A stretch of DNA of 64,000 bases from Dissulfuribacter thermophilus (GTDB lineage: Bacteria; Desulfobacterota; Dissulfuribacteria; Dissulfuribacterales; Dissulfuribacteraceae), in contig NZ_MAGO01000001.1 in assembly GCF_001687335.1 (NCBI RefSeq), forward strand, positions 1 through 64,000, in the 5' to 3' direction. The translations under genes were made by a program, and so were the position numbers. Position 1 is the stretch's first letter. Each line of letters begins with the position of its first letter. This document shows positions 1-64,000 of this stretch, one piece after another. The notes beneath the pieces are model-generated. The model was not told where the DNA came from, made no database searches, and saw only the letters and a program-made list of their open reading frames with translations.

Positions 1-3000
1 CATTTCCATCTTTTTCAAACCATCTTCGATCATAGTGGGCCATGAGGCCTGTTTTAACCAGGTTCTAATTGATTCAATATCAAGATCTCTGATAAATGGT
101 CTGATTTCCTCTTTTATCTCCAGAAGTTCTTGTATTGCCACTCGCTCCTTGTAGCCCAGGTAATTGCATTCCTTGCATCCGCTTTGAGATCGTTTAGATA
201 TTGTTTTAGGTCTATAAGAAAATTTTCCCATCCATTCTTTTTCAATATCTTCCATATCGTGAATTCCAGTCCTAGCACAAGCAGGACACAGACGTCTAAA
301 AAGCTTTTGGGCCATTACACACAAAAGGGCCTCTGAAAGGTCAAGGCCAGTCACCCCCATATGACTCAGCCTAACCAATGCCTCTAGAGCACTTCCAGTG
401 TGAAGTGTCGATAGGACTAGATGCCCTGTTAAAGCTGCCCTAACTGCAGTCTTTGCAGTTTCAGGATCCCGTATCTCTCCCACAAAAATGACATCTGGAT
501 CTGCCCTCAAAAAGGCCTTAAGCGCCTCTGAAAATCCAAAAGCCCTCGATGGCTGAATCTGAATCTGGCTAATCCCATCTTGTACTATCTCAACAGGATC
601 TTCTGCAGCCCAGATCTTCAAGGTAGAATCCTTTTTGATAAACTCAATAGAGGCATGAATTGTGGTGGTCTTGCCCGAACCGGTTGGTCCAGAAACTATT
701 ATCAGGCCACTAGTCTTCTTTAAAAGCTTCTTCCATAAAGCTAAATTCTTTTCGGAAAGCATAAGATCATCTAAACCAATAACTGCTTCCCTCTTTAGTA
801 TCCTTAAAACCACATCTTCAAATCCGTCTCCTCTGGGTAGCGTGACAATGCGGACATCTACAGGCATCCCCTTGTAGCGAAACCGTAGGCGCCCATCCTG
901 GGCAATCCTCTTTTCCGCTATATCAAGGCCTGAAATAATCTTATATCTGGCAACAAGCGGTCTAAAATACTTCTTCTTTATACTTAGTTGTGGCCTCATC
1001 TGGCCATCAATCCTAAACCGCACTCTGCCCCTTTGCCTTACAGGCTGAAACTCCACGTGTATATCCGATGCCCCAAGTCTCAAGGCGTCTAAAAGGATCT
1101 TCTGGGCAAGCCGAACCACAATATTGTCTTCAGATGAAACTTGCTCAGTGCCGTCATGTATTGGAAAGTTTGTATCTGAATCTGGTTCAGATACTGCTCG
1201 AATGGATTCGAGTTCAGAAGGACGGAGGAGTTCTTCCTTTCCGCCACCTTCAAAGCAACTTTCTATAAAACGTAATATTTCCGATGGAAGGGCTATCTTG
1301 ATTTTTAGTTTTCTGTGGGGGAAAAGGCCAGTTAAAAGACTAGATATATCCTGAGTAATTGGATCAGAGACGGCTATTTGGACTTCATCTCCCTCACTAG
1401 ATATGGGGACGACAAAGTGTTTTTTTAAAAACTTTGGATTTAAACGTCTAAAGTCCCCTTTCAGCCCTCTGGGATAATGGGAAGTCAGTGTTATGAATTC
1501 AAGCCCTGTCACCTTGGAAATCGCCTTTGATACCGTTCTTTGATCAATGCCATATTCCTTATTGAGGACTATGGTAATTGGAACACCCAGTTTGAAACTC
1601 GTCTTTAATGCGTGGTCATAACAGAACTGATCGATTAATCCTTGTCCCGTAAGCACCTGTCTTAATCTATCTTTGCGATCCCTTTCCTCAACAATTAATT
1701 TTATGTCATAGATGGCCTTTATCACATCAGAACCAAGGTCTTCTACCAGACTTAAGGTGTGACGAGAAAAACCATGCCTTTCTTCCTCAGAAAATAACAA
1801 GATGGCCCCTGGGCCCCTATCTGCTCTCTTTTCAAAAGGTGCTATAAGAATCGATCTCTTTGAAAGTATAGGGTAAATTAAAGACGCAAGCTCAGGGGGG
1901 ATAAACGAATAGTATTTCTTTAAATCTTCAATTGTATTCAATAGGATATTCTTCCTGAGCAAAAAGAATAGTTTCTTTGCTTCATCTTTTCTAAAATCCT
2001 CGTATGCACCTGATTTAAATTCTTTGGAGTCCAAAATATCATTTATATTGGTCAAAATTAATATGGTATTGGCAGAAAAAAGCCGTCTAAGATGCGGAAT
2101 AGCTGACATCTTTAGTTCTGCAAAAGACCTTGAAGTAAAAAGCCTCTTGGCTACCTCAAGAAGAATGGTCCTATTTTGAGTGAGAATCTCATAATTCTTA
2201 TTAATGCCTTCATTATATGGATGGTCCTTTGAGCCATAGTGATATTCTAGAAATCTATGGAATCCACCTGCACCTTCAAGCCGTGGTGCCAGCACAGAAT
2301 CATAGAACTCTAAAATATTTAAAAGCAGGTCCTGATAACTTAAAAATTTTGGGGCCCCTTTTTTTTCAAGGAATTCTCGTGATTCGTACTCATAAGCAGC
2401 TTCAAGCTCCTCCCAAAGATGCCCAAGTGAGGCCAAAATGTCTGGATGAGCGGCCTGAGAGAGCAGATCTGCTGAGGATACAATCCCGGAAACGATCATA
2501 TCTTCAGGCCTTGCTGGCCTGAACTCTGGTGCATCTCCGTAAAGTGCTGTTGAAGCAATTGAGAAGATTACAGAACTAATGAGTGGTTGATCGGCATTGA
2601 TGCTTTTTAAATATGAGGAAACAAAATCGATTCCACGTTGTATATGCCTAAAGGTCAAGGCCCCTTCTTTTAAGGGACGTTCCTCCTCTCCCCTTCTCAA
2701 AAAGCCAATATCGTGAAGGAGACTTGAGATGAAGACTGCAATGCGTGATTCACTGTCTATGGAAAACTCGCCGCTTTTTAAAAGCCCGTCTAATATTCGA
2801 CCTGCTGTTTGCGCTGTAAAAATAGCATGATCAAAATTGGAATACGGGGCCTCACACGGCAAAAACCCTTCCTTTTCACCACGGAAAAATGCCCTCACAT
2901 CGTTGAGTATCCCCTTTGCGAAGGCACATTCGTTCTCTTCCAAATGGTATAAACAAAGGAGTTCCTTTTGATCCAACCTATGGATTTTATTGAAATTATC

Positions 3001-3006
3001 AAACAT
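1..3006 (-). CDS. PilB/GspE-family ATPase with N-terminal HD domain (3' end outside window)
   Basis: This frame is open from the start to base 1 and continues past the left edge; 1002 codons are visible. It encodes a type IV pilus/type II secretion assembly ATPase. Walker A GPTGSGKTTT lies near residue 773, the Walker B region DPDVIFVGE near 840, and a tetracysteine zinc element (CPAC ... CKEC) follows. An MshEN-like N-terminal domain precedes the ATPase. Unusually, the first ~160 residues look like an HD phosphohydrolase domain (H60, H98-D99, H121, then an Asp in SSADLL), followed by a GAF-like stretch. The start at 3006 is chosen because AAAGGA sits 7 nt upstream; an earlier ATG at 3033 lacks a ribosome site. 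The ATPase call is firm; the HD call rests on motif spacing and the GAF call is weak. A second paralogue lies at the right edge. Confidence 0.9.
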   Translation of the reverse strand, partial: MFDNFNKIHRLDQKELLCLYHLEENECAFAKGILNDVRAFFRGEKEGFLPCEAPYSNFDHAIFTAQTAGRILDGLLKSGEFSIDSESRIAVFISSLLHDIGFLRRGEEERPLKEGALTFRHIQRGIDFVSSYLKSINADQPLISSVIFSIASTALYGDAPEFRPARPEDMIVSGIVSSADLLSQAAHPDILASLGHLWEELEAAYEYESREFLEKKGAPKFLSYQDLLLNILEFYDSVLAPRLEGAGGFHRFLEYHYGSKDHPYNEGINKNYEILTQNRTILLEVAKRLFTSRSFAELKMSAIPHLRRLFSANTILILTNINDILDSKEFKSGAYEDFRKDEAKKLFFLLRKNILLNTIEDLKKYYSFIPPELASLIYPILSKRSILIAPFEKRADRGPGAILLFSEEERHGFSRHTLSLVEDLGSDVIKAIYDIKLIVEERDRKDRLRQVLTGQGLIDQFCYDHALKTSFKLGVPITIVLNKEYGIDQRTVSKAISKVTGLEFITLTSHYPRGLKGDFRRLNPKFLKKHFVVPISSEGDEVQIAVSDPITQDISSLLTGLFPHRKLKIKIALPSEILRFIESCFEGGGKEELLRPSELESIRAVSEPDSDTNFPIHDGTEQVSSEDNIVVRLAQKILLDALRLGASDIHVEFQPVRQRGRVRFRIDGQMRPQLSIKKKYFRPLVARYKIISGLDIAEKRIAQDGRLRFRYKGMPVDVRIVTLPRGDGFEDVVLRILKREAVIGLDDLMLSEKNLALWKKLLKKTSGLIIVSGPTGSGKTTTIHASIEFIKKDSTLKIWAAEDPVEIVQDGISQIQIQPSRAFGFSEALKAFLRADPDVIFVGEIRDPETAKTAVRAALTGHLVLSTLHTGSALEALVRLSHMGVTGLDLSEALLCVMAQKLFRRLCPACARTGIHDMEDIEKEWMGKFSYRPKTISKRSQSGCKECNYLGYKERVAIQELLEIKEEIRPFIRDLDIESIRTWLKQASWPTMIEDGLKKMEM

Positions 3007-3029
3007 TATCAAATCCTTTATCAAAAGTC

Positions 3030-3631
3030 TCATAACAAGACTTTGACTGGATGTAGCCCGACACCCTCTATCCCGTCTCTGAACAGATTAGGGACTGCCT
3101 TTCTCAAGATGTTTAAAGCACCGTTGATGCCTGAACCCACTCGATATGCTTCCTCGCTCCTGCTTAGATCCCTTTCAAGGTCTTGATGAAAACCTGTCTG
3201 GCACTATAGTTGAGCTAGGTGTAGAGATTCTTGGACTTCCAGCACAAAGCATCTATGACAATCCAATTAGGATTGGATTTCACCATGTAGTAAGTACTAC
3301 ACGCTCCATCTTTTGCCCAAATTTTTCAATATCCTGCAGGGCTCTTTGGGGTTCTCAAATGAAATCTCACTGACTACGTCCTGGTAAATCGGGTTGATTT
3401 TGCAGCTGTTTTGAAAGCAGAATTGTTTGAGAACGTGAACTTGGTTTTCAAGGCTTTTTTCTGCGTGCGGATGGGAACACCAGCAATAAATAACCGTCTG
3501 TCGCTAAAGATCTATGCATAATTATAATGATCGTTAGACATCTTAGTTGCCTTGATATAACTCTTTTTGACATACTGTCCGATGGTCAGTCCCGCTATTC
3601 CCAGTAATTTTCCAATTTAACTCGCTTTCAT
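3030..3631 (-). pseudogene. Decayed IS607-family element: tnpA remnant followed by tnpB 3' end
   Basis: Reading the minus strand from ATG at 3631 gives a broken IS607-type serine recombinase. First comes a MerR-like DNA-binding part (MKAS-stop-IGKLLGIAGLTIGQYVKK ... NDHYNYA-stop). After a frame change comes a catalytic-domain remnant (VIYCWCSHPHAEKSLENQV, then IYQDVVSEISFE), normally VIYxRVSSxxQKxDLExQ. Downstream, a piece reading GINGALNILRKAVPNLF and ending at 3030-3032 matches the C-terminus of TnpB, where RDxNGAxNILRK is typical. Most of tnpB is missing. Several stops and frameshifts mean it cannot be functional. This assignment comes from motif recognition only; the central part (about 3190-3290) is not recognisable. 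Confidence 0.7.
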
Positions 3632-3736
3632 ACTTAAAGCATAAATATGTTTTAATAAAAATAAAGAGATAGTTTTAATGTTTTAAGCTTTTAAATTAAA
3701 CATATTGCCCGTAAGCACCATTGTCCAAACAGTGCC
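3632..3736. other. Short AT-rich gap
   Basis: Very AT-rich stretch between the IS607 remnant and the 3' end of the chemoreceptor gene. No gene, repeat or clear terminator is visible. Confidence 0.4.
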
Positions 3737-5296
3737 CTAAACCCTGAATTTGCGAACATCTTCTTCAAATTCACGGGCAAGCTGAAGAAGCTTCTTTATA
3801 TTTTCAAGATTTTGTCTTGCACCCTCCACTGCACTCCTAGCGGCTTCAGCGGCGACTTTTGCCTCCTCTACGAGATTTTGTGCCCCCTGATTCTGTTCAT
3901 CAACCTTTGAGGCAATATCGGTAATGACTGCGGTCTGTTCCTCAACTGCAGCAGCTATAGCACTTATCAACTCATTTATTTGACCTACTATCTCTATAAT
4001 CTCTCCTGTAATATCTATAGCTGCCTGACTCTCTGTTTGAATGGCCCTTATCTTATTGGTTATTTCTTCAGTTGAATCCGCAGTCTGACGGGCAAGCTCC
4101 TTTACCTCGTTGGCAACTACAGCAAATCCTTTTCCTGCCTCACCGGCCCTAGCAGCCTCTATGGTGGCATTAAGAGCCAATAAATTCGTCTGCTCTGCAA
4201 TATCGCCTATGAGCTTAATAATCCCCTGAATGTCTTCAGAAACTCTGCCAAGACGATTGATCGTATCCCCTGCTACCTGTGCTTTCTCCACGGCATTATT
4301 GACAATCTCATTGGCCCTTGTAGTACTCTGGCTGATCTCCTGGATCGCACTGGAGATCTCATTAATACTTTGCCCCTCCTCTATTATACTCTGGACAATA
4401 CCTTCACTTACCATAAGCATCTTGCCTGCCCTATCAGCTGCCAATTCTCCCCCATGGGCAGCATTTTCCGAATAGGCTTCAACTGTTGCTGCTTCTTTCT
4501 CTATGACCTTGGCTCCATCAGATATCTTTTTGAGTAGTGGCCTTAAATTGCGTAACATTCCATTTATTGCATGAGCTACCTCCCCTATCTCATCTCTACC
4601 CTTTATTTCAATATCTTTGCTGAAGTCACCTTGAGCCAGGTGATTAATGCCCTCTTTAAGAGTAAGCACAGGCTTTGTAATAGACCTTGCAATCCAAAGC
4701 CCAAATACCACTGCTGTAAATAACATTAAAAAGTTGAGTGTTATGGAAAGGGTCCGCGTAATTGATGCCCACTTCGATGCGGCCAAAATAGCATCCTCAG
4801 CACGCTTATCGTAAATTTTTTCTAATCTATCTAAAAGCTCAAATACCTTTTTTGAGGTCTTATTGATGTCTCTGTTATAAATATCAGTCATGGCATCGAA
4901 TACGTCGTCTACTTCAGCGCCGGGCCTAAAAAGGGCCTGCATTTTGTAAGCCCCTTGATGCATGTTTTCATGGATCGAACTCAATGAATTGAGGATTCTC
5001 TTTTCTTCTGGATCAGTGGCAGAGACTCGGTTTAAAAACTTGCCGAGTCTACACAATGATGGATTGACCTCTACCCTAGGCATCTTTTCATTTAAAATGG
5101 CTACCAATACATTTACCTTCCACCGTATGTGATCAGCAACGATTTGTTTCAATGTAAGTTGTTTCTCTACTGCATCATCGACTCTATGTTGAAGTACCTC
5201 CTGTTTCTGTTCTTGATACATTAGAATTATAAAATTCAGTATGTTAACCATTATGATCACAGAGAAGCCTACTGCAATCTTTTGCCATAACTTCAT
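3737..5296 (-). CDS. Methyl-accepting chemotaxis protein with CZB-like periplasmic sensor
   Basis: 519-residue chemoreceptor. TM1 is near residues 7-27 and TM2 near 182-203, followed by a HAMP domain (about 204-255) and a full signalling domain with the conserved hairpin tip [18 protein letters not shown], which contacts CheA/CheW. The periplasmic region holds a pattern like the chemoreceptor zinc-binding (CZB) domain: H56-x-x-W, C82-R-L-G-K-F, H109 and H113. In the known family one Cys and three His bind zinc, usually in a cytoplasmic C-terminal domain, so the position here is unusual. A strong GGAGGG site precedes the ATG. The ligand is unknown; no che genes are nearby. Confidence 0.92.
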
Positions 5297-5387
5297 TGAA
5301 CCCTCCGATAAATCGTGCCTTTATACCTTTATTAAGGCATCGGACAATTAAATTCTATACTTTAATCCTTTTTTCACATTTGCTAAA

Positions 5388-6377
5388 TTAACAATTTGGC
5401 TTAAGCACAGCGGCTCCTCTGATTTTACCCTCTTTTATCTCTGAAATAGCCAAATTTGCGTCTTTTAGATCATACACCTTTATCTGTGTCCTCACTGGAA
5501 CTTTTGGGGCAATGGCCAAAAACTCCGAAGCATCTTTACGGGTAAGGTTCGCAACAGACATGATCACCCTCTCGCCCCACAGAATGGAATAAGGAAATGA
5601 TGGAATATCACTCATATGGATTCCAGCACAAACAACTATGCCACCCTTTTTGACAGCTTTTAATGCTTGGGGGACCAAAGGACCAGAAGGAGCAAATATG
5701 ATGGCTGCATCAAGAGGAACGGGTGGAAGCTCATCTGATCCACCGCTCCACTTACATCCTAAATCTTTGGCAAAAGACTGCTTTTCAAGATCACCTGGAC
5801 GAGTGAAACAGTAGACATCGTGACCTTCAAAAACTGCGACCTGGGCAATGATATGTGCAGCGGCACCGAACCCATACAGGCCGAGGTTCTTTTTTCCCCT
5901 TACCATTGAATAGGACCGATATCCAATAAGCCCTGCACATAAAAGAGGAGCTGCATGTTCTGGGCAGTAGCCTTTGGGCATGTGGAAGGCGAAACTTTCA
6001 TGGGCAACAGTATATTCTGCAAAACCGCCTGGTCTTGAAAAACCAGTAAACTCAGGAGAGTCGCAGAGGTTTTCAAGGCCCCTATTGCAATATTCACATA
6101 CCCCGCAGGTCTTCCCAAGCCAAGGCACCCCCACTCTGTCCCCTTCCCTAAATTTTGTCACTCCATCACCACACTTTGTGACTATCCCGACAATTTCATG
6201 ACCCGGTATAACTGGATATGAGGGGGCAGTGAGATCTCCATCAACTATGTGTATGTCAGTCCTACATACCGCACACGCCTCTACCTTGATCAAGATCTCA
6301 CCTTTCCCAGGTACTGGGGTGGGTAGCTCTTTTTGAACCAACTCTCTATTAGGGGAATCTAGGACCATGGCTAACAT
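5388..6377 (-). CDS. Zinc-dependent alcohol dehydrogenase
   Basis: 329-residue medium-chain dehydrogenase/reductase that oxidises an alcohol or reduces an aldehyde with NAD(P). Catalytic zinc ligands are C38 and H60-E61 (CAVCRTD ... PGHE). The structural zinc loop has C91, C94, C97 and C105. The cofactor-binding Rossmann fold carries GLYGFGAAA near residue 170. The start at 6377 is preferred over an upstream in-frame ATG at 6488 because TAAGGAG lies 7 nt before it and the family begins at this point; the longer version would read into a repeat element. Substrate not predictable. It stands alone between the chemoreceptor and the tRNA. Confidence 0.93.
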   Translation of the reverse strand: MLAMVLDSPNRELVQKELPTPVPGKGEILIKVEACAVCRTDIHIVDGDLTAPSYPVIPGHEIVGIVTKCGDGVTKFREGDRVGVPWLGKTCGVCEYCNRGLENLCDSPEFTGFSRPGGFAEYTVAHESFAFHMPKGYCPEHAAPLLCAGLIGYRSYSMVRGKKNLGLYGFGAAAHIIAQVAVFEGHDVYCFTRPGDLEKQSFAKDLGCKWSGGSDELPPVPLDAAIIFAPSGPLVPQALKAVKKGGIVVCAGIHMSDIPSFPYSILWGERVIMSVANLTRKDASEFLAIAPKVPVRTQIKVYDLKDANLAISEIKEGKIRGAAVLKPNC

Positions 6378-6445
6378 GTTAATTCTCCTTATTGCACCAA
6401 CCTCTTTCAAAGTGTATATATTACATTCCTTATTTGACAAGCTAA

Positions 6446-6550
6446 ATTCCAAATTATGTATCTTAAATGCCTGAGAAGAAGTACCCAAGTACGTCTGCGT
6501 ACCCTCCGCCTTGCATCTTCGGCCAACTTGCGAGCTACATAATTTGGGAT
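6446..6550. repeat. Palindromic repeat family A, copy 1
   Basis: Bounded by 15-base inverted ends (ATTCCAAATTATGTA at 6446-6460 and its complement at 6536-6550, 14 of 15 matching). The interior CAAGTACGTCTGCGTACCCT and GCATCTTCGGCCAACTTGCG recur at about 53708-53761. It sits between the dehydrogenase start and the tRNA, and may hold or displace their promoters. Confidence 0.75.
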
Positions 6551-6566
6551 AATATTACCATTGAGT

Positions 6567-6642
6567 GGGGATGTAGCTCAGTTGGGAGAGCGCCACGTTC
6601 GCAACGTGGAGGCCGGGGGTTCGATCCCCCCCATCTCCACCA
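6567..6642 (+). tRNA. tRNA-Ala (anticodon CGC)
   Basis: Complete 76-nt cloverleaf with encoded CCA. The acceptor stem is GGGGATG/CATCTCC and contains the G3-U70 wobble pair that identifies alanine tRNAs. The anticodon stem is CCACG/CGTGG with loop TTCGCAA, giving anticodon CGC, which reads GCG. The T arm is GGGGG-TTCGATC-CCCCC. Discriminator base is A. Confidence 0.96.
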
Positions 6643-6677
6643 TTTCTTTGAAACCAGCTAATATCCAACCCCTATAG

Positions 6678-7733
6678 GTGTCGAGTTTTCCAACGATGGA
6701 TGATTATATACTTTTTTGGCATGACGGTGCGCTCGGAGACCTTTTAATCTCTGTCCCATGTATTCTTACAGTAAAAGAGTTAGAAAATAGTTTTAACTCC
6801 ACCCTGATAGCACGTGGGGAACAGGCTCGTCTCCTCACTCAATTGGGCGTGGTAAAAGACTTTATTCCCTCTAACTCTAGCTGTCTCTTATCATTGTTTA
6901 ATAATCAATCAAATGAAATTATCGAAGGAGCAAGGGCAGTAATCCTGTTTACAAGAAATCCGAATTCTGATCTATCAGCCACTTTAAAAAGATTAAAAGG
7001 AAGCAGTTTCAAAATTATAAATACAAATCCGTACACCTCAAATAATGGACCAAGGTCCCTGTATATTTATCAAATAGAACAGGCAAAGAGTCTCTATGGA
7101 ATAAAAGATGGAAGGACTATATTAAATAGAGTGCCTTGTGAACGATCCCCTTCAAACAGCATCATTATTCACCCTGGAAGTGGAGGCAAAAGAAAGTGTT
7201 GGCCTTCAGAAAAGTTTAGAGAACTGGCTCTTGCTCTTAAAAGACATTTCATTGACATTAGAATCAAAATGATAATCGGGCCAACTGAGGAAGAAAGAAT
7301 CCACGATTTCAGACCACTATTTGACATCACAGGTATAGAATTAATCAGGAATGCCGCTCTAATCGACATTTATAATGAACTAAAATCTTCACTCCTATAC
7401 ATAGGAAACGATTCCGGCATTTCGCATCTAGCAGCGTTCACCGGCATTCCAACAATCATCATATTTGGCCCTACTGATCCGGCTATTTGGGCACCACCGT
7501 ATCCATGGGTAAAGATAGTCTCACTTAGAAACGCACACAATCTGGGCCAAATGCAAGAAAAAGGACCCGAAAGGCTGTCCCCTGGACCTCAAACGCCTTA
7601 CCACCAAACAGATGGAACGCTATGTGAAGGCCCATGTCCCTTGGACTACTTTAATTGCCAGAATAGAGAATGCCTTTTAAACATCTCTGTAGAAGATGTG
7701 TTCAATGCGGCAATTAAAACCATTTCCATGTAG
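6678..7733 (+). CDS. Glycosyltransferase family 9 (ADP-heptose:LPS heptosyltransferase-like)
   Basis: 351-residue GT-B enzyme of family 9, which transfers heptose or a related sugar onto lipopolysaccharide core at the inner membrane. Typical features are the N-terminal HDGALGDLLIS segment, IIIHPGSGG near the start of the second domain, and GNDSGISHLAAFTGIPTIII followed by FGPTDPAIW. The donor sugar cannot be told. The C-terminus carries several Cys (CEGPCPLDYFNCQNREC), which may bind a metal. The GTG start at 6678 has only a weak ribosome site; ATG at 6696 is an alternative. The gene overlaps the convergent secreted protein by 20 bp. Confidence 0.88.
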   Translation: MSSFPTMDDYILFWHDGALGDLLISVPCILTVKELENSFNSTLIARGEQARLLTQLGVVKDFIPSNSSCLLSLFNNQSNEIIEGARAVILFTRNPNSDLSATLKRLKGSSFKIINTNPYTSNNGPRSLYIYQIEQAKSLYGIKDGRTILNRVPCERSPSNSIIIHPGSGGKRKCWPSEKFRELALALKRHFIDIRIKMIIGPTEEERIHDFRPLFDITGIELIRNAALIDIYNELKSSLLYIGNDSGISHLAAFTGIPTIIIFGPTDPAIWAPPYPWVKIVSLRNAHNLGQMQEKGPERLSPGPQTPYHQTDGTLCEGPCPLDYFNCQNRECLLNISVEDVFNAAIKTISM

Positions 7734-8586
7734 GAAGCCTTTTGCCGCGCTCATCAGGTTGCTCCACTTTAGCCTGCTCCCCACTTAGATGTCCTAGATC
7801 CTGTCTTGAAAATTCAGTTTCTTTTTTCTCAAATTCCTTCTTGGCCTTCTTTGTTTCTTTTTCTCTATGTTGTTCTAGCGCCATTAGCTCTTCAGGGGTA
7901 GGCACAGGAAGGTTTGACGTATAGGCAGGAAGGCCCTCAACATCTTTTGCCTTGGCTTTGTCTCTCCACTTAAACAGAGAAAAGATCCCCTCTGACTCTC
8001 TTAAATTTTTTTCGTCCTCAGGTGGCAGATCAGGCGAGAGCTCAATTTCCATCTCGCTAGGCCGACCTCTTTTCTCTACATGCAACTGAGATGATAATTC
8101 CATGGGCCTAGTCTCAACCTGCTTTTGAGAAGGCCCAGGGGGGATTGGGCCTTGGGAAAGATAGTCACGATCTGTCTCTAAATAGCCTACTATATCTTTT
8201 GAAAGCTCATCAATTGCCGTGATAAGACCGTCCTCACTTTCTACCTTCCTTTCAAACTCCCTCTCCACTGCCTCAGCATCCTTTTTTCCTAGCCTCCTCA
8301 AGACCAAATGGACCAGTAACTCTTTGTTCCCAACCTTTTTAAGATAGCCAGTTAGACTATATTCTGTCTCACTTGAAGTTTTTTCTGCCTTATAGGCCCT
8401 AATTCCAGCGCTTGACAGCCTTGAAAGCAAAATTTCTTGTATTCCCCTTGAAAGATAGGCCCTGTTAAGACCACCTTTCAAATCAATGGATTTGACCTCA
8501 ATTGAAGAGGCATAGGCCATTGATTGCGAATAGAGCCCCAACAAGAAAACTGCAAAAATAAACATCATCATTCTTTTTAACTTCAT
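7714..8586 (-). CDS. Secreted protein of unknown function
   Basis: 290 residues with a clear Sec signal peptide (MKLKRMMMFIFAVFLLGLYS, cleavage probably after AYA). The mature N-terminal half (about 28-150) looks folded, with alternating beta-like stretches such as YSLTGYLKKVGNKELLVHLVLRRLG; it recalls periplasmic domains that build curli/TolB-type accessory proteins, but I do not recognise a family. The C-terminal half is charged and low-complexity (ELSPDLPPEDEKN, KEFEKKETEFSRQ) and probably disordered. AGGAGG lies just before the ATG. It follows the sigma-54 activator gene on the same strand. Confidence 0.75.
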   Translation of the reverse strand: MKLKRMMMFIFAVFLLGLYSQSMAYASSIEVKSIDLKGGLNRAYLSRGIQEILLSRLSSAGIRAYKAEKTSSETEYSLTGYLKKVGNKELLVHLVLRRLGKKDAEAVEREFERKVESEDGLITAIDELSKDIVGYLETDRDYLSQGPIPPGPSQKQVETRPMELSSQLHVEKRGRPSEMEIELSPDLPPEDEKNLRESEGIFSLFKWRDKAKAKDVEGLPAYTSNLPVPTPEELMALEQHREKETKKAKKEFEKKETEFSRQDLGHLSGEQAKVEQPDERGKRLPTWKWF

Positions 8587-8644
8587 ATATGCCTCCTATG
8601 GCTGCGCAGAGCCTCTTAAACTCTCAAGAATGAAAAAACTACCC

Positions 8645-9655
8645 TTAGACCATTCCCAATTTTTTCATCTTCTCAATAAGGGTAGTACGTTTTAATCCAA
8701 GCAACTTCGAAGCCTTACTCTTAACCCCTCCTGTGCGTTCCAGTGCCTGTTTTATCATTGAAATCTCTAAGTCTTTGACAAGCTGTGGGAGTGAAATACC
8801 CTCTTCAGGCAAATAAAATTTTAAACCTCTTACATCTGTTGCATCATGGGTTTGACTATCTACTTCTTTGCCTTCATTAAATTCTTCATCATCCAAAGTC
8901 TCAGGCAAGGCTTCAAGTATACGAACTGGCAGGTCATTTGGACAAATGATATCCCCGTCTGTGAGCACTACCAGCCTTTCCATGGTATTTTCCAATTCTC
9001 TAATATTTCCCGGCCAATTATATGCCATCAAGGCCCTCAGGGCACGGTTATCTAGCCTGAGACAAGCTCTACCATTTCTCTTAGAAAAATGTTCAATAAA
9101 GTGTTGGCACAATAGCGGGATATCCTCTTTTCTATCTCGCAAAGGGGGCACTCTAATTGGAATTACATTCAATCTATAATACAGATCTTCTCTAAAACTA
9201 CCTTCCTTTACGGCCTGCTCCAAATCCCGATTAGTTGCAGCAACCACCCTTATATCAATATTAATCTCCTTTATGCCACCAACCCTTTCAAAACATCGTT
9301 CCTGCAGCACCCTCAAAACCTTAACCTGGAGGTCGGGACTCATATCTCCAATCTCATCCAAAAACACAGTGCCACCATTGGCAATCTCAAATCTTCCAGG
9401 TTTGGTCCTATTGGCACCTGTGAAAGCACCTTTTTCATATCCAAAGAGTTCAGACTCTAATAGCTCCTTTGGAATGGCTCCACAGTTTATAGGTACAAAG
9501 GCCTTGTCTTTTCTAGGACTCAGCTGGTGTATCTTCCTAGCCACAAGTTCTTTGCCAGTACCGCTTTCCCCAGTGATCAGGACAGTGCTGTCTGATCTGG
9601 CGACTTTCTCTATTAATTGCAGAAGTTGTTTAATTTGAGGACTCTTACCTATCAT
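8645..9655 (-). CDS. Sigma-54-dependent transcriptional activator without receiver domain
   Basis: AAA+ activator of RNA polymerase sigma-54, about 336 residues from the preferred start. Walker A GESGTGKE is at 29-36, the sigma-54 contact loop GAFTGA at 76-81, Walker B is GGTVFLDEIGDM, and the R-finger region is LYYRLNVIPIRVPPLRDR. A Fis-type helix-turn-helix closes the protein (KSKASKLLGLKRTTLIEKM). There is no N-terminal receiver or sensor domain, so it resembles PspF-like activators controlled by a partner. Start choice is uncertain: ATG at 9655 matches domain boundaries but its AGGAG is only 2 nt away; a TTG at 9748 would add 31 hydrophobic residues with no ribosome site. Confidence 0.9.
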   Translation of the reverse strand: MIGKSPQIKQLLQLIEKVARSDSTVLITGESGTGKELVARKIHQLSPRKDKAFVPINCGAIPKELLESELFGYEKGAFTGANRTKPGRFEIANGGTVFLDEIGDMSPDLQVKVLRVLQERCFERVGGIKEINIDIRVVAATNRDLEQAVKEGSFREDLYYRLNVIPIRVPPLRDRKEDIPLLCQHFIEHFSKRNGRACLRLDNRALRALMAYNWPGNIRELENTMERLVVLTDGDIICPNDLPVRILEALPETLDDEEFNEGKEVDSQTHDATDVRGLKFYLPEEGISLPQLVKDLEISMIKQALERTGGVKSKASKLLGLKRTTLIEKMKKLGMV

Positions 9656-9732
9656 AACTCCTAAAAGGTATTCAATTTCCACAAAAGACACAAGAAGGGT
9701 TTTATCAACGCAGAAAAAGAGTAAACTATAAA

Positions 9733-9747
9733 TGAAAATTATTTTCA
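9733..9747. promoter_or_regulatory. 15-bp palindrome in divergent intergenic region
   Basis: Perfect TGAAAAT-T-ATTTTCA inverted repeat between the sigma-54 activator and the divergent XXXCH protein, ending 14 nt before the latter's ATG. It is the size and position of a regulator-binding site. It also explains why both strands show a spurious Met-Lys-Ile-Ile-Phe opening here. Confidence 0.4.
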
Positions 9748-9761
9748 ATAAGAGGTATTAT

Positions 9762-10331
9762 ATGAAACTCGTTAAAAAAGCCCGATTTACCAGGGAAGAA
9801 ATGGCCGAATACCTTTCCAGGCTCTCACAGATGATTGCCAATGGCATTTTGGAATTCGAAACAGGTCCTGAAAAAATTGAGGAATTAGTATCTTTTGTCC
9901 TAGAAGTCAAAAGAAAAAAAGGGAGTTTAGAGTTAGAATTGTCATTTAAGTCTAAGATTCCAGATGAAAAAGAAGGCAAGATAGAGGGAAAACTTGAAAG
10001 ATATGCCAATAAGAAAAAATCAGCCTCTAAAAGATACCGGCCATATAGGGCAAAGCTATTAAAAAAGACTCTGGCAGCAGTATGGAAAGAGTTTAAAAGG
10101 TCATCAACTAACGGAGAAATAGTGGATAGTGACCTTATGGATCAGCTAAGAGGGCTTTTAGCACAATATGACGAATTTGTAGAAGCCGAGTGGAAGGAAC
10201 AGTGGGTAGCATGTAAAAACGCGGTAGAAAAGGCCTTAAATGCGGCTAAAACTCAAGATAACGATGCAATCAAGGCGTCTGTGTCACAGGTAGATGATTT
10301 AATAAAGGCATGTCACAAGGCATATAAATAG
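9762..10331 (+). CDS. Amphi-Trp / XXXCH domain protein
   Basis: 189 residues. The N-terminus (about 1-70) matches the amphi-Trp type domain (TREEMAEYLSRLSQMIANG ... SLELELSFK). A basic linker follows, then a helical domain ending in VDDLIKACHKAYK, which fits the XXXCH domain of deltaproteobacterial 'GAK system' proteins. In the known system XXXCH proteins occur with an ATP-grasp enzyme and a CofD-like protein; none of those is in this window. The terminal CH motif resembles a haem or metal site but lacks the first Cys of CxxCH. ATG at 9762 is preferred over 9732 because AAGAGG sits 6 nt upstream. Role unknown. Confidence 0.75.
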   Translation: MKLVKKARFTREEMAEYLSRLSQMIANGILEFETGPEKIEELVSFVLEVKRKKGSLELELSFKSKIPDEKEGKIEGKLERYANKKKSASKRYRPYRAKLLKKTLAAVWKEFKRSSTNGEIVDSDLMDQLRGLLAQYDEFVEAEWKEQWVACKNAVEKALNAAKTQDNDAIKASVSQVDDLIKACHKAYK

Positions 10332-10336
10332 TGAAG

Positions 10337-11260
10337 CTATGGGAAAATTCGTCTTATCAGACTCTTTGCTCTTCCCTTTAATAGTCGAATAGGATTAAAA
10401 CTCATAGACTTTAGCTTCCGTGGGAATGTGAAATCAATGGGCCTTAATTCCTCTGGCTTCAGCAGAGGGAAATCGATATTTTCAATGAAGGCCCCTCGTT
10501 CCCCCAATTCTCTCGATATGGACCACAGGGGGATCTCCTCAGGCCTTGCCCCAACCAATTCGTATACTGCTGTGTCCATTGAAAATGGATCCATGGACGC
10601 CCCAATAAAGCCAGTCTTTTTAGGGATGCCGCCACTGGGACCTGTTGCCGACATGGATAAGATACCGTCAAATATAGTCAAGACAGGCGGAAGTACCTTG
10701 GGTATATCCGCTATTATCTGCCCGAACAGATGATGATTTTCACCATGTAAAAAGTGAGCCAAGGCCTTTCTCATCCCCACTACACACCCGTAAAGATTTT
10801 TTACAGACCCTGTTATGCCAAATTGACAATGGGCCTTGAGTCTTGGCACATTGACAATGAAATCACACTCCAGGGCATAACGAGATAGACCAATCCTGAC
10901 GCCACTAGGCAAATTTACCCTCTTGGCATCCTTTAAAGATTGAATCTTGAGACCACGGTGCTTCAGATACTGGAGGTGTCCATTTTTTTGGGCGACCCCT
11001 TCTGCCGATCCAAAGGCTGGACTATCTGCAATCATTATTGTCGCGCCCTTTGAGCAAAAAATCTCCACCACTGCCGCTAAAAACACCGGCTCAGTAGTAG
11101 CCAGCACCTCTCTCGGTTTTAAGAGATTGGGTTTTATTAAGACCTTCTTTCCCCTGACTTCAGGGAGATTTATAGGTCTAAGAAGTTTTTCTATAGAGTG
11201 CTTAAGCAGCTTGACACCTTGATAATCACACTGTTTTAAGAGAGAGACTGTATTATCCAA
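10337..11260 (-). CDS. DUF362 domain protein
   Basis: 307 residues of the DUF362 family, proteins of unknown reaction common in anaerobes and often linked to iron-sulfur proteins. Visible family features are KVLIKPNLLKPRE, ATIMIADSPAFG, VNVPRLKAHCQFGITGSVKNLYG and FDGILSMSATGPSGG. There is no C-terminal ferredoxin domain, unlike longer members. The only possible start is TTG at 11260, with no clear ribosome site, so the true N-terminus is uncertain. The 3' end comes within 5 bp of the convergent XXXCH gene. Confidence 0.8.
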   Translation of the reverse strand: MDNTVSLLKQCDYQGVKLLKHSIEKLLRPINLPEVRGKKVLIKPNLLKPREVLATTEPVFLAAVVEIFCSKGATIMIADSPAFGSAEGVAQKNGHLQYLKHRGLKIQSLKDAKRVNLPSGVRIGLSRYALECDFIVNVPRLKAHCQFGITGSVKNLYGCVVGMRKALAHFLHGENHHLFGQIIADIPKVLPPVLTIFDGILSMSATGPSGGIPKKTGFIGASMDPFSMDTAVYELVGARPEEIPLWSISRELGERGAFIENIDFPLLKPEELRPIDFTFPRKLKSMSFNPIRLLKGRAKSLIRRIFP

Positions 11261-11300
11261 GGGTTGACACTAATGAAATTGTACTGATTCCTTCTCTAAA

Positions 11301-11374
11301 CCTAGATCATGCAATTGGCAAGTTTGCCCAATAGAAAAAATCATTTTTGCCCCCTTTTGCAGTACATAATCTAG
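11301..11374. repeat. Palindromic repeat family A, copy 2
   Basis: Ends CCTAGATCATGCA and TACATAATCTAGG are inverted copies with two mismatches; the left-end interior AATTGGCAAGTTTGCCC matches copies at 26641, 30747 and 59561. Its right edge touches the stop codon of the neighbouring methyltransferase gene at 11371. Confidence 0.75.
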
Positions 11375-13230
11375 GATAAAGAGAGGTGAACAATGAGCTT
11401 TTTTGCTACCTTCCACTTATTTAAAGGGCTGATTATGTAAAGACCGTGAACAATCTTTAATATGGATTCCACCAAATTAAACGTCATTTCAAAGGCGACC
11501 TTCCTTTGGTCCTCTACCTTTTCATATCTCCAAAGCCTGTCCCTAATTGATTTGGGCACACTTATTCCCGGCACTTCATTGTGCAAAAACTCTGCGTTTC
11601 TAGCAGAAATTAGGGGGAATATACCAGGGAAAATCACAAGACCCATGTCTCCCACCAACTCCATCATGGATTCTATCTCTCCCTTGTCAAATAGAGGCTG
11701 AGTCATAACAAAGTGAGCCCCTTGATCACGCTTTCGTTTTAGGCGCTTCAGTTGTAGTTCAGGATTCTTGGGTCTGTAGCTGAATGCAACTCCAATGGAA
11801 AAATCTGTTTTTACCTTGACAGACCTACCTGCAAGATTGATCCCCCTATTGAAATTTTGAATCGTACGTACTAACCCAATTGAATCAAGATCAAATACCC
11901 CTGAAGTACCTGGCTGGTCACTAGCTGTTGCCGGATCGCCAGTAATTGCCAAAATTCCCTTTATCCCCAAAAGGTGTGCCCCCATTATCCTATTTTGAAG
12001 ACCAAGGACGTTTCGATCCCTGCATGTCATATGGACTACAGTGTCAATCCCTGCCTTTTCCTGTATCAGTCTGGCAAGGGCAAGGTTATCTGTCCTCAAT
12101 ATTGCCAAAGGATTTTCTGCAAGGGTTACGGCATCTACACCAGCGGCCTTGAGTTCTTTTGCCCCCAAGATAATATCCCCACAATCTAGGTGTGTTGGAG
12201 GATCGAGTTCCACAAGGATGGGAATCCTTTTTTTAGGAAGACTTCTAATTAAGGCTCCAGGGGCGTTGCTTGCCGCCTTTTCTTCAACTCTATTCTCTTT
12301 TGTGCCAACAAAAATACTAGCACGTCTAGAGGGTCCTTTTAAATGGAGACGCTTTTTAAACTCTGCAATATGCTGAGGGCTAGTACCACAGCATCCTCCC
12401 ACAAGCCTCGCCCCCATTTTTATCATTTCAGCAATTCCACTGGCCATATAAGAAGGCTGTGCAGAGTAAATTGTCCTGTGACCTACTATTTCGGGTAGGC
12501 CGGCATTTGGAAAGGCGGAAAGAGGTACCTCACCATTTAACGGTTCAAGGAGAGAAAAGGCCTCGAGCATTGATTTGACGCCTCTACCGCAATTCGATCC
12601 AAATCCATTGGCCCCTTCAGCAAGGGCCTTTTGTGCACAGAAAAAGGCATCATTTCCATCAACTGCAATTCCCCTTGAAGGGAACACCATCTGGGCAAAA
12701 AGTGGTATATCAGCTGATTGTTTACGACACGCCCTTATCCCTAGAAGGAGTTCTTCAAGAAAACCAAAGGTCTCAAGGAGGATGAGATCAACCCCTTCTT
12801 CAAGCAGAACACAAATCACTTCACTAAAACTCTCGAAGACCTCTTCCTTGGATACCTCACCTCCTTCTTCCATGGGAAAAGCACCAGTTGGTCCTATGGA
12901 ACCGGCCACGTAGAGCCTTTCCCCAGCCACTTTTTTGGCGATCCTTACCCCTTGCGCAACCACGTCCTCCACACTGACCGTCTTTTCTACGTGGCCCTTC
13001 AATTTAAATCTATTGGCGCCAAATGTGTTTGTCTCAATGAGTTGAGATCCAGCTCTAACGTAGTCCTCGTGGGCACTGGCAACCAGATCTGGGTCCTGGA
13101 GATTCAAAAGATCCAGATTCGCGCTTAAGGGCACTCCATTTTCATAAAAATAGGTACCGAGCGCCCCATCTCCTAAAATCACTCTATGGGAAAGTAGCTC
13201 AAGAATTGACTCTTTCATAAAGGACATCAT
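11371..13230 (-). CDS. Bifunctional homocysteine S-methyltransferase / methylenetetrahydrofolate reductase
   Basis: 619-residue fusion. The N-terminal half (1 to about 300) is a Pfam S-methyl_trans domain with the zinc cysteines of the family: GSNCGRG and GGCCGTSPQHI. The C-terminal half (about 320-600) is a MetF-type flavin reductase barrel (VTLAENPLAILRTDNLALA, ILAITGDPA, HFVMTQPLFD). The pair would make 5-methyl-THF and pass methyl to homocysteine or a related thiol; the fusion is known from several bacteria. No cobalamin-binding module is present, so it is not a full MetH. The first two codons are ATG ATG with a poor ribosome site; ATG at 13218 is an alternative. Confidence 0.92.
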   Translation of the reverse strand: MMSFMKESILELLSHRVILGDGALGTYFYENGVPLSANLDLLNLQDPDLVASAHEDYVRAGSQLIETNTFGANRFKLKGHVEKTVSVEDVVAQGVRIAKKVAGERLYVAGSIGPTGAFPMEEGGEVSKEEVFESFSEVICVLLEEGVDLILLETFGFLEELLLGIRACRKQSADIPLFAQMVFPSRGIAVDGNDAFFCAQKALAEGANGFGSNCGRGVKSMLEAFSLLEPLNGEVPLSAFPNAGLPEIVGHRTIYSAQPSYMASGIAEMIKMGARLVGGCCGTSPQHIAEFKKRLHLKGPSRRASIFVGTKENRVEEKAASNAPGALIRSLPKKRIPILVELDPPTHLDCGDIILGAKELKAAGVDAVTLAENPLAILRTDNLALARLIQEKAGIDTVVHMTCRDRNVLGLQNRIMGAHLLGIKGILAITGDPATASDQPGTSGVFDLDSIGLVRTIQNFNRGINLAGRSVKVKTDFSIGVAFSYRPKNPELQLKRLKRKRDQGAHFVMTQPLFDKGEIESMMELVGDMGLVIFPGIFPLISARNAEFLHNEVPGISVPKSIRDRLWRYEKVEDQRKVAFEMTFNLVESILKIVHGLYIISPLNKWKVAKKLIVHLSLS

Positions 13231-13239
13231 ACAATAATT

Positions 13240-13560
13240 TCTAGGAAATTAAAACTATACTGGACAATTGCGCGCCCTAAGGCAGGGTCTTACTAGGGCT
13301 ATGTCAAAGTTTTGAGTTTTGAGTGTTGAATTTTGAGTTGAAGGAAGAGAACTTTGCACCTTTAACTTTTTATAACGTCTTCGCCCTTCGGCATCTGGCT
13401 TTTGTGCATGCAGGGCTTGCTTCTTCCTTCTACCTTCTACCTGTTATATTAGGCAAATTAGCCCAACGGGTATTTTCACGGGAAAAATTTGATTCTAGTG
13501 GCCTTGCAATATTGAAACCATGACTTATGGTGAAACTTGGGAATCCTTAAAAGGAGGTTA
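13240..13560. repeat. Intergenic repeats: family B arm plus composite repeat C
   Basis: 13310-13346 is a family B arm (TTTTGAGTTTTGAGTGTTGA ... TTGAAGGAA). About 13350-13480 is a second module whose inverted copy lies at about 39270-39420: shared pieces include GCAGGGCTTGCTTC, CTTCTACCTTCTACCTGTTA and a CCCGTTGGG/CCAACGGG block. No coding capacity is convincing. Upstream of the methyltransferase a TTGACA is visible near 13305 on the minus strand but no matching -10 was found. Confidence 0.65.
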
Positions 13561-13567
13561 GGAAGCC

Positions 13568-14158
13568 GTGCCCATACAGGCTGCCGTTACAGTTGGATTG
13601 ATTGCATTTATTGTGCTCGTGGCATTTCTTATTTTTGCAATAATTAAAGTCAAAAATTTTCTAGAAAATGCTCAATTGGCACTTAATAAGGTTACGGACA
13701 TATTAGACGATGCCAGAAGCGAGGTTAAATCGTTAACAGACAAGGCAGAAAATCTCCTTGATACCATTAACAATGAAATTAGCACATTAGAAAAAAGAAT
13801 TGACATAATACAGACTGAAATATCAGGTACTATACAGGAAGTGAATTTGACCCTACAGAGTTCAAGAGAACTGGAAAAAACAGTGCAAGAAACCGTAAAG
13901 GGGCTTGAGCCAATTTTATCCAATGCACAGAATATTACTAAGGATCTCGAACTTCTAAGTTATGACATAAGAAAAAAGGTCGGACAGACATCTGACTTTT
14001 TCAACGCTGCTGAAGATGCTGCCAAGACAGTGAGGTCCGTCACCGGCATAGTTAGAAGCGGACTATCGGGGGTAGCAATTGAAGTGGCAAGCCTGGCCAC
14101 CGGCGCCAAGGCCACAATTCAATATTTAACCAAAAAAATTGAAAAAGGAGGTAAATAA
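13568..14158 (+). CDS. DUF948 family membrane-anchored coiled-coil protein
   Basis: 196 residues. One N-terminal membrane helix (about 5-28, VTVGLIAFIVLVAFLIFAII) is followed by a long heptad-patterned coiled coil and a short C-terminal hydrophobic stretch (SGVAIEVASLATGAKATIQYL). This is the DUF948 layout; the molecular role is not established. Starts at GTG with AAGGAGG about 10 nt upstream. It forms a tight operon with the YtxH gene, whose ribosome site is inside the last codons of this one. DUF948-YtxH pairs are common and are thought to be envelope or stress related. Confidence 0.82.
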   Translation: MPIQAAVTVGLIAFIVLVAFLIFAIIKVKNFLENAQLALNKVTDILDDARSEVKSLTDKAENLLDTINNEISTLEKRIDIIQTEISGTIQEVNLTLQSSRELEKTVQETVKGLEPILSNAQNITKDLELLSYDIRKKVGQTSDFFNAAEDAAKTVRSVTGIVRSGLSGVAIEVASLATGAKATIQYLTKKIEKGGK

Positions 14159-14159
14159 A

Positions 14160-14519
14160 ATGAGTTGTGATGACGGAAGGTTTTCAGCAGGAACTCTTAT
14201 AGTTTCTTTCCTATTGGGTGGGGCAGTAGGTGCAGCATTGGGCGCACTTTTAACCCCAAAATCCGGCCCTGAGACTAGAGAACGAATAAGAGAGCAGGCC
14301 TATTACGTTAAGGGCGAGGCTGCCAAGGTAGCAGACGAGGTTAAAGACAAGGCCTGTGAACTCCTTGAAAAGAGCAAGGAATTGGTAGAACAGAAAAAGG
14401 CCGTACTGGAATCGGCTCTCGAGGCTGGCAAAGAGGCAATGGAGAAAGAAAAAGAAAAACTTCTCTCTAAGATAAAAAAAGAGGCAGAAGAGGAGTCTGA
14501 AGAGGCTATTTCGGGGTAA
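14160..14519 (+). CDS. YtxH domain protein
   Basis: 119 residues. A glycine/alanine-rich membrane helix (GTLIVSFLLGGAVGAALGAL) is followed by LLTPKSGPETRERI, the YtxH signature, and a highly charged amphipathic helix rich in Lys and Glu. Start at 14160 is fixed by GGAGG eight bases before it; an upstream ATG at 14139 lies inside the preceding gene. Probably membrane-associated and co-expressed with the DUF948 protein. Function unknown. Confidence 0.82.
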   Translation: MSCDDGRFSAGTLIVSFLLGGAVGAALGALLTPKSGPETRERIREQAYYVKGEAAKVADEVKDKACELLEKSKELVEQKKAVLESALEAGKEAMEKEKEKLLSKIKKEAEEESEEAISG

Positions 14520-14601
14520 CCGTTCTCTGACACCAAGTTTTGTTTATTCCCGGGCGCTAGAAGGAAGGGTATAGCATCTGCGGACGCCCAATAGGGGAAA
14601 A

Positions 14602-15474
14602 TTATGGGTCAGATTGATGTAAATGCCCTGCCCAGCCCAACTTTTCTCTTAAAATTTTAAAATAACCTGAAGATGGTGAACTTATAAGTTTTAAGTGCCC
14701 AGGGGCCCTTTTAACCACAAGTTTATATTTTGATTTTACACCATGGACAAGCTTTCCATCGATCTCAACATAAAAGGGTGGAGATTGGGCTGATGCACCA
14801 ACTCCACCCTCACTACCAAAACCCTCCATACAAACTTCAAGTTCTGAATCCGCCGGCAAGATAATAGGCCTTGCACTCAATGCAAAAGGGCAGACTGGAG
14901 TAAGGATCATTGCCTCCATTCTTGGATGAAGAATTGGACCACCTGCAGACAGATTGTAGGCAGTTGAACCAGTTGGTGTCGAGATTATGAGACCATCCCC
15001 TCTATATGTGGTAAGAAAGGCCCCTTCGGCCCAGGTAGGTATATTTATGACCTTGCCATAAGATCCCCGTAGGATCGCCACTTCATTTAAGACGCAATAC
15101 GTGGCACAACTTTTACACTCAGAATCCAACACCTCTACCTTAAGGAGCATCCTCTTTTCTAGATCTGCCACCCCCCTAATAGCGGACATGATAACTTTTT
15201 CTATTTCTTCTATCTGGATCTCAGTAAGATAGCCTAGTCCCCCAAGATTTACTCCAAGAATTGGTGCGTCAGCCCTATAAGCGCTTTCTGCTATATGAAG
15301 AAGAGTACCGTCACCCCCAAGGACTATTACCAAATCGCAGTCTTTTGGTACCGTTTCTTCAATAACTTTTATCCCTTGTCTCACAAGGAAAGAATGGACT
15401 TGCCTCCCTAGCTCTTGAGCACGTTTAGAGCCCCTTTTTTTTACGAGACTGACCACTCTGAGGTATTGGTGCAT
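14602..15474 (-). CDS. nadK: NAD kinase
   Basis: 290 residues; ATP-NAD kinase that makes NADP from NAD in the cytoplasm. The catalytic GGDGTLL motif is at 53-59, and the second conserved block reads LIISTPTGSTAYNLSAGGPIL. SARPIILPADS follows in the C-terminal beta domain. Length and domain order are normal for the family. The start codon lies one base after the stop of the M16 protease gene, so the two are translated from one message. Confidence 0.95.
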   Translation of the reverse strand: MHQYLRVVSLVKKRGSKRAQELGRQVHSFLVRQGIKVIEETVPKDCDLVIVLGGDGTLLHIAESAYRADAPILGVNLGGLGYLTEIQIEEIEKVIMSAIRGVADLEKRMLLKVEVLDSECKSCATYCVLNEVAILRGSYGKVINIPTWAEGAFLTTYRGDGLIISTPTGSTAYNLSAGGPILHPRMEAMILTPVCPFALSARPIILPADSELEVCMEGFGSEGGVGASAQSPPFYVEIDGKLVHGVKSKYKLVVKRAPGHLKLISSPSSGYFKILREKLGWAGHLHQSDP

Positions 15475-15475
15475 G

Positions 15476-18154
15476 TTATGGACCTACAGTTACAAGCACA
15501 TAACTATCTTGACTCAAATATTTTTTAGCCACGCTCATACAGTCTTCAGCTGTAACCTTTGAAATGGATTGCACATATTTAGTGCTAAAGTTATACCCTA
15601 GCCCATATAATTCATTTAATGCCATGTCCATGGCCTGTGCGCCATTTGTCTGGAGACCAATTTCATAACGGCCTATTAGCCAGTGCTTGGCCCTCTCTAA
15701 TTCTTCCTGACTGATTGGTTCAGAAAGTACCCTATAAATCTCCTTCCAAAGACCTTTTAAGGCCTTGTCTTTCTTCTCCGGAGCACAGGCAATGTACAGA
15801 GCAAAAGAGCCGTAATCCAGACCAAGACCCACCATTGAAGTCACAGTATAGGCTAAGGCCTTTTGTCCCCTTAGATCCTGAAATAGTCTTCCACCCATGC
15901 CAGAGAGGACGGCGCTCAATACTTCCATGGGATAACGGTCTAGCCCTGAAATGGTAGGACCAGCAAAACCAAGTACAATATGTGTTTGCTCCTTTTGTTC
16001 CCTCTTAATAGTGGAAATTTTGGGAGTTTCTAACGGATCTGGACTGGGAAGCTCTGGCAGGATTTCCAGTTCCTCTTTTCGCCATCCTCCCAAAAGGGTC
16101 TCTAGGGTTGCTATTAGTTCGTCGGCATTTACATCTCCTACAATGGCGAGTACGCCCCTAGAGGGAATGGCAAATTTTTCGTATGTTTCCTTTAAATCCT
16201 TGGATGAAACCCCCTGTACATTCTCTATGGTGCCAAGTGGATCCATAGCATAAGGATGGGGACTAAAGAGAAGCCTATTAAATGCCCTCATGGCCACAGA
16301 GGGCAGATAGTCATCTTGACGTCTTATTTGAGAAACAATAATTGGCTTCATCTTTTCCACTTCTTCCTGAGGGAATGTGGGAGTCATCAAAATTTCTGCG
16401 AAAAGATTCAAGCCCTTATCAAAATTTGAGCTCAAAAACCTACCCTGAAGGCCAAAGGTATTTTTCCCAGAAAAACCGCTTATTCCAGCTCCAAGCCCTT
16501 CAATCATCTCAGCGAGCCCCTCTGCACTATGAGTCTCTGTCCCTTTTGTCCATGTAGTCGCAAGAAAATGAAAGATCCCATTGTTTTTGGGAGTTTCATA
16601 CCTAACTCCACCTGGAAAAACAATTCTCATGCCCACAGTGGGGACCTCTGGGACCTCGCGAATGAGGACCGTCAGTCCGTTGGAGAGCTCTACCTTTCTG
16701 ACAAGTCGAACTGTACCAAACTCTCCTGTAGGACTAATCCCACCTGCCTGAAGTTCTGCCTCTTGAATCAAGAGAGATAGATCCTCTTTGTTGACAATTC
16801 CGCTTTTTCCTTCAGGCATAATCATAGAAATAGTTATATCTTTTGTCGTAAAAATTTTTGAGGCTACCCGCTTAATATCCTCAGGTGTGACAGATCTGAC
16901 TTTTTCAAGATATTGACTCACCTTGTCTGGACTCCCTGCAAGGAATTCAAAGACACCAATCTTCCTTGCCTCCCCTTCCATTCGCTCCTGACCATAGACA
17001 AAATCGGTTTCTACCAGGGTCTTTGCCCGCTCGAGTTCTTCATCCAGGACTCCCTCCTCTCTCAACCTAAAAAGTTCTTGAAAAACCTGGCTTAGAGCAT
17101 CTTTAACTTTATCAGGATCAAGGGTCATATTAATTTCGAAGAGTCCGTTTAATCTGGGAGTAAAGGCATATGCATCTATTGCGTTTACCAAACCCAGCCG
17201 GTTTTTTACCTGACGAACAAGCCTTGAACTTTCACCATCCCCTAAAATGGCCCCTAGCACGTCATATATTGGAGCGTCTTCATCAGAAAAACTTGGCACT
17301 CCATTGAAGGCTATGGCAACATAGCCTTCTTTTGTATCCATAGTATCGATTGCAAACCTTAGCCCCCTTGGATGCTTGGTTCCTGATGCTGGGGAGAGAG
17401 CTGAAGCTTTGGTAGGTGCTGAACGGACAAATGTCAAAAAATCCTCTTGAACTGCGGGAAAGACCTGTGAGCTTTCCACATCTCCTACTACGATTACTGC
17501 CATATTCTCAGGAGTGTATCTCTTTTGCACATATTTCCTTAAATCAGAACGGGAAAATTTGGACACTGTCTCAGGAAAACCTATTACTGGATGGCCATAG
17601 GGATGCTCTGGGCCGTATGCCTCTTTCATAAGCATCTTTGAGAGCCTCGAGGTGGGTTGATCATCGCGCATCCTGATCTCTTCAAGTACCACCTTCTTTT
17701 CTCTCTCCAATTCCTTTTGATCATAGGTGGCATGTAAAACCGCATCAGACAAAATATTTAGCGCTTTTCTCCAAAACTGTTTTGGCACTACACAATGATA
17801 AACAGTATAATCCAACGAGGTGTAGGCATTTATAGTACCGCCAACAGCTTCAATGGCCCCACCAATGTCTTCAGCTCCCCTAGTATCAGTTCCTTTAAAG
17901 ATCATATGTTCGATCAAATGTGTGATACCCCACTCATCTTTGGCCTCATAGGAGCTTCCAGCCTTCACCCAAATCTGAATTGCCACAACCGGACTTCTAG
18001 CACTTTCTTTGACTATAACTGGTAATCTGTCTCCTATCTTTACCTTATATAATCCTGGAGCTAGCTCTCTAGACAGACAAACTCCATGCATTGAAAAACA
18101 GAAAAAAACGACAAAGAAAATCACCATAACAAGTTGGATTTTGGGGTAACACAT
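15476..18154 (-). CDS. M16 family zinc metalloprotease (two-domain pitrilysin type)
   Basis: 892 residues with an N-terminal signal peptide (IQLVMVIFFVVFFCFSMHGV), so probably periplasmic. The first M16 domain has the inverted zinc motif HxxEH in ITHLIEHMIFKG with the downstream Glu in LEREKKVVLEEIRMRDD. The second half is the inactive M16 repeat (VELSNGLTVLIREVPEVPTV ...). These enzymes form a clam shell that degrades small unfolded peptides. A good AAGGAG precedes the ATG. It is transcribed with nadK, a pairing whose meaning is unclear. Confidence 0.93.
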   Translation of the reverse strand: MCYPKIQLVMVIFFVVFFCFSMHGVCLSRELAPGLYKVKIGDRLPVIVKESARSPVVAIQIWVKAGSSYEAKDEWGITHLIEHMIFKGTDTRGAEDIGGAIEAVGGTINAYTSLDYTVYHCVVPKQFWRKALNILSDAVLHATYDQKELEREKKVVLEEIRMRDDQPTSRLSKMLMKEAYGPEHPYGHPVIGFPETVSKFSRSDLRKYVQKRYTPENMAVIVVGDVESSQVFPAVQEDFLTFVRSAPTKASALSPASGTKHPRGLRFAIDTMDTKEGYVAIAFNGVPSFSDEDAPIYDVLGAILGDGESSRLVRQVKNRLGLVNAIDAYAFTPRLNGLFEINMTLDPDKVKDALSQVFQELFRLREEGVLDEELERAKTLVETDFVYGQERMEGEARKIGVFEFLAGSPDKVSQYLEKVRSVTPEDIKRVASKIFTTKDITISMIMPEGKSGIVNKEDLSLLIQEAELQAGGISPTGEFGTVRLVRKVELSNGLTVLIREVPEVPTVGMRIVFPGGVRYETPKNNGIFHFLATTWTKGTETHSAEGLAEMIEGLGAGISGFSGKNTFGLQGRFLSSNFDKGLNLFAEILMTPTFPQEEVEKMKPIIVSQIRRQDDYLPSVAMRAFNRLLFSPHPYAMDPLGTIENVQGVSSKDLKETYEKFAIPSRGVLAIVGDVNADELIATLETLLGGWRKEELEILPELPSPDPLETPKISTIKREQKEQTHIVLGFAGPTISGLDRYPMEVLSAVLSGMGGRLFQDLRGQKALAYTVTSMVGLGLDYGSFALYIACAPEKKDKALKGLWKEIYRVLSEPISQEELERAKHWLIGRYEIGLQTNGAQAMDMALNELYGLGYNFSTKYVQSISKVTAEDCMSVAKKYLSQDSYVLVTVGP

Positions 18155-18255
18155 AATGATTTCTCCTTTTTCAGCAGCATACCAGTTTTATTATTCTCTT
18201 ACATAAGCCAGTAAATTTGTTAAATATCCTGGTGAATCCCCATTCATTTCAGGTC

Positions 18256-18284
18256 TTGACACCATAGGTGAATTTTGATACAGG
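18256..18284 (+). promoter_or_regulatory. Candidate promoter for YTD cluster
   Basis: TTGACA at 18256-18261 and TACAGG at 18279-18284 with a 17-base spacer, about 109 bases before the yedE-like start codon. The -35 is consensus and the -10 is poor; TATACT near 18312 is another possible -10. Confidence 0.35.
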
Positions 18285-18292
18285 GGATTAAC

Positions 18293-18306
18293 GTGAACCG
18301 TTTCAC
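18293..18306. promoter_or_regulatory. LacI-family-like operator upstream of YTD cluster
   Basis: GTGAACCGTTTCAC is an imperfect palindrome (12 of 14 positions) with a central CG, the form bound by LacI/GalR-type repressors. It lies just after the candidate promoter. No such regulator gene is present in the window, so this is only a pattern. Confidence 0.3.
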
Positions 18307-18392
18307 ACTATTATACTTGTAATTAGACTATTTTAAAAACTAGGTTCATGCAAGAGTATCAAACATAATGGAAAACTGAGGAGGGCTTATAC

Positions 18393-19736
18393 ATGGGTAC
18401 ATTCGCGGAAAAGGCAAAGAATCTGTACAAGAATCTGTGCCAGACAGAGTGGAATGCAACAGTTACAGGTGTCATTATTGCGATTCTTAGCATCTTGATA
18501 ATGGCATGGTGGCGGCCATGGGGTGCAGTAGGTGCAGTTCGAAACTGGGGGGAATGGATCCTTTATGGTTTAGGAGTATTTGATACACCTCCTCCAAGTT
18601 TCATCATCAATTCTGGCTCTGTAATCGGCATAGGATTTGTAGCAGGGGCTTTTGTATCGGCATGTCTTGGAAATGACTTCTCATTCAAATTCCCACCACC
18701 ATGGGAATTGTGTAAAGCCGTAATGGCTGGAATTCTCATGGGGATAGGCTCTGCATTTGCAGGTGGCTGTAATGTGGGTGGTATGTACAATGCTATAGGA
18801 AACCTTGCAGCCAATGGTTTCACCATGTGGATTGGCCTTGTTATAGGGGTCATTATGGGATTGAAGTACATCTACTGGGAGATGGAACACGTAACATGGG
18901 GGACCAGCGGAGGAAAAAATATTGACTTTCCATTCGCCTTAAAGATTATCTTGGCCATTATAACAATATTGGCCTTGGTTTGGGGCGCATATACTTATTC
19001 AGCTTCAGATGACTCATATGTCGCTTCCCTGAGTGGCATACTCCTTATATCTGCAGGGCTAGGCTATGCAATGCAGCGCGGAAGATGGTGCATGGTCCAG
19101 GCATTTAGAGAACCTCATATGACAGGTGATTGTACACTGGCCAAATCAGTGGCACTAAGCATTATGATAGTCGCTATCGGTGCCGCAGTTCTCAAATATG
19201 CTGTTCCCCAAAGAGGTTCTGCTGTAGCAGTAGAGACTACGGTAGTTTCTGCCCTTGAAGATCTTGATGTAGATGAAATTAGCGACGAAGAACTAGCTGA
19301 TACCTTGGATGATGTCATTGAGGCAAGTCAGCAGGCAGTTCATGGAGCCCAAAGAGTACTTGACCCAGTAAATTATGTTCGCGGCACATTTGGCTGGGGC
19401 GGCATCTTGGGTGGCATTCTGTTTGGTCTCGGCGCAATGTTAGCAGGTGGTTGCGGTAGTGGAACCCTTTGGCGAGTAGGCGAAGGGCAGATGAAACTCT
19501 GGCTCGTAGTCCCATTCTTCGGAGTTACAAATGCCTTGATGGTACATTGGTTCAAGGCCATACATATGGAAGGTGTTGGGCCAATGCATGTGGGTAGCAA
19601 ACTAGGTAAACACATTTATCTACCCGATGTGTTTGGCTACGGCGGAACATTACTTCTCATTGCAATTATTATGGGACTCTGGTATCTCATAGTTGATTGG
19701 AACGAAGATACCAACAAATTTATTGTAAACATGTAG
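18393..19736 (+). CDS. YeeE/YedE-family transporter (first gene of YTD cluster)
   Basis: 447-residue membrane protein of the sulfur-transport family that includes thiosulfate importer TsuA and YedE. About ten hydrophobic segments are visible. The two halves each carry the family's cysteine motif: AFAGGCNVGGMYNA (C126) and LAGGCGSGTLWRVGEG (C354); another Cys is C91. In known members these cysteines pass the sulfur species through the membrane. An acidic loop of about 35 residues (LEDLDVDEISDEELADTLDD) separates the halves and is unusual. GAGGAGG precedes the ATG. Followed by tusA and dsrE-like genes, it probably imports a sulfur compound, or selenium, for the carriers downstream. Confidence 0.9.
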   Translation: MGTFAEKAKNLYKNLCQTEWNATVTGVIIAILSILIMAWWRPWGAVGAVRNWGEWILYGLGVFDTPPPSFIINSGSVIGIGFVAGAFVSACLGNDFSFKFPPPWELCKAVMAGILMGIGSAFAGGCNVGGMYNAIGNLAANGFTMWIGLVIGVIMGLKYIYWEMEHVTWGTSGGKNIDFPFALKIILAIITILALVWGAYTYSASDDSYVASLSGILLISAGLGYAMQRGRWCMVQAFREPHMTGDCTLAKSVALSIMIVAIGAAVLKYAVPQRGSAVAVETTVVSALEDLDVDEISDEELADTLDDVIEASQQAVHGAQRVLDPVNYVRGTFGWGGILGGILFGLGAMLAGGCGSGTLWRVGEGQMKLWLVVPFFGVTNALMVHWFKAIHMEGVGPMHVGSKLGKHIYLPDVFGYGGTLLLIAIIMGLWYLIVDWNEDTNKFIVNM

Positions 19737-19798
19737 ACGTCACTTCCGCCTTAGACGGAAGAAATCATGAATAAAAATAAAATCATTAAGGAGGAACC

Positions 19799-20056
19799 AT
19801 GAGTGACTTTAAAGTAGCCCCAGATGGTCTCGAAGTTGCTAGGACATTGGACGCTAAGGGCCTCAGCTGTCCAATGCCACTTCTAAGAACCAAAAAGGAA
19901 ATCGAAAAGATCAACTCTGGCGAAATTCTTGAAGTCCTTGGTACAGATCCTGGCTCAAGAAATGATATCCCCGGATGGTGTGCAAGGGCCGGTCACGAGT
20001 ATCTCGGAGAAAAAGAAGACGACGGTTTCATGAGGTTCTACATAAGGAAAAAGTAA
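19799..20056 (+). CDS. tusA: TusA-family sulfur carrier protein
   Basis: 85 residues; small sulfurtransferase that carries persulfide on one cysteine. The conserved CPxP motif is C24-P-M-P in LDAKGLSCPMPLLRTKKEI. A second Cys in GWCARAGHEYLG is also usual for the subgroup found beside YedE. AAGGAGG stands just before the start. In the YTD cluster it presumably accepts sulfur entering through the upstream transporter and hands it to the DsrE-like proteins. Confidence 0.93.
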   Translation: MSDFKVAPDGLEVARTLDAKGLSCPMPLLRTKKEIEKINSGEILEVLGTDPGSRNDIPGWCARAGHEYLGEKEDDGFMRFYIRKK

Positions 20057-20109
20057 ACAGATATTGGAGTCAAAGTAGGTAAACTCCTCGTGTTGTAATC
20101 ACTCGCAAG

Positions 20110-20168
20110 ATACCCCAGATGCGAGCAGTGAGACTAAAGGCAGTCTCTACTGCACGCAGATGGGGTAT
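20110..20168 (+). ncRNA. Long imperfect hairpin in tusA-dsrE spacer
   Basis: Arms 20110-20135 and 20142-20168 pair over about 23 base pairs (helices of 8, 4, 5 and 6) with a 6-base loop, AAAGGC. No T run follows, so it is not a standard intrinsic terminator. It may be an mRNA-stabilising or processing structure that sets different levels of TusA and the DsrE-like proteins. Counted as a structured RNA element, not a known family. Confidence 0.6.
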
Positions 20169-20228
20169 TGTATGGGTGTCTACAAGAACTAACTAGTAAA
20201 TTTCACTCTTTGTAGGAGGTATAAACGG

Positions 20229-20561
20229 ATGGCTCAGGATCCGAACAAATTAGGTATATTTGTCACCTCCCCACAGCACATGAGGCACCTCTTAGGTATA
20301 GTCAGTGCTGCTGTTAGGGCAGGCAAAAAGGTAATGGTATTTCTTACATTCAAATCAATTCATCTTACAAAACACTCAGACTTTATTAAACTCGCCAATA
20401 TGTGCGAAGTAGAAAATCTTGCCATCTGTGCAGATAGCTATACTTGCGAAGGTTATGATGTTGAAAAAGATGTGCCCAAAGGACTCACACCAAAACAGAT
20501 GAGGACCCAGGCATTTCACGGTGGGATAATTGACGAATGTGGAAAGTACTTGGTTTTATAG
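20229..20561 (+). CDS. DsrE-family protein (YTD cluster)
   Basis: 110 residues of the DsrE/DsrF-like sulfur-carrier fold (KLGIFVTSPQHMRHLLGIV ... AGKKVMVFLTFKSI). Cysteines stand at 59, 67, 73 and 104; C67 and C73 (CADSYTCEGY) are in the position where DsrE proteins hold the sulfur-binding residue. In sulfur oxidisers DsrE exchanges persulfide with TusA; here the direction of flow is not known. GTAGGAGG lies upstream. Third gene of the cluster, 172 bases after tusA. Confidence 0.88.
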   Translation: MAQDPNKLGIFVTSPQHMRHLLGIVSAAVRAGKKVMVFLTFKSIHLTKHSDFIKLANMCEVENLAICADSYTCEGYDVEKDVPKGLTPKQMRTQAFHGGIIDECGKYLVL

Positions 20562-20570
20562 GAGGGTCAG

Positions 20571-20912
20571 ATGGAATCCAAAAAGATATTTATGCTACTT
20601 CCTAATCGTATGTATGCAGGGGATGGAATTCGCTCCACCCTTGGACTGGCAATAGAAAATCACTTTGCATATGCAGTCATAATGAATGGGGAATTCCCAC
20701 GTTTCTCAGAATATGTCAAGGAAAACATAGACTGGATCAGAGATATGGAGGGAGACGTCTTCACCTGTGGAGCAGACGCTCCAGAGGGAGTTGAGCTCAC
20801 ACCTATTACCTTGGAAGAGCTCGGAGAGAAGATGAGAGAGGCCGATTTCATCATTCCATACGGCCTACCAAAGCAGAGCAAGACTCCACCACCTGCATGT
20901 GCAGAGGAATAA
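20571..20912 (+). CDS. Conserved protein of YTD cluster, DsrE-like fold
   Basis: 113 residues. The opening (IFMLLPNRMYAGDGIRSTLG) and the predicted alternating beta-alpha pattern suggest a DsrE-like fold, but sequence similarity is weak. Cysteines occur in DVFTCGADAP and near the C-terminus (PPACAEE). It starts 9 bases after the previous stop with GGAGGG overlapping the gap, so it is co-translated. This is probably one of the two 'conserved hypothetical' genes described as part of YTD clusters. Confidence 0.8.
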   Translation: MESKKIFMLLPNRMYAGDGIRSTLGLAIENHFAYAVIMNGEFPRFSEYVKENIDWIRDMEGDVFTCGADAPEGVELTPITLEELGEKMREADFIIPYGLPKQSKTPPPACAEE

Positions 20913-20924
20913 GGGAGGTTAACC

Positions 20925-21113
20925 ATGAGTGAAGAAAAAAAGAAAATCCTGCACGTCTATAGGTCTGAACCCAACGAAGACGTAAAAAAGCTTGTAGAAA
21001 TATTGAACCGCGACAGAGACGCTAAGGAATTCAAACTCTATGACGGAGATCCAAATTATGATCTCCTTGTGCAAATGATTTTTGAAGCTGATCAGACCAT
21101 TAGCTGGTGGTAA
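20925..21113 (+). CDS. Small conserved protein of YTD cluster
   Basis: 62 residues ending in ADQTISWW. The length and terminal tryptophan recall TusB/DsrH proteins of the sulfur relay, but the similarity is not enough to name it and there is no cysteine. GGGAGG precedes the ATG, 12 bases after the previous gene. Last gene of the cluster, followed by a terminator. Confidence 0.78.
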   Translation: MSEEKKKILHVYRSEPNEDVKKLVEILNRDRDAKEFKLYDGDPNYDLLVQMIFEADQTISWW

Positions 21114-21127
21114 ACGGCGAAGAAAGC

Positions 21128-21159
21128 GGGGGCTGTTAAACTCTCTCAGCCCCCCTTTT
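21128..21159 (+). terminator. Rho-independent terminator of YTD operon
   Basis: GGGGGCTG at 21128-21135 pairs with CAGCCCCC at 21147-21154 across an 11-base loop, followed by TTTT. It ends the cluster and may also serve the convergent pilC gene. Confidence 0.85.
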
Positions 21160-21165
21160 CATATC

Positions 21166-22377
21166 TCAACCTCCAACTGCTCCTGCCATTTGAAAAATCG
21201 GAAGATACATCGCTATAATAATTGAACCTATTGTACCCCCCAAGAAGACAATCATTAGCGGTTCAATAGCACTTGTCAACGCGTCTACTGCAGCGTCAAC
21301 TTCCTCATCATAGAAATCTGCTATCTTATTCAACATGTCGTCTAAGGCACCTGTTGTCTCTCCAACAGATATCATCTGGACCACCATATTAGGGAAAATA
21401 CCACTTTCCAAAAGCGGCTGGGCAACAGTCTTACCTTCACTTATACTCGATCTTACCTTGTAAATGGCGTCTTCGACAATCTTATTACCAGCAGTGCCAG
21501 CTGCTACATTGAGGGAGTCAATAATTGGAACACCACTGTTCAACAATGTTCCAAGGGTCCTGGTAAATTTTGCAACGGACACCTTTCTTAAGAGAGGCCC
21601 TAGGACAGGCACCTTTAAAATAAACCTATCCAAAATCCTTGCCCCCTTTTCAGTTGAATGAAACTTTTTTAAGGCAACTATAAGGCCAATAAGCGCCGCT
21701 ATAATGTGGAGTATATAGGCTTTAACAAATTCACTGATATCTATTACAAGCTGGGTAGGAGCTGGAAGGGCATGCCCTGATTCTTCAAACATCTTTTGAA
21801 AGACGGGTATGACGAAGATGAGGATAATGGCCAAAACAACCACTGCTATGGTGAGCACAATCGCAGGATACATCATTGCACCCTTGACTTTTCTTTTTAA
21901 CCGCTCTGCCTTTTCCATATATGTAGCGAGACGTTTCATTACCTCATCTAGTATACCTCCGATCTCACCGGCCTGAATCATGTTACAATAAAGCCTATCA
22001 AAGATCTTAGGGTGCTTTTTCAGTGCATCTGCAAACGTAGAACCACTCTCCACATCCTGCTTGATCTCATGGAGGATCTTTTTGAATGTCTTATTTTCCT
22101 GCTGCTCAACCAGGGCATCAAGCCCCTGAACCAGCGGAAGGCCTGCATCTATCATGGTGGAAAGTTGTCTTGTAAAGACCACCACATCCTTTGTCTTCAC
22201 CTTGGGCTGAAAAAAGCTGATATCAGCCAGTAAATCCCTGGGCTTTTTCTTTATTTTTGTAACCCTAATGCGCTGGCGTCTAAGAATTAACCGGGCAATT
22301 CGTTCGTCTTTGGCCTCAATCTCTCCCTTTTTCTTCTCTCCGGTTGAGGTTACGCCGTGCCAGACATAGACAGGCAT
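21166..22377 (-). CDS. pilC: Type IV pilus / type II secretion inner-membrane platform protein
   Basis: 403 residues of the GspF/PilC family with two repeated T2SSF domains. The first is around 70-195 (VVFTRQLSTMIDAGLPLVQGLDAL) and the second around 270-400 (AKFTRTLGTLLNSGVPIIDSL). Three membrane helices are visible, including YPAIVLTIAVVVLAIILIFV and the last helix near the C-terminus. The protein is the membrane partner of PilB-type ATPases, two of which lie at the window edges. Its ATG overlaps the stop of the DUF167 gene by one base, placing it at the end of the aromatic operon. Confidence 0.93.
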   Translation of the reverse strand: MPVYVWHGVTSTGEKKKGEIEAKDERIARLILRRQRIRVTKIKKKPRDLLADISFFQPKVKTKDVVVFTRQLSTMIDAGLPLVQGLDALVEQQENKTFKKILHEIKQDVESGSTFADALKKHPKIFDRLYCNMIQAGEIGGILDEVMKRLATYMEKAERLKRKVKGAMMYPAIVLTIAVVVLAIILIFVIPVFQKMFEESGHALPAPTQLVIDISEFVKAYILHIIAALIGLIVALKKFHSTEKGARILDRFILKVPVLGPLLRKVSVAKFTRTLGTLLNSGVPIIDSLNVAAGTAGNKIVEDAIYKVRSSISEGKTVAQPLLESGIFPNMVVQMISVGETTGALDDMLNKIADFYDEEVDAAVDALTSAIEPLMIVFLGGTIGSIIIAMYLPIFQMAGAVGG

Positions 22378-22676
22378 CAGGGAAGTACCCCCTTGTCAAT
22401 AAGCTTTTTTACATCCTCTAGCCCAACACCCTCTATAAAAAAGGTCTTTTTTCTGGAACTTTGACCTGCCTTCAGCAATATGTGCTTCTTGGGGACTCCA
22501 AATACCTTTGATATCACCTTGATGGCCTCTTCATTGGCCTTACCGTCAACAGGCGGGGCCTTTAACCTGAGCTTCACTGCATCACCATAAAGACCTGCGA
22601 ATTCAGAGCGCGAGGCACGTGGCTGACAGTGTACCTCTATGAGAATACCACCTTTGTACCCCTTAAAATATCCCAT
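22377..22676 (-). CDS. DUF167 (YggU) family protein
   Basis: 99 residues of the small conserved DUF167 family, function unknown. The core reads QPRASRSEFAGLYGDAVKLRLKAPPVDGKANEEA, split here as QPRASRSEFAG and LKAPPVDGKANEEA. Sits three bases after tyrA and overlaps pilC by one base. DUF167 proteins are often found near pilus, yggT or isomerase genes. Confidence 0.9.
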   Translation of the reverse strand: MGYFKGYKGGILIEVHCQPRASRSEFAGLYGDAVKLRLKAPPVDGKANEEAIKVISKVFGVPKKHILLKAGQSSRKKTFFIEGVGLEDVKKLIDKGVLP

Positions 22677-22679
22677 TTT

Positions 22680-23459
22680 CTAACGCCCAAAACTCTGAAC
22701 CTTTTTAAAAACCTCTATAAACCCCTTTCTGTCACCAGACTTAATGATGTCATAAAGTCTCATGGCATGATCCATAAAACCACCCAATGCCTCCAGGGTA
22801 TGTGGATTAGAAAATTGAATGGTTGCATATAGCTCTGGATCTTGGAGTCTCAGTCTTTCAACGATGTTCATCTGACGCTCAAAACTTGGGGTCGCAAGCC
22901 CAAAGAGGGTTTCTTTATCAGTATATGAATCCTCAAGACTCATACCCAGCGTAACAAGTAGGAAATGATTTAAGGCCTGTACCCAGGCCATCACTGTATC
23001 GTGCTCCTCTGGAGACACAAAAAAGGTCTTGGCACCGGCATTTCGTAAGAGCTTGTCCCACCATTCAGTCCATTCCTCTCCCCTACCTGGACAAATTGCC
23101 AAGCGCCTACCTTCGATACTCTCTTCAAAAGGGCCAAATAATGGGTGAGTACCACAGACTTCACACTTAGTATGCTCCAGCATACATGCCACCTGGGTCT
23201 CTTTGAGAGAACATAGATCTGTCAAAAAACTGGACTCTGGGATGTGTGGACCAATTTCCTCAATAATTTTTGGAAAAACCTCCATGGGGACCGAGACCAC
23301 AATTACGTCTGCCTCTTTTGCCACGTCCACAGATGTGACAGGAGTGTCTACATCTGAAATCATTGGCGCGTATCCCTGTTCCTTGAAGAAATTTGCAAAC
23401 CACTGCCCCATCTTTCCCTTTCCGCCAATGATACCTATAGTCTTAGGCGTTTTTTCCAT
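22680..23459 (-). CDS. tyrA: Prephenate dehydrogenase
   Basis: 259 residues; TyrA-type oxidoreductase converting prephenate to 4-hydroxyphenylpyruvate with NAD(P). The Rossmann fingerprint GIIGGKGKMGQWFA is at the N-terminus, and GTHPLFGP is the conserved catalytic His segment. No chorismate mutase or ACT domain is fused. GGAG lies eight bases before the ATG. It follows aroC in the aromatic operon. Arogenate could be the substrate instead. Confidence 0.9.
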   Translation of the reverse strand: MEKTPKTIGIIGGKGKMGQWFANFFKEQGYAPMISDVDTPVTSVDVAKEADVIVVSVPMEVFPKIIEEIGPHIPESSFLTDLCSLKETQVACMLEHTKCEVCGTHPLFGPFEESIEGRRLAICPGRGEEWTEWWDKLLRNAGAKTFFVSPEEHDTVMAWVQALNHFLLVTLGMSLEDSYTDKETLFGLATPSFERQMNIVERLRLQDPELYATIQFSNPHTLEALGGFMDHAMRLYDIIKSGDRKGFIEVFKKVQSFGR

Positions 23460-23493
23460 GCTGCTTACTCCACATGCTCTTCAGCTTTCACCT

Positions 23494-24561
23494 TTATCTC
23501 TTGGCCTGAGCATTTACCATTTGTCTAAGCAAATGATCTGCCAGCACAAGCCTTACCATAGCCTCACACACAGGCACTATCCTAGGAATTGCCGAAATAT
23601 CATGCCTTCCACCAATCTTAATAGTTGTGGAGCGCCCCTCAACATCTATGGTCTTTTGCTCCTGAGCGATAGAGGGAATAGGTTTAACAGCAGCTCTCAA
23701 GATTATTTCTGCCCCATTAGAAATTCCCGCAAGTATTCCTCCTGCATTATTTGTGAGAAAACCTTGAGGAGTAATAGGATCATTGTTTTCTGAACCCAAA
23801 AGTGTAGAGGCCTTAAATCCCGCCCCGATTTCAACTCCTTTTACTGCTCCTATTGACATCACGGCCTTGGCAAGATCTGCATCTAGTTTGTCAAACACAG
23901 GATCTCCCAGCCCAGGAGGGACTCCTTTACACAAAACCTCCACAATTCCCCCAAGGCTATCTCCATCTTTTTTCACCTGAAGCACCCGCTCTTTCATCTT
24001 CTCAGCTGCATCTCTATCAGGGCAAAAAAATGGATTTTCCTTACAGACACTGAGGTCTCGCTCCTTGGCTTCAATGCCTCCAAGGGCGACTGTATAGGCC
24101 ATAACATCGATTCCGTGTTCTTTTAACAGAATTTTTGCAACTGCCCCTGCGGCAACACGCGCTGCGGTCTCCCTGCCTGAGGACCTTCCCCCTCCACGAT
24201 GATCTCTGATACCATACTTTTTAAGATAGGTTATATCCCCATGTCCAGGACGAAATATGTCCCTTAGATGGTCATATGCACCTGGTTTTGGGTCCTTGTT
24301 CCAGATTATAAGACTTATAGGCGTACCTGTAGTCTTTCCCTCAAACGTACCAGAAAGTATCTCTACACGATCAGGTTCACGCCTAGATGTCTCGGCAACG
24401 CCGCCCTTACCTGGCCTTCTCCTGTCCAATTCCTCCTGGATAACCTCAGGACTAATTGGAAGCCCTGGGGGACAACCGTCTATGACCGCACCTATTGCAG
24501 GGCCATGACTTTCTCCCCATGTCACAACTCTAAAAAGGGTCCCAAAGATGTTACCTGGCAT
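23494..24561 (-). CDS. aroC: Chorismate synthase
   Basis: 355 residues, normal length. Catalyses the FMN-dependent last step of the shikimate pathway, turning EPSP into chorismate. Signature segments are [39 protein letters not shown], and the C-terminal [17 protein letters not shown]. Its start codon lies inside the end of the shikimate kinase gene (11-base overlap) with GAGGA nine bases upstream. Confidence 0.97.
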
Positions 24562-25093
24562 AACTCAAAATCCTCTCTGAAATTTGCGCAGGGCTTAAAT
24601 CATCCACGTCGATGGCAATGTGGCAAAACTCTCTGTAGAGGGGTTCTCTTTCTCTAAGCACTTCCATTACTTCGTTTATGGGATCACCCTGATCCGTCAA
24701 AGCGGGTCTCATATGGGCAGTGGCTGAATCCTTTGACATCCTTTTTTGAATGGTCTCTAGGCTAGCCCGAAGCCATACTGCTAGGGTATCCCCAGGAAGA
24801 TCTGATAATATGTCCTTGTGTAAAACAACTCCGCCACCAGTTGAAACTACTAGTCTCTTATCATCGCTATCAAAAAGGATCTCTTTTAAGAGCAAGCGCT
24901 CTTTTGCTCTGAAATAATCCCATCCCTTTTCCCTAACTATTTCACTGATCTCTTTCCCCATGCGTTTTTTTAATTCTTCGTCCATATCTATAAAGCCCCA
25001 GCCAAGGCTACTTGCCAACAATCTACCACAGGTAGTCTTTCCAGTGGCCCTAAAGCCCACTAGGAGAATCTTATTGATTTGCTGATCAGGCAA
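24551..25093 (-). CDS. aroK: Shikimate kinase
   Basis: About 180 residues from the preferred start; phosphorylates shikimate at position 3. Walker A is GFRATGKT, followed by [16 protein letters not shown] (shikimate-binding Asp) and the GGG motif in [16 protein letters not shown] at 25093 is chosen because AAGGAG precedes it by nine bases; the longer form from TTG at 25123 adds ten charged residues and lacks a good ribosome site. It overlaps aroC by 11 bases. Confidence 0.93.
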
Positions 25094-25133
25094 TCTATTT
25101 CTCTCCTTCTCCAAAGACCGCAACTCCGACTCT

Positions 25134-25360
25134 TTTAAAAGTGTTGAGTTTTGAGTTATGAGTTAACGGTGTCAAGTGTGTGATAGGGCCAGCCACGGTC
25201 CTGTCAAAGTCGTTGGTAACATCCTTAAAAGAATTACCTTTGTACAAGAAACCGCTGCGTAGACCGACCCTTACCATGTTTTTCCCCTTCAACTCAACAC
25301 TCAACACTTCCAAAGTTCCTTTCCTTCAACTCAAAACTCAACACTCAAAACTTCTAAAAA
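25134..25360. repeat. Family B inverted arms between aroA and aroK
   Basis: A minus-type arm (AAAAGTGTTGAGTTTTGAGT) at 25134-25168 faces two opposite arms (CCTTCAACTCAACACTCAAC at 25286-25310 and TCCTTCAACTCAAAACTCAA at 25321-25356) across about 115 bases. The arms can pair. The last ten codons of aroA run into the right arm. Confidence 0.75.
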
Positions 25361-26614
25361 GGTTTTGTCCCATAGCTCCCAAAAACCTGGAAAGGACTTT
25401 TTAACACAGCTTGGGTCTTCGATTTCAAGGCCTTTAACCTTTAACCCCACAACAGCAAAGCTCATGGCTATCCTGTGATCATCATAGGTTTTTATCCGCG
25501 AAGGTCTGAGACCTTTACCGCCACGGATTATTAGCCCATCGTCTAACTCCTCTACATCTGCACCAAGGCGGGCAAGCTCAGTAGCCATGGCAGCTAGCCT
25601 ATCCGTCTCCTTAATCCTAAGATGAGGGCAATCTTTAATAACCGTTGTACCATTAGCAAAAGGGGCGATTGCAGCAAGCGTTGGAACCATATCCGGCATG
25701 TCCTTCATGCTGACCTCGACCCCCTTGAGCCCACCAACAGATGGACCCACTACAGTCGTCCCCTTTTGAGAACGCATGACAGTGCACCCCATCTTCTCAA
25801 GGAGATCCACAAACCTTGCATCTCCTTGAATGGAATCTTGAGGCAGATTTTCTACTGTCACTGATGAGCCTGTAATAGCTGCCCCTGCAAAAAAATAGGA
25901 GGCACTTGAAGCGTCTCCTTCAATTTGAAATTCTCTTGCCCTGTAACTGCCCTGAGGAACTAAAAAGGCCCCACTGTCTTCTTCGACCTTTATTCCAAAG
26001 GCCTCCATTACTGAAAGAGTTATTTTCAAATATGGACTTGATGCAAGGGGGCCAACAAGAGAAATCCTCGTAGGTATCTTTGTATAGGGCGCAATGAGTA
26101 AAAGTGCAGATAGATACTGACTGCTTTTTGAGGCATCTATGGTTACATCACCGCCTTTAAAGGAGCCATCAGGCACAATAACAACTGGAGGACAACCTGT
26201 ATTGAACTTGCTTTTCACATTGGCTCCCATTGCCCTAAGGGCCTGAAGAAGTGACTCGATTGGACGAGCTTCCATCCTCTTGGTACATGTAAGTTCTATC
26301 TCTGGGCCTTTCTCTAGGAGACAGACCACAGCAGTAAGAAATCTGATGCCAGTCCCATTATTCCCCATAAAAATAGAACACTTCCCTTGGGCTGGAGCGA
26401 AATTCCCTCCTGTACCGTTAATGACCCAGTCATCTCCTTTTTCTTCAATATTGCATCCTAGGGCAACAAGGGCATCCTTTAGAAGTAGCGGATCTTCACT
26501 CCTTAACGGACCAACTATGGTTGAGGTCCCCTGTCCAAGCGCAGCTGTAACAAGGGCCCTTTGGGTTATACTCTTTGAACCTGGGACACAAATAGTTTTT
26601 TCCAACAAGGGCAT
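25331..26614 (-). CDS. aroA: 3-phosphoshikimate 1-carboxyvinyltransferase (EPSP synthase)
   Basis: 427 residues; joins shikimate-3-phosphate to phosphoenolpyruvate. Family motifs are PGSKSITQRALVTAALGQG at the N-terminus, NNGTGIRFL, and LRIKETDRLAAMATELARLGA. The final residues LEVLSVEF and the TGA stop are encoded by an intergenic family B repeat arm, so the natural C-terminus was probably shorter and has been extended by the repeat. GGGAG lies six bases before the ATG. Confidence 0.96.
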   Translation of the reverse strand: MPLLEKTICVPGSKSITQRALVTAALGQGTSTIVGPLRSEDPLLLKDALVALGCNIEEKGDDWVINGTGGNFAPAQGKCSIFMGNNGTGIRFLTAVVCLLEKGPEIELTCTKRMEARPIESLLQALRAMGANVKSKFNTGCPPVVIVPDGSFKGGDVTIDASKSSQYLSALLLIAPYTKIPTRISLVGPLASSPYLKITLSVMEAFGIKVEEDSGAFLVPQGSYRAREFQIEGDASSASYFFAGAAITGSSVTVENLPQDSIQGDARFVDLLEKMGCTVMRSQKGTTVVGPSVGGLKGVEVSMKDMPDMVPTLAAIAPFANGTTVIKDCPHLRIKETDRLAAMATELARLGADVEELDDGLIIRGGKGLRPSRIKTYDDHRIAMSFAVVGLKVKGLEIEDPSCVKKSFPGFWELWDKTFLEVLSVEF

Positions 26615-26640
26615 AATCTACTCCCTCTACTCCAATTCGA

Positions 26641-26724
26641 CCTAAATCCTGCAATTGGCGAGTTTGCCCAAGATGCAAGGCGGGAAAATCATTTTTTGTC
26701 TCCATTTGCCGTGCAGGATTTAGG
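26641..26724. repeat. Palindromic repeat family A, copy 3
   Basis: Perfect 13-base inverted ends, CCTAAATCCTGCA and TGCAGGATTTAGG, around an interior with the family's TTGGCGAGTTTGCCC and GATGCAAGGCG. Lies between aroE and aroA. Confidence 0.85.
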
Positions 26725-26750
26725 TTATACTCTGTCAGCAACACTCAAAC

Positions 26751-27554
26751 TTAAGCCCCATATATAGCATTTTTCATGACCTCTACTGGCGCCTTTTTTC
26801 CTGTCCATAGCTCAAACTGGCCAACAGCTTGATAAAGAAGCATTTTCAAGCCATCAATAGTAGTCTTTTTAAGGGCTTTGGCTGTCTTCAAAAGCGGTGT
26901 TTCGAGGGGGGCATACACTATGTCCATCACTACCTCTGCCTTTTTCACAACTTCAATTGAGACAGGCATGGTTGTATCCCCTCCCATACCACAGGTTGTG
27001 GCATTTATGAGGATGTCAAATGATAATTCCTCTGAGAGGCTGAGCCCTGAAAATGTAGCTCCAAAGCGGTCTGCTAGCTCTTTTGCCCTTGATTCAGTCC
27101 TATTTGCCACATGTACTGTGGCCCCTTTTAAGGTCAGACCGTAGACTATGGCCTTTGCAGAGCCTCCGGCGCCAACTACTAGGGCCCTTTTTCCAGCAAT
27201 CGGGCATATCTCCTCTATGGCCCTGACAGCTCCAAGCCAATCGGTGTTAGTTCCATAAAGGAGCCCATCGTTGTTAACTATGGTATTCAGGGCCCCAATG
27301 CTCCGTACGTGTTGGTCTACCACGTCAATAAACTCAATAACCGCTTCCTTATGGGGCACTGTAACAGAAAGCCCCTTAACGCCTAAGGCCCTTACACCCT
27401 GAATGGCCCCCCTCAGATCAACCACATCAAAGGCAAGATACACAGCATTTATACCCAATGCCTTAAATGCGGCATTGTGCATATTAGGGCTGAGGCTATG
27501 GGCGACTGGATGGCCGATTATTCCGTAGAGCTTTGTACCTTTTCCTTCACCCAA
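26751..27554 (-). CDS. aroE: Shikimate dehydrogenase
   Basis: 267 residues; NADPH-dependent reduction of 3-dehydroshikimate. N-terminal GIIGHPVAHSLSPNMHNAAF is the shikimate-binding block and SVTVPHKEA holds the catalytic Lys. The nucleotide fold carries VVGAGGSAKAIVYGL. The predicted TTG start overlaps the end of the aconitase gene by 37 bases; no later start is possible before the conserved core, and GGTGGG lies about ten bases upstream. Confidence 0.95.
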   Translation of the reverse strand: MGEGKGTKLYGIIGHPVAHSLSPNMHNAAFKALGINAVYLAFDVVDLRGAIQGVRALGVKGLSVTVPHKEAVIEFIDVVDQHVRSIGALNTIVNNDGLLYGTNTDWLGAVRAIEEICPIAGKRALVVGAGGSAKAIVYGLTLKGATVHVANRTESRAKELADRFGATFSGLSLSEELSFDILINATTCGMGGDTTMPVSIEVVKKAEVVMDIVYAPLETPLLKTAKALKKTTIDGLKMLLYQAVGQFELWTGKKAPVEVMKNAIYGA

Positions 27555-29461
27555 TTTAATAGCCCACCTTTTACTAGTATGTCACGATCTCTGTCTGAAA
27601 GCTCCATAACGGCCTGAACCGTCTTCCCATTATCCAGTAGAATTTCTATCTCATCCTTCCCTTCTAAGAGGGCAGAGCGAATCCCTTTAATGCTTAATTT
27701 CATCCCCTGTTCAAGGTGATCATAATCATTCGGGTCTTTAAGTACTAAAGGAATAATTCCAAAGTTGATGAGATTTGCCTTATGTATCCTTGCAAAGCCC
27801 TTTACGAGTTTTGCCCGCACACCCAAATACCTGGGAGCAAGGGCCGCATGCTCTCGCGATGAGCCCTGACCATAATTTTCCCCACCTATTACTACCCAAG
27901 GACCACCAGTCTTTGCCCTCTTTGCAAAATCCGCGTCTACTGCACTGTAACAGTATTCGCTTATAGCAGGACAGTTGCTCCTCAACGGCAATATCTTAGA
28001 ACCTGCCGGCATTATGTGGTCAGTTGTAATATTGTCTCCAACCTTCAAGATGACCTCTAATTCAAGATCTTCTGGAAGGGGATCGAATTGAGGTAGGGGT
28101 TTGATGTTCGGGCCTCTAACTATCTCTACCTTTGAACCATCTTCCGGTGGAGGTATTATGCCTGAGTCGTTTATGATGTATTCATCTGGCTCAACCAGTT
28201 CTGGTGCCTCACCCAGGCTCCTTGGGTCTGTGATCTTCCCATGAATGGCAGAGGCCACAGCAGTCTCTGGACTCACCAAATAGACCTGATCAGGCTTTGT
28301 TCCAGAACGGCCAGGGAAATTTCTTGTAAATGTGCGGAGACTTATCGCATCTGTCGGGGGAGCCTGTCCCATGCCAATGCAACCAAGGCACCCTGACTGG
28401 TGAATACGAGCCCCTGCATGGATGAGATCTCTGAGTAAACCTTCTTTTTCCGCCATCTCAAGCACTTGGCGGCTTCCAGGATTGATTTCAAAACTCACAT
28501 CCTGATGGATAAATTTCCCATGAAGTGCCTTGGACACCACCTGGATGTCTCTAAAAGAGGAATTGGCACATGATCCAACTATTACCTGGGCAACTGGCTT
28601 GCCTTCCAGCTCTTTTACCTTCACCACGTTGTCTGGTGAAGAAGGACAGGCTGCCATAGGCTCAAGGGTCGATAGATCTATTTCAATGACCTCTGAGTAC
28701 TGTGCATCAGGCTCAGATATAAGCTCCTCCCACTGATCTTCCCTTTTTTGGGCCTTCAAAAACTTTAATGTGATTTCATCAGAGGGGAATACTGTTGAAG
28801 TTGCACCAAGCTCTGTACCGAGATTGGCTATAGCCGCCCTGTCAGGTACGCTCAAGGTCTTTACCCCAGGGCCGAAATATTCCATAACCTTCCCTATTCC
28901 TCCCTTGACACTCAGCCTTCTCAAGAGCTCAAGTATGACGTCTTTTGCTGAAACCCACGGGGAAAGCTTGCCAGTGAGGTGTATTCCCACTACCTCTGGC
29001 ATCCTAAGATGAAATGGCTGCCCTGCCATGGCAAGGGCTACGTCCATACCTCCAGCACCGATTGCAAGCATTCCGCATCCCCCAGCTGTGGGGGTGTGAC
29101 TGTCGGAGCCAAGGAGGGTCTTTCCTGGACGTGCAAACCTTTCTAGGTGCACCTGATGACAGATCCCATTTCCAGGCCTTGAAAAGTGAATGCCAAAGCG
29201 TGCCGCAATACTCTGTAGGAACCTGTGGTCATCAGCGTTTCTAAAATCTGTCTGAAGGAGATTGTGATCTACATAGCTCACAGAAAGCTCTGTTCTAACC
29301 CTATCAATTCCTATGGCCTCGAACTCGAGGTATGCCATAGTACCTGTTGCATCCTGAGTGAGGGTCTGGTCTATCTTTATTGCTATGGGAGTGCCTGGTT
29401 TGAGCTCTCCTTCAACCAAATGTCTTTCAATAATCTTTTCAGTAACAGTACCCTGTGCCAT
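27518..29461 (-). CDS. acn: Aconitate hydratase
   Basis: 647 residues; interconverts citrate and isocitrate with a [4Fe-4S] cluster. Cluster ligands are visible in VGSCANSS and CLGCIGMG; the swivel domain carries GGENYGQGSSREHAALAPRY. The length and the LGSDSHTPTAGGCGMLAIG block fit the compact bacterial aconitase type. AGGAGG lies just before the ATG, 15 bases after the stop of the small selenoprotein, so these two are very likely one transcript. Homoaconitase or isopropylmalate isomerase are less likely because citramalate synthase is encoded elsewhere and the protein is not split. Confidence 0.93.
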   Translation of the reverse strand: MAQGTVTEKIIERHLVEGELKPGTPIAIKIDQTLTQDATGTMAYLEFEAIGIDRVRTELSVSYVDHNLLQTDFRNADDHRFLQSIAARFGIHFSRPGNGICHQVHLERFARPGKTLLGSDSHTPTAGGCGMLAIGAGGMDVALAMAGQPFHLRMPEVVGIHLTGKLSPWVSAKDVILELLRRLSVKGGIGKVMEYFGPGVKTLSVPDRAAIANLGTELGATSTVFPSDEITLKFLKAQKREDQWEELISEPDAQYSEVIEIDLSTLEPMAACPSSPDNVVKVKELEGKPVAQVIVGSCANSSFRDIQVVSKALHGKFIHQDVSFEINPGSRQVLEMAEKEGLLRDLIHAGARIHQSGCLGCIGMGQAPPTDAISLRTFTRNFPGRSGTKPDQVYLVSPETAVASAIHGKITDPRSLGEAPELVEPDEYIINDSGIIPPPEDGSKVEIVRGPNIKPLPQFDPLPEDLELEVILKVGDNITTDHIMPAGSKILPLRSNCPAISEYCYSAVDADFAKRAKTGGPWVVIGGENYGQGSSREHAALAPRYLGVRAKLVKGFARIHKANLINFGIIPLVLKDPNDYDHLEQGMKLSIKGIRSALLEGKDEIEILLDNGKTVQAVMELSDRDRDILVKGGLLNWVKEKVQSSTE

Positions 29462-29476
29462 CTTCTCCTCCTAAAA

Positions 29477-29668
29477 TTAAACCCTGTCTGATCTTACAAA
29501 ACCGAGCATCCTTTCGGTCCGCTCATCTAGTTTATCTGCGTATTCCGAAATAGAATACGTCTTTGAACACCCCTTACACCTAAGGGCCACTCGCCTTCAG
29601 CGGACACATAGCTCCAAGTCAGAGCCACAGATCTTACATTTCAATCCCACTTCATTTTCTTTTTTCAT
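29477..29668 (-). CDS. Small CxxU selenoprotein with dual CxxC motifs
   Basis: 63-residue protein read through an in-frame TGA at 29597-29599 (codon 24), taken as selenocysteine. It has C11-x-x-C14, then C21-x-x-U24, then C31-x-x-C34, so the TGA falls exactly where a redox CxxC would need its second Cys. Both sides of the TGA read well: GLKCKICGSDLELCVR before and RRVALRCKGCSKTYSISEYA after. Ten bases past the TGA a 6-bp hairpin (CCCUUA-GGUG-UAAGGG, 29571-29586) has a GGU loop like bacterial SECIS elements. AGGAGG precedes the ATG. It matches what I recall as the 'dual CXXC motif small (seleno)protein' family. Role unknown; a redox or metal function is suggested. Confidence 0.82.
29571..29586 (-). 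promoter_or_regulatory. Candidate bacterial SECIS hairpin
   Basis: On the minus strand a perfect 6-bp stem with tetraloop GGUG starts ten bases after the TGA at 29597. Distance and loop agree with the E. coli fdhF element, which has a GGUC loop about 11 bases after UGA. It lies inside the coding region. Confidence 0.65.
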
Positions 29669-29723
29669 AACTCCTCCTGTAAGCAGACCTCCGTCAAAGT
29701 AAAAAATTCAAAATAGGCAGGTT

Positions 29724-29766
29724 GTTCCTTCAACTTAAAACTCAACACTCAAAACTTAAAACTTTT
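29724..29766. repeat. Family B arm at the end of fabD
   Basis: TTCCTTCAACTTAAAACTCA and following bases, a single arm. The stop codon of fabD lies inside it. Confidence 0.7.
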
Positions 29767-30700
29767 TTAAGGCCTTGCATACTTCTTTTAAGCCTTCTAG
29801 ATCCTCAAACTGGTATGTTTTGACTTGATCTAATGGTACTGATTTTTTTATCAAGTTAGTGAGTACCTTCTTAGGACCAATTTCAATAAAGACCTTGATA
29901 CCAGAATCAAACATATTCTTTATTATAGGGTACCAGAGGACAGGACTCTTTATCTGATCTACCAAAAGATCCCTGATCACAGAGGGTTCTTGTTCGGGTA
30001 GTCCCGTGACATTACTATAATATGTCAAAACTGGCCTTTTGAACTCCACACCATCTACGGCCATTCTAAACTTCTCTGCTGCTTCTGCCATGAGCTCGCT
30101 GTGGTAGCCACCAGCTACCTTTAAAGGTATCACCCGTGCCCCCATATCCTTTAAGAGCTTAGATGCATGTTTTATAGCATTCTTTTCACCCGTAATAATG
30201 ATCTGCTCAGGGCTGTTGTAATTAGCAAGTGATATAACACCGAGCGTTGAGGCGCTGTCCACAGCCTCTTCTATCTGGGGTCTCTCCAGACCTATCACAG
30301 CTGCCATGGCGCCAGGACGTTTTAGTGAAGCCTCTTCCATAAATGCCCCTCGCTTTGATACAAGGGAGAAGCAGTCTTCAAGGCCTAAAATCCCTGCTGC
30401 ATAAAGCGCCGGATACTCGCCAAGGCTATGGCCTGCGCAGGCACAGGGTTGTATTCCTTCTTCTTTTAGAGCAAGAAAAAGAGAAATCTCAAGTGCAGTA
30501 AGTGCAGGTTGAAGGACTTCAGTCCTTGTGAGCTCTTCAATTGGACCATTTAACATGATCTCCTTTACAGGAAGCCCAACAACATCTTCACATTTGGAAA
30601 AGACCTCTTCAGCCCTGTCAAATCCCTCTAGAATTGATCGTCCCATTCCCACATATTGGGTCCCTTGCCCAGGAAAACAGATTGCAACTTCATTTCCCAT
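29756..30700 (-). CDS. fabD: Malonyl-CoA:ACP transacylase
   Basis: 314 residues; loads malonyl groups on acyl carrier protein for fatty-acid synthesis. N-terminal FPGQGTQYVGMG, catalytic serine in AGHSLGEYPALYAAG (S92), and GGYHSELM with the catalytic His. Full length. AGGAGG sits seven bases before the ATG. It is apart from other fab genes here. The stop codon is provided by a family B repeat arm. Confidence 0.95.
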   Translation of the reverse strand: MGNEVAICFPGQGTQYVGMGRSILEGFDRAEEVFSKCEDVVGLPVKEIMLNGPIEELTRTEVLQPALTALEISLFLALKEEGIQPCACAGHSLGEYPALYAAGILGLEDCFSLVSKRGAFMEEASLKRPGAMAAVIGLERPQIEEAVDSASTLGVISLANYNSPEQIIITGEKNAIKHASKLLKDMGARVIPLKVAGGYHSELMAEAAEKFRMAVDGVEFKRPVLTYYSNVTGLPEQEPSVIRDLLVDQIKSPVLWYPIIKNMFDSGIKVFIEIGPKKVLTNLIKKSVPLDQVKTYQFEDLEGLKEVCKALKKF

Positions 30701-30746
30701 CTATTAGCCTCCTATGGAGAAATCCGCCTCTAGTTAAATCAATTAT

Positions 30747-30823
30747 CCCAAATTATGCAATTGGCGAGATTGGCCCAGATGCAAGGCGCATTGATTTGCC
30801 CCTTTCGCAGTGCATAATGTGGG
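30747..30823. repeat. Palindromic repeat family A, copy 4
   Basis: Ends CCCAAATTATGCA (30747-30759) and TGCATAATGTGGG (30811-30823) are inverted with one mismatch; the interior holds TTGGCGAGATTGGCCC and GATGCAAGGCG. Sits between fabD and the CooC-like gene. Confidence 0.85.
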
Positions 30824-30839
30824 TTTAAAGTTGAATGAT

Positions 30840-31625
30840 TCAGTTTTTAACTGGAACAAATCTATCAAAGATCTGAAAGGCCGTCTTAACTACATCGCTC
30901 GATTCCTCGAGTTCAAGTAAGGGCCTTTGCTCTACCTCATAGGTAAAGACAGTTTCGCTCTGAGATATGTATCCTCCGAACACGAGATCTGTCTTTTCGG
31001 TCGCCTCACGCACCTGTTTATCTAATGCCTCTGGAACTTCCTTAGGAGCCTTATTCACTATTAGGACCTTCTTGCCTACCTCAACACCCAACGAAGAAGT
31101 CAAGGATGCAATTCGTGTAGCTGTAAGCACTCCCCTTGATGAGGCATCAGAGACCACAAAAAGTGTCTCAATATCTCGCAGGTTCAACCTGCTTAAATGT
31201 TCCATACCAGCCTCATTATCTACGATAAGGTACCTATAACTCTTCATCAATTTCTCTATTACCTGGGCAAGAATGGAGTTTGCCATACAATAGCAACCTG
31301 GTCCCTCAGGTTGTCCCATTACAATGAGATCAAAACCGGTCTCTTCTATGATGGCCTGATTAATATGCATTTCCATGTATTCATTCTTGGTCATGCCTGG
31401 AGGGGTCTCTGTCTTCATTCTGTCCCTGATCTCTCCCAGGGTAGTCTCTACCTCAACCCCTAGGAGTTCATTGAGATTTGCGTTGGCATCGGCATCCACT
31501 GCCAGTACAGGTGTGAGCTTTCTGGAAACAAGGTACTTAACAAGGAGAGCAGAGAGGGTTGTCTTGCCAGTACCACCCTTTCCAGCCATAGCAAGACACA
31601 AGGCTTTATTTGGTATATTTGTCAT
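30840..31625 (-). CDS. CooC-family ATPase (nickel insertion into CO dehydrogenase)
   Basis: 261-residue P-loop ATPase of the MinD/ParA class. The deviant Walker A AMAGKGGTGKTT is at 13-23, VDADANANL follows, and C111-Y-C113 (GPGCYCMAN) gives the CxC motif by which CooC dimers bind nickel. IVDNEAGMEHLSRL is the conserved switch II block. Known members mature the Ni-Fe cluster of CO dehydrogenase/acetyl-CoA synthase; no such enzyme is encoded in this window, so the client is inferred. GGAG is eight bases before the ATG. Confidence 0.88.
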   Translation of the reverse strand: MTNIPNKALCLAMAGKGGTGKTTLSALLVKYLVSRKLTPVLAVDADANANLNELLGVEVETTLGEIRDRMKTETPPGMTKNEYMEMHINQAIIEETGFDLIVMGQPEGPGCYCMANSILAQVIEKLMKSYRYLIVDNEAGMEHLSRLNLRDIETLFVVSDASSRGVLTATRIASLTSSLGVEVGKKVLIVNKAPKEVPEALDKQVREATEKTDLVFGGYISQSETVFTYEVEQRPLLELEESSDVVKTAFQIFDRFVPVKN

Positions 31626-31631
31626 AGACTT

Positions 31632-31702
31632 TTCTCCTTCAACTCAAAACTTCTATTTTAATTCTTTCCTTCAATTCAAAACTCAACACTCAAACCTTCT
31701 GA
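31632..31702. repeat. Two tandem family B arms
   Basis: CTCCTTCAACTCAAAACTTC and, after a short gap, TTCCTTCAATTCAAAACTCA, both in the same orientation, between the CooC-like and ComEA-like genes. Confidence 0.7.
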
Positions 31703-31706
31703 AGCG

Positions 31707-32129
31707 CTAATGTGCATACTCTTTCAACACTTCAAAAACTGTTGGCAAAACTGGCCCATATGGCCAGAGCAGTTCTTCTCTGGAAAGAAAAAAACCCATT
31801 TCATTCCTGGCCTGTAAAATCTCAAGCGCCCTCTTTGGACCAACCCCTGGTATCAACTCGAGTTCCTCTTCTGTGGCGGTGTTCAAATCTAGGAGGACAG
31901 GAGTAAGCACCCTATTTGTCTCAATATCAGAGGGTATTTGATAAAAAAGGAGCCCGGGACCAGTTCCCTTGAATAACTTTCTAGCCTCTTCTTCCAATAC
32001 TCGGCTATCTTGTGAGATAAATTGTTGCATCCCCCATTTTACATACGAAAATGCATTAAAAAACACTATGATCATCAAAATAAACAGAAAAAAATAGCCG
32101 TCTCCCCTGCCTTCAACCTCTTGCTCCAT
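31707..32129 (-). CDS. ComEA-like helix-hairpin-helix membrane protein
   Basis: About 140 residues. One membrane helix near the N-terminus (YFFLFILMIIVFFNAFSYV) is followed by a short linker and a C-terminal helix-hairpin-helix: LDLNTATEEELELIPGVGPKRALEI. This layout matches ComEA-type DNA-binding proteins of DNA uptake and related proteins next to pilus genes. ATG at 32129 has GGTGAG close before it; a longer reading from TTG at 32195 has no ribosome site. DNA uptake is plausible with the pilus genes but unproven. Confidence 0.8.
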   Translation of the reverse strand: MEQEVEGRGDGYFFLFILMIIVFFNAFSYVKWGMQQFISQDSRVLEEEARKLFKGTGPGLLFYQIPSDIETNRVLTPVLLDLNTATEEELELIPGVGPKRALEILQARNEMGFFLSREELLWPYGPVLPTVFEVLKEYAH

Positions 32130-32205
32130 ATTCTCACCAACGTGACTGCTGTTGAGTTTCGCTATTCTGCCGGGATCAGGCCTTGAATTTGACAATTTTA
32201 AAAGC

Positions 32206-32256
32206 TTTTTTCCTCCAACTCAAAATTCAACACTCAAAACTCAACACTTTTTCATA
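32206..32256. repeat. Family B arm at the end of citramalate synthase
   Basis: CTCCAACTCAAAATTCAACA and following bases. The TGA stop of the citramalate synthase gene (…Lys-Lys-Cys-stop) is read from the end of this arm. Confidence 0.7.
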
Positions 32257-33806
32257 AGCTTATAAGTGATACTATCCACAAGTGCCTGCCAACTGGCCTC
32301 TATGATATCATGTGAAACGCCAACAGTGCCCCATTTTTCTTCTTTGTCTCTGGATTCTATAAGGACCCTTACCTTTGCCCCAGTACCTGGACGTCCTGGA
32401 AGAACTCGCACCTTGTAATCAACAAGACTCATCTCTTTTAGTTCTGGATAAAAGGTCTCGAGGGCCTTCCTAATTGCATTGTCTAGGGCATTTACAGGCC
32501 CCTGGCCACATGCTGCTGTGTGCTCGGTCCTCCCTCCTACTCGAACCATTACAGTTGCCTCTGCCTGCGGAGGGTCTTCTTCCCTGCACTTTTGGTCAAT
32601 GACCCTAAATGCAAGAAGGTCAAAGAATTTTTTGATCTGTCCCATGGCCTTTCTCATGAGGAGCTCAAAAGATGCCTCAGCGCCTTCGAACTGAAAGCCC
32701 TGGGCCTCGAGTTCCTTCAGCTTTGCAACTATCTCCATGACCACAGGATCTCTACTTTCAATGTCAAGGCCAAACTGCTTGGCCTTGGCAAGGACGTTGC
32801 TTTTTCCTGCAAGATCTGAAATCAATATCCGCTGTACATTTCCAACCAACTCAGGACGAATATGTTCGTAGGTTTCAGGATTTCTCTGAACAGCGCTAAC
32901 GTGCACTCCTCCTTTATGGGCAAAGGCACTTTCACCAACATAAGGCTGATACTTATTAGGGGATAAGTTTGCTATTTCTGACACAAATCTCGATACTGAA
33001 GTGAGCATTGAGAGTTTTTTTCCGGCATTACACTCGTATTTCATCTTCAAGACAAGCCCAGGTATGATGGAACAAAGATTTGCGTTTCCACACCTTTCCC
33101 CAAAACCATTTATTGTGCCCTGGACATGAACGACCCCAAACCGAACTGCTGCAAGGCTGTTTGCCACAGCAAGCTCTGAGTCATTATGACAGTGAATTCC
33201 AAGCCTAATATGGTCGACCTCTTTAATCACCCTTTGAATAATCTGAGTAATCTCCTCAGGGAGAGTCCCGCCATTTGTATCACAGAGGACAATGCAGCTG
33301 GCCCCTGCCTCCCATGCCGTCTTAATGGTTTTTAAGGCATATTCTGGATTTGCCTTAAAGCCGTCAAAAAAGTGTTCTGCATCATAAAATACAGTCCGCC
33401 CCTGCTCCTTGAGCCACCTTACAGATCCGCCGATTAACTCGAGATTTCTCTCTAGGCTAATCCTCAGCGCATCTCTCACATGAATGTCCCATGTCTTGCC
33501 AAAGATAGTCACATGGGTGGTTTCAGCTTCTACAAGGGCTCTAAGAATAGGATCTTCACCTGGTTCAGAATATTTAGCCTGGTGGGTACTTCCAAAGGCA
33601 GTTATTATAGCGTGTTTGAGTGTATAATTTTTGATCTCTTTAAAAAAGGCCTCGTCCTTCGGATTTGAACCTGGCCATCCCCCCTCGATGTAGTCAATCC
33701 CAAACTCATCTAATTTTAAGGCAACTCTGACCTTGTCCTCTAAAGAAAGATTAAAATTCTCTGCCTGGGTCCCATCTCGGAGGGTGGTATCATAGATTTC
33801 AATCAT
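32241..33806 (-). CDS. cimA: Citramalate synthase
   Basis: 521 residues; condenses acetyl-CoA and pyruvate to (R)-citramalate, the start of isoleucine synthesis that bypasses threonine. N-terminal [38 protein letters not shown] (metal His), and [21 protein letters not shown] are those of the cimA/leuA group; the length and KGGVHVSAV segment favour citramalate synthase over isopropylmalate synthase. A C-terminal regulatory LeuA-type domain is present. Its ATG overlaps the lysC stop by four bases. Confidence 0.9.
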
Positions 33807-35020
33807 CGCTCCTCCAGCCCAAAGCCCTCATGAAGGGCCCTTACTGCAAGCTCTGTATATTTTTCATCTATGACACATGAAACCTTTATCTCTGAGGTGC
33901 TGATCATGAGTATATTGATCCCGTGATTTGCCAGAATCTCAAACATCTTGCTAGCTACACCTGCATGATTCCTCATACCAACGCCTATTATAGACACCTT
34001 AGAGATGTCTGTGTCACCTTGGACCTTTTCAGCACCAATTTCCTTTGCAACACGTTTGACAATGTCAAGGGCGGTCTCATAATCTGGTTTTGGCACTGTA
34101 AAGGTCATGTCTGTTAAATCCCCTTCCCGGGTGTTCTGAATGATCATGTCCACCACTATATTTGCATCACTTATGGGTGTAAAAATCTTTGATGCTATAC
34201 CAGGTCTATCAGGGACCTTGTTTATAGTGATCCGTGCTTCATTTTTACTATATGTAACCCCTGAAACCAGTATGGACTCCATGCTTTCATCCTCCTCTAC
34301 TACCATGGTCCCTGGAGCATCTGTAAAACTGCTCCTGACGTGTATTGGCATGCCATATCGCATGGCAAACTCTACTGAGCGTATCTCAAGGACTTTTGCC
34401 CCAAGACTTGCCATCTCCAACATCTCTTCATAGGAAATCTTATCGATCTTTTTGGCCTTTGGGCAAATATTGGGATCAGTCGTAAACACCCCTTCAACAT
34501 CTGTATAGATCTCGCACACATCTGCTCCAAGGGCCACTGCAAGGGCAACGGCAGTGGTGTCAGAACCACCGCGTCCTAGGGTAGTAATATTCTCACCCTC
34601 GGTTACCCCCTGGAAACCTGCAATCACAGGTATTATGCCAGACGCTAAGGCCTGTTTCAGTTTTTCTGCCTTGATATTCTCAATCCTCGCCTTTGTATGG
34701 GCCGAATCTGTCTCAATGGGCACCTGAAACCCAAGAAAAGACCTTGCCTCTACCCCTCTCTCTATACAGGCCATAGAAAAAAGGGCAATACTCACCTGTT
34801 CACCTGTGGCCATGAGGACATCAAGTTCTCGAGGATCGGGATGGGGTTGAATCTCTTTTGCAAGAGAAATGAGCCTGTTTGTCTCCCCTGCCATGGCAGA
34901 AAGGACTACTACTACATCATTGCCAGCCTCTTTAGTCTTAATTACCCTTTCCGCCACTCGCTTAATCCTCTGAAGGCTACCTACTGATGTCCCACCATAT
35001 TTTTGAACAATAAGCGCCAT
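33803..35020 (-). CDS. lysC: Aspartate kinase
   Basis: 405 residues; phosphorylates aspartate, the first step to lysine, threonine and methionine. N-terminal [20 protein letters not shown] is the signature, and [15 protein letters not shown] marks the kinase core. Two ACT-type regulatory segments follow (about 265-400). Feedback control by lysine or threonine is typical but not readable here. It sits seven bases after the J-domain gene and overlaps cimA by four bases. Confidence 0.96.
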
Positions 35021-35027
35021 TTATCTC

Positions 35028-35339
35028 TCAACCTCCTCGAGTTCTACCCCAAACTGGATCACTTCCAAAATGATGGAACCACCATTCCTCATCTGTCATT
35101 CCATCCTCATTTTTTGTTAGATCCATCTGGTATCTATCTGCAAAGTCCATTAGAAGTCTATATGCACTATTGATCCTCTGGAGTTCCTCCTCCAGGTCCC
35201 TTTTACCTGTATGGTCTGGGTGAATCTCTCTACATTTTTTCCTATAGGCCTCCTGTATCTCAATCCTACTTGTCTTAGGAGGAAGTCCTAGAAGCCTTCT
35301 CGCCTTTTCAATTTCCTTCCACCTTTGATCCAAATCCAT
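35028..35339 (-). CDS. J-domain (DnaJ-like) protein
   Basis: 103 residues from ATG at 35339. The J domain fills the middle, with H40-P41-D42 in CREIHPDHTGKRDLEEELQR. J domains switch on Hsp70 ATPase; a large Hsp70 relative is encoded 480 bases away on the other strand, but a link is only suggested. The C-terminus is rich in Trp and His (EEWWFHHFGSDPVWG). The longer start at 35378 adds 13 residues and has no ribosome site. Confidence 0.85.
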   Translation of the reverse strand: MDLDQRWKEIEKARRLLGLPPKTSRIEIQEAYRKKCREIHPDHTGKRDLEEELQRINSAYRLLMDFADRYQMDLTKNEDGMTDEEWWFHHFGSDPVWGRTRGG

Positions 35340-35378
35340 AATTATTCTTCTCTCAACTAGCCATCCATCTATGTTCAA

Positions 35379-35821
35379 GGTTCAACATTCTGCGTTCCCA
35401 GGCAGTAGCATTTTAATTGCTCTTTGTGCCCGAAGGGCATGGCCGTTTATCCAACTCTGCCTTTGAATTCTTTTTAACCGAAATCGTGCAGTTGGCAAGT
35501 TTATCTACTAGGCCGACCCTGATTTTTTTAGTTTTTAGTTTTGAGTTTTGAGTGTTGAGTTTTAAGTTGAAGGAATAGGGTTATTAAACGTCGTTTACTC
35601 TAACTCACAACTCAATACCTCAACTTTCTGTGTTTGCATAATATATTGAAATCAAAAATGAAATATTGGTATTAAATCCGTAAGCGGTATTGTTGGGTTT
35701 CGCTTCGCTCAACCCAACCTACATAACTATAACTTCCTTCAACTCAAAACTCATAACTCAAAACTCAACACTTATAATAGGCCCTTTCCTTTTTTAACTA
35801 TGCATAATAATATGTTTATCT
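35379..35821. repeat. Intergenic repeat block (half family A, composite E, family B arms)
   Basis: 35478-35502 is a half family A copy (CCGAAATCGTGCAGTTGGCA). 35507-35628 is composite E, a near copy of 53192-53305: TAGGCCGACCCTGATTTTTT, then facing family B arms around TAGGGTTATTAAACGTCG. 35731-35776 is another family B arm. A short CCCAACC/GGTTGGG-type palindrome lies near 35690-35720 (TTGGGTTTCGC ... CAACCCAACC). No gene seen. Any promoter for the Hsp70 gene would be in this block; I cannot place one with confidence. Confidence 0.65.
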
Positions 35822-38626
35822 ATGGCGGGAAAATCAGCTCGATACATAATAGGAATAGATCTAGGGACAACCAATTCTGCTGTAGGCTATGTTGATCTTG
35901 CAGATGCAAGCCCAGAGGCCATTCACATAAAAAGTTTCGAGATCCTACAACTTGTAGGTGAAGGCCATATAGGCAAAAGATTCACACTGCCGTCTTTCTT
36001 GTACTTGCCTGATGAAAAAGAAAGGTTGTCAGGCACACTTTCCCTCCCCTGGGACAAGACCCCCAAACATATCACTGGTGAGTTTGCAAGGACCCGCGGA
36101 CTCGACCTTCCTGGTCGCATGGTGTCATCTGCAAAAAGTTGGTTATGTCACGGAGGAGTTGAGCGCAAAGCAAAAATACTACCGTGGGGGGTAGACGATG
36201 TAGTAGAAAAGGTATCGCCAGTTGAGGCATCAAGTGCCTACCTTCATCACATGCGCAAGGCATGGAACCACGTAATGGATGCACCTATGGAGGAGCAGGA
36301 CGTGGTTCTAACAGTTCCAGCCTCGTTTGATGAAGTGGCAAGAGAGCTGACTCTAGAAGCAGCCAAAGAGGCTGGATTAAAGAACGTCACACTTTTGGAA
36401 GAACCTCTGGCAGCTTTCTATGCCTGGCTGTCCTACAACGAAGATCGCATTGAATCCCTATTAAAAGAGGGAGATCTCATACTGGTCTTTGATGTTGGCG
36501 GTGGTACAACGGACTTCACTCTAGTCCGTTGTAATATTTCACAGGGTAAAATTCAGCTTGAACGTCAAGCTGTAGGTGATCATCTCCTCTTAGGAGGTGA
36601 CAACATTGATCTTGCCCTCACTGCCAAGGCTGAAAAGGCACTTGGTAAAGAGCTGAAACCCTTAGAATGGCAGGGCCTCCTCAATCAAATCCGAGCCATT
36701 AAGGAACGATTACTAGAAGATCCCAATAAAGAGTCAGAGTTGGTGAGGATTGCTGGGCGTGGAAGGGGCCTGGTTGCTGGAACCTTAACCGCTGAAATTA
36801 AGAGGACAGAGGTTTTAAAAGATATACTCGAAGGCTTTTTCCCAGAAATACCCTTTGACGAACCATTGGATACAAAGAAAGAGGCTGCCCTCAGAGAAAT
36901 GGGGCTCCCTTTTGAGAGTGACCCTGCAGTCACTCGACACCTTCTTAGATTCATAAAGATCCATGGCCAAGGAGTGCTTCCCAACTATGTCTTATTCAAC
37001 GGTGGTGCACTCAAACCAGAACCAATCAGGGAAAAACTACTTAATGTGATTTCTTCTTGGGCTGGGACTAAAGTTAAGGCCCTAACAAGTGAATCTTTAG
37101 ACCTTGCCATCAGTAGGGGGGCTGCCTATTACGGCCTTTCAAAATTGGGGCTTGGACTAAAAGTTGGCGGGGGGATTCCACGGGCATATTACATTGGGGT
37201 TAAAGGGGATAAAGGAGAATCAAAAAAGGCTGTTTGCGTACTAGAGCGTGGGACTGAAGAGGGGAGCGAAGTAGAGGTACCCCGAACTTTTAAGGCCATT
37301 ACAAATCAGCCAGTCTCCTTTAAACTTTACAGTTCCACCACTAGGAAGGGGGATTCAATAGGAGCAGTGGTAGAGGCTGGTGAACTCCACGAGCTTCCCC
37401 CACTAGTTACTGTATTAAGATATGGGAAGAAAGGAGCCCAAAAAGAGATACCAGTCAATGTAAGAGCGACTGTTACAGCTATAGGCACCTTGGAACTGTT
37501 TTGTGTGTCATCTCAAAGTCCACATCGATGGAGACTCCAGTTTGATCTGAGGGCACAGGAAAAGGCCAGAGCCAAAACCATGCCCCAAGAAAATGTTATA
37601 GAGGGAGTAAGAGTAAAGCAAAAACAGTCAACCCAAGAAGAGGCTCTCTCACCTGCAGACAAAAAGGCAATAGAAGAGGCAGAAAGAGTCTTAAAAGAAT
37701 TTTTTGACGGTTCTAAAAAAGGTATGTCCCTAACAAAGGTCCTCCAGGATTTAATAGGGATGGAAAAGAATCTTTGGACGCTCCCTTTGCTTAGGGCCAT
37801 TACCGACATACTTTTAAAACTTGAAAAAAAGAGGGCACTCAGTCCCTCGCTCGAAGCTCAGTGGTTTAATTTAACAGGTTATACCTTGAGACCTGGGATT
37901 GGAGACTCCGTGGATCCATGGCGAATCAAATCTATTTGGCCTATCTGGTTTAAAGGACTTTATTTCCCAAATGAATTGTCAGACCGGCTACAGTGGTGGA
38001 TCTTTTGGAGAAGGGTCTCTGCAGGATTAACTCCTGGTCAACAGGAACAGATCTTCGGGCAGATTTCTAAGGTACTTTTTTCAAAGACCAAGGGGAAAAG
38101 GGGAAAGAGGGGACCTAAGACACCAAAGCTTTCAAATGAAGAGAAAAAGGAAATTTTGTTCCTAGTAGGGGCCCTGGAAAAAATTGGCCCACAAAACAAA
38201 GTCAATGTAGGAGAACTTATCCTTGAAGAACTTGCCAAGAAAAAGATAATTAGACCACAAGATCCCCATGTCAAAGCAAAAATCTGGCTCCTTGGAAAGA
38301 TTGGGGCGAGATCACTATTTTATGGCCCACAGGAACGTACGGTTTCACCAAACATTGTCTCAAGGTGGCTCAAAAGACTTAGGACCTTTAATATCGAACC
38401 CTCACAGTCCTTTTTCAGAGCAATGGTCTCCATGGCCAGATTTACAGGAGACAGAGCACGAGACCTCACAAGAGAAGACAGGGAAGATACACGCCTGTGG
38501 CTACAGGCTCTTGGGGCAAATGATGAGTTGACGCGACCAATCGTAGAACTAGTTCCCCTTGAAGAAGAAGATAGATCTTACTCTTTTGGTGAAGAATTAC
38601 CCCTAGGACTGGTCCTCGAAGACTAA
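35822..38626 (+). CDS. Large Hsp70-family protein
   Basis: 934 residues, much longer than DnaK (about 640). The actin-like ATPase is recognisable: IIGIDLGTTNSAVGYVDL, VVLTVPASFDEVARELT, LEEPLAAFYAWLS, LVFDVGGGTTDFTL and VLFNGGAL. After about residue 400 a divergent substrate-binding region follows, then a long helical C-terminal part (about 600-934) seen in bacterial Hsp70 relatives of this size. It lacks the DnaK lid sequence and EEVD-like ends. Substrate unknown. The ATG has no clear ribosome site. The base composition is like its neighbours. Confidence 0.9.
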   Translation: MAGKSARYIIGIDLGTTNSAVGYVDLADASPEAIHIKSFEILQLVGEGHIGKRFTLPSFLYLPDEKERLSGTLSLPWDKTPKHITGEFARTRGLDLPGRMVSSAKSWLCHGGVERKAKILPWGVDDVVEKVSPVEASSAYLHHMRKAWNHVMDAPMEEQDVVLTVPASFDEVARELTLEAAKEAGLKNVTLLEEPLAAFYAWLSYNEDRIESLLKEGDLILVFDVGGGTTDFTLVRCNISQGKIQLERQAVGDHLLLGGDNIDLALTAKAEKALGKELKPLEWQGLLNQIRAIKERLLEDPNKESELVRIAGRGRGLVAGTLTAEIKRTEVLKDILEGFFPEIPFDEPLDTKKEAALREMGLPFESDPAVTRHLLRFIKIHGQGVLPNYVLFNGGALKPEPIREKLLNVISSWAGTKVKALTSESLDLAISRGAAYYGLSKLGLGLKVGGGIPRAYYIGVKGDKGESKKAVCVLERGTEEGSEVEVPRTFKAITNQPVSFKLYSSTTRKGDSIGAVVEAGELHELPPLVTVLRYGKKGAQKEIPVNVRATVTAIGTLELFCVSSQSPHRWRLQFDLRAQEKARAKTMPQENVIEGVRVKQKQSTQEEALSPADKKAIEEAERVLKEFFDGSKKGMSLTKVLQDLIGMEKNLWTLPLLRAITDILLKLEKKRALSPSLEAQWFNLTGYTLRPGIGDSVDPWRIKSIWPIWFKGLYFPNELSDRLQWWIFWRRVSAGLTPGQQEQIFGQISKVLFSKTKGKRGKRGPKTPKLSNEEKKEILFLVGALEKIGPQNKVNVGELILEELAKKKIIRPQDPHVKAKIWLLGKIGARSLFYGPQERTVSPNIVSRWLKRLRTFNIEPSQSFFRAMVSMARFTGDRARDLTREDREDTRLWLQALGANDELTRPIVELVPLEEEDRSYSFGEELPLGLVLED

Positions 38627-38787
38627 AATTTAACTGTTAATAGGGCTAATTGATAGGCAGTTGCTGTAAAACAGCTCTTCTTTAAAGGACGGACAGGCTG
38701 TCCCAGATGCTGGATAAAAGATGTCAAGACCCTCAATTGAAGTAAAATAGGCCATGTTAGCACTTACTCTAAATTAGGTGGTGATCT

Positions 38788-39246
38788 ATGGCATATAAGA
38801 TCTTTTCATTTTTATTTTTAGCTGTGGGAATTTGGGCCATTATGGATGGAAGCATTCGAGCATTAGAGGGCATTAAGGCAAAATCGTGGCCTATTGCGAA
38901 GGGGAGAATTCTCATATCACGATATGAACAATGGCGGACCACAAAAGACGTTCGTGTTGCAGGACTTTGTATAGATATTCAGTACCTCTACCAAGTTGGA
39001 GATAAAATCTTTGAAGGCAATAGACTAAATACGGGATGGAGATGTTTTGGAAACCAAAGGCACATTGAAGATGTGTTAAAAAAATATCCCTCGGGAAAGG
39101 AAGTAACTGTTAGATACAACCCAGATGATCCTGAGCAGTCACTACTTGAACCTGGTATTGATTGGACGTGTTTTTTTCTTTGGGGAATCGGTTTAATATC
39201 TATATCAGTTGGATTGCCTCTCTTTCGGCGCTCAATCAGACGCTAA
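38788..39246 (+). CDS. DUF3592 membrane protein
   Basis: 152 residues with a helix at each end (FSFLFLAVGIWAIMDGSI near 5-22 and FFLWGIGLISISVGLPLF near 128-146) and a soluble domain between. The central motif ... YPSGKEVTVRYNPDDPEQSLLEPG is typical of DUF3592. Function unknown. GGTGGT precedes the ATG. Confidence 0.8.
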   Translation: MAYKIFSFLFLAVGIWAIMDGSIRALEGIKAKSWPIAKGRILISRYEQWRTTKDVRVAGLCIDIQYLYQVGDKIFEGNRLNTGWRCFGNQRHIEDVLKKYPSGKEVTVRYNPDDPEQSLLEPGIDWTCFFLWGIGLISISVGLPLFRRSIRR

Positions 39247-39261
39247 TCAAGCATTGTACTT

Positions 39262-39590
39262 TCTACTTACCTTTTCTTACCGTAAAAATACCCGTTGGGA
39301 TAATTCGCATGGTACATTATGCAGTAACAGGTAGAAGGCAGAAGGTAGAAGCAAGCCCTGCATGGACAAAAGCCTGTGGCTGAAGGGCAAAGACGCTATA
39401 TAAACTTCAAGGTTCAAAGTTCTCTTAATTCAACTCAAAACTTCTATAAAGGTCTTTCTTCCTTCAACTCAAAACTCAAAACTTTTATACAGGGTGACAA
39501 CTTTCATTCGTCATGAAAGTTTACCGTAAAAATACCTCTATCACCCTATGCAGGACCGAGAGAGCCCCTTCTAACTCCCCCACAGGCAAT
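39262..39590. repeat. Composite repeat C (inverted copy) and family B arms
   Basis: About 39270-39420 is the inverted partner of 13350-13480 (CCGTTGGGATAATTCGC, TAACAGGTAGAAGGCAGAAG, AAGCAAGCCCTGCATG). 39429-39488 holds two family B arms. Beyond that, 39500-39590 shows no recognisable feature. Confidence 0.65.
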
Positions 39591-41479
39591 TACGTTTCAT
39601 CTAAAACTTCTCTAATCTTTTTGGCCAATGATCTAAAGTCAAATGGTTTGTGGATGAAATTGACCCTCTTTTCCAAAACCCCATGGCGTGAAATGACATT
39701 CTCAGTATAACCAGAAGTAAATAATACTTTGATATCAGGGATATTTTTTCTTATATTTTCATACAAATCCTTTCCATTTGTCCCTGGCAGTACTATATCT
39801 GTAAATAAAAGATCTATATCTCCTACATGCATGTTTGCTATTTCAGTGGCTTCCTGAGCATTCCTTGCCCTTAACACTTTATAACCAAGGCGCTCAAGTA
39901 GGCCTGACACCGTATCGAGCACAAAGGAGTCATCTTCTACTACTAGCACTGTCTCTCCTCTGGAGCAGGCAACTTCCTTGTCATTTTTCAAGTCATTGAC
40001 ATCTGAAATACCTTCATCCATTGGTATTGTAGGCCAATAAATTTTAAATGTAGTACCCTTTCCCTGGTCACTGTACAGCCTTATATGGCCTCCACTTTGT
40101 TTTACAATGGAATAGACCATAGACAGTCCTAGTCCTGTCCCTTTTCCCTTGGGTTTGGTGGTAAAGAAAGAATCAAATACGTATGGAATTATCCTTGGAT
40201 CAATCCCCTCCCCAGTATCAGAGACTATCATTATAACGTATTCTCCTGGCTCAATACCAAGCTTTGCTGAGACTGTTTCATTTTCTATAATGGTCTTTCC
40301 AGTCTCTATCTGTAGGACTCCACCGTTTGGCATTGCATCACGGGCATTTATTGCCAAATTCACTAAAATTTGTTCAACTTGGCCCTTGTCTGCATAAATT
40401 AATCCAATATCAGGATTCAAAAACGTCTTGAGATAGACATCTTCTCCTAGAAGCTTTTTCAGCATGTCCTCCAGGCCTAAAACCACCTTATTGAGATTTA
40501 CTGGCTCCAAACGAACCATCTCATTTCTACTAAAAGTCAGTAACTGCTTAGTCAGCGCACCCGTCCTTTCTACGGCAGCCAAGATTCTCTTCAAATTTTT
40601 TCTTGTATTTTCTTGATCTGACAAATCAATTAGGGCGAGTTCAGCTCCACTTCTCACTGCCGTAAGGAAATTGTTTATATCATGAGCAAGGCCCCCCACC
40701 ATACGTCCAACTGCCTCCATTTTTTGGGCCTGGAAAAGTTGTTGTTCAAGCCTCCTCATATCAGTGACGTCAATTCCCATACACAAGACAAGAGTCTTTC
40801 CCTGAAGTCCCTCCACCTGTATGCAATTCCAAATTATTTGCCTCAAACGGCCCTCTTTGGTCTTGAGAGAAAATTCTACCCCTGGAGCAAAGTTACCCTC
40901 TTTTACGATCTTACAATGATCTTGGATCCTAGCTTGTTCTTCTTCGGGTATAAATAGTTCGATAAAATCTTTCCCCAATACTTCATCTCTTTTATACCCA
41001 GAAACCTTTTCACATTGCTCATTGAATAGCTGAATTTTTCCGTCTTCAATTCCGAGAATTATCATTGGAGCGTGCTGGACTATTGATTCAAGAAACTTTG
41101 CACATTTTTCAACTGTCTCTTCGACTTCTTTTTGGCTTGTAATATCTGTGAGGATACACAAACACCCTATTTGGCCTTCCCCTAAGTCAATGGGAGATGT
41201 TTTGATTGAATACCACTTTTTCTCCAGCTCATTATAGGCCTCGACCTGATTGGTCTCGCCAGCAAATGCCCTGTCCATATGACACCAGGGACACTGTCTA
41301 TCTCTACCATAGAGGACCTCAAAACATTTCTGACCCTCCACATCGAGGCCCCTTGCATCCCTTAATGCCTTATTTGCAAATAGGATTCTCTTTTCAAGAT
41401 CGCACACCATGCAATAAGAACTTACTATGTTTATAATATCACGAAAAAAATTTTTACTATCTAGCAAAACAACCCCCAA
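39590..41479 (-). CDS. PAS-domain hybrid histidine kinase / response regulator
   Basis: 629 residues, no membrane helix, so cytoplasmic. Two PAS domains come first (about 10-120 and 125-245; the first has a CPWC motif), then a HisKA domain with the phospho-acceptor His in GLAHDINNFLTAVRSG, an ATPase domain with NLAINARDAMPNGG, DTGEGIDP and GTGLGLSMVYSIVKQSGGH, and a C-terminal receiver (VLVVEDDSFVLDTVSGLLERL ... FTDIVLPG ... FIHKPFD). The CPWC in the sensing part may bind metal or act as a redox switch. The start is a TTG with a poor ribosome site. No output regulator is adjacent. Confidence 0.92.
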   Translation of the reverse strand: MGVVLLDSKNFFRDIINIVSSYCMVCDLEKRILFANKALRDARGLDVEGQKCFEVLYGRDRQCPWCHMDRAFAGETNQVEAYNELEKKWYSIKTSPIDLGEGQIGCLCILTDITSQKEVEETVEKCAKFLESIVQHAPMIILGIEDGKIQLFNEQCEKVSGYKRDEVLGKDFIELFIPEEEQARIQDHCKIVKEGNFAPGVEFSLKTKEGRLRQIIWNCIQVEGLQGKTLVLCMGIDVTDMRRLEQQLFQAQKMEAVGRMVGGLAHDINNFLTAVRSGAELALIDLSDQENTRKNLKRILAAVERTGALTKQLLTFSRNEMVRLEPVNLNKVVLGLEDMLKKLLGEDVYLKTFLNPDIGLIYADKGQVEQILVNLAINARDAMPNGGVLQIETGKTIIENETVSAKLGIEPGEYVIMIVSDTGEGIDPRIIPYVFDSFFTTKPKGKGTGLGLSMVYSIVKQSGGHIRLYSDQGKGTTFKIYWPTIPMDEGISDVNDLKNDKEVACSRGETVLVVEDDSFVLDTVSGLLERLGYKVLRARNAQEATEIANMHVGDIDLLFTDIVLPGTNGKDLYENIRKNIPDIKVLFTSGYTENVISRHGVLEKRVNFIHKPFDFRSLAKKIREVLDET

Positions 41480-41568
41480 AATATCATCAATCTCTCTATC
41501 TCATGATGCTATTTTCGGAAGAAATTAAAATTTCTTTAGTGCACCTTAATATTATTTTTAAGGAATTT

Positions 41569-41856
41569 CTAGTTTGGTGATTTTTTTAACGAAGAGAGGA
41601 AGGCGTCTTTACAGGTATGACTGCAAAAATAATAGTATTTCCCTTTTAATTTCAAAACAATAGCATCTTTTTTGGGGATATATACTCCACAGATTGGATC
41701 TTTCACAAGTTCATCAACGAGGGCATCACTGCTAGCAGTTGTACCATTTTTACCATAATAATCAGCTTCTTTTCTTTTAGAAGTTAACTGAGACGAAAGA
41801 ATTTTAACAGCATAGTAACACAGAAATAAAAGCGCCAGAAATAAGATTAGCCTCAT
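41569..41856 (-). CDS. Membrane-anchored YHS/TRASH-like metal-binding protein
   Basis: 95 residues. One N-terminal helix (LILFLALLFLCYYAVKIL), a short linker, and a C-terminal YHS-type domain: DPICGVYIPKKDAI, then YYFCSHTCKDAFL. The Cys pattern CxxxY ... CSHTC is that of domains that bind heavy metals or copper. ATG overlaps the folK stop by four bases. It may sense or scavenge metal. Confidence 0.83.
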   Translation of the reverse strand: MRLILFLALLFLCYYAVKILSSQLTSKRKEADYYGKNGTTASSDALVDELVKDPICGVYIPKKDAIVLKLKGKYYYFCSHTCKDAFLSSLKKSPN

Positions 41857-42341
41857 GAAATCTCCTCAATGCCCCTTAAATCGATATCTTTCATAAGATC
41901 AGTTATGCTTTTACCCCAGGGCCTCAGAACAAGGCCTCCAGCGATCTCGGACCATGGCACCAATACAAATGCCCTTTGCGAAAGCCTTGGATGGGGAATC
42001 TTGAGATCATACTCCCAAATTATACAATCTGAATAATACAGAATATCTACATCTAATTCTCGGTCTTTTCCCCGTGCTCTGTCCCTTCCGAAGGCCCTCT
42101 CAAGGTCCAGACAAAGCTCAAGCAAGCTCCTTGGCCCTAACTCTGTTCGTATTTCACACACAGCATTTACAAACCAGTTGAGCGAATCCATTCCAACTGG
42201 TGCTGTTTTATAGAGTCTAGAGTGTGAAGAGAGATCTGTTAGAGGGAGACTTCCAATTCTTGAAATTGCAGACAACACATTCTGTTTTGGATCTCCAAGA
42301 TTTGATCCTAGGCCAAGATAACATAAATGAGTCCTTCCCAT
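41853..42341 (-). CDS. folK: 2-amino-4-hydroxy-6-hydroxymethyldihydropteridine pyrophosphokinase
   Basis: 162 residues, standard length; folate pathway kinase. Signature blocks are YLGLGSNLGDPKQN at the N-terminus, YKTAPVGM, and RGKDRELDVDILYY, followed by IPHPRLSQRAFVLVP. It is followed with a four-base overlap by the YHS gene. No other folate gene is near. Confidence 0.95.
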   Translation of the reverse strand: MGRTHLCYLGLGSNLGDPKQNVLSAISRIGSLPLTDLSSHSRLYKTAPVGMDSLNWFVNAVCEIRTELGPRSLLELCLDLERAFGRDRARGKDRELDVDILYYSDCIIWEYDLKIPHPRLSQRAFVLVPWSEIAGGLVLRPWGKSITDLMKDIDLRGIEEIS

Positions 42342-42505
42342 GAATACCTCTTAAACGCTCACAGGGCGCACCATTTGCCTCGTGATTGAGGTCTAAACAT
42401 CAAGATGTCCTACTACTATTTTCAAATGGGCTCACATCTGTTAGGCCCTGCAAGCGCGTAAAGCTAGGCCTTTACAGGCGCCATGGCCCTGACCGCTGGT
42501 TTGTC
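42342..42505. other. Gap between folK and dapL
   Basis: 164 bases with no family A or B repeat and no clear terminator. Confidence 0.4.
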
Positions 42506-43669
42506 TCAGAGAACCTTACGTAACCTGTCTCCCACCTCTTTCATGCGTTCCTTTGAAACCGTAAGGGCCATGCGCACAAATCCCTCTCCAGGATCTCCAA
42601 AACCATTTCCTGGAGTGCAAACTATACCCGCTTCATCTAATAACAGAGATGCAAAGGACTGAGAAGTATGACCATTTGGCACTTTCAACCATAAATAAAA
42701 CGTAGCCTTTGGCATGGGTGGGTTCAGTCCAACACCTTTAAGTGATTCCACAAGCGCGTTTCGCCTCTCCTCATAAATCTTCCTCATTTCCTCCACACAG
42801 GACTGATCACTCATAAGAGCAGTTGCTGCTGCAGCTTGAATAGCCTCAAACTGACCTGAATCAGCATTGGATTTAACGGTTTTAAGCCCTCTAATGAGCT
42901 CTTGATTTCCAACAGCGAAACCTATCCTCCAACCAGTCATGTTGTATGTCTTAGAGAGAGAGTGAAACTCTAAACCAACATCCATTGCCCCTGGTGTCTC
43001 AAGAAAACTCGGGGCCTTGTATCCATCAAAGGTCATCTCTGAATAGGCGGCATCATGACAGACTATTATCTTGTGTTGCTTGGCAAAGGAAACCACCCTC
43101 TCAAAGAACTCTGGAGTTGCCAGAGCTGCTGTTGGGTTGTTGGGATAATTTAGCCAAAGTATCTTGGCACGTTCGAGGATGTCTTGTGGAATGGAATCAA
43201 GATCAGGCAAAAATCCATTTTCTTCATAAAGAGGTAGATAGTAGGTCTGTCCTCCTGCAAATAATGTCCCTATATGATAAACAGGATAGCCAGGAGTCGG
43301 GACGAGGACCACATCCCCAGGATTTAAAAATGCCATAGGGAAGTGAAATATGGCCTCCTTTGAACCAATAATGGCAGTAATCTCTGTATCAGGATCTAGA
43401 TCAAGACCGAAGCGCCTTTTTACAAAAGTGGCTGCAGCCTCTCTAAAGGACTGCATTCCATTAGAAGAGGGATATCTATGATAAGATGGATTTTTGACGG
43501 CCTCCATCATCTTTTCCACAATAAATGCAGGCGTTGGGATATCAGGATCTCCAATGCCCAAATCAATAACGTCTACGCCCCGCTTAATTGCCTCATTCTT
43601 TTTTCTATCCAGTTCTACAAAAAGATATGGTGGAAGTTTTTTTAGCCTATCTGATTGCGTAAATTCCAT
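42506..43669 (-). CDS. dapL: LL-diaminopimelate aminotransferase
   Basis: 387 residues; PLP enzyme that makes LL-diaminopimelate directly from tetrahydrodipicolinate, skipping the acylated steps. The N-terminus (LPPYLFVELDRKKNEAIKRG, VIDLGIGDPDIPTP) is typical, and the PLP lysine is in FHSLSKTYNMTGWRIGFAVG. Context supports the call: dapA, dapB, dapF and lysA are all close and no dapD/dapC/dapE is present. It follows the FAH-family gene by three bases. Confidence 0.93.
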   Translation of the reverse strand: MEFTQSDRLKKLPPYLFVELDRKKNEAIKRGVDVIDLGIGDPDIPTPAFIVEKMMEAVKNPSYHRYPSSNGMQSFREAAATFVKRRFGLDLDPDTEITAIIGSKEAIFHFPMAFLNPGDVVLVPTPGYPVYHIGTLFAGGQTYYLPLYEENGFLPDLDSIPQDILERAKILWLNYPNNPTAALATPEFFERVVSFAKQHKIIVCHDAAYSEMTFDGYKAPSFLETPGAMDVGLEFHSLSKTYNMTGWRIGFAVGNQELIRGLKTVKSNADSGQFEAIQAAAATALMSDQSCVEEMRKIYEERRNALVESLKGVGLNPPMPKATFYLWLKVPNGHTSQSFASLLLDEAGIVCTPGNGFGDPGEGFVRMALTVSKERMKEVGDRLRKVL

Positions 43670-43672
43670 AAG

Positions 43673-44440
43673 CTACTCCTCTTTTACCTTGTTTTTTAAC
43701 TCTCCGATTCCCTCTATCTCTACAGTTACTTCATCTCCTGGCTTTAGTGCCGAAACTCCCTTTGGTGTCCCAGTTGCAATAATATCTCCGGGTTCTAAGG
43801 TCATAATTGAGGAAATAAAGCTTAATAAGCTTTGTGGAGAATGAATTAGGTTAGAAAGTGTGGAATCCTGCTTGATCTGGCCGTTTACTCGACAGCGAAC
43901 CCCTTGATTTTTGGGCTCAAATTCAGTTTCAATCCATGGACCAATAGGACAAAATGTATCGAAACTCTTTGAACGCGTAAACTGTATATCTTTTTTTTGC
44001 AAATCTCTCGCTGTAACATCATTTAGGCACGTAAATCCCAAGACATAATTCATTGCCTCTTCTGGACTTACGTCTTTTGCCCTTTTGCCTACTACCACTG
44101 CAAGCTCTGCCTCGTGATCGACCCTTTGGGACTGACGTGGAATCACTATCTCTTCGTAAGGGCCAATTACCGACGAAGGGGGTTTAAGAAAAATAAGGGG
44201 TTCTTCTGGTAGTTCCATACCCAGCTCTTTGGCATGATCCCTATAATTTAGGCCTACGCAAACAATCTTTGAGGGAACACAAGGGGCAAGGAGGGTGACC
44301 TCATCCAGGGGATAAGTTTCTGAGGTCCCGACTATCATACCTACAAAGGGATCAGCAACGATCACCCTGACATAATCCCCGCGATGTAACCCATATTTTG
44401 GCGTTGAATTTTCTTTGATATGGAATCTAACTATCTTCAT
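43673..44440 (-). CDS. Fumarylacetoacetate hydrolase family protein
   Basis: 255 residues. The FAH fold is recognised by VCVGLNYRDHAKELG, EPLIFLKPPSSVIGP and the metal-site Glu/Asp in DHEAELAVVVGKRAKD, with GDIIATGTPKGV near the end. Members hydrolyse or isomerise ring-cleavage products or decarboxylate oxaloacetate; the substrate cannot be predicted. It is transcribed with dapL. Confidence 0.9.
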   Translation of the reverse strand: MKIVRFHIKENSTPKYGLHRGDYVRVIVADPFVGMIVGTSETYPLDEVTLLAPCVPSKIVCVGLNYRDHAKELGMELPEEPLIFLKPPSSVIGPYEEIVIPRQSQRVDHEAELAVVVGKRAKDVSPEEAMNYVLGFTCLNDVTARDLQKKDIQFTRSKSFDTFCPIGPWIETEFEPKNQGVRCRVNGQIKQDSTLSNLIHSPQSLLSFISSIMTLEPGDIIATGTPKGVSALKPGDEVTVEIEGIGELKNKVKEE

Positions 44441-44455
44441 TAAACCGCCCTCAAC

Positions 44456-44547
44456 GGTAGTTTTGAGTGTTGAATTGAAGGAAAAGAACCTTAAAAGATT
44501 TTATTCCTTTAACTCAAAACTCATCACTCAAAACTCAACACTTTTAA
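44456..44547. repeat. Family B hairpin (facing arms)
   Basis: Left arm GTTTTGAGTGTTGAATTGAA (44459 on) and right arm starting TTCCTTTAACTCAAAACTCA with TCAACACTTTTAAA at its end can pair across a short spacer. Lies between dapB and the FAH gene. Confidence 0.75.
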
Positions 44548-44608
44548 ACGGTCTTAAGTATGTGCTAAGACCAGCTCATGTTTGCCAGGCTCCAGTCAGA
44601 GCCTCCTG

Positions 44609-45415
44609 CTATTTCAACCCTAATACATCATGCATATCATATATGCCTGGTTCTTTGCCAACTATCCACATGGCAGCCCTTACAGCACCCTTTGCAAAGG
44701 TATCGCGGCTAGAGGCCCTATGGGTTAGCTCTATCCTCTCGCCAATACCGGCAAAAAGCACTGTATGTTCACCCACTATATCCCCTCCGCGAATGGTTTG
44801 GACTCCAATTTGCTTGGAAGGCCTTTCTCCAATAATACCTTCTCGACAAAACCTCGCGCATTCCTCTGTATCCCAACCCATAGCCTTGGATGCAACATCC
44901 AGGAGCTTTATTGCGGTTCCGCTCGGGGCATCCTTTTTCATCCTGTGGTGGGCCTCGATTATCTCAATATCATAGCCTTCGCCCAGGACCTTTGCCGTAA
45001 GCTCCACTAGTTTATAAAGGAGATTTATGCCTGTACTCATATTATAGGCCTGGACCAGGGGGAAATTCTCCTTTGCAAGACCATGAATTTCATCAAGTTC
45101 TTCCTTGCTAAAACCAGTGGTACCTAAGACCATTGGCTTTTTATTGTGAGCTGCAATCTTGACGTGGTTTAAGGATGCCTCATGGAAAGTAAAATCTATT
45201 ATCACATCTCCTTTTTCTATAACCTTTTCCAGGGAATCCTCAATCCTCACTCCAATCTCACCAATTCCAGCCACTACCCCTGCATCCTTGCCTACATCCT
45301 GACTTTCTGGATGTTCAAAGGCGGCCCCCAGTTCAATCCCTTCTGTGTCATTGATTATGTTGATTATCCTTCCCCCCATTCGACCAGCTGCACCCGCTAC
45401 GATCGCCTTAATCAT
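44609..45415 (-). CDS. dapB: 4-hydroxy-tetrahydrodipicolinate reductase
   Basis: 268 residues; NAD(P)H-dependent step of lysine/diaminopimelate synthesis. N-terminal AIVAGAAGRMGGRIINII, IDFTFHEASLNHV, GTTGFSKEE, and the substrate-binding EAHHRMKKDAPSGTAIKL. Start at 45415 follows AAAGGAGG with a normal gap; an upstream in-frame ATG at 45451 is not preferred. Confidence 0.96.
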   Translation of the reverse strand: MIKAIVAGAAGRMGGRIINIINDTEGIELGAAFEHPESQDVGKDAGVVAGIGEIGVRIEDSLEKVIEKGDVIIDFTFHEASLNHVKIAAHNKKPMVLGTTGFSKEELDEIHGLAKENFPLVQAYNMSTGINLLYKLVELTAKVLGEGYDIEIIEAHHRMKKDAPSGTAIKLLDVASKAMGWDTEECARFCREGIIGERPSKQIGVQTIRGGDIVGEHTVLFAGIGERIELTHRASSRDTFAKGAVRAAMWIVGKEPGIYDMHDVLGLK

Positions 45416-45476
45416 TACAGTCTCCTCCTTTCTTTTAGAGATTAAACCCAAATCTTCAACAATCCGTAGTCAGTCG

Positions 45477-46415
45477 TTATATAAGCTTATACTGACTCAA
45501 AACTGCTTTTAACTTCTCCACGTTCTCTTCCTGCATGGGGGCAAGGGGAAGCCTTACTTCAGGGCTCTCTATCTTGCCCATGAGATACAGGGCCTGTTTT
45601 GCTGGTACGGGATTCGTTTCGATAAAAAGGGCGTTAAACATGTCAAAGAGTTTATAGTGAAGTTTTTTGGCCTTCTCCCACTCTCCAGCAAGGCATGCAT
45701 CCATCATACGTGCCATTTCCTTTGGCATTACGTTAGAAGTCACTGATATGACTCCTTTGGCCCCAAGAGCCATTGTTGCATAACTTGTTGGATCATCTCC
45801 TGAAAGGACTATAAATTTGGAGCCGCAGAGCTTTATGACTTCAGAGACCTGCTTTAGATTTCCACTGGCCTCCTTTATGCCCACAATGTATTTCAACTTT
45901 GACAGACGAGCAACCGTTGAAGGTAAAAGGTTTACGCTTGTCCTGCCAGGAACATTGTAGAGAATTATTGGTATTTTCACCTCTTCTGCTACGGTCTTGT
46001 AGTGTTGATAGAGGCCCTCTTGAGTGGGCTTGTTATAATATGGGGTTACCATAAGGATGGCATCTGCCCCAGCCTTCTTAGCAAATCTTGCAAGATCAAG
46101 GGATTCCTCAGTATTGTTTGAACCTGCACCCGCTATTACTGGCACTCTCCCCTTCACCTGGTCAATGCATATTTCAATAACACGTTTATGTTCATCATGA
46201 CTTAGAGTGGCAGACTCACCTGTGGTTCCAACTGGTACAATGGCATGAGTACCACTTTTTATATGCCAGTCTATCAGTTCCCTATATGCCTTTTCATCAA
46301 TCTCGCCATCCTTAAATGGAGTAACAATGGCTACTATTGCCCCCTTTATCTCCTTTTTCCCTTTGGAATTAGACTTTTTGGCCCCTGTTTTACAACTACG
46401 TTTGGCACAGCTCAT
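45477..46415 (-). CDS. dapA: 4-hydroxy-tetrahydrodipicolinate synthase with Cys/Lys-rich N-terminal extension
   Basis: 312 residues; condenses pyruvate with aspartate semialdehyde. Motifs: AIVTPFKDGEID, VGTTGESATLSHDEHKRV, and the Schiff-base Lys in YIVGIKEASGNL. The start is fixed by GAGGAGG eight bases before the ATG. This gives about 23 extra residues (MSCAKRSCKTGAKKSNSKGK...) ahead of the usual DapA start; the extension is basic and holds two Cys. Its role is unknown. Confidence 0.95.
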   Translation of the reverse strand: MSCAKRSCKTGAKKSNSKGKKEIKGAIVAIVTPFKDGEIDEKAYRELIDWHIKSGTHAIVPVGTTGESATLSHDEHKRVIEICIDQVKGRVPVIAGAGSNNTEESLDLARFAKKAGADAILMVTPYYNKPTQEGLYQHYKTVAEEVKIPIILYNVPGRTSVNLLPSTVARLSKLKYIVGIKEASGNLKQVSEVIKLCGSKFIVLSGDDPTSYATMALGAKGVISVTSNVMPKEMARMMDACLAGEWEKAKKLHYKLFDMFNALFIETNPVPAKQALYLMGKIESPEVRLPLAPMQEENVEKLKAVLSQYKLI

Positions 46416-46439
46416 GACAAATCCTCCTCAATATTTTTA

Positions 46440-46513
46440 CCTGAATCCTGAAATTACCGAGCCTGTCAATGAGACGAGGCGAACATATCGCGATCTATCC
46501 TACAGGATCCAGG
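46440..46513. repeat. Palindromic repeat family A, copy 6 (divergent)
   Basis: Ends CCTGAATCCTG (46440) and CAGGATCCAGG (to 46513) are inverted, 10 of 11; the interior is less like other copies. Between dapA and dapF. Confidence 0.6.
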
Positions 46514-46521
46514 TTTTAAAC

Positions 46522-47349
46522 CTAAACGATCATATCTCCATTTAACTCTCCAGAATATACAATTATGGCCTCTCCCTCAAGAAATACATCCTTTACACCT
46601 TCTTGTGTCAGCTCAAAAAAGACTTTTAACTTTTCTCCACCCCATGTCTCCACTGTAATAGGGGGCACGCATTTCATGGACAGAGCACAACTTATGGCGC
46701 TGGCAACCGCCCCAGTACCGCAGGCATGGGTTTCGTCCTCCACGCCCCTTTCGTAGGTGCGCACAACAATGTAGTTTTCCTTCCTAATCTCAACAAAATT
46801 ACAGTTTGTACCCTGTGGCTGAAACTTCTTATGGTGACGAATTAGGCGTCCAATTTCATAAACTGGTACTGCCTGGACGTCTTCAACAATCTGGACAAAG
46901 TGGGGGACTCCGGTATTCAAAAAACTGCCTGTAATAACCTGATCCCTGACATCTAGAGTCAGTTCTCTTTCCAATATTTCTGGAGTAGGCAGCTCAAGCT
47001 TCACTCTTTTGCCATTGATGCTTGCGTGAATTATTCCCGCTAAAGTCTCAAAAGAGAGTTCACTTCCAGCTATTCCCGTCTCAAAGGCAAACCTTGCAGC
47101 ACATCTACCCCCATTGCCACACATCTCTGCCTCGCTCCCATCAGCATTATAGAAATACCACTTGAAATCCGCTTGCTCTGATTCACAAATAAGGATTAGG
47201 CCGTCAGCACCAACACCAAATTTTCTCCTACAAAGGATCTTTGCAACCTCATTTGCCTTTTCAAGGGGGACGACCATGGAGCGATTGTCTACTAGGATGA
47301 AGTCATTTCCACTACCGTGCATCTTTTTAAAAGAAATTGGCTTATTCAT
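46522..47349 (-). CDS. dapF: Diaminopimelate epimerase
   Basis: 275 residues from ATG at 47349; converts LL- to meso-diaminopimelate with two catalytic Cys. These are in MCGNGGRCAARF and in HACGTGAVASA. KMHGSGNDFILVD opens the protein. The start overlaps lysA by eight bases; an earlier ATG at 47382 gives eleven more residues but no better ribosome site. Confidence 0.95.
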   Translation of the reverse strand: MNKPISFKKMHGSGNDFILVDNRSMVVPLEKANEVAKILCRRKFGVGADGLILICESEQADFKWYFYNADGSEAEMCGNGGRCAARFAFETGIAGSELSFETLAGIIHASINGKRVKLELPTPEILERELTLDVRDQVITGSFLNTGVPHFVQIVEDVQAVPVYEIGRLIRHHKKFQPQGTNCNFVEIRKENYIVVRTYERGVEDETHACGTGAVASAISCALSMKCVPPITVETWGGEKLKVFFELTQEGVKDVFLEGEAIIVYSGELNGDMIV

Positions 47350-48592
47350 GGAAAAAGGTCTCTCCTCTAATAAGATCATCAAAGGTCTCGCGCCTTCTCA
47401 CCACCTTAAACTTATCTCCATAGACCATTACTTCTGCCACCCTTGGTCTGGAATTATAATTTGAACTCATGGTAAAACCATAAGCCCCTGCGCTCCTTAT
47501 GGCCAAGAGATCTCCCGGATTTACCTCTGGCAAAGACCGTGATCTCGCAAAAAAATCTCCTGTCTCACATATTGGCCCTACCACATCGAAGGTAGACATT
47601 TTTGCATCCTGCTCCACTACTGGTACTATCTCATGAAAGGCCTTATAAAGGCTTGGCCTGGCCAGATCATTCATTGCGGCGTCTACCACCAAAAAGGCCT
47701 TCTTAGGTGTCTTTTTCTTATATAAAACTTTGGTGACCAAAATGCCTGCGTTGCCGCAGATACTCCTTCCTGGTTCAAGAATCAATTTTAAATCCCTCGA
47801 ACCTATGGTCGTCTTCAATGCCTTGACATATTCCTCTGGGAGCGGTGGGCTCTCATTGTCATATTTGATGCCAAGTCCTCCGCCCATGTCGAGGTATTCT
47901 ATCTTGATACCCTTTTTCTCCAATTCATCCACGAGACTCAATACCCTCTTCAAGGCATCAACAAAGGGACTTACTTCAGTAAGCTGGGATCCAATATGAC
48001 AACTTATCCCCCTTATGAGAAACTCCTCATTCCTAGAGGCATACTCGTAAGCCCTTCTTGCCTCATCTACTGGCAACCCAAACTTATTTTCTTCAAGACC
48101 TGTAGATATATATGGATGAGTTTTTGGATCTACGTCAGGATTCACTCTAAAAGAAATTGGGGCGGCCTTTCCAATTGTCCTGGAAACCTCTCCGATCTTT
48201 TCAAGTTCACCAGTTGATTCCACATTAAACATTAAAACCCCTGAATTAAGGGCCTCTTTTATCTCCTCTCCAGTCTTGCCAACCCCTGAATAAACAATCC
48301 TCGAAGGACTGATACCTGCCTTGAGTGCCCTAAACAACTCGCCACCAGAGACTATATCTGCCCCTGCTCCAAGTTCTCCTAAGAATCTCAAGACAGCTAG
48401 GTTGCTATTTGCCTTAACTGCAAAACATACAAGGTGAGGAATGCCATGAAGGGCGTCTTCATACGCCTTAAAATGCCTTTCCAGGGTCTTTGCACTGTAT
48501 AAATAAAACGGAGTGCCAACCTCTTTTTCAATATCTAAAACTCTACAGTCCTCACAATATAGTTCCCCATTTTTAAAATCAAAATAGTCCAT
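47342..48592 (-). CDS. lysA: Diaminopimelate decarboxylase
   Basis: About 416 residues; PLP-dependent formation of lysine. PLP Lys is in VCFAVKANSNLAVLR, ISCHIGSQ and EYLDMGGGLGIKY are family blocks, and EPGRSICGNAG follows. C-terminal GPICETGDFFARSR has the active-site Cys. ATG at 48592 is preferred to TTG at 48601, which lies three codons earlier. It starts a few bases after the stop of the FN3 lipoprotein gene. Confidence 0.96.
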   Translation of the reverse strand: MDYFDFKNGELYCEDCRVLDIEKEVGTPFYLYSAKTLERHFKAYEDALHGIPHLVCFAVKANSNLAVLRFLGELGAGADIVSGGELFRALKAGISPSRIVYSGVGKTGEEIKEALNSGVLMFNVESTGELEKIGEVSRTIGKAAPISFRVNPDVDPKTHPYISTGLEENKFGLPVDEARRAYEYASRNEEFLIRGISCHIGSQLTEVSPFVDALKRVLSLVDELEKKGIKIEYLDMGGGLGIKYDNESPPLPEEYVKALKTTIGSRDLKLILEPGRSICGNAGILVTKVLYKKKTPKKAFLVVDAAMNDLARPSLYKAFHEIVPVVEQDAKMSTFDVVGPICETGDFFARSRSLPEVNPGDLLAIRSAGAYGFTMSSNYNSRPRVAEVMVYGDKFKVVRRRETFDDLIRGETFFHE

Positions 48593-48597
48593 ACGCC

Positions 48598-49668
48598 TCA
48601 ATCCACCTCGAGCTTAACTCTATTTGAGGGAGGCCCTTCAATAGGGTGAGGTCCTGAACTCACAATTGTCACCCAATAGGTATATGTACCTTTTGGGAGC
48701 TTGGTAGTGTCTTTGAATTGATTGTATCTTAAGGGTTCTCGATTCAAGACCTCAACAAGTCCTTTAGGCCCCCGCCTATAAACTCTGAACCCCTGCCCTT
48801 CACCTAGTTTTGCCTCCCAGTGAAGCTCTATACCATCTTTTCTTGGCACTGCAACTAGTTCCTCTGGAACAGCAATTTCACCTTTGGACTGTTCCTCAAG
48901 GGCAATCATCTCCAGTGACTCTAGTCCTGGAATAGGGGTCTGGCCAAATTTAAATATTGGCTCTATCTTATAAACATAGTCTTCATTTGAGCTCACATTT
49001 CTATCAATAAAATGAGTTGATTTATAATCTTCTTCTAAAAGCCTCCAATTTTTTTCATTTATTCTCCGCCTAAATATTTTATATACGAGCCTTGAAAGTT
49101 CTTTCTGGCCAACGAGTGTCCCATCTTCAAAATAGACCGGAGGTCGCCATTTGATTTCTACCACCCCATCTTTTCTATCAACGCCAATGGCTATGGGAAC
49201 ACTTGGCGGCGGATGCCATGAAAAGCTCACCTCATTTGAGAATTCACTCTTTGAAAACAACCCCTTAACTGTCCTAACCTTATAAAAATATCGGCCTCCA
49301 CGGACCAGAGTTCGATCCTCATAGGCCATTGTAATACCCCTTTTAAGCTTGCCCTTAAAGGGAATCCAAACCGGATTTTTAAAACGTCTAGGACATTCTA
49401 AACAACTATTGTCAGCACCAAAGGCCTTAAAAACCTCAAAGCCCTTTAATCCAACGATAGGACTTCCGTCTACATTCTTTACGGGCACTCCCCATGAAAG
49501 CACTACTCCATCCTTAGTTATAGTGTACTTAACGTCTTTGGGAGGCATCGGCTTTAAAGTGCCTGGTGGTACAGGAGGACTTTTCCTTCCACACCCCGGT
49601 GTCACAGCCAGAAGTAATGCAATTAATACATATATCCTGACAGGAGGTGCTAGAACTCTGCCAGCCAA
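48598..49668 (-). CDS. Fibronectin type III-like lipoprotein
   Basis: 356 residues. The signal peptide ends in the lipobox LLLAVTPGC, so it is probably anchored to the outer or inner membrane. The rest is two or three FN3-like beta domains (KDGVVLSWGVPVKNVDGSPI, VRGGRYFYKVRTVKG, and KDGVVEIKWRPPVYFEDGT). A TTG start is well supported by GAGGAGG seven bases upstream, and it overlaps the argH end by 19 bases. Function unknown. Genes like this between argH and lysA seem to be common in related genomes, but this is from memory. Confidence 0.83.
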   Translation of the reverse strand: MAGRVLAPPVRIYVLIALLLAVTPGCGRKSPPVPPGTLKPMPPKDVKYTITKDGVVLSWGVPVKNVDGSPIVGLKGFEVFKAFGADNSCLECPRRFKNPVWIPFKGKLKRGITMAYEDRTLVRGGRYFYKVRTVKGLFSKSEFSNEVSFSWHPPPSVPIAIGVDRKDGVVEIKWRPPVYFEDGTLVGQKELSRLVYKIFRRRINEKNWRLLEEDYKSTHFIDRNVSSNEDYVYKIEPIFKFGQTPIPGLESLEMIALEEQSKGEIAVPEELVAVPRKDGIELHWEAKLGEGQGFRVYRRGPKGLVEVLNREPLRYNQFKDTTKLPKGTYTYWVTIVSSGPHPIEGPPSNRVKLEVD

Positions 49669-51032
49669 CGCTCTGCCTCCTCAATGGCCTTTAACACCTG
49701 ATCAGGAGAGGTACCTCCGTATGAATTCCTTTTTTTGATAGAGCCATCAATACTCAAACGTTCAAAACAGTCCTCTTCAATCACTGAAGAAAAAGACCTG
49801 AGCTCATCTAAATCTAAGTCCCATAGCTCTTTGTTGTTCTCTATACAATAGGCCACTACACGCCCTACTACCTCATGAGCAGTCCTAAAAGGAACCCCTT
49901 TTTCTACCAAATAGTCTGCGAGATCAGTCGCTGTAAGATATCCGCTTTTTAACGCCTGGTTAAGACGTTCTTTTTTGGGAACCATCCCCCTCAAGACCCC
50001 TTCCATGACCTCTACACACGATCTCACTGTATCGCATGCATCAAAAAGGGGCTCTTTGTCCTCTTGAAGATCCCGGTTATATGCCATGGGAAGCCCCTTT
50101 ATGAGGGTCAAAATGGCAACAAGGTCCCCTATAACCCTGCCGGTCTTTCCTCTAATGAGTTCAGGACAGTCAGGATTCTTTTTCTGAGGCATGATGCTCG
50201 AACCAGTACAAAAACTATCAGGTAGCTCAACAAAAGAAAATTCTTCACTACTCCAAAGAATAAGTTCTTCTGAAAGCCTGCTTAAATGAATCATTATGAG
50301 GCTCGCACAGAAGATAAACTCTGCCACAAAATCCCTATCAGATACTGCATCCATACTGTTACGAGTCAATCCAGAAAACCCTAATTCTTCCCGAACATAT
50401 TCCCTATCGATTGGAAAATCTGTTCCTGCTAGTGCTGCAGAACCAAGAGGGCACACATCAACACGCTTCAATGTATCCCTTAAGCGTTCTCTGTCTCGTC
50501 TGAATTGTTCAAAATAGGCCATCATATGATGCGACCACAGGACTGGTTGTGCGTGCTGGAGGTGAGTAAAGCCAGGCATTGCATATCCCATATATTCCTT
50601 GGCCTGATAAAGAATAGCACCTTGCAACGAGGCCAAGGCCTTATCCAGGGAGTTTATCTCATCTTTGAGATAAAGTCGGATATCAGTTGCTACCTGATCA
50701 TTCCTGCTTCGAGCTGTATGAAGTCTCTTTCCAGGCTCTCCTATGAGCCGTGAGAGCTCTGCCTCAATGTTCATGTGAACATCTTCAAGTTTTTGATCCC
50801 AATGGAACTCGCCTTTGTCAATTTTTTCTTTGATGACACTGAGCCCCTCAACAATTCGCTCAGCATCATCCTTTGAGATGATGCCCTGTTTGGCCAACAT
50901 CCTGGCATGGGCCATACTGCCTTTTATGTCCCACCTATAGAGCCTTTTATCAAAGCTTACACTTTCAGTAAACCTTTCCACAAGTTCATGAGTCGATTCT
51001 TTAAACCGCCCTCCCCACGGCTTTTTTGCCAT
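49650..51032 (-). CDS. argH: Argininosuccinate lyase
   Basis: 460 residues, normal length; splits argininosuccinate into arginine and fumarate. N-terminal KPWGGRFKESTHELVERF and the superfamily signature GSSIMPQKKNPDCPEL with the catalytic Ser. AAAGGGGG precedes the ATG. The reading ends in the start region of the lipoprotein gene. Confidence 0.96.
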   Translation of the reverse strand: MAKKPWGGRFKESTHELVERFTESVSFDKRLYRWDIKGSMAHARMLAKQGIISKDDAERIVEGLSVIKEKIDKGEFHWDQKLEDVHMNIEAELSRLIGEPGKRLHTARSRNDQVATDIRLYLKDEINSLDKALASLQGAILYQAKEYMGYAMPGFTHLQHAQPVLWSHHMMAYFEQFRRDRERLRDTLKRVDVCPLGSAALAGTDFPIDREYVREELGFSGLTRNSMDAVSDRDFVAEFIFCASLIMIHLSRLSEELILWSSEEFSFVELPDSFCTGSSIMPQKKNPDCPELIRGKTGRVIGDLVAILTLIKGLPMAYNRDLQEDKEPLFDACDTVRSCVEVMEGVLRGMVPKKERLNQALKSGYLTATDLADYLVEKGVPFRTAHEVVGRVVAYCIENNKELWDLDLDELRSFSSVIEEDCFERLSIDGSIKKRNSYGGTSPDQVLKAIEEAERWLAEF

Positions 51033-51106
51033 AAAAGCCCCCTTTCAAAATAATGGTTATTATTCCAGAGAATCAATTTATCAACAAGAGAAAATCCTTA
51101 TGGACA

Positions 51107-51148
51107 TAAAAAAGCCTGCCCAATCATTTCAAAAGGACAGGCCTTTTT
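51107..51148 (-). terminator. Terminator of thioredoxin-like selenoprotein gene
   Basis: GCCTGTCC and GGGCAGGC pair on the minus strand around a 13-base loop, followed by TTTTTT; T-rich bases on the plus strand make it bidirectional. It lies just after the selenoprotein stop at 51171. Confidence 0.8.
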
Positions 51149-51170
51149 AGCCCTTTTAACTTACATAGTT

Positions 51171-51740
51171 TTATAAAAGCCTATATGGATAGGCCCTCTT
51201 TGTCCACTCGCTGTCTGGAAAATTTTTTGTCAAATCTTCATAAGCCTCTTTTAACGGCTTTGGATCTTGAGTCAACTTATACTGAACAACGCCCTTTAAA
51301 AATAGCGCTTCAGGAGTAAAATCACTTTTTGGATATTGAATCACTATGTGTTCAAACCATTTCAAGGCCTCTTTCAGTTCATCTTTCTCAAAATAGCCCT
51401 TCCCAATTCCAAGATTCAATGATGGAATGAGCTCTTCTGAAGAAAGAAATCCCACTGTTCGGTGGTGCTCTTTCCCTGAATCATCAAGCGTAATTATGGT
51501 AGGGGTCCATTTCACATTGAATTCTTCTGAAAGTGGTTTTGCATCAAAGGCTATTCTTACCGGTATAAAATTTGATTCAATAAATTCTACAACCTTATTA
51601 TCTGGAAACGTAACTGCCTCCATCTGTTGACAACCAATTCATCCAGGATTAAAAAAATCCAGGAGCACAAACTTTCCTTCATTTTTGGCCATCTCCAAGG
51701 CGTTTTCCAAGGAATCTTGCCATGAGACCACTTTTGACAT
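51171..51740 (-). CDS. Thioredoxin-like selenoprotein with UxxC motif and TPR tail
   Basis: 189 residues when the in-frame TGA at 51639-51641 (codon 34) is read as selenocysteine. The site reads FVLLDFFNPG-U-IGCQQM, so U34-x-x-C37 replaces the CxxC of a thioredoxin active site. Before the TGA there is normal thioredoxin-like sequence; after it, VEFIESNFIPVRI, VKWTPTIITLDDSGKEHHR (cis-Pro) and a C-terminal TPR-like part (KDELKEALKWFEHIVIQYP). ATG at 51740 has GGAGGG five bases upstream, while an ATG at 51623 after the TGA has none and would lose half the fold. The SECIS is unclear: a 5-bp stem with one bulge follows the TGA by 7 bases. A redox role is likely; partner unknown. Confidence 0.82.
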
Positions 51741-51835
51741 AACTGCCCTCCTAATTTTATTTGCTATAAAAAATTATATATTTCACTTTATGAGAGTCAA
51801 CAAATATGACTGTCTGTTTTATGAGAACGGAATTT

Positions 51836-53005
51836 TTAATATAAAAGATATGCCTGTCGCATCTCACAAAAGGCTTCCTGATCTCGTCTAAGGACCTCTC
51901 TCAATCCAGTAGAATCCATACCATCCTCAACTAGCATTCTTATCTCCTGTTTTCCAATGAGGAGGTCCATTGGAAGCCTTTCAAATTCGTACTCATAGGG
52001 AGGGAGTTTATATGAAAAATCATCTTTAAAATGTCTCATGACAACGGATAATAGTGTAAGTGTGAACAAATAAGGTTCAAACTTATACCTATCTATCACA
52101 TGAATTTGAACGCCCTTACAAGTTTCTCCGTGCCATTTATGAAAAGTGGGCTCAAAGTATTGAGGTCTCAAATAAAAACCTTTTAGATCAGAACCTTCCA
52201 TTTCTCTCGAAATTACCTTGATATCAAGATACGGTGCACCAAACACCTCAAAAGGCCTAGTCGTACCTCTACCTTCTGAAAGATTAGTGCCTTCTAAAAG
52301 CACCTGCCCTGGGTAAACCAAAGCAGTATCAAGAGTCGGCATATTCGGAGAAGGCCATACCCACGGAAGTCCTGTTTCGTCAAAATACATTCGCCTATTC
52401 CATCCAGCCATTTTGATAACTTTGAGATCAAGATCCAGGCCGAATTCCCTTCTTAAATAGAGTGCGATCTCTCCAATAGTCATGCCGTGGCGCATGGGGA
52501 TCTGGGCCATCCCTACGAAAGAAAAGAAATCTGGGCTAAGCAGATTGCCCTCTACCCTTTCGCCTCCTAAAGGATTTGGCCTATCAAGGACCACCACCTT
52601 AATACCAGCCTTTGCTGCCTCCTTCATGCAAAGACACATGGTCCAAATATAGGTATAGACACGAGTACCCACATCCTGAAGGTCTATTATAAGACAGTCA
52701 ATATTTGAAAGACTGTCAGTACTGGGTTTACGCCTCTTTCCATACAGACTAAACACAGGGATACCCAAATCCTCATCGATCATGTCTTCTGACTCCACCA
52801 TATTATCCTGCTTGTCTGCATAGAGACCATGCTGCGGCGAAAAGAGGCACTTTAAATCCTTACCAAACAATTCAAAAAGGATATTTTTTGCCTGCCTTAG
52901 TCTAGAGTCTATTGAGGCCTGGTGACACAAAAGACCTATTCGTAGACCTTTTAATGGTCTTGGATCTAAAGCCAAACTCTCAAGTCCTGTTACAACCTTT
53001 GCCAT
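51836..53005 (-). CDS. NamZ-like exo-beta-N-acetylmuramidase (DUF1343)
   Basis: 389 residues of the DUF1343 family, whose studied member NamZ removes terminal N-acetylmuramic acid from peptidoglycan fragments. Visible family blocks: RIGLLCHQASID, SPQHGLYADKQDNMVESED, DLQDVGTRVYTYIWTM, VLDRPNPLGGERVEGN, and LLEGTNLSEGRGTTRPFEVFG. No signal peptide in this reading, so the location is uncertain. ATG at 53005 is preferred, with AAGGTG seven bases before it; a GTG at 53017 is also in frame. Confidence 0.88.
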   Translation of the reverse strand: MAKVVTGLESLALDPRPLKGLRIGLLCHQASIDSRLRQAKNILFELFGKDLKCLFSPQHGLYADKQDNMVESEDMIDEDLGIPVFSLYGKRRKPSTDSLSNIDCLIIDLQDVGTRVYTYIWTMCLCMKEAAKAGIKVVVLDRPNPLGGERVEGNLLSPDFFSFVGMAQIPMRHGMTIGEIALYLRREFGLDLDLKVIKMAGWNRRMYFDETGLPWVWPSPNMPTLDTALVYPGQVLLEGTNLSEGRGTTRPFEVFGAPYLDIKVISREMEGSDLKGFYLRPQYFEPTFHKWHGETCKGVQIHVIDRYKFEPYLFTLTLLSVVMRHFKDDFSYKLPPYEYEFERLPMDLLIGKQEIRMLVEDGMDSTGLREVLRRDQEAFCEMRQAYLLY

Positions 53006-53913
53006 CTCTCTTTGCACCTTTTTTTAATAATCCCAAATTATGCACTGCAAAAGGGGACAAACTGAATTTTTCATATAAGGATATGCAAATTCGAAATTCG
53101 AAGCACGAAATCCAAAACAGGGGGCAGCCCAGCAGACCAGTGGACGGGCAGTGGACCCCCTGTGGGACAAGGCCTCACTAGACGGACATGCTCCGCTAGG
53201 CCGAGCCTAATTTTTTTAGTTTTGAGTGTTGAGTTTTAAGTTGAAGGAATAGGGCTATTAAACGTTGCTTCCTCTAACTCAAAACTCATAACTCAAAACT
53301 CAACACTTTTAAATGGATGCCAGCTAGTCCGGCCAAGCGGAGCGCTGAGGAAAAAGCGAGACCATGTTCCGTTTGGAGCGCCTCCGCCATCCCATCCAAC
53401 GCCATTCCAGCCACCCCAATCCCATCTAATTTCATCCCATCCCATTCGTTACTGATAATAAAATCTAACCGACCACAGGACACTCAAGATACAAGGGAAA
53501 GGACGCCAAGACTATTATCCCGGATTATGCACTTCAAATGCCTGAAGAAAGTAATTTCTATGAATTATTGCATAGTTAACATGCATCGATTCCCGTTGTG
53601 CCTTCACTCAAAAGGTAAAGTTCAATCCGTGATAAATCCTCAGGCATTTGAAGCCGCTAGGGGCTCGCAATTTTACCGAATCTGCTTTGTTGTCGGGCAC
53701 TTGAAGTACCAAAGTACGTCTGCTGCCCTCCGCCTCGCATCTTCGGCAAACTTGCGAGCTGCATAATCCGGGATTATGGCGCTTTGTTAAAATTGCCGTT
53801 TGTTATATTAAATATCCAGATTTGCCTCTTTTGCCGTGCAGAATTTAGGTTAAAATAAAGAACCTTATAGAGGTCTCTTCTAATTACCTAAATACAATGC
53901 TAAACTAGCTTAA
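53006..53913. repeat. Large intergenic block of repeats
   Basis: 908 bases without a convincing gene. Contents in order: half family A (53032-53060, reversed); composite E (53192-53305) with facing family B arms; a patch of ATCCCAT/CCATTCC short tandem pieces (about 53385-53455); family A element with 17-base ends (53514-53777); half family A (53818-53849). Small open frames at 53286-53483 (-) and 53317-53766 (+) overlap these repeats and are not accepted as genes. I cannot place the ClC gene's promoter. Confidence 0.7.
53514..53777. repeat. Large family A element (264 bp)
   Basis: ATTATCCCGGATTATGC at 53514-53530 and its inverted copy at 53761-53777 (16 of 17). The right interior (AAGTACGTCTGCTGCCCTCC, GCATCTTCGGCAAACTTGCG) matches copy 1 at 6446-6550, while about 150 bases in the middle are private. 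No transposase frame, so a non-autonomous element at most. Confidence 0.75.
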
Positions 53914-55737
53914 ATGATTAAGAGCTTAAGACGCCTATTAAAACACTCATTCAATCTTAAACGATGGTTTCAGTATAGAAGAGTCCTTATTCTTGCAATC
54001 CCAACAGGCATTGTAGCAGGGCTTGGTTCAGTACTATTTTATTGTTCCCTTGATCTTGCCCATAAAGTATTCCTCGACTTTCTCGCTGGTTACAGGCCAG
54101 AAGGTCCCATGGGTGAGCATTCCATTTTCCCTCCAACTGCCACCCCCTTTAATCGCTGGGCCCTTGCAATAGTCCCTGCCATCGGAGGTCTTATATCAGG
54201 CTGGCTCGTCTACACCTTTGCGCCTGAGGCAGAAGGACATGGCACCGATGCCGCAGTCGAGGCATACCACTTCAAAAATGGAATGGTGAGAGCAAGGATC
54301 CCTATAATCAAAACTATCGCATCTGCCATAACTATCGGATCTGGCGGTTCAGGTGGACGCGAAGGCCCAATTGCCCAGATAGGTGCAGGCTTCGGATCTA
54401 TACTGGCCCAATGGCTTTCTTTGACCCAAGAAGAAAGACGCATTCTCATGATGGCTGGAATGAGTGCCGGGATTGGCTCCATCTTTCATGCTCCACTTGC
54501 TGGGGCAATCTTCGCCGCTGAAATTTTATACAGAGACATAGACATGGAATACGAACTTCTTGTCCCATCTGCCATAACATCTGTAGTTGCATATTGTGTG
54601 TTCTCTCTCTTTTTTGGCTTTGGAAATCTATTCTATACCCCGCCAAATTTTACATTTGCCCACGCAAAAGAGATATTACCTTACACGGTACTTGCAGTTA
54701 TAGTAGCAATTGGTGCCAATCTACATTCCAGACTTTTTTACTTCATAAGAGATCTGTTTTTAAAACTGCCAGTACTTCCTCATATTAAGCCCGCCATCGG
54801 AGGACTCTTTACTGGGATTATTGGCTATTTCATCCCCGATGCCATCTATACTGGCTATGGTCTTTTGCAGAACGCCTTCTTTGGCAAATGTGGCCTTATG
54901 CTCCTCCTTACTGTGGCAATAGCCAAGAGTTTTACAACTGCCTTTAGCATCGGATCTGGCGGAAGTGGAGGTGTATTTGGACCAAGTGTAGTCATAGGAG
55001 GGGCCTTGGGCGGCGCAGTTGGAATGGGTCTCCACCACTTTTTTCCTTCTTTTGTCCCTGTACCGGAGGCCTATTGCATTGTTGGCATGGCAGGCTTTTT
55101 TGCTGCAGCTGCCAGCACCCCATTTTCCACGGTAATTATGGTAAGCGAAATGACTGGCGGTTATGGTCTACTTCTTCCAGCAGTGTGGGTATCCACCCTT
55201 GCTTTTCTATTACGGGGCAAAGTTGGACTTTACGAAAAACAGATCACTACTCGTTTTGATACTCCTATACATCATGGAGATTTCCTAATAGGAGTGCTTG
55301 GTAAACTCACTGTCCACGAGGCATTGAAACGATTTAAAAAAGAGCAGCCTGCTCCCGTCTTATCTAACACTACGCTACCAAAACTCCTAGAATACATGTC
55401 TAGGTATCCTCATTCAGTATTCCCTGTCATGAGCAAAAAGGGAGAATTCTTAGGGGTGGTACCAGCAATAAAAGTCAGAAAGACTGTCTCGCAAAATGGA
55501 CTTTCAAGCTCTGTCTCGGCAGTAGATCTCATAGAAACGAGACCAATAGTATATTCCTGGGATGCACTCAGCCTTGCCCTTAAGCGTATGGCAGAAGAAA
55601 ATGTAGACGAAGTTGTAGTGCTTTCCTCAAGAGGAGATGAAAAGCATTTCAGCGGTATCTTAACGAGATCCGACATTTTGAAGGCCTATGAAAATCTACT
55701 TTCCAACATGAGCGACTCAAAAGCCCCCATTATCTAA
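53914..55737 (+). CDS. ClC-family chloride channel/transporter with CBS domains
   Basis: 607 residues. The ClC membrane region (about 20-440) has the selectivity-filter motifs: GSGGSGGREGPIAQIGAGFG and IGSGGSGGVFGPSVVIGGAL. The gating-glutamate position is present in REGP. After it come two CBS domains (about 470-600; LLEYMSRYPHSVFPVMSK, IETRPIVYSWDALSLALKRMAEE). Channels and proton exchangers of this family cannot be told apart by eye. No clear ribosome site before the ATG. Confidence 0.93.
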   Translation: MIKSLRRLLKHSFNLKRWFQYRRVLILAIPTGIVAGLGSVLFYCSLDLAHKVFLDFLAGYRPEGPMGEHSIFPPTATPFNRWALAIVPAIGGLISGWLVYTFAPEAEGHGTDAAVEAYHFKNGMVRARIPIIKTIASAITIGSGGSGGREGPIAQIGAGFGSILAQWLSLTQEERRILMMAGMSAGIGSIFHAPLAGAIFAAEILYRDIDMEYELLVPSAITSVVAYCVFSLFFGFGNLFYTPPNFTFAHAKEILPYTVLAVIVAIGANLHSRLFYFIRDLFLKLPVLPHIKPAIGGLFTGIIGYFIPDAIYTGYGLLQNAFFGKCGLMLLLTVAIAKSFTTAFSIGSGGSGGVFGPSVVIGGALGGAVGMGLHHFFPSFVPVPEAYCIVGMAGFFAAAASTPFSTVIMVSEMTGGYGLLLPAVWVSTLAFLLRGKVGLYEKQITTRFDTPIHHGDFLIGVLGKLTVHEALKRFKKEQPAPVLSNTTLPKLLEYMSRYPHSVFPVMSKKGEFLGVVPAIKVRKTVSQNGLSSSVSAVDLIETRPIVYSWDALSLALKRMAEENVDEVVVLSSRGDEKHFSGILTRSDILKAYENLLSNMSDSKAPII

Positions 55738-55793
55738 TCTGGGCCCAAGCCTTGACCTTTTCTAGCCAGTGTCTACTATGAAATTATGAGTCA

Positions 55794-55978
55794 TCTAAAT
55801 CCTTCTCTGCCAAAGAGGACAAAAATTGAATGGCCACATTTTTTGTCCCATTTGGCAGCCCTTCGGGATTGGCGATTTTATCCGGGTCTCTGCGTTGTTC
55901 AAGTTTTCAAGTACCTAAGTACATCTACGCTCGTAACACCTTACATCTTGGACAAACTCGCCAATTGTAGGATTTAGG
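55794..55978. repeat. Palindromic repeat family A, reversed long copy
   Basis: TCTAAATCCT at 55794 and AGGATTTAGG ending at 55978 are inverted (9 of 10). The reversed family interior ACAAACTCGCCAATTG is at the right end. A private part with TCAAGTACCTAAGTACATCT is inside. Confidence 0.75.
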
Positions 55979-56006
55979 AGTCACAAAAAAAAACAAGGAG
56001 TCGTCT

Positions 56007-56513
56007 ATGTACAAAAGTCATCATGGAAGGGCAGATCGTCTCATTCAAGAAAAAGACCATGATCCCTACAGAGAGAGAGAAAAATGGCCAGAAAATACCA
56101 CATGTAAGGTCTGTGGACTTGTTTTTACAGGAGGAAGATGGACCTGGCCCAAAGAGGAGATGATCCCCATTGAACTGACCGAAGGCGTTCAAGAGGCACT
56201 TTGTCCAGCATGTCAGCGCACTAAAGATGATTTCCCTGCTGGTACCGTAGAAATCAAGGGTCTCTTTTTTAAAAAACATGAACAAGAAATCTTGAATTTA
56301 ATAGCTAATGAGGAGGAATCAGAAAAAAAAGACCATCCATTGGAAAGAATAATGGACCAAGAATACCTAGAAGACTCCCTTGTAATTAAAACTACTGGCA
56401 TTCACATTGCAAGGAGACTCGGTGAAGCCTTGAGGAACGCCTATCAGGGAGTGCTGGAAATGAGATATGGCGATGCCGAAAAAAGCATTAGAATAACCTG
56501 GAACAGAGATTGA
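56007..56513 (+). CDS. Zinc-ribbon protein, probably BCAM0308 family
   Basis: 168 residues. CKVCGLVFTGGRW and, about 40 residues on, ALCPACQRTKDD form a four-Cys zinc ribbon. A later part (LERIMDQEYLEDSLVIKTTGIHIARRLGEAL, here split) looks like an alpha-beta domain. It fits what I remember as the BCAM0308 family, whose function is unknown and which is distantly NMD3-like. AAGGAG stands six bases before the ATG. Confidence 0.75.
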   Translation: MYKSHHGRADRLIQEKDHDPYREREKWPENTTCKVCGLVFTGGRWTWPKEEMIPIELTEGVQEALCPACQRTKDDFPAGTVEIKGLFFKKHEQEILNLIANEEESEKKDHPLERIMDQEYLEDSLVIKTTGIHIARRLGEALRNAYQGVLEMRYGDAEKSIRITWNRD

Positions 56514-56536
56514 TAAATTTAGTCCCCCATATAATA

Positions 56537-56579
56537 GGGCTAAAGTCCTAGAGGCAATCACACCCTTGGACTTTAGCCC
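56537..56579. repeat. Hairpin between convergent genes
   Basis: GGGCTAAAGTCC (56537-56548) and GGACTTTAGCCC (56568-56579) form a perfect 12-bp stem. There is no T run on either side, so not a classic terminator, though it may act as one with Rho or as an RNA end-protector. Confidence 0.7.
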
Positions 56580-56587
56580 ACCATCCA

Positions 56588-58276
56588 CTACGGTATCTTC
56601 AATACTTGCCCCACTGAAAGACAGTTTGATCGAAGGCCGTTGGCTTTTTTGATAGAAGTAACGCTAGTATTGAATTTTCTTGCAATAAGCCATAGACTAT
56701 CTCCTCGTTGCACTACATAGCGCTTAAACTTCTTTTTCTTCTTAGCGTATAATTGCCTTGGGATATTAGGCCCTTTGCCTGTCAATGGGACCTTTAGGGT
56801 TTGACCCACCCTTATCAAATTTCTATGCCTTATATTATTGGCCAATTCGATATCTCGAATCCTTGCTCCATATCTTAAGGCTATTGAAGAAAGCGTCTCG
56901 CCGCGTCTAACCTTATGATACACAAAGGCCTTCTTTGGGAGACTCCAAGAATCGATTTCCTCTAGTTTGGCTAACAGAACCTCTTTTTTCCCCACTGGCA
57001 CTCTCAAGGCATAAGAACCTGGTGGAGTTATCTGGTATCTAAGTTCTGGATTGAGCTCTTTTAATACCTTTTTTGAGACCCCTATTGCTTCTGCAATTTG
57101 AGCAAGATGGAGCTGCTTTTTTAGTTCTACCTTTTCAAAGGTAAGAGCAGGTTCTGGCTCACCAAGGGTAAAACCAAATTTTTCCGGCTCTTTTACAATG
57201 AGAAGTGTGGCAATAAAGCGTGGAACATATCTTACTGTCTCTCTCGGCAGCATTTGATAGAGATCCCAAAAGTGATCGAGATAATTAATTCTCTGTTTTC
57301 GAATAACACGAAGGACTGTGCCTTCACCGCAATTATAAGCTGCAAGCACAGTCATCCAATCACCAAATATTTTATGAAGTTCTGTTAGGTATTGTATTGC
57401 AGCCCTCGTAGATTTTTCTGGATCAAGTCTCTCATCAATCCAGGTATTCCTATTGAGTCCAAATTTATAGCCAGTGCTTGCTATGAACTGCCAAAGTCCT
57501 AGGGCCCTTGCCCTTGACAAGGCCCTAACCTTAAAACCACTCTCAATAAGTGGTAGCCATGAAAGCTCTTCAGGTAGTCCCGCCTCTTTCAATGCCTTTA
57601 CGATCATGGGCCTGTAACGACCTGATCTGCGATAGGCAGCTAGAAAAAATGAACGCTCTGGCCCTTGAAACCTCTTAATCTCCTCCATCACTTCCTTGTT
57701 TAAGATAAGGGGGATCTCGCCATGGAGTCCATTTGCCACTGTAAACCTGGAGGCATGGATCTCCATAACTCGCTTGGCAATGAGAAATCGCAGATCCTCT
57801 TTTTGTTGAAGTAGTTCAGGCTTGCTATCTGGGTCAACTTTTAAAATCAGGGCGTAGGCTTCATCTAGGGCATTTAATGCATCGTTGAGTTTACCTTTTC
57901 CCCAGAGCTCCTGAGCTGTTTTACAGAGCTCCAAGGCAGTATCCAACATCCTTTGATAACGCTCAAGGTCATATTTTCTAGAAAAATCATAGTCATTCTC
58001 TAAATATTCTACAGCCTCTTTCCCACGGATCTTTTCAAAAAACGGGACTTCGGCCCCTTTATTTTCCGAGCAAGTCGCCTCATTGGCATGAAGAGGCAAA
58101 TCATCACCTAGAATAACGCTTGAGCCATTTACATCTTTGTCAATTTCCTTTGGTGTTGTTGATACCAAGGCATGATTCAGGTTTTGCTTATGAGAAACCG
58201 GCGCACACGCCGACACTAACAAAAATACACTGATCAATAATGATATTAGTTTCACGGAAAATCTGTCTCCTAACAT
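56588..58276 (-). CDS. mltD: MltD-like lytic transglycosylase with LysM repeats
   Basis: 562 residues; membrane-bound murein lyase. A lipoprotein signal with lipobox LLVSAC comes first. The SLT domain (about 225-350) has the catalytic Glu in WLPLIESGFKVRALSRARALG and VLAAYNCGEGTV. Two LysM domains (KVRRGETLSSIALRYGARI and VVQRGDSLWLIARKFNTSV) at the C-terminus bind glycan. The start is ATG at 58276; GTG at 58255, preceded at eleven bases by AGGAG, is possible and would leave a cleaner signal. Confidence 0.92.
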   Translation of the reverse strand: MLGDRFSVKLISLLISVFLLVSACAPVSHKQNLNHALVSTTPKEIDKDVNGSSVILGDDLPLHANEATCSENKGAEVPFFEKIRGKEAVEYLENDYDFSRKYDLERYQRMLDTALELCKTAQELWGKGKLNDALNALDEAYALILKVDPDSKPELLQQKEDLRFLIAKRVMEIHASRFTVANGLHGEIPLILNKEVMEEIKRFQGPERSFFLAAYRRSGRYRPMIVKALKEAGLPEELSWLPLIESGFKVRALSRARALGLWQFIASTGYKFGLNRNTWIDERLDPEKSTRAAIQYLTELHKIFGDWMTVLAAYNCGEGTVLRVIRKQRINYLDHFWDLYQMLPRETVRYVPRFIATLLIVKEPEKFGFTLGEPEPALTFEKVELKKQLHLAQIAEAIGVSKKVLKELNPELRYQITPPGSYALRVPVGKKEVLLAKLEEIDSWSLPKKAFVYHKVRRGETLSSIALRYGARIRDIELANNIRHRNLIRVGQTLKVPLTGKGPNIPRQLYAKKKKKFKRYVVQRGDSLWLIARKFNTSVTSIKKANGLRSNCLSVGQVLKIP

Positions 58277-58677
58277 TTTTTTCTAAATCCTGTAATCAAC
58301 AATCTTTCCAATGATGCACGATGGGATGAATCCAGCCGAAGTTAAACAATTAAATCGTAAATAGCCACGGAGTGGCTCGCAAATGGCCACCTTAACACCA
58401 CTGACTGCATTATAAATTCGCCCAAATTGATAATTCTCAAGGATGGGAAATAAAAAGATGGTGATGAATTGAAATTTTCTAGAACATGGAATTAACTTCT
58501 TTGTAATTTTTAAAAATACAGTGTTGATCTTATTAAAATAAGACATTTTTCCTCACTTCAACCATGCGGAATTTAGCTTCAAAGTGTTTTGCCAATTTTC
58601 CGCAAGAGAGATTAGTTAACATGCAAACTTCGTTGTTTCAACTGTGACTTACGAGGAATAAAGGAAAATCTCCAATG
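58277..58677. other. Gap with doubtful small frame
   Basis: 401 bases. A frame of 87 codons on the minus strand (58283-58546) has GAGG before its ATG but no recognisable domain; I do not accept it as a gene with any confidence. A short GCCACGGAGTGGC palindrome is inside near 58363-58376. Otherwise I see nothing. Confidence 0.3.
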
Positions 58678-59526
58678 CTAGTCCAGTATGGTACTCCAGC
58701 TATCCTTAATTGACTTCATATTTTTCTTCAATTCTCGCGCTATCGCCTTGATATCAGTTGCATGCAATCCCAAAAGCTTTGGGACAAAGAGCTTTGTATT
58801 CTTGTAATCCAGATTCCATCCTTGGCCTATCTTTTGCACCAACTGATCAGCTACATAAATGACTGAAGCTGTTCGACTATGTTGACCTGCTCCCTTTGGA
58901 TGGTGATGATATCGGATTGTACTCACAACTAGGTCACTTAATTGCCACAATATAGCCAAAAATGCCCCTATCTCGGCATGAGAAATTCCAAGCCTTTCCT
59001 CCGCCTCAATCAGACCTATACCCATTTGTTCAGACATGGAGACTGCCTGCTCGAGTTCTTTGACAAAATAAAAAGGCATCAAAAAACGACCTAAATCATG
59101 GATCAATCCAATTGTGAACAATTCATCTGGGTCCATTCCATCGCACCGTTCTCCTAGCATCTTGGAGCAATATGCAACGCCAATGGAATGAAGCCAGAGG
59201 TCATTGGTAGAAAAATTTTTTATTTTAAACTGTCTTGAAAAGGTGGCAGTTACCGTAAGGCCTATTACCAGATTGCGGATTTCATCAAACCCTAGTAGGA
59301 CTATCGCCTTACTTATAGAATTTATCTCTCCGTGGACCCCATAGTAAGGCGAATTTGCCATTTTTAAGACCTTGGCAGTTAATACCGGATCTTTTTTTAT
59401 TATTTCCTCAAGTGTTTTTGCAGAAGTAGTAATAGAATCAAAGCTATGAAATACTTCTTGAAGGGTCCTTGGTACTGGTGGTAAGTCCTCAATTTCCTTC
59501 AACCTCTTAGAGATATGGGATTCCAT
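58678..59526 (-). CDS. HDOD domain protein
   Basis: 282 residues filled by an HDOD domain, the HD-related module of regulators of motility, biofilm and second-messenger signalling. LPPVPRTLQEVFHSFDS, DPVLTAKVLKMANSPYYG, ISKAIVLLGFDEIRNLVIG and LIHDLGRFLMPFYF are in expected order. AGGAAAGG precedes the ATG. It sits upstream and divergent from mglA, a natural partner for a signalling role in surface motility. Confidence 0.9.
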   Translation of the reverse strand: MESHISKRLKEIEDLPPVPRTLQEVFHSFDSITTSAKTLEEIIKKDPVLTAKVLKMANSPYYGVHGEINSISKAIVLLGFDEIRNLVIGLTVTATFSRQFKIKNFSTNDLWLHSIGVAYCSKMLGERCDGMDPDELFTIGLIHDLGRFLMPFYFVKELEQAVSMSEQMGIGLIEAEERLGISHAEIGAFLAILWQLSDLVVSTIRYHHHPKGAGQHSRTASVIYVADQLVQKIGQGWNLDYKNTKLFVPKLLGLHATDIKAIARELKKNMKSIKDSWSTILD

Positions 59527-59560
59527 CCTTAAACCTTTCCTAATTCTTTCAACTCGTTAT

Positions 59561-59654
59561 CCCAAATTATGCAATTGGCGAGTTTGCCCTTTGATATCGA
59601 GGCGCGCCGGAAGAAGACGTACTTTTGTCCCCTTTCGCAGTGCATAATTTAGGG
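59561..59654. repeat. Palindromic repeat family A, copy 5
   Basis: CCCAAATTATGCA (59561-59573) and TGCATAATTTAGGG (59641-59654) are inverted. The interior has TTGGCGAGTTTGCCC and CCCCTTTCGCAG. In the divergent HDOD-mglA region, so it may carry or displace promoters. The rest of the gap up to 59854 shows only an unconvincing frame. Confidence 0.85.
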
Positions 59655-59854
59655 TTATCGTCCCCAAAACAATATACATTAAAATTCTTTAATGAATTCC
59701 GTTTTTTAGTCGATAAAAGCCTAAAAAGACTGTTTAGAGACAAGTTTATATTTGTTACAATACACGATTATATTGTCTCCTTGAACTTAGTAAGTTTTTT
59801 GAATCCGAACTTTACAAAAAGAATCAAAAAATTAATGGGCATACATATAGAATA

Positions 59855-60469
59855 ATGGCTCTTATTGATTTAACCAGAAAAGAAATTCACTGCAAAATTG
59901 TATATTATGGCCCTGGAAGGTGCGGAAAAACCACTAATCTCATTTACATTTACAACGCACTGGACCACAAGATCAAAGGTAAAATGCTCACAATTGAGAC
60001 CAAAGGGGACAGGACCCTATTTTTCGACCTGCTGCCATTGAGTCTAGGCAAAGTCAACGGCTTTGACATCAGAATCCAACTCTACACAGTACCAGGACAG
60101 GCCATATACGAGGCCACAAGAAAGCTTGTATTAAAGGGAGTAGATGGGGTTGTCTTTGTAGCTGATTCCCTCAAAATTAGACAAAACAAGAACAAAGAGA
60201 GTCTGGATGATCTAAAAACAAACCTAGAGTCACACTCCCGTGACATTATGGAGATCCCCATTGTACTACAGTACAACAAAAGGGACCTTGTCAATACTCC
60301 CATTCCCACACTCACAATCGATGAACTGCAGGCAGATCTCAATAAAGAACTAAAAACCGTTTATTTCGAAGCAGCTGCAGTCAAAGGGATCGGGGTCTTC
60401 GAGACGTTAAAAGAGATCAGCAAAAGAACCATACGCAATGTCATCACCAAGCACCTATCAGACAGATGA
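59855..60469 (+). CDS. mglA: MglA-type small GTPase
   Basis: 204 residues; Ras-like GTPase that sets cell polarity and regulates type IV pili in myxobacteria and relatives. The P-loop is GPGRCGKTT at 19-27, TVPGQ (in place of DTAGQ) is the MglA-specific switch II, and QYNKRDL supplies base specificity. The partner MglB is not encoded adjacent. It is followed, in the same direction, by an unknown protein and a PilB-type ATPase, supporting a pilus role. Confidence 0.94.
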   Translation: MALIDLTRKEIHCKIVYYGPGRCGKTTNLIYIYNALDHKIKGKMLTIETKGDRTLFFDLLPLSLGKVNGFDIRIQLYTVPGQAIYEATRKLVLKGVDGVVFVADSLKIRQNKNKESLDDLKTNLESHSRDIMEIPIVLQYNKRDLVNTPIPTLTIDELQADLNKELKTVYFEAAAVKGIGVFETLKEISKRTIRNVITKHLSDR

Positions 60470-60482
60470 GAGGAATCTTATT

Positions 60483-62006
60483 ATGCCACAAAAAGAAAAC
60501 ATTCCTGATCTCGAAAAATTCATAAAAGAGATCGAAGACACCATTGATTCCCTATTTACCCCAACAAAAGAGATCGAGATCGACCCTTTGACCAATGAAA
60601 TTAAAGAGGTTCAGAGATCTAGAGAGGAAAAGCCAAGCACAAAAAAAGAGGATAAAACTGACCTTGACGAAGAAATTACTCTGGAACTAGACGAAGACGA
60701 TAGTGTGCCTCTCGAAACAGCCCCCCCCACCATGCCAGTGATAGAGCCCACCATTGAGGATATCAGACTTGAAGAGGAAGAAGAGGAAAAAGAGACATCA
60801 ACCCAATTTGAATCAATGGTTCACCAATTTAACCAACTGTATCAGTCGTTATTAACCTTAGAATGGGAAATAACAAAAGAAGACCTTACGTCTGCCTATG
60901 AAATCCTGAAGAATATTGCCCAAAAGATAGAGGACTTGGCATCTGAGGATGCTAGCTTCCTTGTGCATTCAATGCTTGACATTATGAGAGCCGTCAAAGA
61001 GGATCCAGATCATGCCTGCCCTAATGCTCCCAAGGCGTTGGAGAAGGGCCTTGAAGCACTAATGGCCATAGTGAAAGATTCTCATCCCATATCGCATGAA
61101 ACAGAGGAGTTGATAAGAGAAGCCAAGGAATATATGGCTTTTGTTCGCCTTGAGGATAAGCCCCCAAAAGAAAGGCTTAGTACTGATTCATGGGATGACA
61201 AAAGGGTTGTCGAAGAAATCTGTGATGTCCCTATCTTGGAAGAGATAAAAGAAAAACCCTTTAATCAAGAACGGTTACAAGCAGTACTTAACGATCTCGC
61301 TGTATGTATAGAAAAGATTATACCGGTTCAGGAAGTTCTTTCTCATCATAAAAAGAGCCAAAAACTTTACAAATTCTTGGCCAACATAAGATCAAGATTA
61401 GAAGGTGCCATACAGGTCCTAACCGATGAACTTGGACTGGACTTTCCAGAGATCAGGCTCTCACATACACCTCCAGAAGAAGTAATTATTGGAGAAGACA
61501 CAGAGATTGAACCCCCAAAAAACATTTTTCCCCCTTTTAAAGAAATCCAATTAGTAACATGGCAAGGGAGAACAATTGGCCTAATACCAGAAGAAGTATG
61601 TTATATTGGACATTCCAGATCCATTGGACAGAAAATTTCTGGTCAGGAGAGCATTTTTAACCTTAGCTCACTGAAGAAATGGCCATGGTCAAAGATTAGA
61701 CCAATGCTTACAGGAGAACTAAGCCGTTTGGACGAATCCGTTCTAGAAGCCATAACACTGCCTGTCATCAAAAATCCAGATGCAAAAGAGGCTCCTGAAT
61801 CAGATACTCCTAACTTATCATTGGCATTATTATACAAAGATGGCAAGGGTTGTGCTTTAATTATTGAAGGTGTACCACAAAACCTGAATACAGATGATTG
61901 GCAATGGCATGATGAAACCGAAAACTCACTGCCATGGATAGGCTATCTTGAAAAAGAAGGCAAAAAAATTCCTGTAATAACAGTTGAAAAGATATTCAAT
62001 GAATAA
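60483..62006 (+). CDS. Unknown protein between mglA and pilB-like gene
   Basis: 507 residues with no family I recognise. The N-terminal 110 residues are very acidic and low-complexity (DEEITLELDEDDSVPL, RLEEEEEEKETS). The middle is helical. The last about 130 residues form a beta-rich part (IQLVTWQGRTIGLIPEEVCY ... KKIPVITVEKIF) that weakly recalls CheW-like or PilZ-like adaptors, but I would not claim it. ATG at 60483 is preferred because AGAGGA lies eight bases before; the ATG at 60438 is inside mglA. The stop overlaps the start of the next gene, so the three are one operon. Confidence 0.75.
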   Translation: MPQKENIPDLEKFIKEIEDTIDSLFTPTKEIEIDPLTNEIKEVQRSREEKPSTKKEDKTDLDEEITLELDEDDSVPLETAPPTMPVIEPTIEDIRLEEEEEEKETSTQFESMVHQFNQLYQSLLTLEWEITKEDLTSAYEILKNIAQKIEDLASEDASFLVHSMLDIMRAVKEDPDHACPNAPKALEKGLEALMAIVKDSHPISHETEELIREAKEYMAFVRLEDKPPKERLSTDSWDDKRVVEEICDVPILEEIKEKPFNQERLQAVLNDLAVCIEKIIPVQEVLSHHKKSQKLYKFLANIRSRLEGAIQVLTDELGLDFPEIRLSHTPPEEVIIGEDTEIEPPKNIFPPFKEIQLVTWQGRTIGLIPEEVCYIGHSRSIGQKISGQESIFNLSSLKKWPWSKIRPMLTGELSRLDESVLEAITLPVIKNPDAKEAPESDTPNLSLALLYKDGKGCALIIEGVPQNLNTDDWQWHDETENSLPWIGYLEKEGKKIPVITVEKIFNE

Positions 62007-64000
62007 TACTAAAAACAACCAAGACATAGAAACCAAATTATTAGAGGCTGAACTTTATGCCAATCAAGGCCTTATAGAGGATGCAAAGAGCATCTACGAT
62101 GCCATCTTAGCCGAGGCTGGAGACGATATACCAGAATCCCTAAAAGAAGACATAGAGACCAAGATACATGAACTTTCTAGCTCAAATAAATCTGATGAAA
62201 CTACTTTAGGTGAAGTTATCGAAGATGAATTTGAGAAATCGTACTTAAACTGCCTGGGACTCTTTGAAGCTGGATTTTATAAAGAGGCAATTGAGGAACT
62301 AAACTCTCTACTAAATACAGGAAAAAAGACTGACCTCATCCATGGCATGATAGGAGAGGCCTATCTCCGACTAGATATGCCATTTGATGCAATAGAACAC
62401 CTTGAGAAGGCCATAGCGTCGAATGATCTCACACAGGAAAAAAGACTTGAATACCTTTATCTCCTGAGCCTCACATATGAAAAAACAGGATCTGTGGCAA
62501 TGGCCATTGAGTGCTTAGAAGAAATCATGCGTATTGACCCAAATTTTAGAAATGCCTCACAGCGCCTTGAGGACCTTACTCAGACAGCTAGAAAATTTGG
62601 CCGATTCTACTACTTGATTAAAGAGGGCATTTTAACAGAAGAACAACTGGAAAAAGCAAAGGAAATAGCACGTTCTTCTAAGAAATCTATTGAAGACGTA
62701 CTATTGAATCAATTTGGCATAGACAAGGCAGAGCTTGGAAAATCTCTTTCCGAATATTTTCGGACTGATTTTGTAGAATTCAATGAACTGGAAGTAGGTA
62801 CTGCTCCATCGTGCATAAAAGGAATAAAAGAACAGTTCTTTAGGAGCAACTCCTGTATCCCAATAAAAGAAGAACGGGGATTACTTATTGTAGCAGTTGA
62901 CAACCCCCACGATCTTGTAAAGCTTGACAACATAAGACGGGCAATACAGGCAACGGATTTTAAATTTGTCGTAGCCCTAAAAGAGGATATCGACAAATTC
63001 ATTGACTATTTCTTTGGTAAATACTCTCTAGCAGGCCTTGAAGAAGACGTCTTTGATCAGTTGGAGATCATAGAAGAGGACTTTGAAACTATTGAGGAAG
63101 AAGAGGAGCCGATTATAGACGATGCAGACAGCGTCGTAGTACAACTTGCCAACAAAATCATAGAAGATGCCTATGCTAGAAATGCCTCTGACATACACAT
63201 AGAAAGCCTCACAGGGAAAAGGGGTGCCTTGATACGCCTCAGGATCGATGGAGACCTGGTCAGATATCAAAATATTCCATACAATTATAAACGGGCCCTA
63301 GTCTCTCGTATAAAAATAATGGCAAATTTGGATATTGCTGAAAAAAGGCTTCCTCAAGACGGGAAAATAAAATTTAAGTCCCGATCTGGTAAAACTATTG
63401 AGCTTCGCGTAGCTACACTTCCCACCACCGAAAACAACGAAGATATCGTACTGAGAATACTTGCCTCCACAGAGGCCATGCCTCTGGACAAGATTGGCCT
63501 GTCTGAAGAAAACCTCGAGAATCTCAAAAAGATGATTGAAATGCCCTACGGATTAATACTAGTAGTTGGCCCCACTGGCTCTGGTAAGACCACCACCCTT
63601 CATGCTGCCTTGGGATATATCAATAGGCCAGAAAAAAAGATATGGACTGCAGAAGACCCTGTGGAAATTGTACAAGAAGGATTGAGACAGGTCCAGGTTC
63701 ATCCAGCTATTGGACTTACCTTTGCAAGGGTGTTAAGGGCATTCTTGAGGGCTGATCCAGACATTATAATGGTTGGGGAGACAAGGGATGAAGAAACGGC
63801 AACCACCGTTATAGAGGCCTCTCTTACAGGTCATTTGGTATTCTCTACACTGCATACCAATTCTGCCCCAGAGACGGTTACGAGGCTTCTTGGTATGGGA
63901 ATGGATCCTTTTAATTTTGCTGATGCCCTACTGTGCGTACTCGCTCAAAGGCTTGTCAAAAGACTTTGTCCCAGATGTAAAGAGCCATATGAGGCCAAGG
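61999..64000 (+). CDS. PilB/GspE-family ATPase with N-terminal TPRs (3' end outside window)
   Basis: 667 codons are visible and the frame is open to the right edge. The first about 230 residues are TPR-like helical pairs (LYLLSLTYEKTGSVAMAIEC and similar), followed by an MshEN-like domain (EDVLLNQFGIDKAELGKSLS) and the ATPase with Walker A GPTGSGKTTT at 524-533, DPDIIMVGETRDEET, STLHTNSAPETVTRLL and the first two Cys of the zinc site (CPRCKEPY). The ATG overlaps the stop of the previous gene by five bases. The N-terminal TPRs replace the HD domain of the paralogue at the left edge. With mglA it likely drives a regulated pilus or secretion machine. Confidence 0.92.
   Translation, partial: MNNTKNNQDIETKLLEAELYANQGLIEDAKSIYDAILAEAGDDIPESLKEDIETKIHELSSSNKSDETTLGEVIEDEFEKSYLNCLGLFEAGFYKEAIEELNSLLNTGKKTDLIHGMIGEAYLRLDMPFDAIEHLEKAIASNDLTQEKRLEYLYLLSLTYEKTGSVAMAIECLEEIMRIDPNFRNASQRLEDLTQTARKFGRFYYLIKEGILTEEQLEKAKEIARSSKKSIEDVLLNQFGIDKAELGKSLSEYFRTDFVEFNELEVGTAPSCIKGIKEQFFRSNSCIPIKEERGLLIVAVDNPHDLVKLDNIRRAIQATDFKFVVALKEDIDKFIDYFFGKYSLAGLEEDVFDQLEIIEEDFETIEEEEEPIIDDADSVVVQLANKIIEDAYARNASDIHIESLTGKRGALIRLRIDGDLVRYQNIPYNYKRALVSRIKIMANLDIAEKRLPQDGKIKFKSRSGKTIELRVATLPTTENNEDIVLRILASTEAMPLDKIGLSEENLENLKKMIEMPYGLILVVGPTGSGKTTTLHAALGYINRPEKKIWTAEDPVEIVQEGLRQVQVHPAIGLTFARVLRAFLRADPDIIMVGETRDEETATTVIEASLTGHLVFSTLHTNSAPETVTRLLGMGMDPFNFADALLCVLAQRLVKRLCPRCKEPYEAK

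Follow-up and report, generated by a model that had tools for sequence, protein, structure and literature searches.

Within the 64,000 nucleotides of Dissulfuribacter thermophilus DNA analysed here (the window), a gene on the minus strand encodes a predicted thioredoxin-like selenoprotein with a helical tail. Its frame runs from ATG to TAA with a sole internal stop, a TGA at codon 34, set in the context LLDFFNPG-TGA-IGCQQMEAVTF where a thioredoxin CxxC motif has its first Cys (Table 1). An earlier note on this DNA had located this TGA correctly, and the strong ribosome-binding site that it placed before the upstream ATG and the terminator that it placed after the stop are likewise found, all on the minus strand. 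The loop of the terminator-like hairpin, at 13 nt, is longer than the limit of the terminator scanner and the element was identified by reading the sequence; the promoter is called by consensus match alone, promoter-like sites having been found 5 times against 3 expected. Because the gene has its own promoter-like site, and a hairpin with a T run after its TAA, it looks monocistronic between the NamZ-type gene and argH.

Table 1. Features of the selenoprotein locus and its flanks (window coordinates)
Feature	Position	Strand	Remarks
Predicted selenoprotein gene, 189-codon ORF	51171..51740	minus	ATG 51740-51738, TAA 51173-51171; thioredoxin-like domain residues 1 to ~107, TPR tail ~110 to 189
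TGA, codon 34, U of UIGC	51639..51641	minus	almost certainly read as selenocysteine; TGA at this site in 102/125 relatives, Cys in most others
TGT codon, Cys37 (resolving Cys of UxxC)	51630..51632	minus	invariant in 16-sequence alignment
WTPT motif, residues 78-81	51498..51509	minus	W78, T79 and P80 invariant in 16-sequence alignment
Candidate bSECIS hairpin	51603..51622	minus	6-7 bp stem; 6-nt apical loop AGUUAC (51615-51610), G second; loop starts 23 nt after UGA
Ribosome-binding site AGGAGG	51747..51752	minus	6 nt 5' of ATG; read from sequence
Sigma-70-like promoter TTGACT-N16-TATAAT	51773..51800	minus	11/12 consensus matches
Terminator-like hairpin GCCTGTCC...GGGCAGGC then TTTTTT	about 51108..51142	minus	8-bp stem; read from sequence
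Downstream neighbour argH (argininosuccinate lyase)	49650..51032	minus	outside the system
Upstream neighbour, NamZ-type exo-beta-N-acetylmuramidase	51836..53017	minus	outside the system

When all six frames of the window were scanned for codon usage, no in-frame TGA other than codon 34 had strongly coding sequence both before and after it. The fold continues in frame past the TGA, as had been proposed: about 125 distinct relatives conserve the protein sequence of the 155 downstream codons, in which the third codon position has changed more often than the first or the second. Judged by coding potential on both sides, by the conserved downstream protein and by the bias of changes towards position 3, the open frame across the TGA is not chance. 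An in-frame TGA that is flanked by coding sequence on both sides and conserved in relatives is the pattern by which a selenoprotein gene is recognised, and codon 34 is almost certainly read as selenocysteine (Sec). Were the TGA instead a true stop or a sequencing error, the gene would be broken or would encode two proteins, one of 33 residues and one of 150 starting at ATG 51623; this downstream ORF does have its own ATG and is what standard gene callers would annotate. We consider this reading extremely improbable, given that the identical TGA recurs in 102 distinct relatives that span many families, that the forms with Cys at the site are one uninterrupted protein, that the 150-residue ORF lacks both active-site residues as well as the start of the fold, and that the RNA hairpin described below is retained only where the TGA is present. 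The codon-usage scan, and a looser version of it, gave nothing convincing as a second selenoprotein in the 64 kb window, and the earlier note's claim of two selenoproteins within 22 kb is not borne out inside it.

The gene belongs to a family that is widespread in the phylum. A search of 60 relatives recovered the full-length version with one TGA in 15 genomes, the window's own included. Across the phylum the family is present in 83 of 395 genomes sampled, and within the order of Geomonas in 49 of 141, where the TGA form is common; repeating the phylum search with Geomonas as its centre covered essentially the same sample. The active site of 125 distinct relatives from the phylum reads UxxC (TGA) in 102, CxxC in 15 and CxxS in 6, the other two being without a motif recognised by the search pattern, and the usual form is UIGCQQM or UIGCKQM. 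The earlier note had proposed an alignment with Cys homologues and had counted homologues lacking Cys or Sec at this position against its reading. The position is conserved, with Cys at the site in 21 of the 23 relatives that are not UxxC, and the objection does not apply, since only 2 of the 125 are without a recognised motif. Homologues with Cys in place of Sec (L052, a Geomonas-like clade, L082 and L083) provide the Sec/Cys pairing typical of selenoprotein families.

The family tree calls for four switches between Sec and non-Sec: one for a distant clade without Sec, two for isolated cases and one for a 12-member Cys clade that sits inside the Sec forms of the Geomonas order. Members of this last clade (L186, L187, L189-L191, L193-L198 and L143) have mostly decayed hairpins and have kept selA. 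More broadly, selA is kept in all 20 Cys-form genomes checked from the Geomonas order, so that the replacement of Sec by Cys evidently took place without loss of the Sec trait. Among TGA-form genomes selA is present in 33 of 36, and the three without it include incomplete assemblies. The family is present in duplicate or triplicate in some genomes (L093, L094, L095 and L141); the matches in L094 and L095 stop near residue 145, the tail being short or divergent.

Bacterial SECIS elements have been modelled as a hairpin with a loop of 3-9 nt that lies 16-37 nt after the UGA and has a G in its first two positions, on a stem of 4-16 bp, with a minimum free energy at or below -7.5 (PMC13188914). 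The window hairpin conforms to this model in the position and sequence of its loop (Table 1), in its 7-bp stem and in its energy of -7.8 kcal/mol, which corresponds to a z of -3.05 when the hairpin is folded in isolation. Taken alone it is modest, with p about 0.06 against synonymous shuffles and about 0.11 with a stricter null. The case for a SECIS element rests on the family, not on the single window hairpin.

The earlier note had suggested looking for conservation of the downstream stem in close genomes, and in TGA-form relatives the stem proved to be both conserved and covarying. A stem of 6 bp (nucleotides 21-26 with 33-38, counted from the U of UGA) is paired in 97.8 % of cells among the first 15 TGA forms, against 24-66 % for the same stem slid to other positions; eight cells show changes on both sides of the stem, that is covariation, and RNAalifold recovers the same stem unaided. 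All 102 TGA forms have a hairpin that obeys the published bSECIS rules on position, loop and stem with an energy of -3 kcal/mol or below (94 of them at -5 or below), and position 28, in the loop, is G in every one of them. The median hairpin energy is -8.0 kcal/mol in TGA forms versus -1.2 in Cys forms, where the hairpin is mostly gone (Mann-Whitney p = 8e-11, relatedness not corrected). Compared with synonymous shuffles that draw on the codon usage of the rest of each gene, TGA forms have a mean z of -4.6 and Cys forms one of 0.0; under the stricter null, with codon usage taken from the hairpin region itself, the values are -2.0 and -0.3.

The hairpin has left an imprint on the protein. Residues 41 and 45, which lie 7 and 11 positions after Sec, are linked in TGA forms (D:Y 57, G:Y 24, E:F 8, N:Y 8), and they covary because their codons pair in the RNA stem. 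Codon choice is also biased: at the Thr codon, ACG is used by 71 of 74 TGA forms versus 2 of 15 Cys forms. The SECIS hairpin constrains the protein sequence, and the constraint is released where Sec became Cys.

Full machinery for Sec insertion, as expected of a genome that encodes selenoproteins, is present in this assembly (2.52 Mb, 27 contigs, 99.97 % complete): selA (579 bits, cut-off 268), selB (367 bits, cut-off 242), selD and a tRNA-Sec (selC) with UCA anticodon. The earlier note had suggested a selenium-using organism and had named absence of selABCD as the finding that would speak against its reading; the organism does have the genes, and that objection falls away. SelD, encoded on another contig (L010 1501-2424), carries an in-frame TGA and is itself likely a selenoprotein.

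The genome also holds a second SelB above the curated cut-off (C11:19880-21757), directly downstream of a tRNA-Sec-like gene with a GCA anticodon and U73. Together the SelB gene and this tRNA with its Cys anticodon occupy C11:19880-21882 (L002 1405-3390 and L014 1501-1589, both minus strand), and the pair fits the combination of selC* tRNA-Cys and selB* that Mukai and colleagues described (PMC7609411). A title cited in PMC8762117 also reports that a non-canonical tRNA-Cys, together with SelB, recodes the Sec UGA as cysteine. These precedents raise the reading that the UGA of codon 34 is translated as cysteine by the genome's second system. However, because a GCA anticodon reads UGC and UGU, not UGA, the selC*/selB* system is unlikely to decode codon 34, and a normal UCA tRNA-Sec and SelB are present as well; we regard cysteine at this codon as highly improbable and retain Sec as the residue at position 34.

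Residues 1 to ~107 match Pfam thioredoxin-clan families above the gathering score, Thioredoxin_2 at 54.5 bits (cut-off 27, E=1.6e-14) and Thioredoxin_7 at 38.1 (cut-off 27), as expected of an oxidoreductase of this fold, and in profile searches the same region finds DsbD gamma domains and a structure of the PDI type. Across 16 aligned sequences there is no variation at C37 or W78-T79-P80, and position 34 is always Sec or Cys, which gives the protein both the U/CxxC motif and, in WTPT, what we take to be the cis-proline loop of the thioredoxin fold. The TPR-like tail described in the earlier note is probably of the TPR family: residues ~110-184 match the TPRs of CpoB, BamD and YbgF in profile searches with E down to 2e-11, and TPR_6, at 25.5 bits (E=1.9e-5), falls just under its gathering score of 26.3. 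An AlphaFold2 model built on a 3-sequence alignment has good confidence in the helical tail and a low mean pLDDT of 53 in the thioredoxin part; since the predicted structure is poor there, the fold assignment rests on the profile matches. No signal peptide is evident by eye in the 189-residue protein, so that it is probably cytosolic.

We propose that the locus is a real selenoprotein gene and that its product is most probably a Sec-dependent reductase of thiol-disulfide (or selenenyl-sulfide) bonds, which would work in the cytosol and dock clients through its TPR tail. SelB, acting on the hairpin 23 nt after the UGA, would deliver Sec-tRNA-Sec with its UCA anticodon to codon 34, and translation would proceed to the TAA to yield the full 189 residues. 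At the active site, Sec34-Ile-Gly-Cys37, the selenolate would attack a client disulfide or other oxidised sulfur, Cys37 would resolve the mixed selenenyl-sulfide, and a cytosolic reductant would restore the Sec34/Cys37 pair. The presumed donor is thioredoxin reductase (TrxR), which is encoded in the genome above its curated cut-off, and the C-terminal TPR-like helices most likely dock the client or a partner protein. Sequence evidence supplies the elements on which this scheme is built, from the recoded codon and its SECIS hairpin to the Sec machinery, the UxxC site and the domains; we infer reduction as the catalytic direction, TrxR as the electron source and client docking by the TPR tail.

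The same domain order, thioredoxin then TPR, and the probable cytosolic location are also those of CnoX (YbbN), and CnoX of Caulobacter combines an active CxxC with constitutive chaperone function (PMC8129009). By analogy, the protein could be a chaperedoxin-like holdase whose TPR tail holds unfolded clients while Sec34 shields their thiols through reversible mixed bonds. This we find rather unlikely: the profile search is led by DsbD gamma, PDI-like and CpoB/BamD-type TPR matches, with CnoX (3QOU) absent among the best 60; the tail has ~80 residues, whereas the TPR region of CnoX is far longer, with ten helices; and the gene has no chaperonin neighbour. A broader proposal, which we put forward only tentatively and do not expect to be correct, is that anaerobic Desulfobacterota-type bacteria have kept the Sec form of a selenium-dependent, chaperedoxin-like cytosolic Trx-TPR factor in which the TPR selects clients and Sec34 repairs or shields their cysteines. 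Part of the same tentative proposal is that such a factor would be missing from curated family libraries through gene callers cutting the protein at the UGA.

For the reductase that we favour, gene neighbourhoods were considered as a guide to the substrate and rejected, as no neighbour is common to the whole phylum and the surroundings differ between lineages. The fixed partner that the earlier note had read from the TPR tail finds no support in these varying neighbourhoods. A cardiolipin-synthase-like gene lies next downstream in 28 loci, seen only in the search of the Geomonas/Geobacter order. In several genomes of the Geomonas order (L199, L200, L201, L203 and L204) the selenoprotein gene lies 3-7 kb from selA beside this cardiolipin-synthase-like gene, in some of them with an HtpX-like gene also nearby, an arrangement absent from the window's genome. 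We set nearness to selA aside as a functional link, as genes intervene, some on the opposite strand, and selA is ~130 kb away in the window's genome.

One neighbourhood bears on the electron donor. In two relatives of one genus, a glutaredoxin gene and the catalytic chain of ferredoxin-thioredoxin reductase (FTR) follow the gene directly downstream on the same strand, in an apparent operon (L023 2158-2747, plus strand; L025 205-788, minus strand), which suggests a ferredoxin-driven relay to which the protein would belong. This arrangement occurs in only 2 of 126 loci, and the window's genome has no FTR catalytic chain; we thus rejected FTR as the electron donor here and think membership of such a relay improbable. 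TrxR remains the presumed donor.

The window gene is a solid member of a known protein type and as such is not surprising: a UxxC thioredoxin-like selenoprotein is expected in a selenium-using anaerobe, and many related anaerobes have this gene too, in most cases recoded at the same codon. The value added here lies in evidence from a whole family, large and mainly in the Sec form (102 of the 125 members collected), and in an RNA constraint that is visible in the protein. The Geomonas-like clade, in which Sec was swapped for Cys with selA kept, offers a natural experiment on the purpose of Sec.

UxxC thioredoxin-like selenoproteins are an established kind, and the window protein can be placed among several known systems. 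No NCBIfam model reaches its cut-off on it, and genomes therefore usually show the truncated 150-residue ORF. TsoB and the Trx-like NCBIfam selenoproteins (NF045694, NF041383 and NF041199) likewise have a thioredoxin fold with Sec, and TsoB is the best NCBIfam match (E=4e-15), yet it scores 54.8 bits against a cut-off of 805; scores for the whole group are far under the curated cut-offs, and architecture and motifs differ. A Sec-containing thioredoxin (Trx, UxxC) also has Sec for the first active-site Cys, but the window protein scores 29.6 against the equivalog cut-off of 96.8 and has an additional TPR tail. CnoX shares a cytosolic thioredoxin domain followed by TPR; however, it is not close in sequence, and the window protein has a short tail and Sec instead of Ser or Cys, which places it outside CnoX. 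The closest thioredoxin-type domain by profile is the C-terminal (gamma) domain of DsbD. The full-length DsbD model gives 46.7 bits against a cut-off of 330, with the C-terminal domain matched only, and the window protein, which has no membrane domain or evident signal peptide and carries a TPR tail, is not a DsbD.

A close counterpart is the selenoprotein listed as 'thiol:disulfide interchange protein'. By 2006 it had been reported as a prediction from Geobacter metallireducens, G. uraniireducens and Syntrophus aciditrophicus, with only 3 genes counted in that year (PMC1794560), and it stands in a 2026 inventory as a PF13098 protein with UxxC (WP_011366075.1; PMC13188914). Neither list mentions a TPR tail, but the Pfam family is that of the best match here, and the UxxC motif and the bacterial group are the same. 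Compared by Pfam family, motif and host range only, the Trx-TPR family described here is probably this same 'thiol:disulfide interchange protein' family.
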